IMG/VR virus record: IMGVR_UViG_3300024259_000046
Location: 1 to 52,290 of that record
Reading direction: 5' to 3' (one strand)
DNA: 52,290 nt
Source: a virus
Numbering within the stretch: position 1 is the first letter of the stretch; each line of letters opens with the position of its first letter. The notes under the pieces were generated by a model, which saw only the letters and a program-made list of their open reading frames with translations, was not told where the DNA came from and ran no database searches. Positions 1-52,290 of the stretch are shown here, one piece after another. The position numbers and the translations under genes were made by a program.

Positions 1-1
1 C

Positions 2-2335
2 AATAACCCCGCGGTGGATATTGATGTGTTGGACGAGAATGTGTCAGCCCAGATGGTCGATTGGGTGTCCACGGAATATCCCGGGGGTCTGATACGGGTG
101 GGCCGCGCGCCAAAGACGCTATTGGCGTATCGTACAGACTCCCCATTCAGAAAAGTAAGAAGCGCAACGTACGAATCTCCAGATGGTAATAACCACGCTG
201 TTGAGATACTAAGTGACGGTCAGCAGTACGTCGCGTTTGCTGAACATCCTGATACCCTACAACCGTACGTTTGGAATGGTCAAAGCATCGTCGATGTCGA
301 GTCTGATGATCTACCGGCGATAGACGCCGACGATGCTTTGGCCATCGTGCGCGAATTCGAACGGGTCGCTGATGCGATTCCGGAATGGACAAAAATTCGG
401 GAGGGGACTGGTTCGACGTCGACCAGAGTGGGTAGCGCCGAAAGCGGTGAGGCCATGCTTGAGGGCGAACGCGCCACCAATTTTGCTACCCTTCGTCCCC
501 CTCTCGATATCACAACGCAACAGATACGACGAGACCTAGCATCGATTCAGTCCCGTGCCGACAACTACGATTCGTGGTTACAGGTTGGTATGGCACTGTG
601 GCACCAATTTGATGGTGATGAAGAAGGATTAGAACTGTGGGATGCGTGGTCGGCGTCTTCTGATGCGTACGACGGCGCAGATGCTCTACGTAGTAGATGG
701 TCGGGTCTACGCCCTGACCCCAGTAGACGTCCTACCACGTTTGCCACTGTTCGACGCTGGGCGAATCAGGAACGGATGGATGACGACCCCGAAATGGAGT
801 TCCTGCACAGGTATGTATACGTCGCGGATGGTGACTTTGTGCATGACCTTGCTGGCTCTCCACATGACAAACCTTTCGAAATGAAGGAGTTCCGGAACTT
901 TACGTCAAATATCAGGACGACTATTGAAGTGCCGGCTCCGATTGTTGCCAATGAAGATCGCACAGTTGAAAAAGTGGTACCTGTCCACAGTCAGTGGATG
1001 GTCTCGACCGAAAGAAAGTCCGCCAATGCCTTCACTTACGTACCCGGAGCCTCCAGAACCCTTCGTTCTGCCGATGGTAGACACTACATTAATCGATTCC
1101 ACACGCCGATTTTCCCCGACCCGTGCGCCGGTGACAGCCAGTGTGAGGAAGACCTTCTTGGACCCTTCTTTAGACATATCGAGTTCATTGTTCCAGTGGA
1201 GGTTGAACGAGAGTGGTTTATCTCGTGGATGTCGTACAACCTCCAATACCCCGGGAAACGTTGTAAGGTTACCCCGCTCCTCATTGCTACAGACCACGGT
1301 ACCGGAAGAGGGTGGATTGTTGCTCTGATGAATTTATTGTTGGGCTCTTGGAACTGTAGTAAAACGAAGATGAGCACCCTGAACGGCGACTCATCAGCCG
1401 GCCAGTACCAAGACTTTATGAACGAAACACTGCTATGCGCAGTTGAGGAGGTCAAAGATGCGGATAAACCCTATGGTGTACTCGACTCGATTCGCTCGTA
1501 TCTTACGGAAGACTCTCTTGAGATTAATCTTAAATATGGAGCTAAGGAAACTAAGCGCGTTTATACGAACTTTCTATGGAATTCGAACCATTCGGATGCA
1601 CTTGTCCTTAAGGCCGAAGACAGGCGAATAAACGTATTTAAAACGGAAGACGGACCGAAAGGAGCCGATTACTATGAAAGGTTATACAACTGGCTGGAAC
1701 CTTCTGGAGGAGAGTCTGATAATCTGCTGTACGGCGGTCAAGCTGGCGGGGCTATGTCTGATGCTCGTGGTAGTGTGCCTTCCATGGGAGGTGATCAAAC
1801 TGATCAGGAACTGGATGAGGACTTCTACGACCGGAATGGACTAAATGTCGGTCCCGGGGTGGCCTGCCTGTGGCACTATCTAATGAGAAGAGATTTATCC
1901 GGCTTCCGAGATAATCGGCCTATCGATAATAAAAGTAGGCGTGATCTCATAGAATCCTGCCAGACTGATGTCGAATCTCTCTTCTTAGAGATGGTGAAAT
2001 CTCCACCCGCACCGTTGATGACGATGTCAGAAATCCACCAATATCTGGAGTCTGAGAAGGAAAACTTTACCACTAGTGGTAATGATAATTTATCTATGTT
2101 TGGGGGTCTGTCTGACTCTGAAAAGAGACAAATTAAGAAGCTTTGTGGGCATCATTTGGGGCGTCAAGAACAGGTGAAAATCTCGTACAAAATTGTGAAA
2201 AACGTGGGACTCGATGGAGTCATGTGTGAGACCCGTGAGGCCCGAGAAAAACCGTGGAAGGTGCGAAGTTGGAGTTTTCGGAAGAATTGGAAGTACTCTG
2301 TTGAGGATATTCGGGAGATTTATGAGAGAAAGTGA
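2..2335 (+). CDS. Primase-helicase, 5'-truncated by window start
   Basis: Replicative primase fused to a D5/DUF5906-type helicase. The reading frame is open back to the first base, so the archaeo-eukaryotic primase active site probably lies upstream; a GTG at 14 is only the first start in the window. Near residue 26 a G-R-A-P-K segment followed by Y-R-T-D resembles the end of the Prim-Pol domain. Residues about 165-250 look like a PriCT-2 linker (W-L-Q-V-G-M-A-L-W). The helicase part starts near 415. Its P-loop reads T-D-H-G-T-G-R-G, with arginine where lysine is expected, followed by an acidic A-V-E-E-V segment near 472. The Arg substitution could weaken ATP hydrolysis or be a family variant. 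It ends TGA ahead of a hairpin. Family assignment is by motif only. Confidence 0.8.
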   Translation, partial: NNPAVDIDVLDENVSAQMVDWVSTEYPGGLIRVGRAPKTLLAYRTDSPFRKVRSATYESPDGNNHAVEILSDGQQYVAFAEHPDTLQPYVWNGQSIVDVESDDLPAIDADDALAIVREFERVADAIPEWTKIREGTGSTSTRVGSAESGEAMLEGERATNFATLRPPLDITTQQIRRDLASIQSRADNYDSWLQVGMALWHQFDGDEEGLELWDAWSASSDAYDGADALRSRWSGLRPDPSRRPTTFATVRRWANQERMDDDPEMEFLHRYVYVADGDFVHDLAGSPHDKPFEMKEFRNFTSNIRTTIEVPAPIVANEDRTVEKVVPVHSQWMVSTERKSANAFTYVPGASRTLRSADGRHYINRFHTPIFPDPCAGDSQCEEDLLGPFFRHIEFIVPVEVEREWFISWMSYNLQYPGKRCKVTPLLIATDHGTGRGWIVALMNLLLGSWNCSKTKMSTLNGDSSAGQYQDFMNETLLCAVEEVKDADKPYGVLDSIRSYLTEDSLEINLKYGAKETKRVYTNFLWNSNHSDALVLKAEDRRINVFKTEDGPKGADYYERLYNWLEPSGGESDNLLYGGQAGGAMSDARGSVPSMGGDQTDQELDEDFYDRNGLNVGPGVACLWHYLMRRDLSGFRDNRPIDNKSRRDLIESCQTDVESLFLEMVKSPPAPLMTMSEIHQYLESEKENFTTSGNDNLSMFGGLSDSEKRQIKKLCGHHLGRQEQVKISYKIVKNVGLDGVMCETREAREKPWKVRSWSFRKNWKYSVEDIREIYERK

Positions 2336-2349
2336 CTTTTTCTCTTTTT

Positions 2350-2393
2350 CAGGTCTCACACTTGAGATGTAGTGAGGCCTGACTTAACTTTTT
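2350..2393 (+). terminator. Putative rho-independent terminator after primase-helicase
   Basis: CAGGTCTCAC at 2350-2359 pairs with GTGAGGCCTG at 2372-2381 (10 bp with one G-U). A short spacer and five T at 2389-2393 follow. The gap before the T run makes it weaker than the UUCG terminators elsewhere in the window. Confidence 0.45.
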
Positions 2394-2421
2394 GTTTATA
2401 ATATTTTATGGGTTTTCTTCT

Positions 2422-2520
2422 AGGACTCACACTAACCTTAAAACCTATATGAATTTTGATTAACTTGAGATTACTATAAGTCTTGGGAACGTAGTGAGTC
2501 CTGAGTTCGTGAGTCCTGAG
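2422..2520. repeat. Direct and inverted copies of GTGAGTCCT
   Basis: GTGAGTCCTGAG occurs at 2494-2505 and 2509-2520 (15-bp period). Its reverse complement AGGACTCAC lies at 2422-2430. The cluster sits just upstream of the start and Shine-Dalgarno of the dNTP diphosphohydrolase gene, so operator or leader-RNA pairing is plausible. The rest of the 2336-2551 gap is AT-rich and holds no convincing gene. Confidence 0.6.
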
Positions 2521-2551
2521 GGAAAATAACAACGTCAGAAATGGAGGAAAT

Positions 2552-3046
2552 ATGGAAGACTCTTTTGAAGATTTGAACGAAAGAAACCGTAATTATATTG
2601 CGGATGCAAATAACCGGAACCTAATGGAGAAACTCACAGATTTTGGTACGGGGGCGACCAGATGTTCCGATGCAGATGAGGAGAGATTTGATTTAATTTC
2701 TCCTTACTTTCTACAGAGGCTTTCAAAAATTATGGCACAGGGGGCAGAAACTCATGGGGAAGATAACTGGAGATTGGGGATTCCGATATCCGTTACTTTG
2801 AACCATTTGGAAAGACACCTGAACCAGTGGAAGCGGGATGTTCTTTCGGGTGAGATAGCAACAGAGGACCACTTAGCCAAAGTGGCCTTTGGCATCATGG
2901 CGATATGTCACTATCAAGCTGTGGGTCCATTAAAGTGGGGTAGCTTTACAGATAAGGATAGGTTGAAGGACTACCTTGGGTTTGGTAGTAAAGAGCCTCA
3001 AATCGAATCTGAGGCGGGCAGTTCTAGTAAATCGGCCACTTCTTGA
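2552..3046 (+). CDS. MazZ-like dATP/dGTP diphosphohydrolase (DUF5664)
   Basis: 164 aa. Resembles the DUF5664 / dATP-dGTP diphosphohydrolase N-terminal family, which includes MazZ of Z-genome phages. Seen: T-G-A-T-R near residue 33, then a helical metal-binding core with A-E-T-H-G-E-D-N-W-R near 69, H-L-E-R-H-L near 90, and E-D-H-L-A-K-V-A-F near 110. The E and H/D residues fit a MazG-like all-alpha NTP pyrophosphohydrolase. Family role: removes dATP/dGTP (and ATP) from the pool as precursors for 2-aminoadenine DNA or as pool control. The start is set by GGAGG five bases upstream of ATG. The 3' end overlaps a convergent minus-strand gene by 49 bp. No PurZ gene was seen in this window. Confidence 0.7.
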   Translation: MEDSFEDLNERNRNYIADANNRNLMEKLTDFGTGATRCSDADEERFDLISPYFLQRLSKIMAQGAETHGEDNWRLGIPISVTLNHLERHLNQWKRDVLSGEIATEDHLAKVAFGIMAICHYQAVGPLKWGSFTDKDRLKDYLGFGSKEPQIESEAGSSSKSATS

Positions 3047-3279
3047 GAAATCGTGAGCTTCTTTCCTAGTAAATACCGCTCACGGATTCGTTGTAAAAAG
3101 TTTTTTACATTGTTCTTCTTTGTCACTGGTATTTCGATCATCCTTCTTTCTTCTTCTCTTGGTATCTTCTCAATGCGAGGGGGGTAGTCCATTGTGATAA
3201 TGCGGGTGAATTTCCTCCCGGTGTCAATGTGGACTACCACCCTAGTATTGAACTGGGATGTGTAGCGAACTAATTTCAT
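2998..3279 (-). CDS. Hypothetical 93-aa protein, third gene of leftward operon
   Basis: Not recognised. Basic and soluble, with a Q-F-N-T-R-V-V-V-H-I-D-T-G-R segment near the N-terminus (beta-strand pattern), a basic/acidic P-R-E-E-E-R-R-M middle, and a helical C-terminus. The ribosome site AAAGGA lies about 8 bases before ATG and is embedded in the end of the upstream 47-aa gene, so translation is probably coupled. It is the last of three genes read leftwards from 4094. Its end overlaps the convergent MazZ-like gene. Confidence 0.6.
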   Translation of the reverse strand: MKLVRYTSQFNTRVVVHIDTGRKFTRIITMDYPPRIEKIPREEERRMIEIPVTKKNNVKNFLQRIRERYLLGKKLTISQEVADLLELPASDSI

Positions 3280-3282
3280 ACA

Positions 3283-3426
3283 TTATCCTTTATGTTTTAA
3301 GGCTCTTAATTTGTTTTGGTATTTCAATAACAGGCCCGCTATTAAATTCCAGTCCCTAGATGGGCCGCATCTCAAATTAGCTCTATAATAATCAATTTGG
3401 GATTGGTAGAAGTCTTTTTTATTCAT
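3283..3426 (-). CDS. Small 47-aa protein between GP88-like gene and 93-aa gene
   Basis: Short reading frame from 3426 to TAA at 3283. Its ATG overlaps the stop of the 222-aa gene as TAATG, with AGGA about 9 bases upstream. It fills what would otherwise be an unexplained gap in the operon. The product is basic, with an N-terminal D-F-Y-Q-S-Q-I helix and C-terminal L-K-Y-Q-N-K-L-R-A-L-K helix and a single Cys. No family recognised. Support is operon position and coupling, not homology. Confidence 0.5.
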   Translation of the reverse strand: MNKKDFYQSQIDYYRANLRCGPSRDWNLIAGLLLKYQNKLRALKHKG

Positions 3427-4094
3427 TACTCTACATCCTGTACAAAGCCGGAATAGTCTTTCTTCGCTTTCCCTTTTGCAGTAAGCGCGACTATTCGATT
3501 CTTGGGATCGAGGAAGCGTAGGTCGTGATCATCCCCGTCAATAACTTTTATTCCATTCCACGTTTTCTTGGTGTACTTTTCACGAAAGACTACAGCAACG
3601 TTGAAACCTTTGTTGATGTAATACTTAACACAGTTGGGGGTGTTGTTTTTCCCATAGCTGAATGTTAAGTGATAGTTTTTCAGTTTCTTTTCTGACAGGT
3701 AAAGTTTCGAATAATCATAAAACTGAATGGTGGGAAATTTCTTGATAGTTGCTAGCCAGTTTAGATCGGACGTTCCGTTTAACCTGATTGCTACCTTCAT
3801 ACCTTTTTTCTGTGCAAGCTTGTCAAGGTTTGAAATCTCTTTGTGTAGTAAAGCAAGGAATAGGTCACGTTCTTCAAAATACATTTTTGTGCGTTTGATT
3901 CGTGCTTCTTGGGTCTTAGTAAATGCGCCTCGGCCAGCAGTGTTCAAGCATGCCGCTTCGCATCCCGCCTTCTTTGCCATTGGGCAAACATGATACCAGC
4001 TCGACTTTGCCGGGGCGAGGTGGAGGATACCTGTCAAGTATCCTTTGGCTTCACCCTTCATGGTTTTGGGGTTTGATACGGTTAGTAATCTCAT
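3426..4094 (-). CDS. GP88/DUF7227-like phage protein
   Basis: 222 aa. Resembles phage Gene-product-88 family proteins of unknown function. The N-terminal third has a cysteine signature C-x7-C-x3-C followed by L-N-T-A-G-R-G near residues 37-57, then repeated R-I-K-R-T-K and E-E-R-D-L-F-L. A conserved-looking R-L-N-G-T-S-D-L motif sits near 105. The Cys cluster and alternating strands recall a metal- or Fe-S-binding TIM-barrel-like fold, but the spacing is not the radical-SAM CX3CX2C. AAAGGAA lies 7 bases before the ATG. It is the first gene of a three-gene leftward operon whose leader carries 12-bp repeats. Confidence 0.6.
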   Translation of the reverse strand: MRLLTVSNPKTMKGEAKGYLTGILHLAPAKSSWYHVCPMAKKAGCEAACLNTAGRGAFTKTQEARIKRTKMYFEERDLFLALLHKEISNLDKLAQKKGMKVAIRLNGTSDLNWLATIKKFPTIQFYDYSKLYLSEKKLKNYHLTFSYGKNNTPNCVKYYINKGFNVAVVFREKYTKKTWNGIKVIDGDDHDLRFLDPKNRIVALTAKGKAKKDYSGFVQDVE

Positions 4095-4116
4095 TGTAAA
4101 TTCCTTTAGTAAAATG

Positions 4117-4176
4117 GCTAGTAAATCCGCTAGTAAACACGCTAGTAAACACGCTAGTAAACTAGCTAGTAAATTA
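4117..4176. repeat. Five 12-bp tandem repeats in leader of leftward operon
   Basis: Units starting GCTAGTAAA begin at 4117, 4129, 4141, 4153 and 4165, differing only in the last three bases. They lie directly upstream of the GP88-like gene on its template side, and a degenerate unit runs into that gene's Shine-Dalgarno. Could be iterons, a repressor array or a leader peptide of A-S-K repeats in the other direction. Confidence 0.75.
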
Positions 4177-4272
4177 GCATTTCACTACCAGATAGCATTG
4201 CCCTGTAAAACTCTATTGAAGTATAAAACATTCCTGAAACTGTGAATGTAACATTTAAAACTAAAGGAAAGC

Positions 4273-4298
4273 GGGAACCCCTATGCAAGCGGGTTCCC
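4273..4298 (-). terminator. Hairpin terminator at end of DUF932-like gene
   Basis: GGGAACCC and GGGTTCCC form a perfect 8-bp stem with a 10-base loop. It lies 19 bases past the stop of the leftward gene at 4317. On the minus strand it is followed by GCTTTCCTTT, a weak T-rich tail. Confidence 0.5.
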
Positions 4299-4316
4299 TG
4301 TATTGCGGTTAGTATG

Positions 4317-5345
4317 TTAGGAGATTTCTATATACTCTGATTCTGAAATCTCAACTTGACGGGAATCAACCAATCCAGAATCTTGAACAGGTTGAGAATT
4401 GAGGAATTTGAATTTGCTAGGATATTTAATCCCGACTGGAAGGTTGAACAATCCGGCATCATTTAAGGGCCAATATAATTGACTTTGCAATTTTGCTTTT
4501 ACTTCGCTGGAATTTTGCTTTTCACCGAACAAGGTGCAAGCATTAAACAAACGATAAGCGGTTTGCTCTTCGTTGCGAAACCACGGATTTGACAAATCAT
4601 TATAGTAATTTGTAATTTCCTTAACATTAGAACCGGATAAGATATTATTCATTATCCCACTATGCATAAATTTTGCAACTTGTTCAGGGCTAACGGGGGT
4701 TTGTTGCATCTGAATTATATCGTTATTCAAACCGTTATAAACCTGACTAGCACTATTCAAACCACGAATAAGCATATCTCGAATATCGAGGTTTTTGGTA
4801 TGTTTGTGGGATACTTTGAAAAATTCAAAAGTCCCCGACATACCGTTTAAACATTGCAATTCCCAACCAAAAAGCGAAACATTGAACGCCCGCCTTTGAG
4901 CAACACTACCGGAAATGGATAAGGCATATTGCCCGTTACCTCTTGCCAGTGTTTGTAATTCCCTTTTTCCTTCAACCTCTTTATAGATATTAACAGGGAT
5001 TTCAAACTTATATTCTGTGTTACCTTTTCCCCAATGGGAAACACGACCAAAGGAACTAATTTCTGTTTCCCGGTCGTGCTTATCATCCCCGCCTAGTCTT
5101 TCAATATCAGTTGGCTGAATGATAATCTTGTTAGCATTTCCAAAGGGCGAATCAAGAAAAGCAAGACCGCCTTGGTCGTTTTCCTTAAAGACGTTTTGTA
5201 ACATTTCATTTACTTCCAAAGGTGTAACAATCTGGTGACGTTTACCCGGTTCAATGGTATCCGTTGAAACATTTAGATTTTCAAGGTCTTCAATATTTCT
5301 ACTTGTACGGGTTCCAGTGGTACGGGTTCTAGTGGTCGTTTCCAT
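4317..5345 (-). CDS. DUF932-like phage/plasmid protein (tentative)
   Basis: 342 aa, soluble. The middle and C-terminal parts resemble DUF932 phage/plasmid proteins: a strand-rich region ending Q-C-L-N-G-M-S-G near 165, and N-P-W-F-R-N-E-E-Q-T-A-Y-R-L-F-N-A near 250, where DUF932 proteins have an R-N-x-x-x-x-x-x-Y-N-A block. The N-terminus has a T-R-T-R-T-T-G-T-R-T low-complexity head. The start is supported by AAGGAT upstream of ATG. Function in this family is unknown, with suggested roles near ssDNA metabolism. Codons are A/T-rich compared with the structural genes, hinting at a different origin. Confidence 0.5.
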   Translation of the reverse strand: METTTRTRTTGTRTSRNIEDLENLNVSTDTIEPGKRHQIVTPLEVNEMLQNVFKENDQGGLAFLDSPFGNANKIIIQPTDIERLGGDDKHDRETEISSFGRVSHWGKGNTEYKFEIPVNIYKEVEGKRELQTLARGNGQYALSISGSVAQRRAFNVSLFGWELQCLNGMSGTFEFFKVSHKHTKNLDIRDMLIRGLNSASQVYNGLNNDIIQMQQTPVSPEQVAKFMHSGIMNNILSGSNVKEITNYYNDLSNPWFRNEEQTAYRLFNACTLFGEKQNSSEVKAKLQSQLYWPLNDAGLFNLPVGIKYPSKFKFLNSQPVQDSGLVDSRQVEISESEYIEIS

Positions 5346-5384
5346 TTTGTTTTATCCTTCAATAGAATTTTACAGGGTTCGTTC

Positions 5385-5692
5385 TAATCTACTCAATAGA
5401 AGGAAGGAAAAGATTATAGAAATTCTAAACAGTTTGTTTTTGCGTTTCGATATTTCAATCCGGTACAGCCGTATGATTGCCCGATACTGTCTAAGGGTTC
5501 AAAACTCGAATCGTCGTCGCTATATCCTTCAAAATATAGTTCGTTATCATCATCATAAAGTCTGAAAAAATAAGGGAATTTGGATCTTTGTTCGGGGGTT
5601 ATTTTTACGGGGGTTTGTTCGTCTATTATGTTATGAGTTATTATAAACATGTTACCCCTTTGGGAAATTCCTTCCTTCTATAGAGTAGATTA
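5385..5692. repeat. 25-bp inverted repeat flanking the 78-aa gene
   Basis: The left arm 5385-5409 and the reverse complement of the right arm 5668-5692 match at 24 of 25 bases (core CTACTC[A/T]ATAGAAGGAAGGAA). The 258-bp interior carries one leftward gene. Arms of this length are unusual for a simple operator pair. Confidence 0.8.
5414..5650 (-). CDS. Small acidic protein, 78 aa
   Basis: Unrecognised. A run of Asp/Glu in the middle (L-Y-D-D-D-N-E-L-Y-F-E-G-Y-S-D-D-D) resembles small acidic phage proteins of the type that bind host proteins or mimic DNA, but no specific family was identified. AAGGGG sits 4-5 bases before ATG. The whole gene lies between the two arms of a 25-bp inverted repeat. 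It is upstream of the DUF932-like gene in the same direction. Confidence 0.6.
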   Translation of the reverse strand: MFIITHNIIDEQTPVKITPEQRSKFPYFFRLYDDDNELYFEGYSDDDSSFEPLDSIGQSYGCTGLKYRNAKTNCLEFL

Positions 5693-6024
5693 AAACGTTT
5701 GGTAATATAGGCCTTTCATGGCAGTCTTATAAACCGCTAACACCCATTCCAATAGCATCTAAAACGATTAGCCGTACAAACCTGTAACATCTCTAATCCA
5801 GAATCCCGCTATTGATAACACTTTCAGGCGGTTATAACCTTCTAATCGGCTCTTATGTTACAGCAAGGTCAAAGTCACCTATCAGGTACAAGGGCTGTAA
5901 CTCCGGTCTAACTTCCACGCCCTAACTCGCTTGCTTGCCTTCTATCCTTATATAATGCAAACCACGTGCCAAACTCATAAACCCTTATAAAACAAGGGTT
6001 ATCGTTTTAAGCACCTGTGGAAAC

Positions 6025-6354
6025 GCTATAAAATGTAGCACTATTTCGTGCCTGTTTAGACACAGTGAAATAAATCCTTTGTTATCAACGACTTAACGTG
6101 CCTCAAAATGAAGCACCAGAAATGGTAAATGCTACAAAATGAAGCAAATTCAAAATATTGACAGGGGTGTATGAATTTTCATAACAAAGCGTCACAATAT
6201 TGACGATATTTATCTAAAATCATATACTTCAAAACATCCGATAAAATAAGATAAGAATATGATGGACTTTTTGACGGTGTATAGATTTAGATAAATGATA
6301 ATTACAAAATCATACACCTGTCTCAATATGAGACGACTTGTCTCAAAATGAGAC
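6025..6354. promoter_or_regulatory. Cluster of related 15-bp dyad elements
   Basis: Imperfect palindromes centred on CAAAATG or CAATATG recur: GCTATAAAATGTAGC (6025), GTGCCTCAAAATGAAGCAC (6099), GCTACAAAATGAAGC (6131), CGTCACAATATTGACG (6190), GTCTCAATATGAGAC (6320) and GTCTCAAAATGAGAC (6340). The last two are perfect 6-bp dyads spaced 20 bp apart, the spacing expected for repressor dimers on one DNA face. The 6190 copy overlaps the -35 of the promoter at 6200. Confidence 0.6.
6200..6228 (+). promoter_or_regulatory. Sigma70-like promoter in control region
   Basis: TTGACG, 17-base spacer, TATACT. The -35 box overlaps the dyad CGTCACAATATTGACG, so binding there should block it. The nearest rightward gene starts about 600 bases downstream, so the transcript has a long leader or serves replication. 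Confidence 0.5.
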
Positions 6355-6529
6355 GCTCTTAAATGCCGTTGTTTAAACAAAGAATATTTTCTAAGGGTAA
6401 CATAAGGGGGCGATTTGAACCGAGCGAAATAAAGACACAGACGCTTAGAATCGACAAACTCACCTTATCACCTTATCACTATCACTATCGCTTTGGCATG
6501 ATTCGTGATAAAGCAATAATCGTGCCAAA

Positions 6530-6604
6530 CCTATGACAGCTTATTGGTATGATACTTGCAAGGTGCAATACCTATGCCAGCTTATTGGTATGATAATTGC
6601 AGGG
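6530..6604. repeat. 34-bp direct repeat, two copies
   Basis: CCTATG[A/C]CAGCTTATTGG and the following TATGATA[C/A]TTGCA occur at 6530-6563 and 6571-6604 (41-bp period, two mismatches). An adjacent imperfect inverted pair TGGCATGATT/AATCGTGCCA lies at 6494-6527. Confidence 0.65.
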
Positions 6605-6859
6605 ATGCAAGGGTCGTGCCTTCATGGTGATATAGTTATGAAGTGAATTATCGTTTTTCCGATATAGCGACCCGGCCCCCCAAGCCCACCGCCCCATGCC
6701 AAATTTATATCTTTTGTATACGAAAATTTTGGAAATTCAAAAGGCACCCCCCTAAATAACTATTGACCCACCCCCCTAAATTATGTTATCATCCAATAAC
6801 AATAATTTTTTGGGGCAACACAAATGGAATTGATAAAAGACGGTGGGAGGATGTGTACA

Positions 6860-7591
6860 ATGTCTCCCGAGGAGAGGTTCGATATAAAATATTCCGAGAA
6901 TTCTAATGGTTGCTGGGAGTGGCTCGGAAACATGAAAAACCATAGGACGGCCACTTTCATGGTTCGGGGAGAAAAATACCCCGCGTCTAAATTTTCTTAT
7001 GAGAGATTTGTCGGCCCAGTCCCAAAAGGTATGTTTATACAAAAAACATGCAATAACTCCCGGTGTGTTAACCCCAAACATTTGATTTTATCCCAATCTG
7101 CCACTGGGGGTAAAACACTGACCCACAAAATCCCGGAGTTTTGCCGAAGGGGTCATAAATATGAACCGGTTTACCGACCGCCGGGGTCGGGAAAAAACAG
7201 AGCGTGTAGAGAATGCCGAGCGGAAGATAAAAGAAACACAAAACAGCGCGCTCGGGTAAAGTATCTTTCTGAAACCCTGTCGAAATATAACAGTGTTAAC
7301 AAAATAACATCAGACAAATTATTAGAACATTCCGTTCAACTGGATGTGGGGCATTGTGTGTATTTTCTTTTCGACGACAGCGAAATTGTTTATATAGGCA
7401 GATCAGGGAATGGCCCCTTTAGGCGATTGGCAGACCATCTTATGAAGAAAAAAATGATCTTTGACAAGATGGCCTTCATATTATGCACTGAGAAGGAATC
7501 GTCTACAATCGAAGCGGCTTATATAAACGCCCACAACCCCAAGTATAACATAGCCAAGATAAATTTAGATTTTTTGCAAAAAAGTGCTTGA
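6860..7591 (+). CDS. HNH - zinc finger - GIY-YIG fusion endonuclease
   Basis: 243 aa from ATG 6860, chosen because GGGAGG lies 9 bases upstream and the M-S-P-E-E-R-F opening is typical of HNH proteins; an in-frame ATG at 6824 would add 12 residues. Residues 17-75 match the HNH_3 pattern (G-C-W-E-W-L-G ... C-V-N-P-K-H-L, His74), but the first catalytic His is Gln61 in F-I-Q-K-T-C. Residues about 88-120 form a C-x2-G-H ... C-x2-C zinc site. Residues about 160-232 are a GIY-YIG nuclease: V-Y-F, V-Y-I-G-R-S, R in F-R-R-L, E near 217, N in P-K-Y-N. Likely a homing or phage-exclusion endonuclease cutting with the GIY-YIG part, with the HNH part used for binding. It precedes the tRNA array. Confidence 0.75.
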   Translation: MSPEERFDIKYSENSNGCWEWLGNMKNHRTATFMVRGEKYPASKFSYERFVGPVPKGMFIQKTCNNSRCVNPKHLILSQSATGGKTLTHKIPEFCRRGHKYEPVYRPPGSGKNRACRECRAEDKRNTKQRARVKYLSETLSKYNSVNKITSDKLLEHSVQLDVGHCVYFLFDDSEIVYIGRSGNGPFRRLADHLMKKKMIFDKMAFILCTEKESSTIEAAYINAHNPKYNIAKINLDFLQKSA

Positions 7592-7616
7592 CACCCTATA
7601 GGGGGTAGTGTAGGAT
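7588..7616 (+). promoter_or_regulatory. Promoter of the tRNA array
   Basis: TTGACA, 17-base spacer, TAGGAT. The -35 overlaps the stop codon of the nuclease gene. The predicted start is about 9 bases before the first tRNA. The spacer contains the palindrome CCCTATAGGG. Confidence 0.6.
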
Positions 7617-7631
7617 GGGTCTAGAAAATTT

Positions 7632-7706
7632 GCTCGTATCGTCTAACGACCAAGACACCTGTTTTGTAATCAGGTAATCAGGGTTTGATTCCTTGTATGA
7701 GCTCCA
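7632..7706 (+). tRNA. tRNA-Thr(UGU)
   Basis: Full cloverleaf: acceptor GCTCGTA/TATGAGC, D stem GTCT/AGAC, anticodon loop TTTGTAA, T loop TTTGATT, encoded CCA. U31-U39 mismatch at the base of the anticodon stem. Confidence 0.85.
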
Positions 7707-7710
7707 ATTC

Positions 7711-7800
7711 GGAAGATTGACTGAGTCTGGCTTAAGGTTCCCGTTTTGAAAACGGATGGTGGTCAAACACCCGTGGGTTCGAATCCTACATCTTCCTCCA
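7711..7800 (+). tRNA. tRNA-Ser(UGA)
   Basis: Acceptor GGAAGAT/ATCTTCC, loop TTTGAAA (anticodon TGA), long variable arm typical of Ser, T loop TTCGAAT, encoded CCA. Confidence 0.88.
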
Positions 7801-7804
7801 ATTC

Positions 7805-7890
7805 GGTAGGTTGGCAGAGTGGTAATGCACCCGGTTGCTAACCGGCACGCCGTCAAAGGCGCAGAGGTTCGATCCCTCTACCTACCTCCA
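7805..7890 (+). tRNA. tRNA-Ser(GCU)
   Basis: Acceptor GGTAGGT/ACCTACC, anticodon loop TTGCTAA, long variable arm, T loop TTCGATC, encoded CCA. Confidence 0.88.
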
Positions 7891-7946
7891 TAAGAGAACC
7901 GTGGAACGGGACTGATAACCACATGAAAAACTAATCCCACATATTC

Positions 7947-8021
7947 GATGCTCTGGCTGATTGGTCAGGCACCAGCTTGCAAAGCTGGCACAACTCGGTT
8001 CGATTCCGAGGGGCATCTCCA
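7947..8021 (+). tRNA. tRNA-Cys(GCA)
   Basis: Acceptor GATGCTC/GGGCATC, anticodon stem CCAGC/GCTGG with loop TTGCAAA, T stem CTCGG/CCGAG, discriminator U73 as expected for Cys, encoded CCA. Confidence 0.88.
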
Positions 8022-8025
8022 ATAC

Positions 8026-8113
8026 GTAGTCTACGGGAATGGTTCCCAAGCCGGCTGTAACCCGGCGGCTTCCGAAAGGGGCACAGGTGGTTCGACTCCA
8101 TCCGGCTACACCA
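8026..8113 (+). tRNA. tRNA-Tyr(GUA)
   Basis: Anticodon stem GCCGG/CCGGC with loop CTGTAAC, long variable arm as in bacterial Tyr, T loop TTCGACT, A73 and encoded CCA. The last acceptor pair (7-66) is mismatched. Confidence 0.82.
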
Positions 8114-8121
8114 ATTAGTTG

Positions 8122-8150
8122 TTGACAAGTGTTGACAACAAGAGTAGTAT
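8122..8150 (+). promoter_or_regulatory. Internal promoter in the tRNA array
   Basis: TTGACA, 17-base spacer, TAGTAT, placed so that transcription begins about 10 bases before tRNA-Ala. A second TTGACA lies 10 bases further on. The array is therefore probably read from more than one start. Confidence 0.55.
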
Positions 8151-8166
8151 TAGTTTTAGAAATTAT

Positions 8167-8245
8167 GGGGCATGGGACTGCATGCGGTGGTCACTTGTTT
8201 TGCAATCAAGATATCAGCGGGGTTGGATTCCCTGATGCTCCACCA
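8167..8245 (+). tRNA. tRNA-Ala(UGC)
   Basis: Acceptor GGGGCAT/ATGCTCC includes the G3-U70 pair that marks Ala. Anticodon loop TTTGCAA; U31-U39 mismatch; encoded CCA. Confidence 0.85.
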
Positions 8246-8350
8246 ACGACTTTGACGGTAGTTTGATCGAAAACAATTTACGGAGCTTCTAGACAGACCG
8301 TAAAGAGACGCGCTAGCTTCGAATAGCGCCCCGATAAGGTAAAAAATTAT
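8246..8350 (+). other. Untranslated structured spacer between tRNAs
   Basis: Contains two perfect hairpins: TTTACGG/CCGTAAA (8277-8283 with 8298-8304) and GCGCTA/TAGCGC (8310-8315 with 8324-8329, loop GCTTCGAA). It does not fold as a tRNA. May be a processing element or small RNA. Confidence 0.35.
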
Positions 8351-8424
8351 AGTCCTTTAGTTCAAAAGGAGAACGCCTGTTTTACAAGCAGGATACGAGG
8401 GAGCATTACCTTCAAGGACTACCA
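8351..8424 (+). tRNA. tRNA-Val(UAC)
   Basis: Acceptor AGTCCTT/AAGGACT, D stem GTTC/GAAC, anticodon loop TTTACAA, encoded CCA. The T loop is AGCATTA instead of the usual TTCGAnn. Confidence 0.75.
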
Positions 8425-8430
8425 TATCAA

Positions 8431-8500
8431 GGCCTCGCCGCGAACGGCTGAAAACCCTGACGAGGGGATAATCATGGTTCAATTCCATGAGAGGTTACAA
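8431..8500 (+). pseudogene. Degenerate tRNA-like sequence
   Basis: A good T arm (CATGG/CCATG, loop TTCAATT) and a partial acceptor (GGCCTC/GAGGTT with two G-U) remain. The D and anticodon arms do not form, the length is about 6 bases short, and the 3' end reads CAA instead of CCA. Probably a decayed tRNA. Confidence 0.35.
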
Positions 8501-8503
8501 TAC

Positions 8504-8579
8504 AGAGTGAAAGCAATTGTGGTCAATGCACCTGCTTGAAACACAGGCCAATTCGGTTCGAAACCGGGTCACTCTACCA
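8504..8579 (+). tRNA. tRNA-Phe(GAA)
   Basis: Perfect acceptor AGAGTGA/TCACTCT, D stem GCA/TGC, anticodon loop TTGAAAC, T loop TTCGAAA, encoded CCA. C31-A39 mismatch. Confidence 0.8.
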
Positions 8580-8649
8580 AAAAGCTGTGTGATGGGGTAG
8601 GTCCATCTTGGCGGTTACGGCTACGGCATAACCGGACGGACAAATTAAA

Positions 8650-8721
8650 GCGGCTGGTGTCTGGTGCTCACAGAGGTCTTCCAAACCACTAGTCAGGGTT
8701 CGATTCCCTGTTGCCGCTCCA
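8650..8721 (+). tRNA. tRNA-Gly(UCC)
   Basis: Acceptor GCGGCTG/TTGCCGC, anticodon loop CTTCCAA, T stem CAGGG/CCCTG with TTCGATT loop, encoded CCA. One mismatch in the anticodon stem and one in the acceptor; slightly short. Confidence 0.7.
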
Positions 8722-8810
8722 AGGAATAGGTCGAAAATGAGGGTTTCGAAACCCCTCTCCCGAGCAACAGTCTCGGGGTCGTCTAAAGGCAGGACGTCGG
8801 CCGCGATTAT
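8722..8810 (+). other. tRNA-like spacer, possible D-arm-less Ser(CGA)
   Basis: Hairpins recall a class II tRNA: AGGGT/CCCCT with loop TTCGAAA (would be anticodon CGA), a perfect CCCGAG/CTCGGG arm in the variable-arm position, and CGTCT/GGACG. No D arm and no CCA are seen and the T loop is unusual, so this may be a relic or chance. Confidence 0.2.
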
Positions 8811-8882
8811 GGTGTTTGTTCCTGAGTGGACTCTTCGGCTGTGACCCGAGGAGATTGGGGGCAGTACCCAACATTCACCCCA
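8811..8882 (+). tRNA. tRNA-His(GUG)
   Basis: Has an extra 5' G (8811) opposite C73, the hallmark of tRNA-His. Anticodon stem TTCGG/CCGAG with loop CTGTGAC; T stem TTGGG/CCCAA; encoded CCA. The T loop GGCAGTA is non-canonical and two U-U mismatches lie in the acceptor stem, so standard tools may miss it. It completes the 20-amino-acid set. Confidence 0.6.
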
Positions 8883-8968
8883 ATTAGGTTGAGAAGCCGC
8901 TACCGGCGTCGTTGGCCCGAGTCGTTGCGTAGGCATCCGGAATCGGGTCATATTTTCAAGGCGAAGGC

Positions 8969-9085
8969 ATGCAGTATATTTTTTGGACATGCAAAAGGTG
9001 CGGTAAGAATGTTGGCCCTTGGGTCAAGTTTGTAGAATTTGTTTTTAATACACATCAGCATACGTGTATAAAGTTTCAACTATAG
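8969..9085 (+). CDS. Possible 38-aa zinc-finger micro-protein inside tRNA array
   Basis: ATG at 8969 preceded by AAGGCGAAGG. The product carries C-K-R-C near residue 8 and T-H-Q-H-T-C near residue 28, i.e. C-x2-C ... H-x-H-x-C, a plausible zinc site, with aromatic residues between. The stop overlaps the first bases of tRNA-Asn. The ribosome site is very close to the ATG and there is no homology evidence, so confidence is modest. Confidence 0.35.
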   Translation: MQYIFWTCKRCGKNVGPWVKFVEFVFNTHQHTCIKFQL

Positions 9086-9159
9086 TATTGTCGTCTAACT
9101 GGTAAGACGCCGGTCTGTTAAACCGGAAAATGTAGGTTCGAATCCTACTGATACTGCCA
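9084..9159 (+). tRNA. tRNA-Asn(GUU)
   Basis: D stem GTCT/AGAC, anticodon stem CCGGT/ACCGG with loop CTGTTAA, T loop TTCGAAT, G73 and encoded CCA. Confidence 0.88.
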
Positions 9160-9168
9160 ATTCAGAGC

Positions 9169-9242
9169 GGGTCAATGGTGTAGTGGTAACATAGATGCCT
9201 CCAAACCATTTGACTGGGGTTCGATTCCTCGTTGGCCCGCCA
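9169..9242 (+). tRNA. tRNA-Trp(CCA)
   Basis: Acceptor GGGTCAA/TTGGCCC, anticodon loop CTCCAAA, T loop TTCGATT, discriminator G73 as expected for Trp, encoded CCA. C31-C39 mismatch. Confidence 0.78.
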
Positions 9243-9340
9243 GATATACTTGGGTAAGGGTCTACAAGTCGTGCGGTGATCACGTTAAAACGCCCGAGGG
9301 TGGTGCGGCGAACCTCGCAAAAAACCGCTCCCCAAATTAT
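9243..9340 (+). other. Structured spacer between tRNA-Trp and tRNA-Met
   Basis: Contains CGAGG/CCTCG and GTGATCAC dyads and a loose TTGGG...CCCAA closing pair. It does not resolve into a cloverleaf. No gene seen. Confidence 0.3.
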
Positions 9341-9414
9341 TGCGGTGAGAATTGGTAATTCAACCACGGCTCATATCCGTGGCTCCGCGGGTTCAATTCC
9401 CGTCGCCGCTACCA
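9341..9414 (+). tRNA. tRNA-Met(CAU) (or Ile-CAU)
   Basis: Anticodon stem CACGG/CCGTG with loop CTCATAT, D stem GAAT/ATTC, T loop TTCAATT, encoded CCA. The first acceptor pair is a U-U mismatch, recalling initiator tRNA, but the three G-C pairs of initiators are absent from the anticodon stem. CAU could also be a lysidine-modified Ile tRNA. Confidence 0.75.
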
Positions 9415-9497
9415 ACATAGGGTGTAGTATTAATTAAATACGTTCGGGAAATCGAGTACCGGAAGATGTGGGCCAAACCCCTCCACCCCAGAAATAC
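9415..9497 (+). other. Spacer between tRNA-Met and tRNA-Asp
   Basis: Eighty-three bases without a convincing tRNA or reading frame. Its ends (GGTGTAG ... CTCCACCCCA) loosely resemble an acceptor stem plus CCA, so it may be a decayed tRNA. Confidence 0.25.
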
Positions 9498-9571
9498 GGC
9501 TTTATAGCTTAATGTAAAGCACCATCCTGTCAAGATGGGAGACACGGTATCGATCACCGTTAAGGCCGCCA
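9498..9571 (+). tRNA. tRNA-Asp(GUC)
   Basis: Acceptor GGCTTTA/TAAGGCC, perfect anticodon stem CCATC/GATGG with loop CTGTCAA, G73 as expected for Asp, encoded CCA. Confidence 0.88.
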
Positions 9572-9631
9572 TACGCAATGCATTAGAGAGTTGGGCTGGC
9601 TCTAGTGGGCGAAACTGGTCCACCAAATTAA

Positions 9632-9705
9632 CGCGGTGTCTTCTAATGGCAAGAAACCCGGCCGATAACCGGGCAACGAAGGATCGATACCTTCCACTGC
9701 TACCA
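9632..9705 (+). tRNA. tRNA-Ile(GAU), with C33
   Basis: Perfect anticodon stem CCCGG/CCGGG; the loop CCGATAA gives anticodon GAU but has C at position 33 where U is nearly universal. T stem GAAGG/CCTTC with loop ATCGATA. The first acceptor pair is mismatched. Encoded CCA. Confidence 0.72.
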
Positions 9706-9713
9706 AATAGTGA

Positions 9714-9792
9714 TGTTGGTTCGTTCAAAATGGACTAAGGATACTGGGCTTTGAACCCGGTGATGTGGGTTCGAGTCCCACACCGACTTCCA
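9714..9792 (+). tRNA. tRNA-Gln(UUG)
   Basis: Anticodon stem CTGGG/CCCGG with loop CTTTGAA, T stem GTGGG/CCCAC with TTCGAGT, acceptor GTTGGT/ACCGAC, encoded CCA. The first acceptor pair is U-U, as often weak in Gln. Confidence 0.82.
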
Positions 9793-9800
9793 AAATAAAT

Positions 9801-9877
9801 GCTCCTCTAGCCCAATTGGCAGAGGCACCCGGCTTAGACCCGGTCCAGTGAGGGTTCGAATCCTTCGGGGAGTACCA
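9801..9877 (+). tRNA. tRNA-Leu anticodon (UAG), short variable arm
   Basis: Acceptor GCTCCTC/GGGGAGT, loop CTTAGAC, T loop TTCGAAT, A73, encoded CCA. The variable region is only about 5 bases, unlike normal Leu tRNAs. Shares its body with the next two tRNAs. Confidence 0.82.
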
Positions 9878-9881
9878 ATAC

Positions 9882-9958
9882 GCTCGTGTAGCCCAATTGG
9901 AAGAGGCGACTGGCTCAAACCCAGTTGGTTGAAGGTTCGAATCCTTCCATGAGTACCA
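9882..9958 (+). tRNA. tRNA-Leu anticodon (CAA), short variable arm
   Basis: Acceptor GCTCGTG/CATGAGT, anticodon stem ACTGG/CCAGT with loop CTCAAAC, variable region TGGTT, A73, encoded CCA. Class I shape despite a Leu anticodon. Confidence 0.84.
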
Positions 9959-9959
9959 A

Positions 9960-10036
9960 GCTCTTCTAGCCCAACTGGTAGAGGCAGGCGCCTTAAAAGC
10001 GCCAAAGTGTAGGTTCGAATCCTACGAGGAGTACCA
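9960..10036 (+). tRNA. tRNA-Leu anticodon (UAA), short variable arm
   Basis: Acceptor GCTCTTC/GAGGAGT, anticodon stem GGCGC/GCGCC with loop CTTAAAA, variable region AAAGT, A73, encoded CCA. Separated from the preceding CCA by a single base. Confidence 0.84.
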
Positions 10037-10042
10037 AATTAC

Positions 10043-10122
10043 GTCACTGTCTTCTAAACAAGGACTAGGAATCTGGGTTTTCACCCCGGACAATGCGGGT
10101 TCGAGCCCCGTCAATGACCCCA
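10043..10122 (+). tRNA. tRNA-Glu(UUC)
   Basis: Anticodon stem CTGGG/CCCGG with loop TTTTCAC, T stem GCGGG/CCCGT with TTCGAGC, encoded CCA. One acceptor mismatch and C73 instead of the usual G. Confidence 0.8.
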
Positions 10123-10128
10123 ATTAAC

Positions 10129-10204
10129 GCCCTGTTAGTTCAACTGAACAGAGCACTTGGCTACGAACCATGAAATGCGGGTTTGAATCCTGCACAGGGC
10201 TCCA
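10129..10204 (+). tRNA. tRNA-Arg(ACG)
   Basis: Perfect acceptor GCCCTGT/ACAGGGC, anticodon loop CTACGAA, T loop TTTGAAT, encoded CCA. Its first 34 bases are identical to those of the Arg(UCU) gene at 10427. Confidence 0.86.
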
Positions 10205-10251
10205 AATTATGACAACTTCAACTCAAAAGACTAAACACGGCGACAAATTAT

Positions 10252-10328
10252 GCCTCCGTGGTGAAATTGCGTATCACATCGGTCTTTTAAACCGTAAGTT
10301 GCAGGTTCGAGTCCTGTCGGGGGCACCA
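10252..10328 (+). tRNA. tRNA-Lys(UUU)
   Basis: Perfect acceptor GCCTCCG/CGGGGGC with G-U, D stem GTG/CAC, anticodon stem TCGGT/ACCGT with loop CTTTTAA, A73, encoded CCA. Confidence 0.88.
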
Positions 10329-10345
10329 ATAGCTTAAGGAGACGA

Positions 10346-10420
10346 CCTCCTGTAGCTCAATGGCAGTAGCACCGGCCTTATAAGCCGGCGACCTTGGATC
10401 GTAACCAAGCAGGAGTACCA
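10346..10420 (+). tRNA. tRNA-Ile(UAU)
   Basis: Perfect anticodon stem CCGGC/GCCGG with loop CTTATAA, T stem CTTGG/CCAAG with loop ATCGTAA, A73, encoded CCA. First acceptor pair mismatched. Confidence 0.85.
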
Positions 10421-10426
10421 AATTAC

Positions 10427-10502
10427 GCCCTGTTAGTTCAACTGAACAGAGCACCGGGTTTCTACCCCGGGGATACGGGTTTGAATCCTGTACAGGGCCC
10501 CA
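10427..10502 (+). tRNA. tRNA-Arg(UCU)
   Basis: Acceptor and D arm identical to Arg(ACG) at 10129; perfect anticodon stem CCGGG/CCCGG with loop TTTCTAC; C73; encoded CCA. Looks like a duplicated tRNA with a changed anticodon arm. Confidence 0.86.
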
Positions 10503-10508
10503 TAATAA

Positions 10509-10586
10509 CTGTGAGTAAGTCAGTCTGGCCAGACGACCCGCTTTGGAAGCGGGGGGACGCAGGTTCGAATCCTGCCTCGCAGACCA
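10509..10586 (+). tRNA. tRNA-Pro(UGG)
   Basis: Acceptor CTGTGAG/CTCGCAG, perfect anticodon stem CCCGC/GCGGG with loop TTTGGAA, T stem GCAGG/CCTGC with TTCGAAT, A73, encoded CCA. Last tRNA of the array. Confidence 0.88.
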
Positions 10587-10593
10587 ATTCGTC

Positions 10594-10758
10594 ATGAAGA
10601 CAATTCCAATAAACCATGTCCTTAACCAAATGCAGTCTAAACGCTTTCACACCAAAGTGAAAGCTGATAAAACGAAGTACGACCGAAAGAGGGAGAAAAG
10701 GCATGAAGAACGCGATGGAAGTTATTCGCAAGGCAAAGATTATAGATCATCCCACTAA
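10594..10758 (+). CDS. Small basic protein (54 aa), possible
   Basis: Between tRNA-Pro and the next gene, overlapping that gene by 56 bases. The product is very basic (F-H-T-K-V-K-A-D-K-T-K-Y-D-R-K-R-E-K-R-H-E). This pattern of Lys/Arg-rich short proteins is common beside terminase genes in podoviruses. No convincing Shine-Dalgarno lies before the ATG, and the overlap is longer than usual here. Treat as tentative. Confidence 0.35.
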   Translation: MKTIPINHVLNQMQSKRFHTKVKADKTKYDRKREKRHEERDGSYSQGKDYRSSH

Positions 10759-11413
10759 AACGGATGCGTACGAATTCAAAATCTGCGTAATGGGCTTTGG
10801 TCCGTCTAACGCGGAAGCCCCACTGGATGATCCAAGCTGGAAAAAGTTTGGGCTCCCGTGGGATGACAAATGGGAGAAGTTCGATAATCTCTACGAAATG
10901 CATGAACAGAATGTCATGCAACTTTCGAACGCACTGGTGCTCACCGAAGAGTGGACCGGCGAACGAATTGAAACACAAGCCCACCGACCACAGAATTACC
11001 TCAAGATTTTAGATCAGATCACAAAAGACCCAGATAAAACCCTATATATGCAGGAAGCGTACTTCCCCGGGGTATTGGCGTACCCGTTCGAGAAAGTCAT
11101 AGCGAACACCAGAGATTATTTTATTTCCTCAATAACTTACATGCTCTCTCACGCTATTTCTATGAACCCAACACATCTCGCGTTGTACGGCATTGACCTG
11201 ATGCCAGACGAGGAATGGGACTACCAACGCGCTTGCGTTGAGTATTTACTGGGGGTTGCAGAGGGTAGGGGCATCAAAGTGACTATCCCAGACGGTTCAG
11301 CGCTGTTAAAGTTTCAACCGCAACTGGTCCGGTTTGGCGCTATTTTTATTGAATACCATGAAAGATATGGTATACTGGGACCGAAACCTCAAAAATTTCA
11401 AAGGTGGCTATGA
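10703..11413 (+). CDS. Conserved phage protein, Rossmann-like (236 aa)
   Basis: Function not assigned. I-C-V-M-G-F-G-P-S near residue 25 looks like a first beta-strand and glycine-rich loop. The C-terminal half has S-S-I-T-Y-M-L-S-H-A, L-A-L-Y-G-I-D-L-M and Q-R-A-C-V-E-Y-L-L-G, then I-P-D-G-S-A-L-L-K. This pattern resembles conserved tailed-phage proteins and sugar-transferase/DUF115-like Rossmann folds, but that is inference. GAGGGAG lies upstream of ATG. It ends CTATGA, overlapping the terminase small subunit start by 4 bases. Confidence 0.7.
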   Translation: MKNAMEVIRKAKIIDHPTKTDAYEFKICVMGFGPSNAEAPLDDPSWKKFGLPWDDKWEKFDNLYEMHEQNVMQLSNALVLTEEWTGERIETQAHRPQNYLKILDQITKDPDKTLYMQEAYFPGVLAYPFEKVIANTRDYFISSITYMLSHAISMNPTHLALYGIDLMPDEEWDYQRACVEYLLGVAEGRGIKVTIPDGSALLKFQPQLVRFGAIFIEYHERYGILGPKPQKFQRWL

Positions 11414-11961
11414 CGGAAGAGACTGTATTTGGGGAAATCCCCATTCAAGGTCCAGTGGCCCCTACGGTAAAACGTAAGGCTGGAAGACCAAGAGGATCAA
11501 AAGGTAAAAAACCAAAGTTTGAACCAACCGAGGAACAAAGACATCTGGTTAATATGATGTCTACTTCCGGGGTTAAACAGGTCGACCAAGCCAAGGCTCT
11601 TGGGATTCACGAACATACCCTCCGGAAGTTTTTCAGACAAGAACTGGACCACGGCAAAGTGGTGTGCACCAGCCATGTGGTAGGCGCTTTGTACAATAAC
11701 GCCGTCGTTAAAGGGAATGTGACGGCTCAAATTTTCTGGTTGAAGTCACAGGCGGGCTGGCGGGAAGCTGACCGACTGGAGCTCACGGGCGCTAATGGTA
11801 AGAGCCTTGAGAACTTGACTGATACTGACAAGGAACAACGCATCATGAATGCCATGATGAAGGCTAAAGGGATACTCCCAAGAAATATTGAACCAATAGA
11901 GGTTGCGAATGTGGATTCTGGTATTCATCCAATTAACCCTAGCACCGTACCCGCAGGTTGA
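11410..11961 (+). CDS. Terminase small subunit (putative)
   Basis: 183 aa from ATG 11410, chosen because AAAGG sits five bases upstream and the start overlaps the previous stop as ATGA; a GTG at 11404 is also in frame. Residues about 20-35 form an AT-hook-like basic patch (K-R-K-A-G-R-P-R-G-S-K-G-K-K). A helix-turn-helix follows near 50-85 (A-K-A-L-G-I-H-E-H-T-L-R-K-F-F-R-Q-E-L). A-Q-I-F-W-L-K-S-Q-A-G-W-R-E near 115 is typical of small packaging proteins. Expected role: recognises phage DNA and regulates the large terminase encoded next. Confidence 0.75.
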   Translation: MTEETVFGEIPIQGPVAPTVKRKAGRPRGSKGKKPKFEPTEEQRHLVNMMSTSGVKQVDQAKALGIHEHTLRKFFRQELDHGKVVCTSHVVGALYNNAVVKGNVTAQIFWLKSQAGWREADRLELTGANGKSLENLTDTDKEQRIMNAMMKAKGILPRNIEPIEVANVDSGIHPINPSTVPAG

Positions 11962-12112
11962 GCAGTTGATTTTTTCTCCCCAACCATATTACAGTGAAGA
12001 ATCATGTATTATGGAAGTGAGAAAAATAGTTCAGACAGAACGGGCGGAAGGCCGCGAAATACCTAAGACAATGTTCATGACTTGCGAACCTTTCCCGAAA
12101 CGAGGAGTTTAG
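11909..12112 (+). CDS. Small exported protein with two cysteines
   Basis: 67 aa from ATG 11909, with AGAGG about 6 bases upstream inside the end of the small-terminase gene. The first ~20 residues (M-W-I-L-V-F-I-Q-L-T-L-A) resemble a signal sequence. The mature part has Y-Y-S-E-E-S-C-I-M-E-V-R and M-T-C-E-P-F, one Cys in each. The layout matches two other small proteins here (50350 and 51710). Possibly a periplasmic disulphide protein; function unknown. Confidence 0.5.
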   Translation: MWILVFIQLTLAPYPQVEQLIFSPQPYYSEESCIMEVRKIVQTERAEGREIPKTMFMTCEPFPKRGV

Positions 12113-12153
12113 ATGGCGAATTTAACACACGGGATGAGGCGGTAGCATAATAT

Positions 12154-13746
12154 ATGGTTGAATTGGAAAATTTGCTGGAGCAGTATAACTCACTGCCCCC
12201 AGCGGAAAAGGCAGAAATTGATCACATGCTTCTGGATGATGCCAATGAAGTACCTTGGCGTCCCCTGATAAACGTAAAAAATCCAGAACAGATCACCCCT
12301 CAAAAACAGGCGTATGATTCCCTCGCCGACATATTACTTTTCGGGGGTGCGGCTGGAGGGGGGAAATCAAGTCTGATGATTGGGCTGGCTTTAACGGCCC
12401 ACAAACGTTCTGTAATTTACAGGCGTGAAGTCAAACAACTGGGACCATTCGAAGATGAAATCATCAGAATCAGAAAAACCAGAGTCGGGTTCAACGGCCA
12501 ATTACATCGCTTTGATTTGGGTAAAGACCGGGGAATTCGCTTGGGTGGGATGCAATACGCGGGAGATGAGATCGCTTACATGGGAGACCCCCGTGATCTT
12601 ATTTGTTTCGATGAATTAACACAATTTTTGGAGTCACAATTTCGTTTTGTTACAACATGGAATAGAACAACCGATCCGAACCAACGCTGTCGAATTGTCT
12701 GTGCTACCAACCCTCCGACTACCGCAGAGGGGCAGTGGGTTATCGACTATTGGGCTCCGTGGCTTGATCGAGAGCATCCAAACCCAGCTAGGCCGGGTGA
12801 GTTACGTTGGTTCATCAGTGACGAAGACGGTAAAGACAAAGAAGTAGAAGGTGGGGAACCAATTTGGATGGGGAATGACTGGGTTCAGCCCCGGTCAAGA
12901 ACATTTATCCCGTCCTGTATTGACGATAATCCGTTCTTGATCAATTCTGGATACAAAGCGGCTCTTCAAGCGCTTCCAGAGCCTCTAAGATCGCAGATGC
13001 TGATGGGGGACTTCTCCGCCGGAGTCAGAGACGACCCGTGGCAGGTTATTCCTACCGCATGGATCGAGGCCGCTCAAGAACGTTGGACAGAAAGCCCGCC
13101 AAAAGGGGCGAAAATGGACACTCTCGGTACCGATCCGGCGCGAGGCGGAGAAGACGACTTCGTAATGACGCCGAGATATGGCAATTGGGTTGGTGAACAA
13201 ATAGTTTTACCGGGCTGTTCGACACCAGACGGCCCTTCCGGAGCCGCGATATGTACAACGTACGTCAGAGATGGCGCACAAATCATGCTGGACATCATCG
13301 GTGGCGCCGGTGCATCAATATTTGACCACTTAAGAGGGAATGGGATAAATGTCCATGCCATAGACGGTAGAAAGAAGTCATTCGAACGCGACGAATCGGG
13401 CTCATTAGAGTTTTTCAACGAAAGAAGTATGATGTGGTGGCGGGCGCGAGAGGCGTTGAACCCTGCGAACCCCGTCAAGCTGGCAATACCACCAAGCCGT
13501 GCCATGAAAACGGATTTAACGGCCCCCAAGTGGCAATTAACGACCCGGGGCATCCAAGTTGAAGGTAAATCGACCGAATGTAAGGACGGGTTCGGCGATT
13601 TGAAGAAAAGACTCGGCAGATCGCCGGACAAAGGTGATTCCTTCGTCTATTGTCTCCCTAAAGCGAAAAAACGGCTTGGGTTTGGCGCGCAGATGCCAAC
13701 AAGGACAAATTCGAAGTATAGACCCCAAAGGGGTATGATGAGATGA
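12154..13746 (+). CDS. terL: Terminase large subunit
   Basis: 530 aa, the normal length for a packaging ATPase-nuclease. Walker A G-G-A-A-G-G-G-K-S at about 63-71 and Walker B D-L-I-C-F-D-E-L near 147-154. The C-terminal RNase-H-like nuclease shows G-T-D-P-A-R-G-G-E-D-D near 323, A-I-D-G-R-K-K near 400 and a third acidic K-G-D-S-F near 493. It translocates DNA into the procapsid and cuts concatemers. It follows the small subunit by one small gene and overlaps the next gene by 4 bases. The Shine-Dalgarno (GAGGCGG) is rather far, about 12 bases from ATG. Confidence 0.95.
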   Translation: MVELENLLEQYNSLPPAEKAEIDHMLLDDANEVPWRPLINVKNPEQITPQKQAYDSLADILLFGGAAGGGKSSLMIGLALTAHKRSVIYRREVKQLGPFEDEIIRIRKTRVGFNGQLHRFDLGKDRGIRLGGMQYAGDEIAYMGDPRDLICFDELTQFLESQFRFVTTWNRTTDPNQRCRIVCATNPPTTAEGQWVIDYWAPWLDREHPNPARPGELRWFISDEDGKDKEVEGGEPIWMGNDWVQPRSRTFIPSCIDDNPFLINSGYKAALQALPEPLRSQMLMGDFSAGVRDDPWQVIPTAWIEAAQERWTESPPKGAKMDTLGTDPARGGEDDFVMTPRYGNWVGEQIVLPGCSTPDGPSGAAICTTYVRDGAQIMLDIIGGAGASIFDHLRGNGINVHAIDGRKKSFERDESGSLEFFNERSMMWWRAREALNPANPVKLAIPPSRAMKTDLTAPKWQLTTRGIQVEGKSTECKDGFGDLKKRLGRSPDKGDSFVYCLPKAKKRLGFGAQMPTRTNSKYRPQRGMMR

Positions 13747-14030
13747 CGGTCCGGAGAGTATTTTACGGCCACAACCAGATAAAGAAGAAAAAACCGGTTG
13801 AAGAAGAAGAAGCCCCCGTGGTTACTGCGCCGGAACCGGTGGAAGAGGAGGTTGATGACGGCAGTCTAAAGCTTACCCCGGAAGAAATCAAGAACGGTTG
13901 GACTCCGGAGTCGCTACAGGCGTATATTGACGGCCGCAACGTGGCCCAGTCGAATAACATCCTGAATAAGCCCAAAGTGCGCCCAAGAATGCAGAAAAGT
14001 AAGTATAACCCTCATAAATGGAGAAGATAA
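13743..14030 (+). CDS. Hypothetical protein after terL (95 aa)
   Basis: Starts within the terminase stop (ATGA). Lys-rich head, then an acidic proline-rich stretch (E-E-E-E-A-P-V-V and E-P-V-E-E-E), then L-T-P-E-E-I-K-N-G-W-T-P-E-S-L-Q-A-Y-I near residues 45-63. The tail is basic. No catalytic motif. The position suggests a head or packaging accessory role, but no family was recognised. Confidence 0.65.
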   Translation: MTVRRVFYGHNQIKKKKPVEEEEAPVVTAPEPVEEEVDDGSLKLTPEEIKNGWTPESLQAYIDGRNVAQSNNILNKPKVRPRMQKSKYNPHKWRR

Positions 14031-14140
14031 TGTCCAAAAAGACCAAAAAAGGCGACGATGGCAAACGAGATGGAGTTAAAAAGCCAAATACACAATCTCA
14101 AGGCGGAATTGTCAAAAGACCTCAATTAGGTTCAAAATGA
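14030..14140 (+). CDS. Small basic protein, 36 aa
   Basis: ATG overlaps the previous stop as TAATG, and its own stop overlaps the next start as ATGA, so it is locked into the operon on both sides. The product is Lys/Gly/Gln-rich and unstructured-looking (M-S-K-K-T-K-K-G-D-D-G-K). AGAAGA-type purine tract upstream. The coupling on both ends is the main support. Confidence 0.55.
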   Translation: MSKKTKKGDDGKRDGVKKPNTQSQGGIVKRPQLGSK

Positions 14141-14514
14141 AGTGCGTTGTAACATTTAGGCCTTCGCACGGGCCGGTTCGGCACCCACTGGACTGGATGC
14201 TGAAAGAAGGCTTCAAACACTGTGCCATAGCGGTCAGAACCGCGCAGGGCTGGATTGAAATCGATTATGCTATTGGGGTGCCGATTGTCAAAGTTATCGC
14301 CGGCAGAGATTTCGATATTGAGCAATGGTACAAAAATCAAGGATTCATTACATTCACAACGAAACAGGCTATAAATAAACACTTCCGTTTTAACCTGTTT
14401 CGTGGTAACATGTTTGTATCTAACTGTGTTGGGCTGGTAAAAGCTATCTTAGGCGTGAGCTATTTTTCCATTACCCCTTATCAACTTTACAAGAGACTAA
14501 AAAAATGTCATTGA
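14137..14514 (+). CDS. Putative papain-like/permuted NlpC-P60 protein
   Basis: 125 aa. His28 in F-K-H-C-A-I-A-V and Cys97 in S-N-C-V-G-L-V-K-A-I-L-G have the order (His before Cys) and surroundings of permuted NlpC/P60 (YiiX-like) cysteine peptidases. T-P-Y-Q-L-Y-K-R-L closes the protein. Such proteins often sit between terminase and portal genes in podoviruses; their substrate is unknown and some may be inactive. Overlaps the following polyproline gene by 10 bases. Confidence 0.55.
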   Translation: MKCVVTFRPSHGPVRHPLDWMLKEGFKHCAIAVRTAQGWIEIDYAIGVPIVKVIAGRDFDIEQWYKNQGFITFTTKQAINKHFRFNLFRGNMFVSNCVGLVKAILGVSYFSITPYQLYKRLKKCH

Positions 14515-14738
14515 TCCCCGGTTTTGGTTCCAGTCCCCCAGCGCCTCCGCCACCTCCTCCGCCACCTCCGCCACCGCCACAGCGGGCGGACCCTGCTATT
14601 GCGGCCGCGAAGAAGAAATTAGTAGACAGTGAAAAAAACCGTAGAGGTCGTGCGGGTTCTCAATTAACAGGAACGAATGTTAGCGGTGGCAGTGTATTAA
14701 GGGCAACGGCCGGGACTGACGAAAACACACTAGGATAA
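14505..14738 (+). CDS. Polyproline small protein 1 (77 aa)
   Basis: After M-S-L-I-P-G-F-G comes an uninterrupted tract of twelve prolines (residues 14-25), then a charged A-A-K-K-K-L region and a Gly/Ser/Thr-rich tail ending T-L-G. A paralogue follows immediately. The Pro tract would need EF-P for translation. Probably a small structural or head-completion protein given its place just before the portal gene; no known function. Confidence 0.65.
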   Translation: MSLIPGFGSSPPAPPPPPPPPPPPPQRADPAIAAAKKKLVDSEKNRRGRAGSQLTGTNVSGGSVLRATAGTDENTLG

Positions 14739-14742
14739 CAAT

Positions 14743-14985
14743 ATGAGCTTAATTCCCGGTTTTGGGTCACCACCTCCGCCACCTCCGCCACCACCTCCGC
14801 CACCTCCACCACCTCCGCCACCCGCTCCAGTTGCCCCAACAGGCAAAGTAGTGGACAAGGCAGATGCGAAGAAATCTATACTGGCTCGAAGGGCCGGTAG
14901 AGCAGGAGCACTCGTTCAAAACACCTCCGGCGGGCTTGGCGGTGTATCAAGTCAATCTGCCAGCGATGGTGGTAAATTAGGATAA
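14743..14985 (+). CDS. Polyproline small protein 2 (80 aa), paralogue
   Basis: Same opening and closing pattern as its neighbour (M-S-L-I-P-G-F-G-S start, K-L-G end) with an even longer run of eighteen prolines (residues 10-27). Middle: A-R-R-A-G-R-A-G-A-L. The coding DNA of the tract is a CCTCCGCCA-type repeat that can expand by slippage. It arose by tandem duplication with the gene at 14505. Followed at once by the head-tail connector. Confidence 0.65.
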   Translation: MSLIPGFGSPPPPPPPPPPPPPPPPPPAPVAPTGKVVDKADAKKSILARRAGRAGALVQNTSGGLGGVSSQSASDGGKLG

Positions 14986-14987
14986 TC

Positions 14988-16670
14988 ATGGAACTAGACA
15001 CAGACCAAGCAATTGTTCAGCACCACATTAAACAACAAGCCGCGGCATCCAACCGTCGTTCACAGTTTGACCAGCACTGGGAAGACTTGGGCAGAGTAAT
15101 GCTCTCTACCCGTCAAGGGTTTACATCAACAATTATTGATGGGGACTACAGACTGGAAGATGTGTATGATGGGACACCTATGCAGAATGCTAGAAGTTTA
15201 GCTAATACTGTGGGGGCAATGATCCGACCAGAAGGTGAAGACCTCGTCAGATTGAAAGCCGAGGATGATAGCATAAATGACCAAGGTGACGCGAACGACT
15301 GGTTAGGCCGTGCCAGCATGATTCTAAATCAATCGATGCGTGAACCGAGAGCCAGATTCAGACAGGCCACCGGTGAAGTCGACCTTGATCTTGTGGTAAT
15401 GGGAACTGGGATTTTATTTGCCGGCTTGGCACAGTCACAGGACCATTTGATATACCAAAGTGTGCATCTGAAAGACGGCTTCCCAATGTTTAACGACGAA
15501 GGTAACCCGCACGGATTGTACAGAACCAAGAAGGTTTTTATCTGGCAGGCAGAACTGATGTTTGGCAGAGAAAATCTTTCAACCGAAGTTCAAGAGAAAA
15601 TACAGGCGAACCAACATGGTGACATTAAGATCGATCTCTTATATTGGGTGGGGAAGAGAAAAGGCGCACAAGAAGATGATCCAATCTTTGCTACCAACTT
15701 ACCATACGAAGAAATTTGGATGGAAGTTCAAACGAAGCACATCATCGCAGAAGGCGGCTTCCACGAATTCCCTTTCATTATCCCACGGTGGGACACTACA
15801 GCAGGAGAGGAGTACGGTCGATCTCCGGGTATGATCGCTCTACCTGATGCTAACACACTTCAAGCAATGGGCGAAACCATCTTGGTTGCTGGTCAGCGAT
15901 TAGCTGATCCTCCAATCATGGCTCCACATGATGGTATGTTCCAAGAAGTTATGACGTTCCCCGGGGGTATCACTTATTACGATCCGGCTTCGGCCGCCGC
16001 TGTTGGTGGTAACCCATTCTTCCCAATGGTGTCTGGAAACAACTTACCCGTTACTCGGGATATGCAAACAGATATAAGGAATCAAGTCTCTGCGGCTTTC
16101 TTTAGAAATATACTGAACTTGCCTCAAGATGGTCCCCAAATGACTGCGACAGAAATCATCCAACGAAAGGATGAGTTTATTCGCGAGGTTGGTCCGGTAT
16201 TTGGTAGATTCCAAACAGACTATAACGAACCACTGGTTAACCGTTCGTTCCGTATTCTGTTCCGTGAAAACGCCTTCGGTGAACCACCGGAGTCATTGGC
16301 TGGACAAAATATCAAGTTCGTATTTGACCTACCGGTTAACAAGATCAAGAAACAAGTTCAAGCGGCCGCGGCAACGCAGTTTGCTTTGGAAATGCTTCAA
16401 CTGTCTCAAGCCTATCCACAGGCGAAACACATTGTTAACGTGGACGCGCTGGCCCGTCACAACGCTGATGCCGCCGCACTGCCACATGACATTGTGAATT
16501 CGAAAGAGGAAGTGGCTCAGAAGGTCCAAGCTGAACAACAAGCTCTGGCCGAACAACAAAAAATGGCTATGATGGAGCAGGGCGCCAACACAGCAAGCAA
16601 GGGCGCTAAAGCCATGAAGGACGCGGGGCTTGTACAAGACCCGAATAAACCTGTAGAAGGAGAAGCTTAA
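14988..16670 (+). CDS. Head-tail connector (portal) protein
   Basis: 560 aa, matching the T7-type head-tail connector family in length and sequence pattern: W-E-D-L-G-R near residue 30, T-P-M-Q-N-A-R-S-L-A-N near 65, M-G-T-G-I-L-F near 138, and the conserved Y-G-R-S-P-G-M-I-A-L-P-D near 276. The dodecamer forms the DNA channel at the head vertex and docks terminase and tail. The C-terminal 120 residues are a Gln/Ala-rich helix. Places the phage with short-tailed (podovirus) morphology. Confidence 0.93.
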   Translation: MELDTDQAIVQHHIKQQAAASNRRSQFDQHWEDLGRVMLSTRQGFTSTIIDGDYRLEDVYDGTPMQNARSLANTVGAMIRPEGEDLVRLKAEDDSINDQGDANDWLGRASMILNQSMREPRARFRQATGEVDLDLVVMGTGILFAGLAQSQDHLIYQSVHLKDGFPMFNDEGNPHGLYRTKKVFIWQAELMFGRENLSTEVQEKIQANQHGDIKIDLLYWVGKRKGAQEDDPIFATNLPYEEIWMEVQTKHIIAEGGFHEFPFIIPRWDTTAGEEYGRSPGMIALPDANTLQAMGETILVAGQRLADPPIMAPHDGMFQEVMTFPGGITYYDPASAAAVGGNPFFPMVSGNNLPVTRDMQTDIRNQVSAAFFRNILNLPQDGPQMTATEIIQRKDEFIREVGPVFGRFQTDYNEPLVNRSFRILFRENAFGEPPESLAGQNIKFVFDLPVNKIKKQVQAAAATQFALEMLQLSQAYPQAKHIVNVDALARHNADAAALPHDIVNSKEEVAQKVQAEQQALAEQQKMAMMEQGANTASKGAKAMKDAGLVQDPNKPVEGEA

Positions 16671-17020
16671 TGGTAGCACCTATCATAGCTGGGGCCCTTA
16701 GATTGGGGGCTAGATTATTGTCTGGAAAAGTGGGGAAAGACCGCGCCAAAGCCTTAGCTAAGAAGCGTGTTGAGAACCGAAGAAAGAAAAGCGACAAGCG
16801 AGTGGCTAAGAAGAAAAAAGAGTCGAATAAAAAGCGCGACGAGGTAAGGGCAGAAATGAAAAAGAGGCAGGAAAAGAAACAAAAAGAAAAAGCAAAATCT
16901 TTACGTTCTAGAGAAGAGGTCGCGTTAGATTTTGCTGTTAAAGCCGGGGCTACCGGAGCCGCCTTAATAGGAGGAGCCGCCGCTATCGACAGAAGTAAGA
17001 ACAAGAAGAAGGAAAAATAA
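16670..17020 (+). CDS. Lys-rich coiled-coil protein, hypothetical
   Basis: 116 aa. Short hydrophobic ends (I-I-A-G-A-L-R-L-G-A and A-T-G-A-A-L-I-G-G-A) flank a long, strongly basic helix of K/R/E residues. Starts on the last base of the portal stop (TAATG). Could be a head-associated DNA-contacting protein; unknown. Confidence 0.6.
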   Translation: MVAPIIAGALRLGARLLSGKVGKDRAKALAKKRVENRRKKSDKRVAKKKKESNKKRDEVRAEMKKRQEKKQKEKAKSLRSREEVALDFAVKAGATGAALIGGAAAIDRSKNKKKEK

Positions 17021-17203
17021 ATGGGGACCAAAGAAACGGCGAAAGAAAGAGCTAAAAGAATAAAGAAAGAAAAAGAAGCTCTTGAACAACTCCGCTTGAA
17101 AAAGTGGTTTGACGACGACAGGCCTAAGCCTAAAATGAAGCTTAAAAAAACTGAAGTTACACACCATGGGAGACAAGGCGCTCAAGTGGCCTCAAGGAGA
17201 TAA
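17021..17203 (+). CDS. Small charged protein, 60 aa
   Basis: ATG directly follows the previous stop. N-terminal charged helix (A-K-E-R-A-K-R-I-K-K-E-K-E-A) then a basic proline-containing tail ending V-A-S-R-R. Ends with TAATG coupling to the next gene. Not recognised. Confidence 0.55.
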   Translation: MGTKETAKERAKRIKKEKEALEQLRLKKWFDDDRPKPKMKLKKTEVTHHGRQGAQVASRR

Positions 17204-17538
17204 TGGTAGTCAAGGCGAAAAAGAAAGTAGTTAGAAAGAAGAAACCCGTGATCGATGATCTGGACATGTTGGCCCGGGTTTCCCAATACGAAAATGACTT
17301 GGACAGGCACAATGACTTTAAGACCGTGTTTGAAACCGAGCAAGGCAAGAAGGTATTACGTGAAATTTTAGGTATGGGGTACATCCTCAATGACAACATT
17401 AAAATCAATAAGTACGGCGTGGACACGAGTGCTACGCTTATTTCAACAGGGGAGCGCAAGCTTGCTTTGGCTATCCACAGGATTACCACGGTAGAGCCTT
17501 TGACTTCCCCACCACGAAAACAAATAACGAGGCGATAA
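17203..17538 (+). CDS. Bbp19-like phage protein
   Basis: 111 aa. The central part F-K-T-V-F-E-T-E-Q-G-K-K-V-L-R-E-I-L and the later G-E-R-K-L-A-L-A-I match the pattern of the small Bbp19-type phage proteins found between portal and scaffold genes in T7-like layouts. Function there is unknown. A basic N-terminal K-A-K-K-K-V-V-R-K-K-K tail precedes it. Confidence 0.6.
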   Translation: MVVKAKKKVVRKKKPVIDDLDMLARVSQYENDLDRHNDFKTVFETEQGKKVLREILGMGYILNDNIKINKYGVDTSATLISTGERKLALAIHRITTVEPLTSPPRKQITRR

Positions 17539-17541
17539 ATT

Positions 17542-18441
17542 ATGACAGAGGCGACTGAAACAGCAGATGCACCGGCACCCACAGCGACAGAAGACGTCCT
17601 AGAAACCCCAACAGCAGAAGATGGTGTTGGAGAGGAGACATCCCAAGATGCCACTCTCACATGGCGGGACGGGATTCAAGACGACGGTTTGAAGAAACAC
17701 GCGGAGAGGTTTACATCGTTGGATGCCCTCGTACAGGGTAACGCGGATTTAAGGAAACAAGTTTCTAAATCGATTTCAAAACCGGGTGATGATGCTACAA
17801 CAGAACAAATTGACGCTTTCAGAGAAGCTGTGGGGGTTCCTAAAGAATCTTCTGAGTATGAGTTTTTCTTCGAAGAAGGTAAAGAACTCAGCGACCGAGA
17901 ACAAAAGTCTCAAGACCACTGGGCTGAATTGTTTCATAAGAACAACGTGCCTAAAGACACGGCTGATGAACTCGTCAAAGAATTCCGAACAGAGTTAGAA
18001 GCTGTCATGACCGAGCGCGTCAAGGAGGACGGCAAGGTTGTTGAGCAATCGAAAGAAGAATTAAAAGAGGCTTGGGGGGATGACTATGATAAGAATATCA
18101 TCTTCGCCGCCAAGGCCAGTGAGAAGCTCTTCGGGGAGGATTACGAAGAAGCTCGATATATAGAGGACAAGCACGGCAATTTTGTTCTCGACAACCCCAT
18201 TATGAACAAGCTTATGGCCAAATTGGGCCGGCAAATGGGTGAAGGCGCTCTTATGGGTGTGGTAACCGGCGAAGAACGTGATACGATCATGGGCAAAGCT
18301 GACACATACCGTGAGAAAGCACAAGAAGCATACAACAAAGGCGACACCAAAACCGCTAACAAGTTCTCTGAACTGGAACGACAGGCTTTAGAAGCACTTG
18401 ATAGCGGCGCCATAGTTGGAACTCACGGGAGACAGGCTTGA
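17542..18441 (+). CDS. Scaffolding / capsid assembly protein (putative)
   Basis: 299 aa, highly acidic and helical, directly before the major capsid gene, as expected of a scaffold. Residues about 40-80 contain T-W-R-D-G-I-Q-D-D-G and a S-L-D-A-L-V-Q-G-N-A-D-L helix, a layout common to podovirus capsid assembly proteins. The C-terminal part has T-Y-R-E-K-A-Q-E-A-Y and S-E-L-E-R-Q-A-L-E-A-L. Would guide procapsid assembly and be removed before packaging. Confidence 0.75.
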   Translation: MTEATETADAPAPTATEDVLETPTAEDGVGEETSQDATLTWRDGIQDDGLKKHAERFTSLDALVQGNADLRKQVSKSISKPGDDATTEQIDAFREAVGVPKESSEYEFFFEEGKELSDREQKSQDHWAELFHKNNVPKDTADELVKEFRTELEAVMTERVKEDGKVVEQSKEELKEAWGDDYDKNIIFAAKASEKLFGEDYEEARYIEDKHGNFVLDNPIMNKLMAKLGRQMGEGALMGVVTGEERDTIMGKADTYREKAQEAYNKGDTKTANKFSELERQALEALDSGAIVGTHGRQA

Positions 18442-18713
18442 GCCACGAGAAAAGCGCTACATTTGGGTTTGAAGAAGGCCACGTTGTTGTCAACACGGCT
18501 GGGTTCCGATCAGACAAAGCGGCTATAAACGCCACTATGTCCAAGAAAAACCGGAAACGCGTTAAACCCAAGTTTCACAAAACGGAGAAGGAAGCTACCA
18601 AAGCTTCTAAGAAGCGTTCGCGGAAAACTACGGCTAAAAAGCTCCGCAATTCTCAAGGACGGTTTGGAGCTAGGCTTTTACCGCTACCTCACGACCATGA
18701 TAAACATAAATAA
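18438..18713 (+). CDS. Small basic protein before capsid gene (91 aa)
   Basis: Starts with TTG overlapping the scaffold stop (TTGA), with GGGAGACAGG just upstream; an internal ATG at 18537 is the alternative. The C-terminal half is rich in Lys/Arg/Ser/Thr (K-K-R-S-R-K-T-T-A-K-K-L-R) and ends in a His-Asp segment. Possibly DNA-binding or a head component; no family recognised. Confidence 0.5.
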   Translation: MSHEKSATFGFEEGHVVVNTAGFRSDKAAINATMSKKNRKRVKPKFHKTEKEATKASKKRSRKTTAKKLRNSQGRFGARLLPLPHDHDKHK

Positions 18714-18716
18714 TAG

Positions 18717-18745
18717 TTGACATTTAGGGCATAATCTTGTATTAT
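18717..18745 (+). promoter_or_regulatory. Strong promoter for the major capsid gene
   Basis: TTGACA, 17-base spacer, TATTAT: near-consensus sigma70. A perfect dyad AGGGCATAAT/ATTATGCCCT (18726-18750, 5-base centre) covers the spacer and the -10, so a regulator bound there would control it. About 145 bases of leader follow before the capsid start, holding a GTAATA/TATTAC hairpin near 18854-18876 and a copy of a 22-bp motif at 18813-18834. Confidence 0.7.
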
Positions 18746-18893
18746 GCCCTAATAAAGCAGTACCCTACATTACCGACGCCCCGTTTAACCAAATGATGGC
18801 CTCCTCACGGACTTCCCTGAATTGCGGTTAGCATAACGGCTTCCCGAAGTAACGTAATAGTTTACATCTTATTACTCTCACTTGGAGGCTTAA

Positions 18894-19790
18894 ATGTCTA
18901 CCACAATTAACAATGCGTTTATTACGCAGTATGAACGCGATGTTCATGACGTCTTCCAACGTAATGGTTCGGTTCTAAAACCAACTGTTCGTTTTAAGTC
19001 TGACGTTGTTGGTTCTGTGGCCACGTTCCAAAAAATCGGAAAAGGTCTAGCCACAACTAAAGCGCGTCACGGGACTATCACTCCCATGAACCAAACACAT
19101 ACAGCGGTTTCTACTACGCTGGCTGATTTCTATGCCGGTGACTGGGTAGATAAACTGGACGAAGCTAAAATCAACATCGACGAGCGTAAAGCTATCGCGC
19201 GCGGTGGTGCTAAAGCTCTCGGACGGAAAGTTGACGACCAGCTTCTAACGACACTGGACACAACTTCTCAATCAACTGTTACTCTGACAGTTACAACTTC
19301 TGCACAAGTTCGTAATGGACTGCTGGACATGATCGAAGCAATGATCGTGAACGACGCCTACGAACCCGGAAACATGTATGGTGTTATGTCTCCCCACCTA
19401 TGGGCGGCCGCATCTACAATCAAAGAGTTCGCTAGCGCGGATTACGTTTCTGGAAACGGTCTACCTTTCATGGAAGGTGCTCCGGTCGGAATGTTCAAGC
19501 GTTGGGGTCAAGTTCTATGGACAGTACACTCAGGTGTGCCAAACGTAGGAACGGCAACTTCGAAAGTGTTCTTGTGGAATAAAGACGCGGTTGGATACGC
19601 GGCTGGTAAAACACCTGCGAACCTTGCTGGTGCCGGAAAAGAGACATCTGTCGGTGCTGATATTACATGGCATGGTGACAGAGCGGCTCACTTTATTAAC
19701 CACGCCATGTCAGGTAACTCTGTCATGATCGATGACGCCGGTGTTATTGAGGGTAACCTTAATGATGGGGCCACTCTTCCAACAGCGTAA
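18894..19790 (+). CDS. Major capsid protein
   Basis: 298 aa. N-terminus M-S-T-T-I-N-N-A-F-I-T-Q-Y-E-R-D-V-H, then W-V-D-K-L-D-E-A-K near 83, a helical K-A-I-A-R-G-G-A-K-A-L-G-R-K-V-D-D-Q region typical of HK97-fold backbone helices, and Y-G-V-M-S-P-H-L-W near 160. Position after the scaffold, the dedicated strong promoter and a TTGGAGG ribosome site all fit a highly expressed shell protein. No protease domain is seen. Confidence 0.88.
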   Translation: MSTTINNAFITQYERDVHDVFQRNGSVLKPTVRFKSDVVGSVATFQKIGKGLATTKARHGTITPMNQTHTAVSTTLADFYAGDWVDKLDEAKINIDERKAIARGGAKALGRKVDDQLLTTLDTTSQSTVTLTVTTSAQVRNGLLDMIEAMIVNDAYEPGNMYGVMSPHLWAAASTIKEFASADYVSGNGLPFMEGAPVGMFKRWGQVLWTVHSGVPNVGTATSKVFLWNKDAVGYAAGKTPANLAGAGKETSVGADITWHGDRAAHFINHAMSGNSVMIDDAGVIEGNLNDGATLPTA

Positions 19791-19808
19791 CGTAGGAGGA
19801 ATTGAATT

Positions 19809-20480
19809 ATGGCTTATACAGCGGCGGATTTATACTACCAAGGGGATACATATCCCGGTAGAGCAAGTTACACTTATACATCAGACACGGATACCCAAGC
19901 CACAGTTCTTGCGGCTGGGTATTTTAACAACTCTGACAACGATCTAAACTTGACTGTCGATGACCAAATTCAGGTTATTGGCGATCAAGGTAATTACATG
20001 ATGAGCGTTGTTAGTATTTCATCCGGCTCTGTCACTACCAAGCTTGTAACCGGTGATGATGGGTCCATCGGATGTGGTGCTACTCTCACAGTAAGTAAAG
20101 CCATCCACGATGGCCGTACTATTTACTTGGACACAGCGGCGGGATCGGTTCTTACGCTTCCTGCGGCTACCGGTAGTGGTATGAAACTTAAAGTGGTTGT
20201 GAGTGTTGGTGTAACAAGTAACACCCACAATATCAAGGTTACTGGCGACGACACGTTTGCTGGTCACATTCTCCAAACTGACGTCGATACCTCTGATGCG
20301 CTTGTCTCTTACCCGGCAATTGCGGCGGATACTTTCGACGACATTTCCATGAACGGAACCACTACTGGTGGTCTAATCGGGGACTGGTTTGAATTGGAAG
20401 ATGTTATCACTGATACTTGGGTTGTTAAAGGTCTTACCAACGCAAACGGCACTGTAGCAACGCCGTGGGTAACTACCTAA
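19809..20480 (+). CDS. Head decoration / fibre-like protein
   Basis: 223 aa, Thr/Ser/Gly/Asp-rich beta protein. The first ~60 residues (Y-F-N-N-S-D-N-D-L-N-L-T-V-D-D-Q-I-Q-V-I) match the smaller gene at 20541, showing a shared N-terminal module. The rest has repeated T-T-G/G-D-D turns like jelly-roll decoration or fibre proteins. AGGAGGAATT upstream of ATG. A perfect UUCG terminator ends the transcript just after it. Likely sits on the capsid surface. Confidence 0.6.
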   Translation: MAYTAADLYYQGDTYPGRASYTYTSDTDTQATVLAAGYFNNSDNDLNLTVDDQIQVIGDQGNYMMSVVSISSGSVTTKLVTGDDGSIGCGATLTVSKAIHDGRTIYLDTAAGSVLTLPAATGSGMKLKVVVSVGVTSNTHNIKVTGDDTFAGHILQTDVDTSDALVSYPAIAADTFDDISMNGTTTGGLIGDWFELEDVITDTWVVKGLTNANGTVATPWVTT

Positions 20481-20493
20481 GTTTTATTTTTAT

Positions 20494-20519
20494 CGGGGAG
20501 GTTCGCCTCCCCGGTTTTT
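20494..20519 (+). terminator. Rho-independent terminator with UUCG loop
   Basis: CGGGGAGG - TTCG - CCTCCCCG followed by GTTTTT. Perfect 8-bp stem; ends the capsid/decoration transcript. Confidence 0.92.
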
Positions 20520-20540
20520 AACCTTAACAAAGGAACAACA

Positions 20541-20837
20541 ATGGCTTTTGACACTAGTGAACTAGCTTCGTTGGGACACGTTAACGGTTACAATTATTAC
20601 AGATACGATACCCTCGACGCTCACACCGATGTCGATGGAGCCGGGTACTTCAACAACATTGACGACGACCAGAACTTTGCGGTCGGAGAAATTATATATG
20701 TTGTTGTTTGGTCTACGGCGGTTCGTACGGGGACTATCTCTACATACGGTACACACATCGTTAACGCGGTGAATACGTCTACCGGAGTCGTAGATACTTC
20801 TAACGTAACAACTGGAACTGTTACTGACTCAGATTAA
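20541..20837 (+). CDS. Small decoration-like protein, paralogue of N-terminus of 19809 gene
   Basis: 98 aa. Residues about 20-60 (Y-R-Y-D-T-L-D-A-H-T-D, G-Y-F-N-N-I-D-D-D-Q-N-F-A-V-G-E) align with the start of the preceding protein. Beta-rich with a Thr/Val tail. It lies between two strong terminators, with AAAGGAAC upstream of ATG. Probably a minor virion surface protein. Confidence 0.6.
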   Translation: MAFDTSELASLGHVNGYNYYRYDTLDAHTDVDGAGYFNNIDDDQNFAVGEIIYVVVWSTAVRTGTISTYGTHIVNAVNTSTGVVDTSNVTTGTVTDSD

Positions 20838-20841
20838 CGGG

Positions 20842-20863
20842 AAGGGCCTTCGGGCCCTTTTTT
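20842..20863 (+). terminator. Rho-independent terminator with UUCG loop
   Basis: AAGGGCC - TTCG - GGCCCTT followed by TTTT. Directly after the small decoration-like gene. Confidence 0.92.
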
Positions 20864-20884
20864 AATTTCTACATAGGAGACTTT

Positions 20885-21388
20885 ATGTCAATCAAGGCGA
20901 AAACGCACAACCTCAACAAGCCGGAAGACGGCAACTACGGAAAACAGTTCAACTACATTTGTAAAGACCACGACGTTCAGACATGCTTCCAACCGAATTT
21001 CTTTGACACACTGGCTGGGAACTTCATGGCCGGCGATACCATTCGCTGTTTAAAGATTGTGAAAGAAAGAGTCACACATATGTGTGAAGGTGTTGTCCTT
21101 TCAGTTAACATCGATGGGAACAAACGTGAAGTTGATTTTCGCCCGATTGTAGCGAAGATCATGACTTTTCCGGAAGTCAACTATTTGCACGACAACGATC
21201 AAAAGCTGGAAGAAAAAGAGTCACACGAAGAATACATCAAGAAGGACGGTGTGGCGAAGTACAATAAGAAAACACGGCAGTACGAAGTATTTGTAGATGA
21301 TATTATTGTTTACGCAAGTCAAAATAAAAAATTCGCGGAAGAAGTAGCCCGCGGGGACAAAGCGATCCCGGAAAGACCTAAAAAGTAG
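20885..21388 (+). CDS. Hypothetical virion-region protein (167 aa)
   Basis: Unrecognised soluble protein with four Cys in the first half and an acidic/basic helical C-terminus (K-K-F-A-E-E-V-A-R-G-D-K). TAGGAGA precedes ATG. It ends immediately before the tail tubular A gene, so it belongs to the head/tail operon; possibly a head-completion or capsid-associated protein. Confidence 0.55.
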   Translation: MSIKAKTHNLNKPEDGNYGKQFNYICKDHDVQTCFQPNFFDTLAGNFMAGDTIRCLKIVKERVTHMCEGVVLSVNIDGNKREVDFRPIVAKIMTFPEVNYLHDNDQKLEEKESHEEYIKKDGVAKYNKKTRQYEVFVDDIIVYASQNKKFAEEVARGDKAIPERPKK

Positions 21389-21979
21389 ATGCCAAGTGAA
21401 ACTGATATCGCCAACGTGGCCCTTCGCCTCGTTGGTGGTACTCGTATAACGTCGCTGACACAGGGAACACCCAACGCGAACGCTGTACAAGACATTTATA
21501 CGGAAGTCAGAGACCAGATGCTGGAGTTCCCATGGAACTTCGCAACCAAGCGTGTGAAATTAGCCCAGTCGGCTACTGATCCTACGTTCGGTTACGACAA
21601 CGCATTTGCCTTGCCATCTGACTGGATGTTCACAATCTCCGCGCACGATAACGATGAAGGCGTGGGGACAATTGACTACAGAGAAGAACAGGTTGGCGGA
21701 CAGAAAGTTATCGTCACCAATTATTCTGATGTGTATCTCATCTACACGTACAAAGAAACAGACCCAAACATTATGACGCCAGCGTTCAGAATCGCACTGG
21801 CGTCCGCTCTCGCAAGAGACCTCGCCATTACGATTGCAAACAGCAACGTCTTGGAGGACCAATTATCTAAGAGAGCCACCAAGGATTTAATGAAGGCCAA
21901 ATCTCTCGACGGCATGGGCTCATTCCCAGAGCAGAGACCAAGAGGTTCTTGGGCCAACTCACGAAACGGTTATAGATAA
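21389..21979 (+). CDS. Tail tubular protein A (adaptor, T7 gp11-like)
   Basis: 196 aa, the normal size. N-terminal helix I-A-N-V-A-L-R-L-V-G-G and the R-D-Q-M-L-E-F-P-W-N-F-A motif near 45-55 are signatures of the gp11/Gp4-type adaptor that links portal to tail nozzle. Y-L-I-Y-T-Y-K near 118 matches the family. Its last base is the first base of the next start (TAATG), so the two tail genes are coupled. Confidence 0.88.
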   Translation: MPSETDIANVALRLVGGTRITSLTQGTPNANAVQDIYTEVRDQMLEFPWNFATKRVKLAQSATDPTFGYDNAFALPSDWMFTISAHDNDEGVGTIDYREEQVGGQKVIVTNYSDVYLIYTYKETDPNIMTPAFRIALASALARDLAITIANSNVLEDQLSKRATKDLMKAKSLDGMGSFPEQRPRGSWANSRNGYR

Positions 21980-24468
21980 TGCCCAAGGTTCATCCATTAA
22001 CACCCTCAATGAACACTGGGGAGTTATCTCCCCGTCTGTCAGGTAGGGTCGATTTTAGTAAGTACCCAAGCGGGCTTGCTACGCTGGAAAACATGCTCCC
22101 TCTCCCAGAGGGTGGTGTATCCAGACGAGCCGGTACACGGTATGTTGCGGCCACTAAAACAGGCGCTACTGTAAAATCTCGTCTTAAGAAGTTCGAATTC
22201 TCAACAACACAAAATTACATCATCGAAATGGGCGCCGGCAATATGCGCTTCTATCGAGACCAAGGCCAGATTACCGTTCCAGATATAACAGCTTCCATTA
22301 CGAACGGGACGTTTGATTCAGACGTAAGTAGCTGGACAGATAATTCAGGTGCTGGGTCGTCTATATCACATGATGCAACGAACGACCGGATGAACCTTAC
22401 ATCCAACGGTACAACGGAAGCAGAAGGCGAACAGCAAGTTACAAACGCTTCCGCGGTAGAACACGTTTTACAATTCCAAGTATTAGGAGCGCCGGGCGAC
22501 TATGTATTTTTCAGTGTTGGTACGGCATCAGGGGGCACACAGCTAGTTGATAGTTTTATCGCAGAGGTTGGGTACCACGCGTATTCATTCACAGCCACTG
22601 CGGCAGATTTCTATATCAGGTTCCATAATGAACTTGGTAAAGCTGTACAGATCGACAACGTTGCGTTGCTTGACGACGCACCGGTTGAATTGAATACTCC
22701 GTATGCGGAGGCTGATTTATATGAAATCGAGGGCCCGCAGTCCGCCGATATTTTGTATATGTTCCATGGTTCTTATCCGACGTACCGGTTAGAACGCCGG
22801 GGGCACACAACTTGGTCGTTAATTGAAGTACCGTGGCAGGACGGACCGTGGTTACCAGAGAATACAACTACAACTACTATGACCGCCTCGGCCGCTACAG
22901 GCTTGGGGATAACGGTTACCGCTTCGTCAGTTAATGGTGTTAACGGTGGCGCTGGTTTCCAAACGACCGACATTGGTAGATCAATAAGAATTTCAGACGA
23001 CTCAACTGTCAACTGGGGTTGGGGAGTTATCACGGCCAGAGCCAGCACAACATCGGTAACGGTGGATATCGAAAGAACTTTCGTAGTCACAACTGCAGAG
23101 GTTTCTTGGCGCCTTGGTATTTTATCAGGCACTACAGGTTACCCATCAACGGGAGCGTTTTTTGAACAGAGATTATATGTTGCGGGTACTACGGATAAGC
23201 CACAAACGTTTTGGGCATCAAATACCGGGGACTTCGAAAACCACGCGCCGGACTCCGATCCTACTTCGGGTACTTTCGATGGCACAGTGGAAGACGATGA
23301 TGCTCTGGATTTTACCATTTCTGCTGATAATGTTAATGCTATTCGCTGGATGTCAGCCGGTGAGGATACGTTGTCTATTGGTACTACCGGAGGAGAGTGG
23401 ATTCCTTCTTCCACTGGATCAGTTATCACGCCATCAGATATCACCGTTCGGAGACAAACGACGCATGGATCGGCGCAGATTGCTCCAGTACGAGTTGATA
23501 ACATCGTCTTGTTCGCACAACGTGCTAAGCGGAAAATTAGAGAATTTGGATTCACATTCGAAACAGACGGGTACCAAGCGTTTGACATGACAAGATTGGC
23601 CCAACACGTTACCCAAGGAGGTATCGTGGAAATGGACCACGCAGAAGAGCCTGATTCGCAGGTATGGGTGGTCCGTGGAGACGGGCAGTTACCGGGGATG
23701 ACATTCCGGAGACAGGAAGATATTGTAGGATGGGCCAGACACAAGCTCGGGGGTGTTTTCAGCACCGGCCACGCTATCGTGGAGAGCGTAGCCGTCATAC
23801 CGGGCGCTAATGGGTCAGGACAGGTACACAGTTCCGAAACGAGGGACGAAGTATGGGTTCAGGTTAAAAGGACCATAAACAGCGCTACAGTGCGTTACGT
23901 GGAGTTCATAGAAAGGGACTACGACGACGATCAGGATGCCAACGATGCTGTTTACAGTGACTGTGCGATCACATACGACAGCACATCCACCTCAACTATC
24001 TCAGGATTGGATCATTTAGAGGGTGAAACGGTTAAGATTTGGGCAGATGCGGCTCTACAGGCGGATAAAACCGTGGCCAGTGGCAGTATTTCACTGGATG
24101 TAGCGGCAACACACGTTCAAATCGGGTTGGGTTACACCCACAAAATCAAGACTTTGAAGTTTGAGGGCGGTAATGCGTCCGGGACTTCGGTTGGGCGAAC
24201 AAAAAGAATAAACGGCATCACTTTTGTAGTGCTTTATAGCCATACATTGGAGTATAATGTAGACGGTTCAAGTACATTTCAAAAGAATGATTTCAGGGAG
24301 GTTTCTGACGTCATGGACTCAGCGACACCCCTATATACTGGTGAACTATTTGTAGAAGTAGAAGGAAACTGGGAATCTGATCCACGACTGTACATAGAAA
24401 GTGATGATCCAGCCCCTTTCACACTACTTGCTGTGGCGCCGGAAGTGAAGATTAACGCACAGAAATAA
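21979..24468 (+). CDS. Tail tubular protein B (nozzle, T7 gp12-like)
   Basis: 829 aa. The N-terminus has the family layout: T-G-E-L-S-P-R-L-S-G-R-V-D, Y-P-S-G-L-A-T-L-E-N-M and G-G-V-S-R-R-A-G-T-R-Y. A carbohydrate-binding-like insert may lie near 100-220 (T-F-D-S-D-V-S-S-W-T). Later F-F-E-Q-R-L-Y-V-A-G-T and G-G-E-W fit beta-propeller nozzle proteins. Forms the hexameric tail tube below the adaptor. Confidence 0.87.
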   Translation: MPKVHPLTPSMNTGELSPRLSGRVDFSKYPSGLATLENMLPLPEGGVSRRAGTRYVAATKTGATVKSRLKKFEFSTTQNYIIEMGAGNMRFYRDQGQITVPDITASITNGTFDSDVSSWTDNSGAGSSISHDATNDRMNLTSNGTTEAEGEQQVTNASAVEHVLQFQVLGAPGDYVFFSVGTASGGTQLVDSFIAEVGYHAYSFTATAADFYIRFHNELGKAVQIDNVALLDDAPVELNTPYAEADLYEIEGPQSADILYMFHGSYPTYRLERRGHTTWSLIEVPWQDGPWLPENTTTTTMTASAATGLGITVTASSVNGVNGGAGFQTTDIGRSIRISDDSTVNWGWGVITARASTTSVTVDIERTFVVTTAEVSWRLGILSGTTGYPSTGAFFEQRLYVAGTTDKPQTFWASNTGDFENHAPDSDPTSGTFDGTVEDDDALDFTISADNVNAIRWMSAGEDTLSIGTTGGEWIPSSTGSVITPSDITVRRQTTHGSAQIAPVRVDNIVLFAQRAKRKIREFGFTFETDGYQAFDMTRLAQHVTQGGIVEMDHAEEPDSQVWVVRGDGQLPGMTFRRQEDIVGWARHKLGGVFSTGHAIVESVAVIPGANGSGQVHSSETRDEVWVQVKRTINSATVRYVEFIERDYDDDQDANDAVYSDCAITYDSTSTSTISGLDHLEGETVKIWADAALQADKTVASGSISLDVAATHVQIGLGYTHKIKTLKFEGGNASGTSVGRTKRINGITFVVLYSHTLEYNVDGSSTFQKNDFREVSDVMDSATPLYTGELFVEVEGNWESDPRLYIESDDPAPFTLLAVAPEVKINAQK

Positions 24469-24920
24469 TGAAACGTTTCTCCGACTGGCCTGAAAGGCTA
24501 TCAATGTTTCTCGTGAAACGAGATAAGACCCCAATGGAGTGGGGTAAGTCAGATTGCGTGTTGTTAATGCTGGACGGTGTGCAAGCCAGCAACGGTGAAG
24601 ATTTAGGAGAGAAGTTCAACGTCCGGGGCCGATATACAAACATGCGTCAGGCGTTCAAACTTTTGAAGAAGTTCGCAGGAGGCGGGGTTGAAGAAGCTGT
24701 TACAGAAGTTTTCCTACGAATGGGGTACGATCAGATACCTGTGGAGAAAGCGAATTCGGGCGACCCGGTGTTACTTGATATTGAGACTGAGGAAGTTGAT
24801 AATCTTGGTTTCGGGTTAACTGGTGGATTTATGATAAGCAATGACACAGCCGTAGTTCAAGGGAGAACCGGGCTGTTGTATATTGAAAACCCAAAAGTGA
24901 TGAAAGCTTGGGCCATATGA
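24468..24920 (+). CDS. DUF6950-like tail-region protein
   Basis: 150 aa. The W-G-K-S-D-C-V-L-L-M-L-D-G-V motif near 25-38 followed by Y-T-N-M-R-Q-A-F-K-L-L and V-E-K-A-N-S-G-D-P-V-L-L-D matches DUF6950 phage proteins, which resemble NlpC/P60 cysteine peptidases (Cys in S-D-C). Found between the tail nozzle and internal virion proteins in many podoviruses; may be a virion peptidoglycan or assembly factor. TAATG coupling to the nozzle gene. Confidence 0.7.
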   Translation: MKRFSDWPERLSMFLVKRDKTPMEWGKSDCVLLMLDGVQASNGEDLGEKFNVRGRYTNMRQAFKLLKKFAGGGVEEAVTEVFLRMGYDQIPVEKANSGDPVLLDIETEEVDNLGFGLTGGFMISNDTAVVQGRTGLLYIENPKVMKAWAI

Positions 24921-25525
24921 TTTTAGCTTGTGAAAATATAGAACAGGAAATGCACAGACGGTGCCACTGTCTTACAGCGTCCGCCATGGTTTTGATGGGC
25001 GCCTCTCAAGCGGCGGCCGGTGGGGCGGCTATAGCGGCCAACATAGCTCTTGTCGGAACCGTGATGTCTACAGTCGGTACGATTCAACAAGGTAAAGCGG
25101 CGGCGGGGCAAGCAAGGTTCCAATCACAGGTAGCGAACAACAACGCAATCGTCGCTCAACAACAGGCTGACAGGGCTGTTCAACAAGCGAAGGTTGACGA
25201 AGATGATTTCAGAAGACAACAAAGCAGACTGCTTGCCAGTCGTAGAGCAGTATTAGGTAACTCCGGAGTTGAAGCCGCGGCTGGTAGCCCACTGCTGGTA
25301 TCAGAAGACTTCGCCGGGGAATCAGAATTGAACGCTTTGCGTATCAGAAACCAAGGCGCGGTAAACGTAAACAGACTGGAACAGAATGTTCTAAACCAAC
25401 AAGCACAATCAGGGCTGTTCGCCAATCAAGCGCAGACAGCGGGACGAAACGCTTTCTTCCGAGCCGGCAGTACACTATTAAGCGGCGCGGGCACAATTTC
25501 AAATATAGCTAGAGGAAGAGCATAA
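24917..25525 (+). CDS. Internal virion protein (gp14-like)
   Basis: 202 aa from ATG 24917, which overlaps the previous stop as ATGA; an in-frame TTG lies at 24908. A Gly/Ala-rich hydrophobic segment (A-A-A-G-G-A-A-I-A-A-N-I-A-L-V-G) near 27-45 is followed by a long Gln/Ala/Arg coiled helix, then G-V-E-A-A-A-G-S-P-L-L-V near 115. This is the pattern of T7 gp14-type ejection proteins that enter the host outer membrane at infection. Confidence 0.72.
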   Translation: MILACENIEQEMHRRCHCLTASAMVLMGASQAAAGGAAIAANIALVGTVMSTVGTIQQGKAAAGQARFQSQVANNNAIVAQQQADRAVQQAKVDEDDFRRQQSRLLASRRAVLGNSGVEAAAGSPLLVSEDFAGESELNALRIRNQGAVNVNRLEQNVLNQQAQSGLFANQAQTAGRNAFFRAGSTLLSGAGTISNIARGRA

Positions 25526-28041
25526 TGGCACAAGACGGAGCACTATTCAGAGTACCAACAGATTCAGGTAAATCACCTAAGAAAACACAGGTGATCAACG
25601 CTGGTAACGCTGTGCAACGCGTAGCCGGGGCACCGGATGGTAGAAGCGCCAACGTTCAGTTTGCAACTCCACAAGAACAGTTTGGTTCCGGGTTAGAAAT
25701 TCTTACAGATGTAGGAAAACTACTAACGTCTCAAGCCATAGAAATCCAGAACGCTGAAATTAAAAAACAAAAAGCTATCGCGGCCTCAGAAGAAGTAGAA
25801 GTTGACCTTCGAATAAAAGAAGCAGACGCTAAACTGGGGGAACTCGCTGGGCAGGTTGATACAAGAACATTTACTGGTGAGGGGTTATCACCACTTGATA
25901 AATACCGTCAAGACAGTCAGGCGTTGATTGACAAACAACTTCAACAAGCGGAAAAAGAAAACGCATCTGACACATTCAAAACAAGTTTGTCCAACAAGCT
26001 AAAGAGCAAACTTATCACACACAACACGGCAGTAGCTTCTACTCTGCAAGATTTAAAAATCGCTGAGTTCGAAACAATAACAGAAGGTGATTACAACAAC
26101 GCCGCTATCAACAACAAAGACGACATGGTTATGTGGCTACAAAACAACGCCGCTATCCACGAAGAACGCAAACTGGTATTAGGGGAAGCAAAAGCTAACG
26201 CCTTAAAGAAATCTGCCGACGCAGATGCGCTGACTTCTATAGCCAACGCCCGGTTTGCTATTGGGGACTTGGATGGGGCGGAAGAAGCTCTTAATGACTC
26301 ATTCGTAGCCGCGGCTCTGCCTAGGTCCGAAAGGTCTGCGTTCATGAAGAAACTTGCGGAGACCAGATTTAATAAAGCCGTAGCCGCGGAAGTTAAAGCC
26401 AACACAAACGAAGCTGGCTTCTTCAAAACCGGTGGAGACGGGTCTCTTATAGACATAAGAACAAACAAAAAAGTTCCCGGGTCCGAAGACCCCAAAGCCA
26501 GTCGTATAGAACACGCTTCTGGAATATGGGTTAAAAATGAGCAAACTAACAAATGGGATTTGATCGAGGGATCAAAACCGGCTAGTGAGCAAACCGACCA
26601 AGAAAAACGAGACGAAACAAAAAAATTCTTGACTGATAGTGGTGTTCTGTTTACACCTGATCTAGCGTTGAGGCTTGCTAATTTAGAGCCTAAAGAACTT
26701 TCTGCTTTCAGCCAAAGCGTTGCTATCTTAAAAAATATCCAAGACCCGGAGGTGCGGCAGTCTGCGTTAGAAGGACTGGCGTTAGGACTGAAAGTTTCGG
26801 AAACAGAACAGCAAGTACAAACATTAAAAGCTATTCCTTTTACCGACACATGGACACCTGAGATGCTAGAACGCGCGTTAGCCGCCGTAGGGACAGGCGG
26901 GGCTGATATTAGCACACCACAAGAAAAAGGTGAAAATAAGGGGTTAGAGAATATAGCACAAGCTAAAACAGAAAAAGCCGGCGGGCTACCCGGGCTTAAA
27001 GGAGAAGCCGCAGGTCAGCAAGATATAGCAGAAGCGGAAACAAAATCCGCCGCGAAATTCGCTGAACCTTTCGTTGTTGATTCTAAAGCTACGAACTCAA
27101 TTAAAGCGTTGGCTAAAGAATATGTAACATTGGTTAGCCGAAACGGAAACGTTCAACTTATCGACGGGGGAGCGCAACTACTCGGACAGATTGTTAACGA
27201 CGCAGAACAAATCCTATTGGATGGTGACGCTAGCACAATCGGTCAAGCCACGTGGTTAGCCTTTAACAGCCTATCTGACCAACAACGCGCTGGTATGGAG
27301 CGTGTAACCGGATTGAGCCAAGTTAAAGAAATGCTTGGCGTAGCAGACACACCCGGCGAAGAAGCGGATGACGCAACACTCAACTCAGACGCGGTTAATG
27401 TTGAGTTGGATAACGCTAAGGCTATGAGTGATATCGAAAATCTCGGCCTCGAAAATATCGAAGGGTTGAGCATCAGTAACGCCACCGGAATAAAATCAGC
27501 GCTTCGTGCGCTTGCCGGGGCCACAATTGGCCAAGTGTTTGAAGGGGCGGAAAACAGAGAAGTTACTAAATCCAGACTTATGTTGTCTCTTATCGCTCGT
27601 GACGTTGTTCGGATGATTTCTCTTAGCCCACGTTTCGCGGTTAAAGAGCAAGAATTGATTCAAAGCATGTTCCCCGGTCCGGAAATATTCAACTCCCCAA
27701 GACAGGCTCTGAACAAAATTAGAACAATGCAAAGTGTTATTGATTCTAAACTTAAGAAAATCATGTTGGACCTTGGCAGACAACCGGCGTTCGATAAGGA
27801 GTCTGAACTGGTCGGGGAAGCTAGCCAGCTTATAGAAATAAAGGGGCGAATGAATATGTTTACGTTCGACCTTATTCCTATCGGAGACGTTAAAAACGCT
27901 AAGGATGTTACTAAGTTGGGCGTAGAAAGATCACAGAAATTCTGGAACTCTTTGTCAGCCGTAGAGAAAAAGAACTTACCGCGATCAGCTAAAGAAGCAA
28001 TATTTCTTAACAAGCAGAAACAAAACAAGAAACGTAAATAA
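25525..28041 (+). CDS. Internal virion / DNA ejection protein (gp15-like)
   Basis: 838 aa, almost entirely helical, rich in Ala, Lys, Glu and Gln. No enzymatic motif seen. Position as the second of three large proteins after the tail nozzle and before the tail fibre matches the gp14-gp15-gp16 ejection cassette of T7-like phages, whose middle member lines the periplasmic channel. Start overlaps the previous gene by one base. Confidence 0.7.
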   Translation: MAQDGALFRVPTDSGKSPKKTQVINAGNAVQRVAGAPDGRSANVQFATPQEQFGSGLEILTDVGKLLTSQAIEIQNAEIKKQKAIAASEEVEVDLRIKEADAKLGELAGQVDTRTFTGEGLSPLDKYRQDSQALIDKQLQQAEKENASDTFKTSLSNKLKSKLITHNTAVASTLQDLKIAEFETITEGDYNNAAINNKDDMVMWLQNNAAIHEERKLVLGEAKANALKKSADADALTSIANARFAIGDLDGAEEALNDSFVAAALPRSERSAFMKKLAETRFNKAVAAEVKANTNEAGFFKTGGDGSLIDIRTNKKVPGSEDPKASRIEHASGIWVKNEQTNKWDLIEGSKPASEQTDQEKRDETKKFLTDSGVLFTPDLALRLANLEPKELSAFSQSVAILKNIQDPEVRQSALEGLALGLKVSETEQQVQTLKAIPFTDTWTPEMLERALAAVGTGGADISTPQEKGENKGLENIAQAKTEKAGGLPGLKGEAAGQQDIAEAETKSAAKFAEPFVVDSKATNSIKALAKEYVTLVSRNGNVQLIDGGAQLLGQIVNDAEQILLDGDASTIGQATWLAFNSLSDQQRAGMERVTGLSQVKEMLGVADTPGEEADDATLNSDAVNVELDNAKAMSDIENLGLENIEGLSISNATGIKSALRALAGATIGQVFEGAENREVTKSRLMLSLIARDVVRMISLSPRFAVKEQELIQSMFPGPEIFNSPRQALNKIRTMQSVIDSKLKKIMLDLGRQPAFDKESELVGEASQLIEIKGRMNMFTFDLIPIGDVKNAKDVTKLGVERSQKFWNSLSAVEKKNLPRSAKEAIFLNKQKQNKKRK

Positions 28042-31000
28042 TGGCAACTAAACTACCCGGAAAGAAAAAGACAAAACGTATTTCTCCGGATATTCTACAT
28101 AAAGCGGGCGTAAGAACCTTCGAAGAAGCTATACCCGAATCGGGTGTGGACCAGCAAAGTGTTGAGTTTTTCAATGAAGAAGTAGCACAGGATATTGAAA
28201 AACCCAAAACTAAGTCTGACGTCAAAGCTATGTCTGATGAGGAACTTAACGCCGCGTTAGACCAACAGCAGTCTCCTATTGTTACACATGCAGATGCGCC
28301 GTCAGGGCCAATCGGGCCGGAGGATCAATTCACGGACCCACACATAGGCGGGTCTACTACGCTGTCTCAAGTGTCAGACGAACAATTAGACAGCATGCTG
28401 AACGAGCAACAAGCTCAAGGTATGACTACGCGTAAGGCGCTACAAACTATCAACGCCGGTATTGCTGACATTCTTGATCTGCCGGGTGACGTAGCCGCGG
28501 GGGTAACTAACATGATTGGTGGTTTACTGGGTATGGAAGAAATTCCATCCGGGGGTATCCGTCAATTGATGGAATTAGTGGATTCACAATTAGGAATATC
28601 ACTCACGCTACCGGAAAATGAATTACCACAGGGGCCTGTTGCCGACGCTTTTAGATTTTTAGGGCAAAGTATTGGGCTACTACCTGTAGCGGGGCTATTA
28701 CCTAGAATCCCAGCGCAGACAGCCGTACCCGTAAAGCCAAGTACTATGACAGGTAAGATAGTTGAAAAAGTAATACCAAAAGGGGCCTTAAAACAAACAG
28801 GTCGATTCATTGGTCAATCTGCTGTTGACGCTCCCGTTGGTTTCGCGGTGACAGAAGCGGCGTCAGGATTTGGAGCGGGTCTTTTATTCGGGGAATCTAA
28901 AGAGCACACGGACGACCCCAGCATGCAGTTCCTTGCTGGTGTTACAGGTGGGCTAATGCCTTCTATATCTATGCAAATATTAAAAGGGTTTGGGTTTATG
29001 GGGTTCAGGCTGTTGAACGACGCCAGAATGTCATTAACAAAATCCAAAGGTGACCCAAGAGCGGCCGACAGGTTAAACAGAGAACTAATACATGACGACG
29101 AAGTTGTTAGTTTCAAAGACGAAGATGTTCTAGAAGAATTTCTTAAGTTTGAATCTCCCGCTCAATCAACTGGGAACAAAGCGCTTCTATCTATAGAAAG
29201 AGCCATCTTAGAATCAGACGACGTTTCTATGGCGGTTAAGGCAGAAGGTGACACTCGGCTAGCGGAACTCAACAACGTTATTATCAGGTCATTAAATACT
29301 GACACAGGAGAGCCGGGTGATTTTGTTGCGACGTTAGAACAACTACGAGCGCAACAGGGTTACATGAAAACGATGTGGAAAGCTAGAATCGACATAGCAC
29401 AGAAGAGAGCTAAACTCCGTATAAAAGAAGTGGGCCCAAAAATAAACAAAGAAGCATCTCAAAAAATTGTTAACGAAGAAATCCAATCCGCTCTCAAAGA
29501 CGCGGTGGAAACTCAAAAACAATTGTGGGCCCGTTCTCCGAACCCAAAAACGTCCGCGGTATCTTTAAAACAGGCGTGGCGAAAACTTATATCAGATAGA
29601 ACGCGCGTGACGAGTAAGGGTGATTTACGTTTTTCAGACTCGTCAGCGGATGATCTGATAAAAGAGTTGGGGCATATGGACTATAGTGGCGGGGGAGAAA
29701 CTGGGGTGTTTGTTCCCGGTAGAATGCCGGATGAGGTGTCCGTGAAATTCCTGCAAGATTTAAGATCACGTATACTGGATGACATCAGAAAAAAACAGGC
29801 TACAGAACCTTCAAGCAACAAGAAACGAATTTTTCATGAGCTACAAAACACTATTCTAGGAATTTTTAAAAATCTCGAAAGCGATATTATAAAACTGAAC
29901 CCAGACGGTACTTTCACACCACCTGATCAGCGGCTATTGAATGCCATTAATTTCACAAGAGAAATGAACCAGAACTTTAATCAGGGCCCGCTGGCACCAG
30001 TTCTTAAAAAGAACACCCAAGGAGGGTATGTTGTAGAACCCACTATGACACTAAACGTACTTATGGGCAAAGGTTTATCCGTCGAACAAAGAACCGCTAA
30101 CATGAGGGCATTAAAAACAGCTATCACCAGAGAAACAAAAGCGGCCGATGCCGCTAAACGCCTCGGCGTAGAAAATGACGCAGACAGTTTTAGACCAACT
30201 ACGGAAGCCGTGCAAGCATACATCAAACACACTTTTGTAGAAGATATGGTAGACCCAAATGGCCGCATCATGGTCGATAAAGCTAACGCATGGTTTAAAG
30301 AAAACCGGGAGTTCTTCAAGCTATTCGACTCAAGTTTCAAAAAGCAATTCAGAGACGCTATAGATGCAGACGCCCCACTGTCTTTGGTGGAGGATCAATC
30401 AACCACTATCAAAGGAATAATGAACAACAAGGAACGTGCGTCTGCTGTCAGATTCATAGAACAAGACCCCATAAAGATTTTTGATGATGTTATAGGAAGT
30501 TTCAACGCAGATTTTGTCAGAAAAGATATGAATATATTAGTCCGTAAGGTCAAACGGGATAAATCTGGTGAAGCCCTGAAAGGCTTTCAGCAATCAGTAT
30601 TTGACTGGATTCTAGAGAGGTCTATTTTAACCGGAGAAAAAGGCCTAGACGGGCACGATAAAGCATTTGTTTCTGGTTTCAAAATGACTGAATTCTTGAA
30701 ACAGAAGCAGGTCCGTGCTATAATAGAGACTGTACTCTCACCAGAACAACAAAATAGATTAACACTGGCTCACAACTCTGCTAAAAAGCTAGACGCTTTC
30801 CGTAGAACGGGGGCTTCCGCCGAAGGAATTATAGCCGATAGCCCGGCTTGGATTCTGGATTTCATCGGGCGAGTTGGTGGGGCGCAAGTTGGTAGACAAG
30901 TAGCCGGTAAACTGGGCGGCGGTACTGTTCAAACACCGGGGGCTTTCGCCAGTAGATCAACAGTTTTGCTTAGGGCTCTTGTTAAAGACCACGCGAAAAA

Positions 31001-31163
31001 CGCTTTAATAGAAGCATTTACAGCGGATAGCCCAGACAGGTTGCGGGCTCTTCTTATGATAGCCAGAACACCGGCGGAGCAAGCTTTCCAAACACAACAA
31101 TTAGACGCGTGGTTCGTAGAACTGCTCATGAGATATAATATAGACCCGGAGAACCAAGAATGA
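28041..31163 (+). CDS. Internal virion / DNA ejection protein (gp16-like)
   Basis: 1040 aa. Low-complexity acidic N-terminus, then a hydrophobic Gly-rich stretch near 135-160 (I-A-D-I-L-D-L-P-G-D-V-A-A-G-V) and a second near 210-225 (G-L-L-P-V-A-G-L-L-P), followed by long charged helices. No lytic transglycosylase motif is evident, unlike T7 gp16. Corresponds by position to the largest ejection protein. The final codons overlap the tail fibre start by 4 bases. Confidence 0.68.
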   Translation: MATKLPGKKKTKRISPDILHKAGVRTFEEAIPESGVDQQSVEFFNEEVAQDIEKPKTKSDVKAMSDEELNAALDQQQSPIVTHADAPSGPIGPEDQFTDPHIGGSTTLSQVSDEQLDSMLNEQQAQGMTTRKALQTINAGIADILDLPGDVAAGVTNMIGGLLGMEEIPSGGIRQLMELVDSQLGISLTLPENELPQGPVADAFRFLGQSIGLLPVAGLLPRIPAQTAVPVKPSTMTGKIVEKVIPKGALKQTGRFIGQSAVDAPVGFAVTEAASGFGAGLLFGESKEHTDDPSMQFLAGVTGGLMPSISMQILKGFGFMGFRLLNDARMSLTKSKGDPRAADRLNRELIHDDEVVSFKDEDVLEEFLKFESPAQSTGNKALLSIERAILESDDVSMAVKAEGDTRLAELNNVIIRSLNTDTGEPGDFVATLEQLRAQQGYMKTMWKARIDIAQKRAKLRIKEVGPKINKEASQKIVNEEIQSALKDAVETQKQLWARSPNPKTSAVSLKQAWRKLISDRTRVTSKGDLRFSDSSADDLIKELGHMDYSGGGETGVFVPGRMPDEVSVKFLQDLRSRILDDIRKKQATEPSSNKKRIFHELQNTILGIFKNLESDIIKLNPDGTFTPPDQRLLNAINFTREMNQNFNQGPLAPVLKKNTQGGYVVEPTMTLNVLMGKGLSVEQRTANMRALKTAITRETKAADAAKRLGVENDADSFRPTTEAVQAYIKHTFVEDMVDPNGRIMVDKANAWFKENREFFKLFDSSFKKQFRDAIDADAPLSLVEDQSTTIKGIMNNKERASAVRFIEQDPIKIFDDVIGSFNADFVRKDMNILVRKVKRDKSGEALKGFQQSVFDWILERSILTGEKGLDGHDKAFVSGFKMTEFLKQKQVRAIIETVLSPEQQNRLTLAHNSAKKLDAFRRTGASAEGIIADSPAWILDFIGRVGGAQVGRQVAGKLGGGTVQTPGAFASRSTVLLRALVKDHAKNALIEAFTADSPDRLRALLMIARTPAEQAFQTQQLDAWFVELLMRYNIDPENQE

Positions 31164-33604
31164 CACTTACAGCAACTACCAATAAAGTCGCATATGCGGG
31201 GGACGGCGCTACAGTCTCATTCCCGGTAACCTTCATATACTGGGACGATACCGGGGTCAAGGTTATATTATCCAACGACACCACGGGGGTAGAAACTACG
31301 TGGGTGGACGGAACGGAATACACGCTCTCAGGGGGCGATGGGGCTACAGGTACATTAACAGTTGATACCTCACCTACCGACTATACGCCGGCCAGTGGGG
31401 AAACGCTGACAATCAAGAGTAACGAGCCAGATACGCAGACCACTTCCCTACCGTTGGGGGGTTCTCTACCTTCAACGTCTGTTGAAGAACGTCTGGACAA
31501 GAGCGTACGGCTAACTCAACAATTACAAGAAGAATTAGATAGAACTATCCAGTTTCCGGAGAGCTCGACTACGACCGGCGTTTCTATTGAAGACTTGACG
31601 GCTCTAGAGCTTCTCAGAGTTGATTCTGCGGGTACAGGCATAGAAGGGGTGTCTCTAACGGACCTTTCATTAGGGCTAGGTACGGCAACCAAGTGGAGTT
31701 TTGATTCTTCTACAACAATGGCAGACCCCGGGACAGGGGATATAAGGCTGAATAATGCCACTCTCGCCAGTGTGACGCAGATCGCCGTAGACGCGCTTTC
31801 AGCACAATCAGGTAACCCAGACATTTCAGACTGGGTAGCGACGTGGGATGACAGCAATTCAGCGGTTCGTGGTTATATCATGATCCACGAGGACGGTACG
31901 CCGTCAAATTTCTGGGTTGGGTATGTAAACGGGGCCATTACAGACAACACCGGTTGGCTACAGATTCCTGTTACTCATGTTGATTCTGGGGGGTCATTTG
32001 CGGCCTCTGACAGCCTTGTAGTTGGGTTCTCGCGAACAGGGGACGCCTCAACACAAGGCGTATCATTGCTATGGGATTCTGACACAACTGACGCCGACAG
32101 CGGAGCCGGTAAAGTTTGGTTCAATAATGCTACTTTAGCTTCTGTAACAACTGTTTATGTTGATGACGTTGACACTAACTCCGTCAACATTAATACATTT
32201 GTCGATTCGTTCGACGACGGTGGGAGCACTATTACGGGTAGTATTCTCGTTATCAAGAAAGGGGATTCTTCTGTATATGCGTTGTATGACGTAACAGGAG
32301 CCGTAACAAGCGCCTCAACATATTCTAAAGTAGCGGTTACACACGTTCAATCAAACGGTACATTTACAGACGCCGACCCCGTGGATATGGTCTTCACACG
32401 GGCGGGCGATAAAGGTGATACTGGATCAACCGGGTCAACTGGAGCAACCGGAGCAACCGGTTCCAGTGCGGGAGGTTTACACTATCAATTTGAAACATCA
32501 ATTACCGACGCTGATCAAGGCGCCGGGAAACTGTGGTTAAATAATGGCACTGTTGGCTCTGCTACCGTTTTGTATTTAGACGACGACGATAACGATGGGG
32601 TGGATGTATCTGCATTTACGGCAACGTGGGATGATTCTACGCACACGGCGTTACGCGGGTATATAAGATTCCAAGCGCGAGACACTTCCACTGACTGGGC
32701 GCTGTTCAGCATAACGGGTGCGACAACAGACGCAACAGCTTACCAAAAATTCGCGGTTACCCACATAGCTAGTGCTGGTACATTTTCCGATACCGAAGTC
32801 TTGGACGTATATTTCTCTCGGACAGGGGATGATGGGACAGGCGCTTTAGATAATATCGTTGAAGACACCACACCGCAACTTGGTGGAGCTCTTGATACAA
32901 ATAGCTTTGCGATCAATGAGAGTGAGGGCGCGGCTGTTGCCTCCGCCACAACCACAGATATTTTCGGGGGGAATGACGGGAATACTCTACACATAACTGG
33001 GACTACTACCATAACAGATTTTACTGACGCATCTAGTGTTGGCCAGTGGCGAAAAATAATTTTTGATGGGGTGCTAACGCTAACTCACGGTAGTGGTATA
33101 ACGCTCCCCGGTTCCTCTAATATAACTACGGCGGCGGGGGATTATGCTTTCGTGTATGCTGATACGGTAAGCGCGTTCACAGTCCTTTATTTTAAGGCTG
33201 ATGGCACCGCGCTCGTAGCATCGGCGGCTTACACAGGCCCAACATTTGGCTACGATTCAGGCAGTCATGATATGACCACAAATGGAACGCTGACACTTAA
33301 CTCTATGGGCATTACCCCAGATATTATTTGGGTAGTGGCAGGAACAAGTGGTAGTTCAAACCAAAACCTACATACAATCTGGTGGGACTTTACAACTAAC
33401 GTAGCCTACTGGCAATGTAGAACTAATCCGGGCGTTATGAATAGACACGCATCTGGTACTGGTAAATTTAGGATGTATTCAACGGCATCGGAATATGACA
33501 CCGTAACAATGGCTCAAGTGGCTGGCGGTGTTTCATTCACGTTTGTAGAAAATAGTGCTTCAAGTGCGGTGGCTAGTATTGACTGTCACGGATTTGCATG
33601 GTAA
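31160..33604 (+). CDS. Tail fibre protein
   Basis: 814 aa. The N-terminal ~150 residues match the T7-fibre attachment domain (Y-A-G-D-G-A-T-V-S-F-P-V-T-F near 12, L-P-S-T-S-V-E-E-R-L-D-K near 107). Three related ~125-residue modules follow, each opening with a G-x-G-x-x-W/R-x-N-N core (near 195, 315 and 460). A short collagen-like G-x-y run (G-D-T-G-S-T-G-S-T-G-A-T-G) separates modules two and three. The last ~120 residues, ending D-C-H-G-F-A-W, are probably the receptor-binding tip. Confidence 0.85.
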   Translation: MTLTATTNKVAYAGDGATVSFPVTFIYWDDTGVKVILSNDTTGVETTWVDGTEYTLSGGDGATGTLTVDTSPTDYTPASGETLTIKSNEPDTQTTSLPLGGSLPSTSVEERLDKSVRLTQQLQEELDRTIQFPESSTTTGVSIEDLTALELLRVDSAGTGIEGVSLTDLSLGLGTATKWSFDSSTTMADPGTGDIRLNNATLASVTQIAVDALSAQSGNPDISDWVATWDDSNSAVRGYIMIHEDGTPSNFWVGYVNGAITDNTGWLQIPVTHVDSGGSFAASDSLVVGFSRTGDASTQGVSLLWDSDTTDADSGAGKVWFNNATLASVTTVYVDDVDTNSVNINTFVDSFDDGGSTITGSILVIKKGDSSVYALYDVTGAVTSASTYSKVAVTHVQSNGTFTDADPVDMVFTRAGDKGDTGSTGSTGATGATGSSAGGLHYQFETSITDADQGAGKLWLNNGTVGSATVLYLDDDDNDGVDVSAFTATWDDSTHTALRGYIRFQARDTSTDWALFSITGATTDATAYQKFAVTHIASAGTFSDTEVLDVYFSRTGDDGTGALDNIVEDTTPQLGGALDTNSFAINESEGAAVASATTTDIFGGNDGNTLHITGTTTITDFTDASSVGQWRKIIFDGVLTLTHGSGITLPGSSNITTAAGDYAFVYADTVSAFTVLYFKADGTALVASAAYTGPTFGYDSGSHDMTTNGTLTLNSMGITPDIIWVVAGTSGSSNQNLHTIWWDFTTNVAYWQCRTNPGVMNRHASGTGKFRMYSTASEYDTVTMAQVAGGVSFTFVENSASSAVASIDCHGFAW

Positions 33605-33614
33605 GGAGATAAAA

Positions 33615-34076
33615 ATGATTTATTGCAAGGAAATTCTGACAGGGAAAATAATCCAAGTCAGAAAAGAAGATGGGGACAATGTTGACGCATTGGCTACCGC
33701 TTTGGCAGATGGCCTCACCTGCAAGAACAAAGCTCAGGGGCGAAACTTTATTGAGTCTGAGCTGGAAATCGGGATTGACACGCAGGACAGTATTGATGCC
33801 CAAAGGTTAGTCACGGCATTGTCTGTTGATATTGCCTTTGGTATGTTTGAGGACAGGTTCACAACTCAAGAGTGGGATGATGCCACGGATTATGTCTATG
33901 AAAACGACACCACAACAGGCAATCCAAAGCGCAGGGCCTTAGTTCAAGGCTTGGCTAGGGCTATGTCGCGGGGCGTTGTTGACTTAAAACACGCCAAGAC
34001 AATTGCCTTTATGGATGCTCTGGTTGCTGGCGCAATTATAACCCAAGCGCGAATGAATATTATTTTAACACCATAA
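33615..34076 (+). CDS. Hypothetical protein after tail fibre (153 aa)
   Basis: Start at ATG 33615 set by AAGGAG; in-frame codons upstream lie inside the fibre gene. Opens M-I-Y-C-K-E-I-L-T-G-K-I-I-Q-V, then an acidic middle (E-S-E-L-E-I-G-I-D-T-Q-D) and a helical C-terminus rich in Ala/Arg. Could be a fibre chaperone or fibre-associated protein by position only. Confidence 0.65.
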   Translation: MIYCKEILTGKIIQVRKEDGDNVDALATALADGLTCKNKAQGRNFIESELEIGIDTQDSIDAQRLVTALSVDIAFGMFEDRFTTQEWDDATDYVYENDTTTGNPKRRALVQGLARAMSRGVVDLKHAKTIAFMDALVAGAIITQARMNIILTP

Positions 34077-34358
34077 ATGGAATCTCTCATCAACGTTGTT
34101 ATTTCTAATTTAGCCCCGTGGGCCATTTTTGTTTTGGTCGCGGTGAAACTATATCTTGATTATCTAGGCAAGAAAAAGGAACGAATTGGCGGAAAAGACC
34201 CGAAGGACTTAACCCGGGAGATGATCAGTCAGATTCACAGTTGGCATTTTGACAAGGACGTCACAGGGAACCTCTTACCACGCTCGCAACCCTGCCAGTG
34301 CAGACATGAATTAAAAGAAATCAAAGAGCTTATTGCGGAGGTTAAGAATGCTACTTGA
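34077..34358 (+). CDS. Single-span membrane protein (93 aa), lysis-region
   Basis: Residues about 5-27 (V-V-I-S-N-L-A-P-W-A-I-F-V-L-V-A-V-K-L) form one transmembrane helix. The remainder is cytoplasmic or periplasmic, charged, with W-H-F-D-K and C-Q-C-R-H, then an amphipathic helix. Lies between the fibre and amidase genes, where podoviruses often keep holin or spanin-like genes. Start codon follows the previous stop directly. Confidence 0.6.
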   Translation: MESLINVVISNLAPWAIFVLVAVKLYLDYLGKKKERIGGKDPKDLTREMISQIHSWHFDKDVTGNLLPRSQPCQCRHELKEIKELIAEVKNAT

Positions 34359-34407
34359 ACTAGCTTTGTGCACGTTTGCGTTGCTTTACATATTTAATCA
34401 AGCCTAA
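34348..34407 (+). CDS. Possible 19-aa hydrophobic peptide
   Basis: ATG at 34348 with GGAGG 7 bases upstream, overlapping the end of the 93-aa gene. The product (M-L-L-E-L-A-L-C-T-F-A-L-L-Y-I-F) is one hydrophobic helix. Too short for certainty; the strong ribosome site is the evidence. Confidence 0.3.
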   Translation: MLLELALCTFALLYIFNQA

Positions 34408-34421
34408 AACAGGAGGTAAAA

Positions 34422-34514
34422 ATGGACAATTTTTGTAAGTGGGTTTGCAGTGGGAAGTACTACATTCTAGCATTCCTAGCTATGTCAGGAATGTTTTGCA
34501 TGTTCATGAGGTAA
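34422..34514 (+). CDS. 30-aa membrane micro-protein
   Basis: AGGAGG seven bases before ATG. A charged head with two Cys (F-C-K-W-V-C-S-G-K) followed by a Met/Phe-rich transmembrane helix (Y-I-L-A-F-L-A-M-S-G-M-F-C-M-F-M-R). Sits directly before a strong terminator. Resembles small lysis or superinfection peptides in size and location; no family assigned. Confidence 0.5.
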   Translation: MDNFCKWVCSGKYYILAFLAMSGMFCMFMR

Positions 34515-34573
34515 ACGAATCGGGGTAGTAGTGTTACGGGTACGCCTTGCCCTTCCTGCATTACGACTCCACT

Positions 34574-34603
34574 GGCCGTACGGTTCGCCGTACGGCCTTT
34601 TTT
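34574..34603 (+). terminator. Rho-independent terminator with UUCG loop
   Basis: GGCCGTACGG - TTCG - CCGTACGGCC followed by TTTTTT. Perfect 10-bp stem closing the structural transcription unit. Confidence 0.95.
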
Positions 34604-34616
34604 CTTTGAGGCGATT

Positions 34617-34937
34617 ATGACTAAAACAGACGTAAAGAAATTTCTTAAAACGCTTGACAAGCTCGACATCATTAGGGTAGAGTGGGTTGATGCCGAGAAA
34701 GACGACGGCGGGTGGCTCAGTTTAGAGGAAGCCATACCAAAAAACCAGAAGTACGTCACGGCGGTCACAGTGGGATTCTACATCGGGCACAGCAAAGAAC
34801 TGTTGCGATGTACGTCCGACTATGATAAAAGTAATAATAAGATTTACGGTACGAACGATATTCAACTGTCAAACGTAAAGGAAATAAGGCGATTAGAACT
34901 TACCAAATCATCTTCATCGAATGCCTCGCCTCAATAA
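34617..34937 (+). CDS. Hypothetical protein (106 aa)
   Basis: First gene after the terminator. D-I-I-R-V-E-W-V-D-A near residue 17, then W-L-S-L-E-E-A and V-G-F-Y-I-G-H-S-K-E-L and N-V-K-E-I-R-R-L at the end. Alternating strands suggest a small SH3-like beta-barrel fold, as in several phage proteins of unknown role. Ribosome site GAGGCG upstream. Confidence 0.6.
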   Translation: MTKTDVKKFLKTLDKLDIIRVEWVDAEKDDGGWLSLEEAIPKNQKYVTAVTVGFYIGHSKELLRCTSDYDKSNNKIYGTNDIQLSNVKEIRRLELTKSSSSNASPQ

Positions 34938-35116
34938 CCACACTATGGAGTATCTTCCTATTCACACACGACATAATTTTCCACGGTGCAGTGGCCGGGG
35001 CAGTCAGCGGTGTGTTCTGGTTTGGCACGATCTTTGCACGGAAAGCGTGGGGGCTACTACTGGTAGAAATACCGGCGGTAACATTATACATTCTTAGAGT
35101 ACTGGAGGGGCAATGA
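34892..35116 (+). CDS. Cryptic membrane-protein frame without ATG/GTG/TTG
   Basis: Reading frame fills the 34938-35112 gap and ends TGA overlapping the amidase start as ATGA. Its content is clearly membrane-like: I-I-F-I-E-C-L-A-S, V-A-G-A-V-S-G-V-F-W-F-G-T and L-L-L-V-E-I-P-A-V-T-L-Y-I, with basic A-R-K-A-W between helices (positive-inside pattern). No standard start exists back to the preceding stop. ATT 34892, with AAGGAAATAAGG upstream, is a candidate; -1 frameshifting from the 106-aa gene or a sequence error are alternatives. Confidence 0.4.
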   Translation: MRTYQIIFIECLASITTLWSIFLFTHDIIFHGAVAGAVSGVFWFGTIFARKAWGLLLVEIPAVTLYILRVLEGQ

Positions 35117-35550
35117 GGGAAATAAAAAAGATTATAGTTCACTGTTCTGATTCCGACTGGGGGACAGTTAAGGACATAGACAAGTGGCACAACGAACGTG
35201 GATGGGATGGGTGTGGTTATCATTATGTAATAACCAACGGGGTTCAGTGGTCAGGATATAAATATGCGGCTAAGGATGATGGTATCATACAGATTGGCAG
35301 ACCAGAAGAGAAGACTGGGGCCCACGTTAGGGGTCACAACTCAGATAGTATAGGTATATGTGTTATTGGTAAACACCACTTCACTGGTAAGCAGATGTAT
35401 GACTCCCTGCCCAACTTGTTGCGTATGATGATGTTCAAATACAGCTTGACAACAGAGGACATTTATGGGCATTATCAATTCGACCCGGGCAAGACCTGCC
35501 CGAATTTTGATATCGACACCATCAAAGAATTACTCAAAGTGGAGGAGTGA
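35113..35550 (+). CDS. Endolysin: N-acetylmuramoyl-L-alanine amidase (T7 lysozyme type)
   Basis: 145 aa, close to T7 lysozyme. Zinc ligands by position: His10 (I-V-H-C-S-D-S), His120 (Y-G-H-Y-Q-F-D-P-G) and Cys129 (K-T-C-P-N), with Lys127 in the catalytic Lys position. It cuts the amide bond between muramic acid and the stem peptide to lyse the host; in T7 it also restrains RNA polymerase. No signal peptide, so release needs a holin such as that at 45517. GGAGGGG lies just before ATG. Confidence 0.9.
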   Translation: MREIKKIIVHCSDSDWGTVKDIDKWHNERGWDGCGYHYVITNGVQWSGYKYAAKDDGIIQIGRPEEKTGAHVRGHNSDSIGICVIGKHHFTGKQMYDSLPNLLRMMMFKYSLTTEDIYGHYQFDPGKTCPNFDIDTIKELLKVEE

Positions 35551-35853
35551 ATGTTTTTTGAATGCCGAGTCCTCGATAAAGATGGTAAGATCAAAAAGAT
35601 CATAAGCGCAGAGGAAGTTAAGAAGCGACACTGGGAGAAGATCGACGCCACTTGTGATATTGTAGACTGGGAGGAGATAGACGGGCGGATGAAAGAAATA
35701 GAAGAAATGGACAAGACCCGGTTCTTCATCTGCCCAACCTGTGGTGATTCAGATAGAACCAACAGGGATACCAAGATATACTGTAGCCCAAGGTGTCAAG
35801 AAATCGCTAAAACCTTACGAAGACGAGAGAAATTACAGAGGAAGTTTCCGTGA
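35551..35853 (+). CDS. Zinc-ribbon protein (100 aa)
   Basis: Acidic N-terminal part, then I-C-P-T-C-G-D-S near residue 60 and Y-C-S-P-R-C near 77: a C-x2-C ... C-x3-C zinc site followed by a basic helix (L-R-R-R-E-K-L-Q-R-K). Could bind nucleic acid. Starts right after the endolysin stop; its stop overlaps the next start. Confidence 0.62.
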   Translation: MFFECRVLDKDGKIKKIISAEEVKKRHWEKIDATCDIVDWEEIDGRMKEIEEMDKTRFFICPTCGDSDRTNRDTKIYCSPRCQEIAKTLRRREKLQRKFP

Positions 35854-36191
35854 AAAAAATACTTGCATTTATTATTCTGTTCATGATAGTATTAGCCAAG
35901 ATCAGTTCTGCTCAAGAAATTGCTGAGTGGGACACCGCACCGGACGGCTCCATGGTAGTAACCATTACCACCATAACAAAGAATGGTGTTCAAGAAAGAA
36001 GTTATAAGCACAAAGTTCTAAGACGAGCAAGCAAGAAACCGGAATGTAACGAAGTCCAGATAAAGGATAACGAACTGTGGCTGATAACACAAGAACAAAA
36101 TCCCTCATTATACATAGTGGAGCGAGAGCCCTACGAAATCTTAGAAGACATTTACATAGTTCAAAGGCCCTACTTGGATTGGGTCAAATGA
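35850..36191 (+). CDS. Exported protein with signal peptide (113 aa)
   Basis: GTG start at 35850 overlapping the previous stop (GTGA), with GAGGAA six bases upstream. A clear signal sequence K-K-I-L-A-F-I-I-L-F-M-I-V-L-A ends near S-S-A-Q at residue 21, a likely cleavage site. The mature domain is beta-rich with one Cys. Probably periplasmic; function unknown, perhaps part of lysis or superinfection exclusion. Confidence 0.62.
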   Translation: MKKILAFIILFMIVLAKISSAQEIAEWDTAPDGSMVVTITTITKNGVQERSYKHKVLRRASKKPECNEVQIKDNELWLITQEQNPSLYIVEREPYEILEDIYIVQRPYLDWVK

Positions 36192-36351
36192 TTAACCGCG
36201 CCTTGGATTCATCAAGCCGGCTGGTGCTGTGTCGGGCGCGCAAAGGACAGGGGGCCCCGCTCTCTGAAATGCGACACAGGTATTCATGAAGGCGACGGGG
36301 GACGCCTAGCCGTCCTTCCCCCAACCAACTTTCTAACAGGAGAACAAGGCA
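36192..36351 (+). ncRNA. Structured intergenic RNA candidate A
   Basis: No convincing gene. A perfect 8-bp stem CTGTGTCG/CGACACAG (36227-36234 with 36272-36279) encloses a GC-rich interior. A second hairpin GGACG/CGTCC extended by GGGG/CCCC follows around 36296-36320. Ends at the shared ribosome module AGGAGAACAAGGC. Confidence 0.4.
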
Positions 36352-36717
36352 ATGGGCGTATCTACTGATGGCAAACTTTTTTACGGAATTTGTTTTGAAG
36401 AAAGAGAAGAAGAAGAAGAGTTTGAATTAAAAAATGTGCCGGAGTATGATGAGGAAGATTACTCAGGCCCGATGCAGTTTCTAGAGAACGAGTGTGAAGA
36501 TAAAGAAGTTATTATAAGTTCGCATTGTTCTTATGATTACCCTATGTATTATGTGGCTATAACATCTACAAACTATACGGCGAGTAGGGGTTGCCCGAAA
36601 GAAATAAAAGACTTCGCCGTGCAAGATGATTGGGATCAAAAGATAAAAGATTTTTGTAAAAAATACAACTTACCTTATAAACAGCCCACATGGAATCTTG
36701 CTAGTATGTTGGGTTAA
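36352..36717 (+). CDS. Hypothetical acidic protein (121 aa)
   Basis: Opens M-G-V-S-T-D-G-K-L-F-Y-G-I-C-F, a start seen in a common family of phage proteins of unknown function, then a Glu-rich block and a region with four Cys. W-D-Q-K-I-K-D-F near 93 begins a C-terminal helix. Preceded by the module AGGAGAACAAGGCA shared with three other genes. Confidence 0.6.
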   Translation: MGVSTDGKLFYGICFEEREEEEEFELKNVPEYDEEDYSGPMQFLENECEDKEVIISSHCSYDYPMYYVAITSTNYTASRGCPKEIKDFAVQDDWDQKIKDFCKKYNLPYKQPTWNLASMLG

Positions 36718-36746
36718 AAATACTCATTAATCAGGAGAACAAGGCG

Positions 36747-37151
36747 ATGACGGATAAAACGAAGAAAACGAAAAAAGAAACGATGGAAGAACGAGTAGCA
36801 AACGCATTCTTTATGCTGGCCAAGGTGGTCGAGCAGAACACCATGATGTATGAAGCTCTGATCGTGGCTATCAACAGCGCCCCATCTACGGTTACGGCAG
36901 AACAAGCTTCGCTACAAAAAACTAAAGACAGAATAGAAAAAGAAAAAACCACGCCGGTTAAAGAACACCATTACACCATAGACGACTGCAAAGTTGTCCT
37001 CACCAAACTTGTAACAACCAAGGGGAAAGACCAAGGTCTTGCCCATCTCAAAAACTACAACGCTACCTCGATCAGTCAGGTACCGGAGGATTGCTATGAG
37101 AACTTTGTACTCGTTGGTCAACAGCGTATTGACGGGGGCTATGACTCATGA
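36747..37151 (+). CDS. Hypothetical protein (134 aa)
   Basis: Lys-rich start, a helical middle (V-A-N-A-F-F-M-L-A-K-V-V-E-Q), a low-complexity linker, then a C-terminal domain: V-V-L-T-K-L-V-T-T-K-G-K-D near 108-120 region and A-T-S-I-S-Q-V-P-E-D-C-Y. This tail pattern occurs in phage proteins near ssDNA-binding genes. Overlaps the DUF2800 gene by 4 bases. Function not assigned. Confidence 0.6.
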   Translation: MTDKTKKTKKETMEERVANAFFMLAKVVEQNTMMYEALIVAINSAPSTVTAEQASLQKTKDRIEKEKTTPVKEHHYTIDDCKVVLTKLVTTKGKDQGLAHLKNYNATSISQVPEDCYENFVLVGQQRIDGGYDS

Positions 37152-38353
37152 GTCACCAACCAGCCCATGCAAAACTGTCAGCGAGCGGATCACACCGGTG
37201 GCTAGCATGCCCCGGTTCCGTTATACTGGAAGAGCCCTTCCCCGATACGACGTCAGAGTACGCGGAGTACGGGACGGCTGGACACCGACTAGCGGAGATG
37301 TGCCTCAACGACAAGAAGAATGCAAATCACTACCGTGGGGTTATTCTTAACCAGACAGATGAATACCCAGACGGGTTTGAAGTTGATGATGAAATGATCA
37401 ACGCCGTTCAAATGTATCTGGACTTCTGTCGAGACACCCCGGGTCAACACGAGTTCATAGAACAACGTGTCGACTTCTCTCAATGGGTGCCAGAAGGTTT
37501 CGGTACGTCTGACTATATCAAACTGGACAAAAACAAAGAAGGCCAGATCATCCACACCATTGATCTTAAAATGGGGAAGGGCGTTCAGGTCTTCGCGAAA
37601 GATAACCCACAGGGTATGCTGTATGCCCTTGGAGTAATTAACTCCCTTGATATGGCGTTTGAGTTCAACGATTTTGACCTTGTCAACATTGTTATCGTAC
37701 AACCGCGACTTGACCACATTGATGAATGGTTCATCACAGTGGGTTCTTTGAAGGAGTGGGCTGACAAAGTTGTCAAACCTACCGCGGACCAAGCATGGAA
37801 CGGTCACCTTGAATTCCACCCCGGTGAGAAACAATGTAAGTTCTGTAAAGCGAAAGCCAGTTGTAAGGCACTGGCCAAGCACGGTCTATCTAGTGCGATG
37901 ACTGTGTTCAAGGAATTACCAGACCCCGGTATGCCATTAAAGGATGTTCACATGATGTCAGCCGATGAGATTGGTGAGTTACTACCACTGGTTGATGTCA
38001 TTGTAGACTGGGCAAAGTCATTACAAGGTTACGCTTTCGAACTGGCCAGCAACGGTACACCTGTGTCCGGGTACAAGATTGTAATGGGCCGGGCGGGCAA
38101 CCGTAAGTGGTTGGACGACCTTCAAGTAGAACAAGAATTAGATTCAATGAGAATCAAGAAGAGAGAAATGTTTACGAGAAAACTTCTCTCTCCTGCACAG
38201 ATGTGCAAGATGCTCAAGGCTAAGAATATTAGCCAAGATCAGATTGCCAGCCTTTGGCATCAGCCAGAGGGTAAACCAACGTTAGCGACACTGGCAGACA
38301 AACGTGATGAGATAGAACTCAACATCGAGTCTGTGTTTGAAGCTATCGAATAA
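37148..38353 (+). CDS. DUF2800 protein, Cas4/RecB-like nuclease
   Basis: 401 aa. N-terminal L-S-A-S-G-S-H-R-W-L-A-C-P-G with Cys21, E-Y-G-T-A-G-H-R-L-A near 42, G-T-S-D-Y near 118 and D-L-K-M-G-K-G-V near 138: the PD-(D/E)xK core with D...D-x-K. A cysteine cluster C-x2-C-x5-C near 233-241 together with Cys21 would hold a 4Fe-4S cluster as in Cas4 and AddB. Neighbouring the DUF2815 ssDNA-binding gene is the usual pairing in phages; together they likely process DNA ends for recombination. Confidence 0.82.
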   Translation: MSHQPAHAKLSASGSHRWLACPGSVILEEPFPDTTSEYAEYGTAGHRLAEMCLNDKKNANHYRGVILNQTDEYPDGFEVDDEMINAVQMYLDFCRDTPGQHEFIEQRVDFSQWVPEGFGTSDYIKLDKNKEGQIIHTIDLKMGKGVQVFAKDNPQGMLYALGVINSLDMAFEFNDFDLVNIVIVQPRLDHIDEWFITVGSLKEWADKVVKPTADQAWNGHLEFHPGEKQCKFCKAKASCKALAKHGLSSAMTVFKELPDPGMPLKDVHMMSADEIGELLPLVDVIVDWAKSLQGYAFELASNGTPVSGYKIVMGRAGNRKWLDDLQVEQELDSMRIKKREMFTRKLLSPAQMCKMLKAKNISQDQIASLWHQPEGKPTLATLADKRDEIELNIESVFEAIE

Positions 38354-38372
38354 CTTTAAAACGGAGAAACGT

Positions 38373-38987
38373 ATGAGCGAACTAACGGCAGACGAGACAG
38401 CAGGACTAACGGTAACATTTGGCGACTACTTAAAGCCAGCGCGTATTTCCTACGCGAAAATCTTTCAACCGGAGAAGAACGACCTCTCTGGTAAAGACGA
38501 GTATTCCGCAATGTTCTTGATCGACAAGGACAACACAGTTGTATTGGACGCTTTAGAAAAAGCTATCGATGCGGCTATCAAGAAAGAATGGGGAGACGAC
38601 CGCCCCGCACGACTTCGTATCCCTCTCCGGGACGGAGACAAGGACGGCCCGGGCGGTGTTCCGGAAAGTGCTACTGCCGGTGCAGAACCCTACGGTGGAC
38701 ACATGTTTATCAACGCGAAGAACGGGTACAAACCCGACGTTCGTGACCAGAAGTCAAACATCATCCTCGACCCACACGCTATCGTGTCCGGTGATTATGT
38801 TCTCGCTTCGGTCAAAGCATGGGCCTACGACAACAAGTCTAAAGGGGTATCATTCAGCCTGAATGGTATCCAACTGGTTCGTAAGGGCGACCCACTGGGT
38901 AACTCTTTTGACGGATCAAAAGTCTTCGGGAAAATCCCTGTTGCGGCAGACGTCGCCGGCAGTGATCTTGACTCGATGATGAAATAG
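38373..38987 (+). CDS. DUF2815 ssDNA-binding protein
   Basis: 204 aa from ATG 38373 (GGAG upstream; an earlier in-frame ATG at 38337 lies inside the previous gene). V-T-F-G-D-Y-L-K-P-A-R-I-S-Y-A-K-I-F and E-Y-S-A-M-F-L-I-D-K open an OB-fold; G-H-M-F-I-N-A-K near 110 and Y-V-L-A-S-V-K-A-W-A-Y near 142 match the DUF2815 family, described as phage SSB-like. The tail ends with an acidic D-L-D-S-M-M-K, like SSB protein-interaction tails. Confidence 0.8.
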   Translation: MSELTADETAGLTVTFGDYLKPARISYAKIFQPEKNDLSGKDEYSAMFLIDKDNTVVLDALEKAIDAAIKKEWGDDRPARLRIPLRDGDKDGPGGVPESATAGAEPYGGHMFINAKNGYKPDVRDQKSNIILDPHAIVSGDYVLASVKAWAYDNKSKGVSFSLNGIQLVRKGDPLGNSFDGSKVFGKIPVAADVAGSDLDSMMK

Positions 38988-39090
38988 GGTAGAGGGGGCT
39001 GGTTCCGGTTCGAGGCCGGGGCGTGGTAGTTAAGTAAATCATTGGGGATGGCCAGCCCCCTATATCTCCAACCTTAACAAGGCGACACAA
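38988..39090 (+). ncRNA. Structured intergenic RNA candidate B
   Basis: A perfect 9-bp stem GGGGGCTGG/CCAGCCCCC (38994-39002 with 39052-39060) closes a 49-base interior. Inside is a T-arm-like hairpin TCCGG-TTCGAGG-CCGGG. No T-run follows, so it is not a plain terminator. Confidence 0.4.
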
Positions 39091-39282
39091 ATGTTAAATG
39101 AACGTGGTGCATGCGGCGAAGAGATGCATTGGATGATTATGATCATGCTATATATTATAGGCACTGGTGTTATAGGATGCCTACTGGCTTTGATCTTCTT
39201 GGGGGTTTGCACACTCGCGGAACAATTATTTAATGTTGACATACCAAAGAAAATGAAGGATAAATGGGGGGGCGGATGTTAA
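39091..39282 (+). CDS. Small membrane protein (63 aa)
   Basis: One long transmembrane segment, about residues 13-42 (M-I-M-I-M-L-Y-I-I-G-T-G-V-I-G-C-L-L-A-L), with a basic C-terminal tail K-K-M-K-D-K-W. Several Cys. AACAAGGCGACACAA upstream, a variant of the local ribosome module. Overlaps the next small gene by 7 bases. Confidence 0.5.
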   Translation: MLNERGACGEEMHWMIMIMLYIIGTGVIGCLLALIFLGVCTLAEQLFNVDIPKKMKDKWGGGC

Positions 39283-39401
39283 TAGCTTTATTTGGTGCCG
39301 TCGTTTCAAGTATTCTGTACGTTGGCATAGATCATGCATGGAAAAGTTACCAGAAGGACAAACGAAAACAAAAACGAAAGGATAAAAAAGGCGATGTTTA
39401 A
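39276..39401 (+). CDS. Small membrane protein, basic tail (41 aa)
   Basis: ATG 39276 overlaps the previous gene's end. N-terminal hydrophobic helix (L-I-A-L-F-G-A-V-V-S-S-I-L-Y-V-G) then a very basic tail (K-D-K-R-K-Q-K-R-K-D-K-K), positive-inside topology. GGGGGGCGG precedes ATG. Its end overlaps the SPFH start by 8 bases, so it is likely coupled to it. Confidence 0.5.
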   Translation: MLIALFGAVVSSILYVGIDHAWKSYQKDKRKQKRKDKKGDV

Positions 39402-40644
39402 AAAATTAGGTATTTACGGAACAGGTATAGGTTTGATCTTTGTATTTTTCTTCGGCTCACAACTCTTGTCCACGGTGGAGAAGGGGACGTTCGAAGTCAG
39501 GCAGTTCCCGGTAACGGGTACGATTGATGTCCGCAACACCCCCGGAACATGGTGTAAGTGCTTCGCGACTCTGGACATCTGGAAGAAATCAAAGACGTTC
39601 AAGTTTGATGGGAAAGAACACTCACTCCTACCCGTCCGGTTTAATGACGGGTCGGCCTCGCATGTCAAAGGTGAAGTACGGGTAGAGTTCCCATCCTCAT
39701 TGAGCGCAGTCAATAACTTCCTGGAAATGGGTTACGCTAACCAGCATGATGTTATGGAACGGTTGGTCTACCCCCACTTGCTACGGGTTATGCGCTTACA
39801 GGGGAACTTCATGACCGCTAAGGAATCTTACAACCAGAAGCGGCCGGACTTTGACAGTAACTCTTTCGACCAGTTGCAGTTTGGTGTATATAAAACTAAG
39901 ACCCAGACCGTAACAGAGAAAGACATCATGACCGGTGAAGATAGAACGAGGGAATTTAAGATCGTTCTATATGGTGAAGACGGAGAACCTCTCCGTGAAC
40001 AGAACCCACTGGAAGGCACGGGTATTACTTTCAACGCTTATGTTATTGAGAGTATCAAATACCCTGATGTTGTGAACGAACAGATTGAAGCTCAGCGTAA
40101 AGCCATCATGGAAGTTGAGACTGCTATCGCCGAAGCTAAGAAGTCCGAGCAGGATGCTAAGACTATCAAGATGGAAGGTGAAGCCAAAGTTATGACAGCC
40201 CGGTACGAGAAAGAACAGGAGAAAGTTCGGGCTACTGTTGAAGCGGAGAAACGTAAACAAGTAGCAACACTGGACGCTGAAAAACGACTGGACGTTGCGA
40301 AGCTTGACAAACTGGCCGCAGAACAGTATAAAGAAGAGCAGATTTTGAAGGGGCAAGGTGAAGGTGAGCGTAAGAAGTTGGTTATGCAAGCTGACGGAGC
40401 TCTTCAACAAAAGCTTGCCGCTTGGGTTGATGTTAACACCAAGTACGCCGCGGCTATTAAGGGTTTTCAAGGCGACTGGGTTCCAAGGTTGGTCATGGGT
40501 AACACCGGTGAAGGCAAAGGCGCATCCGCCAGTCCGGCCAATGACCTGATAAGTCTGTTTACAGCGAAGACTGCCGGAGATATTTCATTGAGCATGGATA
40601 TCCCACGTAGTAATCACAAGCATAAAACAGATTTAACCAAGTAG
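39394..40644 (+). CDS. SPFH/Band-7 (prohibitin-like) membrane protein
   Basis: 416 aa from ATG 39394 (AAAAAAGGCG upstream; in-frame ATG at 39334 would lie within the previous small gene). One N-terminal transmembrane helix (G-I-G-L-I-F-V-F-F-F-G-S), an SPFH-type beta domain to about 220, then a long Ala/Glu/Lys coiled coil (V-E-T-A-I-A-E-A-K-K-S-E-Q) to about 340 and A-A-I-K-G-F-Q-G-D-W-V-P. Family proteins (HflK/C, stomatin, prohibitin) form large membrane rings and control proteases. In a phage it could reshape the host membrane or guard against host proteolysis; inference only. Confidence 0.75.
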   Translation: MFKKLGIYGTGIGLIFVFFFGSQLLSTVEKGTFEVRQFPVTGTIDVRNTPGTWCKCFATLDIWKKSKTFKFDGKEHSLLPVRFNDGSASHVKGEVRVEFPSSLSAVNNFLEMGYANQHDVMERLVYPHLLRVMRLQGNFMTAKESYNQKRPDFDSNSFDQLQFGVYKTKTQTVTEKDIMTGEDRTREFKIVLYGEDGEPLREQNPLEGTGITFNAYVIESIKYPDVVNEQIEAQRKAIMEVETAIAEAKKSEQDAKTIKMEGEAKVMTARYEKEQEKVRATVEAEKRKQVATLDAEKRLDVAKLDKLAAEQYKEEQILKGQGEGERKKLVMQADGALQQKLAAWVDVNTKYAAAIKGFQGDWVPRLVMGNTGEGKGASASPANDLISLFTAKTAGDISLSMDIPRSNHKHKTDLTK

Positions 40645-40654
40645 GAAAACTGTT

Positions 40655-40670
40655 GGGGCCTTCGGGCCCC
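40655..40670 (+). terminator. UUCG hairpin after SPFH gene
   Basis: GGGGCC - TTCG - GGCCCC, perfect 6-bp stem. No clear T-run follows (GCTTAACTT), so it may only attenuate or protect the RNA end before the prs-like gene. Confidence 0.5.
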
Positions 40671-40691
40671 GCTTAACTTAAAGGCGAATCC

Positions 40692-41522
40692 ATGATATTC
40701 CTAAACAAAGAACCTGTAGAGACACACAAATTCAGCGGCGGAGAATGCCATGTCAAACTCCCCGTTCCTTATCATAAAGAAGAAGCACACATCGACGCAT
40801 GTCTGTATAACTCCGATGATATTATGTCGTTGATGATGACTGTAGATGCGCTTCGACAGATCAATGGAATGATGAAGATCAATGTCACCATACCTTACTT
40901 CCCCTACGCTAGACAGGACAGGGTGTGTGAACCCGGCGAAGCTTTCAGCTTAAAAGTAATGGCTGACCTGATCAACTCTCTTAAGGTGGACAGCGTGGTA
41001 GTCATTGACCCGCACTCCAAAATGACACCGAGTCTTTTAGATAACTGTATGGTGTATGATCAACATGCTTGTGTTACAACACACATGTGGCACATGCTAC
41101 GTAACACAGACACCACACTTGTAGCACCTGATGAAGGCGCAAAAGAGAAGACTTTAAATTTGGCCTGTGATTTGGGCGTAGATTATATCACCTGCACAAA
41201 AGTCAGAGACACCAAGACCGGTGATATAACTAAAACATATGTCCCGCAAGGTAACCCGACTAGGAACTACATGATCATCGATGATATATGTGATGGGGGG
41301 AGAACTTTCATAAATATCGCAAATATTCTAATGGAAGATGGCGTACCAAGAAAAAACTTGTCTTTGTACGTGACCCATGGTATATTTTCGAACGGCTTTG
41401 CAGAACTGGTAAGCCGATTTGAAAAACTTTATTGTTATCATCTGTTCCCGAACGTGGATACACACACCTTACCGTTCGGTTACTTAACCGTATTCAAGGG
41501 AGAAAAAAGCTATGTTCATTGA
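40692..41522 (+). CDS. PRPP-synthetase-like enzyme (Prs/Adps)
   Basis: 276 aa, shorter than usual bacterial PRPP synthases (about 315). I-P-Y-F-P-Y-A-R-Q-D-R near 68-78 is the ATP-binding motif, and Y-M-I-I-D-D-I-C-D-G-G-R-T-F near 192-205 is the phosphoribosyl-binding loop. It transfers pyrophosphate from ATP to a ribose 5-phosphate end: ribose-5-P (making PRPP) or, in the phage Adps branch, ADP-ribose. It overlaps a NAMPT-like gene by 11 bases, so the products probably act in series to make NAD+ or NMN. The substrate cannot be fixed by reading the sequence. Confidence 0.85.
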   Translation: MIFLNKEPVETHKFSGGECHVKLPVPYHKEEAHIDACLYNSDDIMSLMMTVDALRQINGMMKINVTIPYFPYARQDRVCEPGEAFSLKVMADLINSLKVDSVVVIDPHSKMTPSLLDNCMVYDQHACVTTHMWHMLRNTDTTLVAPDEGAKEKTLNLACDLGVDYITCTKVRDTKTGDITKTYVPQGNPTRNYMIIDDICDGGRTFINIANILMEDGVPRKNLSLYVTHGIFSNGFAELVSRFEKLYCYHLFPNVDTHTLPFGYLTVFKGEKSYVH

Positions 41523-42990
41523 CCCATTTGCGTGTACAGATTTCTATAAGATAGGCCACATCAAACAGTACCCCAAACGTACTGAAATGGTTTACTCCAA
41601 TATGACTGCGCGGGATAGTTCTCACGCCAACACTATCTTCGGTGATAAGTTTGTAATCAACTTCGGATTGCAGTATGTTATCCAGAAGTTCTTGGTGGAA
41701 GACTGGAACCAGAACTTCTTCGACCGACCGGAAGAGGAAGTTGTCGCCCGGTACGAACGACGTATCAGTGCTACTCTGGGTGAGCCTCATGCAGATTCCA
41801 CCCATGTACGGGCCTTACACAAGCTCGGTTACCTGCCTATCCTGATAAAGGCTCTACCCGAGGGGGCAAGAGTACCTGTTGGGGTTCCTCTGTTCACCAT
41901 TCAAAACACCGAGCCCGAGTTCTTCTGGTTGACCAACTTCTTAGAGACAGCGTTGTCCGGCTTCTTGTGGAAGCCCATAACTTCTGCAACAATGGCTTAT
42001 GAATACCGCAGACTGTTTGATCAGTATGCAGAGGAGACAGGTGGGGACAAAGAGTTCGTTCCTTTCCAAGGGCACGACTTCTCCTTCCGTGGTATGTCCA
42101 ACGTGGAAGACGCCGCGTTAAGCGGAGCCGCTCACTTGACAAGCTTCGTAGGGACTGACTCTATCATTGCTATCGACCTACTGGAACAATACTATCAAGC
42201 TGATGTCACCAAAGGTTTAGTCGGGTGTTCTGTGCCGGCCACGGAGCATTCTGTAATGTGCATGGGCGGTGAGTTGGACGAGAAGGCTACGTTCGAACGC
42301 CTGATCGGTGAGTTGTACCCCGCTGGTATCGTTTCCATTGTGTCTGACACTTGGGACTTCTGGAAAGTTGTCACCGAAACTCTGCCGGAATTGAAGTACA
42401 AAATTCTGGAGCGTGATGGTAAACTTGTCATCAGACCAGACAGCGGCGACCCGGTTAATATTATTTGTGGTGATCTTGGCGCGAAAAGAGGAAGCCCAGA
42501 ATTTAAGGGGTTGATCGAATGTCTTTGGGATACCTTCGGAGGGGAGACAAACGAGAAGGGTTATAAGAAACTAGACTATCACATAGGAGCCATCTACGGT
42601 GACGCTATCAATCTGGTACGGGCCGAAGATATTATGCGCAGGTTAGCGGACAAAGGATTTACTTCCGACAACGTTGTGTTAGGTATTGGTTCCTTTACAT
42701 ACCAGTACGTGACGAGAGACACACATGGGTTTGCTATTAAATCTACCGCCGGGCAGTTGGACGGTGAAATTGTAGAGATATTCAAAGACCCGAAGACAGA
42801 CAGTGGTATTAAGAAGTCCGCCAAGGGTCTACTGCGTGTGTCTAAGAACCAGCAACGGAAGTATGAACTGCACGATCAACAAACACCAGACGAAGAGAAG
42901 GAAGGTGAGTTGAAGACCGTGTTTATTAACGGCGAACCCTTCAACCGCTGGTCTCTTGAAGATATCAGGGAGCGTATCGCTAATGGTTAA
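41512..42990 (+). CDS. Nicotinamide (phospho)ribosyl transferase-like, NAMPT/Namat
   Basis: 492 aa, the length of human NAMPT (491). D-F-Y-K-I-G-H near residue 10, H-D-F-S-F-R-G-M near 186, V-G-T-D-S near 212, and S-V-P-A-T-E-H-S with His246 in the catalytic His position. R-P-D-S-G-D-P near 308 and A-I-Y-G-D near 360 complete the phosphoribosyl site. Joins nicotinamide to PRPP (giving NMN) or, as Namat, to ADP-ribose-pyrophosphate (giving NAD+ directly). Paired with the Prs-like gene; no NMN adenylyltransferase was seen in the window, which favours but does not prove the direct NAD+ route. Confidence 0.9.
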   Translation: MFIDPFACTDFYKIGHIKQYPKRTEMVYSNMTARDSSHANTIFGDKFVINFGLQYVIQKFLVEDWNQNFFDRPEEEVVARYERRISATLGEPHADSTHVRALHKLGYLPILIKALPEGARVPVGVPLFTIQNTEPEFFWLTNFLETALSGFLWKPITSATMAYEYRRLFDQYAEETGGDKEFVPFQGHDFSFRGMSNVEDAALSGAAHLTSFVGTDSIIAIDLLEQYYQADVTKGLVGCSVPATEHSVMCMGGELDEKATFERLIGELYPAGIVSIVSDTWDFWKVVTETLPELKYKILERDGKLVIRPDSGDPVNIICGDLGAKRGSPEFKGLIECLWDTFGGETNEKGYKKLDYHIGAIYGDAINLVRAEDIMRRLADKGFTSDNVVLGIGSFTYQYVTRDTHGFAIKSTAGQLDGEIVEIFKDPKTDSGIKKSAKGLLRVSKNQQRKYELHDQQTPDEEKEGELKTVFINGEPFNRWSLEDIRERIANG

Positions 42991-45034
42991 GACTCACTTC
43001 GACTTCGAGACCTACTCGGAAGCTGACATAAGGAAGGTCGGGGCGTGGGCGTATTCAATACACCCATCGACCCGAGTCCTTTGTGCGGGGTACGCTCATA
43101 ATGACGAGCCCCCACAGTTGTGGGTGCCCGGACAGGAGATGCCCAAGTTTCTTGTGGCTCCGTGCACACACGATCAGTTCCATGCTTGGAACAGTTTCTT
43201 CGAGTGGGCTATCTGGAAGAACGTTTTGAAGACCCACATGCCTCCGCTTGTACAGTGGTATGACACGGCGGCTTTGTCCAGTGCCATGGCTTTGCCTCGT
43301 GCGCTAGGGTATTGCGGCGCGGCGCTTGGTGTGTCAGAAGACAAAGCCAAGAGCAGACGCGGGTACGAACTCATTAAACTTTTGAGCAAGCCAAACAAGA
43401 TGAACGACAACCCGGCTCTGCTTAAAGAGATGTATGCATACTGCATGCAGGATGTTGTTGCGGAACGTGAGTTGTCAAAGAAACTGTTCGACCTGAACCC
43501 AACAGAAAGGAAAGTGTTCATCCTCGATCAGAAGATCAACACAACAGGTATCGCATTGGATGTTGAGTCAGTTGACAACGCGATTGAAGTTTATGGTCAC
43601 GCCTATAATTCACTGATGGAATCGCTGAAAGATTTGACCGGCCTCGACAACCCGAACAGCGCGATACAATTTTTCAATTGGTTGACGAGTAAAGGTCACA
43701 TCATAGATAACGTTCAGAAGGCTACTCTGCAAGCACTGTTGAATCTGGAAGACAAATACAATACACATACCGCAATCCGGATGCGCATGAAGCTGGCAAA
43801 AGCGGCCCCTAAGAAATATTCGGCTATGCGCGACAGGGTAGGGAACGGGACTCGTTTACATGGAAACACAATGTATCATGGTGCCTCTACGGGCCGTTGG
43901 GCTTCGACTGGTGTGAACCTGCAGAATATCGCCCGGCCAACGGTAGACGCTGATGAATCAATCGCCCTGATAAACACGACAGAGCCGGCAATATTCGATA
44001 TGCTGGATATGGACCCGATGGAAGCTCTAAGTAGCTCTATAAGGGGTATGCTGATACCCTCTAAGGGGAAAAAGTTCATTATAGGGGATTACGCGAGCAT
44101 CGAATCCCGGGCTTTGGCGTGGTTGGCTGGTCAGGAGGATAAACTGGAAGTTTTCAGGGGCCACGGTAAAATATACGAGCACGTTGCCGCGAAAATCTAT
44201 AACATATATTCTGAACACGGGCAAAACGCCATTGAACTTGTTACACAACCACAGCGTTTCGTTGGAAAAATTGGAGAATTAGCCTGCGGCTTCGGCGGGG
44301 GCGCCGGGGCAATTACCGGTATGGCCAAAATCTACAAAGTTGACATGACAAAGCCGGAAGCCGAAAAAATCAAAAATGACTGGAGAGCAGAAAACCCGGA
44401 AATATGCCAATTCTGGAAAACAGCAGAAAACGCCGCCGCTTCGGCAGTGGCCCACCCGGGCGAAGTGTTTCAAGCCGGTCGGGTGAAGTTTATGGTCGCT
44501 CACAACTTCTTATGGTGTCAGTTGCCTTCTGGTAGGCGTCTTGCTTACCACAGGCCTTTTATCAAGGTAGAGACCGTGACTTTGATCAAGGTGCCGGCCA
44601 CAGAGGACGAGGGAGGCTATAATATCATGTATAGCCCCCACGAGTACACCAAAGAGGAGTTTAAGGCCCTAGCGGACGCTAAGGGGCTCACAGTGGAGAG
44701 TTTCGACGCCCCGACGATATATTTCTGGGGTACGGACTCACAAACCCGAAAATGGCGTGTACACTCCACATACGGTGGGAAACTGGTTGAGAACATTACA
44801 CAGGCTGTGGCGAGAGATTTGATGGCAGAATCTATGTTAATTTTGGACGATATGGGGTATAATATAGTTTTGACCGTTCACGACGAAATCATCTCGGAGG
44901 TTCCCATTGACACACCCCACGACGAACAATACTCAGTTGAAGAGTTCACCACACTTATGGAGACAACCCCAACATGGGCAGATGGTCTTCCCGTTCGTGT
45001 TGAAGCGTACGAAGCCACGAGGTACAGAAAATGA
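42983..45034 (+). CDS. DNA polymerase I family, phage replicative polymerase
   Basis: 683 aa from ATG 42983 (GGGAG upstream), overlapping the NAMPT-like gene by 8 bases. Proofreading exonuclease: H-F-D-F-E-T-Y near 5-11, W-N-S-F-F-E near 70, Y-C-M-Q-D-V near 151-156. Polymerase: G-R-W-A-S-T-G near 302, motif A G-D-Y-A-S-I-E-S-R near 366 (family A usually has D-Y-S-Q-I-E), motif B R-F-V-G-K-I-G-E-L-A-C-G-F-G near 420, motif C V-H-D-E near 632. Resembles the DpoZ-type polymerases of phages with modified adenine as well as other podovirus PolA proteins. No 5'-3' exonuclease domain. Confidence 0.93.
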   Translation: MVKTHFDFETYSEADIRKVGAWAYSIHPSTRVLCAGYAHNDEPPQLWVPGQEMPKFLVAPCTHDQFHAWNSFFEWAIWKNVLKTHMPPLVQWYDTAALSSAMALPRALGYCGAALGVSEDKAKSRRGYELIKLLSKPNKMNDNPALLKEMYAYCMQDVVAERELSKKLFDLNPTERKVFILDQKINTTGIALDVESVDNAIEVYGHAYNSLMESLKDLTGLDNPNSAIQFFNWLTSKGHIIDNVQKATLQALLNLEDKYNTHTAIRMRMKLAKAAPKKYSAMRDRVGNGTRLHGNTMYHGASTGRWASTGVNLQNIARPTVDADESIALINTTEPAIFDMLDMDPMEALSSSIRGMLIPSKGKKFIIGDYASIESRALAWLAGQEDKLEVFRGHGKIYEHVAAKIYNIYSEHGQNAIELVTQPQRFVGKIGELACGFGGGAGAITGMAKIYKVDMTKPEAEKIKNDWRAENPEICQFWKTAENAAASAVAHPGEVFQAGRVKFMVAHNFLWCQLPSGRRLAYHRPFIKVETVTLIKVPATEDEGGYNIMYSPHEYTKEEFKALADAKGLTVESFDAPTIYFWGTDSQTRKWRVHSTYGGKLVENITQAVARDLMAESMLILDDMGYNIVLTVHDEIISEVPIDTPHDEQYSVEEFTTLMETTPTWADGLPVRVEAYEATRYRK

Positions 45035-45261
45035 CCAATGGAATGGAGAAGATGTATCAGAACACTACGGTAAAACCAATCACGGTTCAGAGAATGACCG
45101 AGGTAATGGTCGAAGTAATGAAAGAAGTTAATAATCTTGACTTCGAACGACGTAATTACGTAGCGCAGATGCTACTTATGGAAGAGAAATGTTATGCTAT
45201 TTGCAAAGCCGAGGGCATCCTCTATGACGAGGGAGTCCATAATAGAAAAAAAGGTGTGTAA
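45031..45261 (+). CDS. Hypothetical protein after polymerase (76 aa)
   Basis: Starts within the polymerase stop (ATGA).  Helical, Met-rich (M-T-E-V-M-V-E-V-M-K-E-V), then a loop with K-C-Y-A-I-C-K. No recognisable domain. Its 3' part overlaps the VRR-NUC gene by 38 bases. Confidence 0.55.
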   Translation: MTNGMEKMYQNTTVKPITVQRMTEVMVEVMKEVNNLDFERRNYVAQMLLMEEKCYAICKAEGILYDEGVHNRKKGV

Positions 45262-45541
45262 TTATGCAATCACACAAGGGTGGGTCACATTCAAATGGAC
45301 TTCTCCTAGTAGCCGGTTTGTGCCCGACAGACTTTATTTCAAAGACGGGAAAGTTAAAATCGTCGAGTTTAAAGCGCCCAGGTGTAAGCCTACTAAGGCT
45401 CAACGTATCGTGCACGGGATGCTCAACAATCACGGGTTTACCGTCCATATTATCGATAACATAGATGAAGGAAAACTATTATTCACAGAAAAGGATAAAG
45501 GCGAGAAAGATATGACATGTTCGCATGGGGGGAAGCTGTAA
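45224..45541 (+). CDS. VRR-NUC domain nuclease
   Basis: 105 aa from ATG 45224 (GAGGG 8 bases upstream). M-T-R-E-S-I-I-E-K-K-V at the N-terminus, V-P-D-R-L-Y-F near 34, V-E-F-K-A-P near 48 and K-P-T-K-A-Q-R near 56 match the stand-alone VRR-NUC domain: Glu, Asp, and E-x-K of the PD-(D/E)xK core. In phages it is typically found near an SNF2 helicase, as here (46515), and is thought to cut branched DNA. Confidence 0.82.
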   Translation: MTRESIIEKKVCNYAITQGWVTFKWTSPSSRFVPDRLYFKDGKVKIVEFKAPRCKPTKAQRIVHGMLNNHGFTVHIIDNIDEGKLLFTEKDKGEKDMTCSHGGKL

Positions 45542-45915
45542 AAGGCGTTACAGATTTAGTTGGGCAATTTGTTGAAGACAAAGATCAAGCAAATGCCTTA
45601 GAGAACCAGATCAAAAATAAATTATTATCAGTAGAGCAAGAAGTCATAAAAGCTCAGTCAGCCGCAGTGGTGGCGGAAGCGAAGAGTTCCAGCTTCATAG
45701 CAAAAAACTGGCGACCAATTATGATGTTGACATTCGTCGCGATTATTGCTAATAATTATATATTGTTTCCGTACATAACATTGTTCGGAGGCACAGCGAT
45801 AGCCCTTGACATCCCACCTGACATGTGGGGGCTTCTTAAAATAGGTGTAGGTGGGTACATCGTAGGCCGCAGTGGTGAAAAAATGGTTAAGAGCTACTCG
45901 GAGAATAGAAACTAA
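45517..45915 (+). CDS. Holin, 3-TM family
   Basis: 132 aa. A coiled N-terminal half, then N-W-R-P-I-M-M-L-T-F-V near 67, a second hydrophobic segment (I-L-F-P-Y-I-T-L-F-G) and a third (L-L-K-I-G-V-G-G-Y-I-V-G-R). The N-W-R-P entry into the first helix is characteristic of the gene-transfer-agent-type 3-TM holins. It would open the inner membrane for the amidase at 35113, although the two genes are 10 kb apart. Start overlaps the VRR-NUC gene; an out-of-frame ATG lies 5 bases earlier. Confidence 0.78.
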   Translation: MFAWGEAVKGVTDLVGQFVEDKDQANALENQIKNKLLSVEQEVIKAQSAAVVAEAKSSSFIAKNWRPIMMLTFVAIIANNYILFPYITLFGGTAIALDIPPDMWGLLKIGVGGYIVGRSGEKMVKSYSENRN

Positions 45916-46104
45916 AATGACAGGAGACGCGAGTCCCCCGGGTAATATTGGTTTGATCACCTTTATTAGTTACCGGACAAAATCTCGTTGCCTCCCAGAG
46001 CGGAGTAGTTTGCAGGGTGGGTAGTGCCCATTCGAAAACACCTGTCATGGGGGAGTACACTACTCCCCCAAAATTATTTATAATCTTAACAGGAGAACAA
46101 GGCG
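45916..46104 (+). ncRNA. Structured leader RNA candidate C with alternative hairpins
   Basis: ATGACAGG (45917-45924) pairs perfectly with CCTGTCAT (46041-46048), closing about 116 bases that include GGTAA/TTACC and TGGG/GCCCA sub-stems. A 9-bp hairpin GGGGGAGTA/TACTCCCCC (46049-46069) follows. GGAGTAGT at 46002-46009 can instead pair with the 3' arm of that hairpin. The gene at 46105 starts 36 bases later. Confidence 0.5.
46049..46069 (+). terminator. Possible attenuator hairpin
   Basis: GGGGGAGTA - CAC - TACTCCCCC, perfect 9-bp stem, followed by AAAATTATTT (weak T content). Confidence 0.45.
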
Positions 46105-46506
46105 ATGGAACCGGTAACAATATCAGCGCAAAACTTAGCAAAGTTTCAAGGTTTGGAAGATCGGATTGACGCGGCGGTTGAAACAATGAACCAAGCTGTA
46201 TCAACTCTCATTGACATCCGTGCGAAAGTCTACGCAGAATCCCGTGAGCATTTCGAAAACGTTCTTAAAGAACATGGTGTACCGGAAGCGGACTTCACCT
46301 TGGAATGGAGCGTGGACAAAGACACGGGTATTCTGTCTATTGTAGAGCAGGAACCGGAAGCACCGGAAGAACAAAAATGGGTAGACCCAAAAGATTACCC
46401 AACGGAGCACGGTGAAAATCCGGAAGTTGAGTCGCTTATAAACGATACACGGAAAACGGAACTGTTGGACAACGACGAGCCGCCAGAAGAACCCGTAGCG
46501 GCTTAG
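46105..46506 (+). CDS. Hypothetical acidic protein (133 aa)
   Basis: N-terminal ~55 residues helical (I-S-A-Q-N-L-A-K-F-Q-G-L, then I-R-A-K-V-Y-A-E-S-R-E), C-terminal half very acidic and Pro-rich (E-Q-E-P-E-A-P-E-E-Q; D-N-D-E-P-P-E-E). Preceded by the AGGAGAACAAGGC module and the structured leader. Function unknown; acidic tails of this kind can contact DNA-binding proteins. Confidence 0.58.
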   Translation: MEPVTISAQNLAKFQGLEDRIDAAVETMNQAVSTLIDIRAKVYAESREHFENVLKEHGVPEADFTLEWSVDKDTGILSIVEQEPEAPEEQKWVDPKDYPTEHGENPEVESLINDTRKTELLDNDEPPEEPVAA

Positions 46507-46514
46507 GAGACAGG

Positions 46515-47903
46515 ATGTCAAGGCGAACGATGGCAGACATGCACAAATACCAGTGGACTATGATCGACTGGGTACTGAACAACCCCAAGTGCGCTCTATG
46601 GGCGGGCGTGGGGCTAGGCAAGACTGTTGTCGCACTCTCCGCAATCAACACCCTGTTGTTGCGTAAGACCATCAACAAAGTTCTAATCGTTGCACCTTTG
46701 AGGGTCGCCACTAACGTGTGGCCCTCAGAGATCAACGCTTGGGAGCATCTTAAGCACTTACGTTCCGCTCTTATTCGTGGGACGCCAGCGCAACGCAAAG
46801 AACAACTCAACTCCAGTGCAGAAATTCATCTTATTAACAAAGAACTTCTACCGTGGTTGATCGACGAATGTTCTGATCGGAACGAATGGCCTTATGACCT
46901 TACCGTTCTCGATGACTCGTCTGCGCGCAATTCCAAAACAAAACGTTTCAAATCTCTTCGTATGGTCAGGCCGCACATGCCCCGTCTTGTCGAGTTGAAC
47001 GCCACACCCGCACCCAATGGACTGCTTAACTTGTGGGGACCGATGTTCCTTATCGACGGTGGAGAACGACTGGGCCGGACAATGACTTCTTATAAGAGAG
47101 CATATTTCGATGCCGATTATATGGGGTTCAATTTCACCTTAAAGCCGGGAGCGAGTGATGACATTTACACAGCGGTGCAGGACAGGTGCTTATCCCTTAC
47201 TAGTAACGATCATTTGGATTTACCCCCTTGCAACCATAACATTATTCCTCTGGTAATGGAGCCCGGTGTAAAAGAACAATACAAAGAACTCGAACGAGAA
47301 TTTGTATTAGAACTTGAAACTGGGTTAATCACTGCATCACAGGCGGCGGTGTTGAGCAACAAGTTGATCCAATTTTGTAGTGGGGCGGTTTACACCGAGC
47401 CTGATATATGGACTACCGTTCATAACCAAAAGATGGAAGCACTCAAGGAACTGGTTGACGAAATGGCGGGACAGCCATTGCTCATTGCTTATAACTATAG
47501 GCATGAGTTAGATCGTCTCCGTTCCGAGTTCCCCAGTGGCCGTGTCCTAGACACGAAGCAAGACGAAGATGATTGGAACGCGGGCTCTGTCCCACTGATG
47601 TTCGTTCATCCACAATCTTGCGGCCACGGGTTAAATTTGCAATATGGGGGTTGCAATTTGGTTTGGTATAGTTTAACGTGGAACCTTGAACTGTTCGATC
47701 AGTTGATTGGACGGCTCGACAGGCAGGGGCAGACGAAACCTGTATTTGTTCACATGTTTATTTTTGATGACACGATTGAAGCATTAATGGTACGAAGATT
47801 GCAGGATAAGTCAGTGACGCAGGACGAATTATTAACTGCTATGAAAGAGGAACACAAATTTAAACTGAACCCGGAGTTACTGGCAACACAACCTTTCATA
47901 TAG
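46515..47903 (+). CDS. SNF2-family helicase/ATPase
   Basis: 462 aa. Motif I A-G-V-G-L-G-K-T near 34-41; Ia I-V-A-P-L-R-V-A; motif II V-L-D-D-S-S near 134 (D-D-S-S in place of D-E-A-H/D-E-S-S); motif III L-N-A-T-P-A-P near 160; motif V/VI N-L-Q-Y-G-G and Q-L-I-G-R-L-D-R-Q-G-Q near 395-410. Typical of the compact phage SNF2 proteins paired with VRR-NUC nucleases; likely remodels or unwinds branched DNA during replication and recombination. AGGAGACAGG lies upstream of ATG. Confidence 0.9.
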   Translation: MSRRTMADMHKYQWTMIDWVLNNPKCALWAGVGLGKTVVALSAINTLLLRKTINKVLIVAPLRVATNVWPSEINAWEHLKHLRSALIRGTPAQRKEQLNSSAEIHLINKELLPWLIDECSDRNEWPYDLTVLDDSSARNSKTKRFKSLRMVRPHMPRLVELNATPAPNGLLNLWGPMFLIDGGERLGRTMTSYKRAYFDADYMGFNFTLKPGASDDIYTAVQDRCLSLTSNDHLDLPPCNHNIIPLVMEPGVKEQYKELEREFVLELETGLITASQAAVLSNKLIQFCSGAVYTEPDIWTTVHNQKMEALKELVDEMAGQPLLIAYNYRHELDRLRSEFPSGRVLDTKQDEDDWNAGSVPLMFVHPQSCGHGLNLQYGGCNLVWYSLTWNLELFDQLIGRLDRQGQTKPVFVHMFIFDDTIEALMVRRLQDKSVTQDELLTAMKEEHKFKLNPELLATQPFI

Positions 47904-47913
47904 GAAAATAAAA

Positions 47914-49164
47914 ATGCCTATCAAACAAGTAATCCATAACAAAGACACAAGCGTACCGGTAAAAATCTGGACTGATGATCTTGACGACAAAACGTTAGCA
48001 CAACTCCAAAATCTCACTACCTTACCTTTTGTCCACAAGCATGTTGCCGTTATGCCAGACGCCCATCTGGGTATCGGGTGTACCATTGGGACTGTCTTGC
48101 CTACTTACAAAGCGATCATCCCGGCGGCGGTGGGAGTTGACATTGGTTGTGGTATGTCCGCAATCAAAACGAACCTCCATGCTAACGATCTGCCGGAGTC
48201 AATGACGGAAATTCGTCAGAAGATTGAACGCGCTGTACCAACCGGTTTCCGCGGTCATACCGAGGATTTGGAACTGGACTTCGAACACAACCTGATGCAG
48301 TTCGCTAACAGACGTTTCGATCCGATGGCGTTGTTCGCATCACAATCTGTTGTCAATTATTTCTTCAAACAAAATGACCCGGAAGAAGTTTTCGAGATTA
48401 AAGCTAAGAACTGGAGAGCACAACTTGGTTCGCTGGGCGGGGGCAATCACTTTATTGAGATTTGTTTAGACGAGAACGATGATGTCTGGGTAATGATCCA
48501 CAGTGGTTCCCGCGGTGTGGGGAATACCATTGGGCGTACGTTCATCCAACGGGCGAAGGAAGATATGATCAAACATCATATCACCAACTTGCCTGATGTT
48601 GACCTGTCGTACCTGTCAGAAGGAACTGACAACTATGACGAGTATATCGAGGCTGTCAGTTGGGCTCAGGAGTACGCAAAATTGAACAGACGGGTGATGC
48701 TAACCCTCATATTCAAAGAACTGGCGCACTTCTTCCCAACGGTTGCTGTCAAGGATGGTGCGTTCGATTGCCATCATAACTATGTCACGATGGAGAATCA
48801 TTATGGAAAAAACGTATGGGTTACGCGTAAAGGCGCAATTCGTGCCCGGGAAAACGACATGGGGGTCATACCCGGTTCAATGGGGGCCCAGTCGTTTATC
48901 GTACGAGGGAAGGGGAATCCGGAGGCGTTTCACTCTTGTTCCCATGGAGCAGGTCGTAAAATGTCTAGACGGGAAGCAATGCGCCTGTTTACTCTGGAAG
49001 ACGTTCGGGATCAAGTAGGTGACGTCAATATGGACCTCAGAAAAGGTTTCATCGACGAAGCCCCGGGCTCGTATAAAGATATTGCCACCGTGATGGAGAA
49101 TCAGGACGATTTGGTATCAATTGTGCATACATTAAAACAGATTGTTAATATCAAGGGGGACTGA
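47914..49164 (+). CDS. rtcB: RNA-splicing ligase RtcB
   Basis: 416 aa, near E. coli RtcB (408). V-A-V-M-P-D-A-H-L-G-I-G near 46, G-V-D-I-G-C-G-M near 74 (metal-binding Asp/Cys), L-G-G-G-N-H-F near 170, H-S-G-S-R-G-V-G near 190, and C-S-H-G-A-G-R-K with His344 as the GMP acceptor. It joins 2',3'-cyclic phosphate ends to 5'-OH ends using GTP and Mn2+, the ends left by anticodon nucleases and toxins. With the tRNA array and the RNA ligase at 49402 this points to tRNA repair. Confidence 0.95.
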   Translation: MPIKQVIHNKDTSVPVKIWTDDLDDKTLAQLQNLTTLPFVHKHVAVMPDAHLGIGCTIGTVLPTYKAIIPAAVGVDIGCGMSAIKTNLHANDLPESMTEIRQKIERAVPTGFRGHTEDLELDFEHNLMQFANRRFDPMALFASQSVVNYFFKQNDPEEVFEIKAKNWRAQLGSLGGGNHFIEICLDENDDVWVMIHSGSRGVGNTIGRTFIQRAKEDMIKHHITNLPDVDLSYLSEGTDNYDEYIEAVSWAQEYAKLNRRVMLTLIFKELAHFFPTVAVKDGAFDCHHNYVTMENHYGKNVWVTRKGAIRARENDMGVIPGSMGAQSFIVRGKGNPEAFHSCSHGAGRKMSRREAMRLFTLEDVRDQVGDVNMDLRKGFIDEAPGSYKDIATVMENQDDLVSIVHTLKQIVNIKGD

Positions 49165-49436
49165 TGAAAACATTTATATTTACTTTGCTGGGTCTTGCTA
49201 TTGTGGTCCCGGCGTATTTTCTTATTGACATGCAACGCAACCCCGGGCCCACTATGGCCGTGGAGGCCGACGAAGGTTTTAAGTGTAAAGTGCTTTACAA
49301 ATACCCGAAAGTGTGGCAATGTAGACATGAAAACGGATCGAACTTTTTGGTCGATCTGTACCTCACTCACAACGGCGTCGCCGTTATAGGAGAACAAGGC
49401 AATGGAAGACTACAAGAAGTTCCCAAAGATCGCTAG
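49164..49436 (+). CDS. Membrane-anchored or exported small protein (90 aa)
   Basis: N-terminal hydrophobic helix (F-I-F-T-L-L-G-L-A-I-V-V-P-A-Y-F-L-I) then a domain with K-C-K-V-L-Y and W-Q-C-R-H, two Cys that could pair in the periplasm. Overlaps rtcB by one base and the RNA ligase start by 35 bases. Unknown function. Confidence 0.5.
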   Translation: MKTFIFTLLGLAIVVPAYFLIDMQRNPGPTMAVEADEGFKCKVLYKYPKVWQCRHENGSNFLVDLYLTHNGVAVIGEQGNGRLQEVPKDR

Positions 49437-50082
49437 GCTAAACAAGCCTATCGTAATCACTGAAAAACTCGATGGTACAAATGCCCAAGTCGTAATCGGC
49501 GAGGATATGTCCGTTCGTGCGGGTAGCAAGAACCGTTGGCTCACCCCCGGCAAAGAGGACAACTACGGCTTCGCCGCGTGGGTTGAAGAAAACGAAGAGC
49601 AGTTGAAAGAACTCGGACCCGGGAACCACTGGGGGGAATGGTGGGGAGAAGGGATTCAACGGAACTATGGTATGGAACGTAAAGTTTTCAGTCTGTTTAA
49701 CACGGACAAATGGCTTGACGATGTTATGCGTCCAGACTGTTGTGATGTTGTACCGGTGCTGTGGACTTGTGAAGAATTTAGTTCAACTATCATCTGGCGC
49801 GCAATGGAAGATTTGCAGTTACGTGGCAGTGAAGCGGCTCGGAAGTATAGCATCGATTTTGCATCTCCAGAGGGTGTAGTGGTATTCCACACTGCCGCGA
49901 ACTTGTGCTTCAAAGTTCCCTTCGAAGAAACTCACAAGTACGAGAAGAAACAGAAGAACAAAAGTACGCACAAAGGTAACAAAGGCGACCGCAGAGTCAA
50001 GTTTGATGTGCTCGGGATGCCACAAGCGGGAGACCCGGGTAAGGCTCCCATTGATCGAAGAGCAAAAGAACACGTTTATTAA
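49402..50082 (+). CDS. RNA ligase (ATP-type, Rnl2-like)
   Basis: 226 aa, a minimal nucleotidyltransferase domain. Motif I T-E-K-L-D-G-T-N with catalytic Lys near 22; motif Ia A-G-S-K-N-R near 40; motif III V-F-S-L-F-N near 97; motif IV P-E-G-V-V-V near 168; motif V C-F-K-V near 181. It seals 5'-phosphate/3'-OH RNA ends, the reaction RtcB does not do, so the two ligases cover different breaks. No kinase-phosphatase partner is seen nearby. Starts after the shared module AGGAGAACAAGGCA. Confidence 0.88.
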   Translation: MEDYKKFPKIARLNKPIVITEKLDGTNAQVVIGEDMSVRAGSKNRWLTPGKEDNYGFAAWVEENEEQLKELGPGNHWGEWWGEGIQRNYGMERKVFSLFNTDKWLDDVMRPDCCDVVPVLWTCEEFSSTIIWRAMEDLQLRGSEAARKYSIDFASPEGVVVFHTAANLCFKVPFEETHKYEKKQKNKSTHKGNKGDRRVKFDVLGMPQAGDPGKAPIDRRAKEHVY

Positions 50083-50349
50083 TCGCCGCTAGATAGCTGA
50101 CCGTAAGTCGTAAGCGCAGGTCTGGGATACGAGGCGGCGAGGGGCTGGCCCTTTGCATAGGAAAAGGGACGTTGTGTGGTTCCGTATAATCAGATTACAC
50201 AAAGCGAAATCCAGCCCACAAAATACCCCAGTCTCCGGGGGCTTGCTAAAAACCGCGGGCGGGCGGGTCGGAGACACTAACCCAAAAGAGGCCAATGTCT
50301 AGCGGGGGTCCACAACAGCCCCCGCGGCCTTTAACCTTTAGGAGGAAAC
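50083..50349 (+). ncRNA. Structured intergenic RNA candidate D
   Basis: 267 bases without a good gene but with strong stems: GGGCTGG/CCAGCCC (50142-50148 with 50211-50217) enclosing CCCTTT/AAAAGGG and TTGTGT/ACACAA; GTCTCCG/CGGAGAC (50231-50237 with 50269-50275); and a final GCGGGGG/CCCCCGC hairpin. The first closing stem has the same sequence core as candidate B. Confidence 0.5.
50289..50333 (+). terminator. Possible terminator at end of RNA candidate D
   Basis: Nested AGGCC/GGCCT and GCGGGGG/CCCCCGC (50302-50308 with 50319-50325) followed by TTTAACCTTT. Good stem, weak T-run. Confidence 0.45.
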
Positions 50350-50628
50350 ATGAACGAGACAATTGTAGCGGCATACGTTTTATTACATGTAGTATTCTCA
50401 CCCCTTACCCCCGGTATGGACACCAGACTGGTGACCCACAAGGCGAAGATTATCGGGGAATCGTCTAACCTTAAACAGTGCCAAGCTAAAGAGCAAGGTA
50501 TGGTTATGTCTGAAAATTATGACCCGGCCACCAATACGTTCGGCTGTGTTATGATTGTCCACCCCACGCAGGAACAAAACATGCGTGACAAACATCATAA
50601 AGAGGAAGGCTCACACCATGATCATTAG
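50350..50628 (+). CDS. Small exported protein, His-rich tail (92 aa)
   Basis: N-terminal hydrophobic segment (I-V-A-A-Y-V-L-L-H-V-V-F), then a domain with K-Q-C-Q-A-K-E and F-G-C-V-M-I (two Cys) and a His/Asp/Glu tail (H-H-K-E-E-G-S-H-H-D-H) that could bind metal. AGGAGGAAAC upstream of ATG. Same layout as the 11909 and 51710 proteins. Function unknown. Confidence 0.55.
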   Translation: MNETIVAAYVLLHVVFSPLTPGMDTRLVTHKAKIIGESSNLKQCQAKEQGMVMSENYDPATNTFGCVMIVHPTQEQNMRDKHHKEEGSHHDH

Positions 50629-50869
50629 AACCAAAAATTCTGTCTACGAAGTCGAGACGACCGAAAACGAGGACGGCAACCAATTCAAGATCACCAAGAC
50701 CGAATCATTCAACCCGTTGTCAGTGTTCAACGAAGTGGGCCAAGTCCGCTACGCTACTCACATGGTGTTAGGCGTGGGACTGGGGGCCGTGTTCAGCGGC
50801 TGTGAGGTTACATCACTGACACCGTTGGGGATGTGGCACACTAGTGTTGTGGAGGCTATTGAGATATGA
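50618..50869 (+). CDS. Hypothetical protein (83 aa)
   Basis: ATG 50618 with GAGGAAGG 8 bases upstream; overlaps the previous gene by 11 bases. Beta-rich start (I-I-R-T-K-N-S-V-Y-E-V-E-T-T) and a Gly-rich hydrophobic middle (V-L-G-V-G-L-G-A-V-F-S-G). Ends with an ATGA overlap to the next gene. Not recognised. Confidence 0.52.
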   Translation: MIIRTKNSVYEVETTENEDGNQFKITKTESFNPLSVFNEVGQVRYATHMVLGVGLGAVFSGCEVTSLTPLGMWHTSVVEAIEI

Positions 50870-51084
50870 ACATGAGAAAAGTAACAATCAAAGTTGACAT
50901 GGATGTCGTACGCGGGCTCCGGGATCGCATGAAGCTCATGGGTTGGTCAACCTGTGAAACGGCTGAATGCGCGAAGATGGTAATGAGCGACGCTGACGAC
51001 GCCGTCCTTGATATGGTAAAGGAATTCATGGACGATTTTATTCAAGCTGATATTTCACAAGGGGACAAGAAATGCGGATGTTAA
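50866..51084 (+). CDS. Hypothetical protein with C-terminal CGC (72 aa)
   Basis: M-N-M-R-K-V-T-I-K-V-D-M-D-V-V-R-G-L-R resembles a ribbon-helix or small regulatory fold start, followed by W-S-T-C-E-T-A-E-C and an acidic helix; ends K-K-C-G-C. Coupled by ATGA to the previous gene. Unknown. Confidence 0.5.
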   Translation: MNMRKVTIKVDMDVVRGLRDRMKLMGWSTCETAECAKMVMSDADDAVLDMVKEFMDDFIQADISQGDKKCGC

Positions 51085-51329
51085 ATGATTACACACGCTG
51101 GTTTAAAATCTTCGCAGAGATGTACAAAGAAGATATAATTCTTGACAAAGATTTCCCCATTGGGGGGAAAATATTTGTTACATTCCTAATACCGCTGGTC
51201 ATACTCGGTGTGTTGGCTATCCTGTTCATGTTGATACCCAAAATCACAATAGTAATGTTGTCCACGCTGATTGTATTTGTGTGGTATGTATACTCCGAAC
51301 AGGAGAAAGCGGAGAATAAAGATGAATGA
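51072..51329 (+). CDS. Two-span membrane protein (85 aa)
   Basis: Two adjacent transmembrane helices, about residues 34-53 (F-V-T-F-L-I-P-L-V-I-L-G-V-L) and 57-74 (I-T-I-V-M-L-S-T-L-I-V-F-V-W), with charged ends. Overlaps the previous gene by 13 bases. ACAAGGGGACAAGAA before ATG. Could be a second holin or an exclusion protein; unknown. Confidence 0.55.
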   Translation: MRMLNDYTRWFKIFAEMYKEDIILDKDFPIGGKIFVTFLIPLVILGVLAILFMLIPKITIVMLSTLIVFVWYVYSEQEKAENKDE

Positions 51330-51720
51330 CAAAGAACTTGCTGAAAAAGTTGCTGAGAAGTTGGGGTGGTTATCTACAGGGCAAACAGGGTGGTATGTAC
51401 CAGAAGAAATGCTGGATTGGGATTACCCGGTAGATTGCATTATTCACGGCAGGGCTGTGTTTACATGGTCCACATTCGGCCTGATGGTTGAAGATGCTGA
51501 GAGGAGAGGGTGGAGGCTTAAGATCAACAGAGGATGGATTAGTTTTTACAAGCCAGCGATGTTTAATCAGAATGAAACTGATCCGCTTGAGTGGGATGCC
51601 ACCGTCAAAGCCTGTGCCTTAGCATACGTGGAGATACCAGATAAAACAAAGCCCGATGATGGCCCACGCAATATAGGCCAGTTTCACCGTAATGAAGGGG
51701 ATATACCAGATGTCGATTGA
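51322..51720 (+). CDS. Hypothetical protein (132 aa)
   Basis: ATG 51322 preceded by GGAGAATAAAG and overlapping the previous stop. L-A-E-K-V-A-E-K-L-G-W near the start, W-S-T-F-G-L-M-V-E-D-A-E-R-R-G-W near 55-70, W-D-A-T-V-K-A-C-A-L-A near 97. This W-x-T-F-G-L-M pattern recurs in phage hypothetical proteins that take a page of local substrate data; no function is known. Confidence 0.55.
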   Translation: MNDKELAEKVAEKLGWLSTGQTGWYVPEEMLDWDYPVDCIIHGRAVFTWSTFGLMVEDAERRGWRLKINRGWISFYKPAMFNQNETDPLEWDATVKACALAYVEIPDKTKPDDGPRNIGQFHRNEGDIPDVD

Positions 51721-51895
51721 ATTATATGTCTTTCTGTGGGCTTTTAAGCTCATGTTATTCATACCAGACGCCCCGGGGTACACCCCTGTGGCCGTGTTCG
51801 AGACCGCGCAGGAATGTCAGGCCAACAAGTCGGAAGATGTTGACGACCTGTGCGCTCGGCACATTTACTTTATTAATGAGGAGCAAACGAAATGA
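51710..51895 (+). CDS. Small exported protein (61 aa)
   Basis: ATG 51710 with AAGGGG 8 bases upstream. Hydrophobic N-terminus (Y-V-F-L-W-A-F-K-L-M-L-F-I), then V-F-E-T-A-Q-E-C-Q-A-N-K and D-L-C-A-R-H. The E-C-Q-A spacing resembles the 50350 protein. Its stop overlaps the pentapeptide gene start. Confidence 0.5.
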   Translation: MSIELYVFLWAFKLMLFIPDAPGYTPVAVFETAQECQANKSEDVDDLCARHIYFINEEQTK

Positions 51896-52290
51896 ATTTA
51901 GAAAAAACTTTATCTCTACACAAGGATTGGTTAAATGACAACACCGGTGGGCGAAGATGCAACCTGCAAGAGGCCTACCTGCAAGAGGCCTACCTGCAAG
52001 AGGCCAACCTGCAGGGGGCCAACCTGCGAGGGGCCAACCTGCGAGGGGCCAACCTGCAAGAGGCCTACCTGCAAGAGGCCTACCTGCAAGAGGCCAACCT
52101 GCAAGAGGCCTACCTGTGGGGGGCCAACCTGCAGGGGGCCAACCTGCAAGAGGCCAACCTGCAGGGGGCCAACCTGCGAGGGGCCAACCTGCAAGAGGCC
52201 AACCTGCGGGGGGCCAACCTGCAAGAGGCCAACATGCGGGGGGCCAACCTGCAAGAGGCCAACCTGCGGGGGGCCAAAAATTACACCCCT
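51892..52290 (+). CDS. Pentapeptide-repeat protein, truncated by window end
   Basis: 133 codons to the last base with no stop. Start overlaps the previous stop (ATGA). A short head M-N-L-E-K-T-L-S-L-H-K-D-W-L leads into about 22 pentapeptides of the A-N-L-x-x / A-Y-L-Q-E type (residues about 24-128). Family proteins form a right-handed quadrilateral beta-helix; some mimic DNA and inhibit gyrase, others are structural. The coding units are near-identical 15-bp repeats, so array length probably varies. Confidence 0.85.
   Translation, partial: MNLEKTLSLHKDWLNDNTGGRRCNLQEAYLQEAYLQEANLQGANLRGANLRGANLQEAYLQEAYLQEANLQEAYLWGANLQGANLQEANLQGANLRGANLQEANLRGANLQEANMRGANLQEANLRGAKNYTP
51964..52276. repeat. 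15-bp tandem repeat array
   Basis: Units such as AACCTGCAAGAGGCC and AACCTGCGAGGGGCC are repeated about 21 times with few variant positions. High DNA identity, not just protein identity, suggests recent expansion. Confidence 0.9.

Follow-up and report, generated by a model that had tools for sequence, protein, structure and literature searches.

The DNA analysed here (the window) carries two overlapping genes, one encoding a Prs-like and the other a NAMPT-like protein, that very probably constitute a NARP1 operon, judging by their sequences. The Adps-Namat interpretation, first put forward in the first-pass annotation, is supported by a clamp motif in the NAMPT-like protein, the trees of both proteins, the phosphate loop of the Prs-like protein, and the absence of an NMN adenylyltransferase. 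The strongest support, ranking above the PRPP-synthase tree and the missing adenylyltransferase, comes from the selectivity-clamp signature of Namat, which is found in none of six NAMPTs. The window is the entire IMG/VR record IMGVR_UViG_3300024259_000046 (52,290 bases), which is classed as linear and may be a fragment. Features of NARP1 used for comparison were taken from PMC12774641, PMC11559045, and PMC13232231. The pair and its immediate neighbors are arranged as follows:

39334..40644, + strand: SPFH/Band 7-domain protein (PF01145, E=6e-6; phrog_11908, E=1e-33), just upstream of the pair
40692..41522, + strand: Adps-like gene (ADP-ribose pyrophosphate synthetase), 276 amino acids, ATG start (TIGR01251, phrog_619)
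41512..42990, + strand: Namat-like gene (nicotinamide ADP-ribose transferase), 492 amino acids, ATG start, catalytic His246
42983..45034, + strand: DNA polymerase family A gene (PF00476, E=1e-19), downstream neighbor of the Namat gene

The 11-base overlap between the Prs-like and NAMPT-like reading frames that had been claimed is borne out by these coordinates. The Prs-like enzyme is short, as had also been noted, with 276 residues compared to 315 in E. coli Prs.

In the proposed mechanism, the NADase of a host defense system would split NAD+ into ADP-ribose and nicotinamide. Adps would then move pyrophosphate from ATP onto ADP-ribose to generate ADPR-PP, and Namat would exchange the pyrophosphate of ADPR-PP for nicotinamide, yielding NAD+ directly without passing through NMN or an adenylyltransferase. 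By homology to tested pairs, the pair in the window most likely makes NAD+ and counters NADase-based defense. The homologous pairs of SPbetaL1 and Paenibacillus foliorum convert ADP-ribose and nicotinamide into NAD+ and shield cells against systems that deplete NAD+ (PMC12774641). ICP1 NrsAB defeats the SIR2-HerA system Nezha (PMC11559045), and NAD+ synthesis in vitro has been shown for the DyoEdafos enzymes. Because Namat retains activity with PRPP and nicotinamide in vitro (PMC12774641), the pair could also feed a side route through NMN.

The NAMPT-like protein matches NCBIfam NF006629 (E=8e-172) and phrog_448 (E=2e-198). Its best matches in the PDB are 9w5x and 9w5w (556 bits), as compared to 239 bits for Xanthomonas NAMPT and 233 bits for mammalian NAMPT. 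The 9w5x/9w5w sequence is 100% identical to the gene of phage SPbetaL1, whose Namat is the protein crystallised in PMC12774641. That study defined a Namat motif, GSX-phi-X-phi-X-phi-TRD, in which the aromatic residues at positions 3 and 7 grip the adenine ring. The sequence GSFTYQYVTRD in the window is an exact match to this motif, and its adenine-contacting residues are Phe395 and Tyr399; the NAMPTs compared carry Ala or Gly and Lys, Gln, or Glu at these two positions. Of the 20 residues in contact with nicotinamide or NAD+ in the SPbetaL1 structure, the window protein retains 19. The catalytic core is likewise kept: Phe190, Asp216, and Arg308 are the equivalents of Phe189, Asp215, and Arg306, and His246, singled out in the first-pass annotation, is indeed the catalytic histidine (SVPATEHSVM). 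In one viral Namat (L078:1284-3215), several hundred residues resembling an intein are inserted immediately before the catalytic Thr-Glu-His of this segment (SVPA...TEHSVM). The residues discussed here and below for the NAMPT-like protein are encoded at:

41617..41628, + strand: codons of the variable clamp loop, Ser36-Ser37-His38-Ala39, located by alignment to SPbetaL1 Namat
42688..42720, + strand: codons of the Namat clamp helix, GSFTYQYVTRD, amino acids 393–403, aligned to SPbetaL1 Gly390-Asp400

A broader form of the motif (GS-aromatic-x-aromatic-xxx-[TS][RC]D) is present in 72 of 74 sequences of the Namat clade and in none of the six NAMPTs. Membership of that clade does not by itself entail the motif, because one member, the NAMPT-named structure 9ke8, lacks the clamp aromatics (GAQTYQRNTRD). 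Quick, under-searched trees gave AU tests that did not reject forcing the window proteins to their outgroups at the clade base. Such tests do not decide membership, because, when a tree has no root, placement with the outgroup is equivalent to a basal position within the clade; these trees were therefore replaced by smaller, careful ones for both the NAMPT-like and Prs-like proteins. The careful tree of 33 NAMPT-like proteins contains a 100/100 branch with the six NAMPTs on one side and the window protein together with all reference Namats on the other, and the window protein did not cluster with the mammalian, Xanthomonas, or KVP40-like enzymes. Deep branching within the Namat clade, including the position of the window protein among Namats, is poorly resolved. 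These results support assignment of the predicted protein to the Namat family.

The Prs-like protein matches TIGR01251 (E=2.5e-39, above the cut-off of that model) and phrog_619 (E=4e-84); like those of the NAMPT-like protein, these matches are well beyond chance level. Its relatives are annotated as ribose-phosphate pyrophosphokinase. It keeps the catalytic motifs of PRPP synthases, including FSGGE, ARQDR, the histidine of PHS, and the K-x-R of the flexible loop. The difference lies in the loop that in PRPP synthases binds ribose 5-phosphate (R5P):

41280..41309, + strand: codons of the Adps-type phosphate loop, DDICDGGRTF, amino acids 197–206, located by alignment with wV8 Adps and E. coli Prs

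This loop, which reads DDMIDTGGTL in E. coli Prs, is the same in the window protein as in the Adps of Felixounavirus wV8. Alignment of the Prs-like protein with Adps and PRPP synthases had been proposed as a check, and the window loop differs from those of all six PRPP synthases examined (E. coli, Legionella, Burkholderia, human, and two archaea). The canonical form, DDxx[DS]T[GCA]GT, occurs in all six of these enzymes, in 0 of 73 Adps-like rows of the alignment, and not in the window protein. The loop change may create space for the AMP moiety of ADP-ribose. Clustering with PRPP synthases, which had been named as an outcome that would overturn the interpretation, was not seen: in the careful Adps tree, the six PRPP synthases split off at 100/100 with the window protein outside, and the latter joins four viral Adps-like proteins, each with a Namat partner, at 99/95. 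Deep branching inside the Adps clade is poorly resolved. Loop and tree together support the view that the Prs-like protein is a member of the Adps family.

The pair was compared with known systems. SPbetaL1 NARP1 (OQ921341; 9w5w, 9w5x) shares with the window the order Adps then Namat, touching genes, the clamp sequence GSFTYQYxTRD, and the residues that contact NAD+; identity is about 55% for Namat and 29% for Adps. The Adps loop of SPbetaL1 reads DDLSSFGGTF as opposed to DDICDGGRTF, and Arg40 of its Namat is replaced by Ser37-His38. NrsAB of Vibrio phage ICP1 (PMC11559045) likewise combines a Prs-like with a NAMPT-like enzyme from these families, with 53% (Namat) and 38% (Adps) identity to the window proteins and an Adps loop of DDICDGAASF. 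The NARP1-type pair of wV8, in which the Adps loop is identical to that of the window and the clamp aromatics are likewise present, is 43% (Namat) and 37% (Adps) identical; its Namat is longer and has Lys-Trp in the clamp loop. Namat of another Felixounavirus, Bas63, was modelled in PMC12774641. We rejected MZ501106 as the Bas63 sequence since this record is Bas43, and wV8 was used as the Felixounavirus reference. NadV of KVP40-like phages and the Xanthomonas and mammalian NAMPTs have the NAMPT fold and catalytic core in common with the window protein, but they have no clamp aromatics, with sequences such as GGALLQK in their place.

The Namat clamp is located at the dimer interface. Its loop is variable, and the residue that stacks on adenine is typically Arg, Lys, or Tyr at the third position; the residue that follows stacks when it is Lys or Tyr (PMC12774641). 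The sole non-identical residue among the 20 NAD+ contacts falls in this loop, where Arg40 of SPbetaL1 stacks on adenine and the window protein has Ser37 followed by His38. His38 might stack on adenine instead. That the window Namat holds adenine by a different loop and prefers ADPR-PP over PRPP less strictly, making it a broader NAD+ rescue enzyme, is a speculative reading that we regard as doubtful.

The window phage is an uncultured podophage far from any isolate. Podophage-type genes in the window encode a terminase, a major head protein, a head-tail adaptor, and a protein resembling tail tubular protein B; the nearest tail tubular proteins are those of Pelagibacter phages (about 38–45% identity). 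An array of 20 tRNA genes occupies positions 7632-10586 of this 52-kb podophage record. No DNA-level match was found among 50,697 phage records with 20 kb of the window as query, and no close relatives of the window Prs-like, SPFH, or polymerase proteins were confirmed in the viral contigs searched.

The pair follows a gene for a ssDNA-binding protein (38370-38987) and the SPFH gene and precedes the polymerase gene. The Namat stop codon overlaps the ATG of polymerase A (42983; junction CTAATGGTTAA), which joins the pair to a third gene, and the polymerase gene is probably co-transcribed with it. Purine-rich stretches resembling ribosome-binding sites lie upstream of both starts (AAAGGCG for Adps and AGGGAGAAAAAAG for Namat). 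Between the SPFH and Adps genes, a GC-rich hairpin with a TTCG loop and without a T run (GGGGCCTTCGGGCCCC, positions 40655-40670) is a possible processing or attenuation site. Phages of Vibrio, Bacteroides, and Aeromonas encode remote relatives of the SPFH/Band 7 protein; the nearest one (35%) is found in the 462-kb uncultured phage LR756500. In Clostridioides phage phiCDKH02, a DUF2815 gene directly abuts the polymerase gene, whereas the SPFH gene and the pair intervene in the window; this comparison points to a possible insertion as a cassette.

This setting raises the question of whether NARP1 chemistry mainly serves to keep NAD+ high during replication, for nucleotide and RNA-repair metabolism, and less as a countermeasure to defense. 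The overlap with a DNA polymerase gene, the position in the replication region, and the presence of genes for two RNA ligases, one of them RtcB, a few kb downstream (47914-50082) are consistent with such a role. However, known NARP1 pairs counter NADase defenses, and NrsAB of ICP1 is costly when the host lacks a NADase (PMC11559045), which argues against a general metabolic benefit; we consider this explanation unlikely. RtcB and an RNA ligase likewise flank the Adps-Namat pair of Pseudomonas phage HHBS36_1 (L091), and RtcB is found near the pair in three further loci (L019, L039, and L068).

Namat and Adps genes are closely associated across viral genomes. With the NAMPT-like protein as query, we fetched 80 related viral loci, 79 of which are of the Namat type, and an Adps-like gene is present in the fetched DNA of 74 of these 79, usually immediately upstream. 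Of the five loci without one, four are contig-end pieces and the fifth is L014. At four phage loci of the NAMPT type (L077, L084, L085, and L090), no Prs-like neighbor was found within the fetched DNA, unlike the arrangement in the window. Neither the 52,290-base record nor any of eight related records, all of which may be fragments, contains a match to the NMN adenylyltransferase family (PF01467).

The absence of that enzyme from the window, which the first-pass annotation had used as an argument for direct NAD+ synthesis, thus stands for the record as sequenced, but it carries little weight by itself, because the sequence may be incomplete and chromosomal Adps-Namat pairs often adjoin a NadM-type gene. 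A genome scan with an Acinetobacter relative recovered 80 loci, nearly all with the clamp motif and an Adps-like gene, in which a NadM-type gene follows the pair across Acinetobacter. An Adps-Namat pair therefore does not depend on an NMN adenylyltransferase being missing, and finding that enzyme does not rule the pair out. The first-pass argument loses force by this, but the conclusion stays the same. The conserved Adps–Namat–NadM-type operon occurs in chromosomes of Acinetobacter and other bacteria (L083:2093-5310 and L099-L178; L083 looks chromosomal despite being filed as a phage). Its Namat clamp reads GSFTYNYLTRD and its Adps loop DDICDGGATF, and its genes are usually annotated as Prs, nicotinate phosphoribosyltransferase, and NMN adenylyltransferase/ADP-ribose pyrophosphatase. 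The arrangement suggests a direct route from ADP-ribose to NAD+ beside the classical one.

Ordinary nicotinamide salvage offers another explanation, in which a true PRPP synthase supplies an NMN-making NAMPT and an NMN adenylyltransferase from the host or an unsequenced part of the phage completes NAD+. Prs and NAMPT are the names given by family models and annotations, Namat can use PRPP in vitro, and the NadM-type gene beside chromosomal relatives would fit such a route. Even so, we judge it very unlikely: the Prs-like protein falls outside the clade of PRPP synthases and does not carry their R5P loop, the clamp aromatics of Namat are present, the phage NAMPT loci we read lack a Prs-like neighbor, and the 52-kb record has no NMN adenylyltransferase. 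Decay or inactivity of the pair is less probable still, since both genes have full-length frames, each preceded by a stretch resembling a ribosome-binding site, and the catalytic residues are intact, although loss is common, as illustrated by the broken nrsB of most ICP1 isolates (PMC11559045).

NARP1 has already been described; the window pair is a further member, from a new phage lineage, and its clamp loop is slightly varied. It provides a well-supported NARP1 pair, joined to a polymerase gene, in a podophage lineage that is uncultured and distant from phages in culture. The Namat clamp motif and the Adps phosphate loop together form a working sequence test that distinguishes NARP1 from ordinary Prs/NAMPT annotations. 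The conserved Acinetobacter pair beside a NadM-type gene makes a direct ADP-ribose-to-NAD+ route in these bacteria testable.
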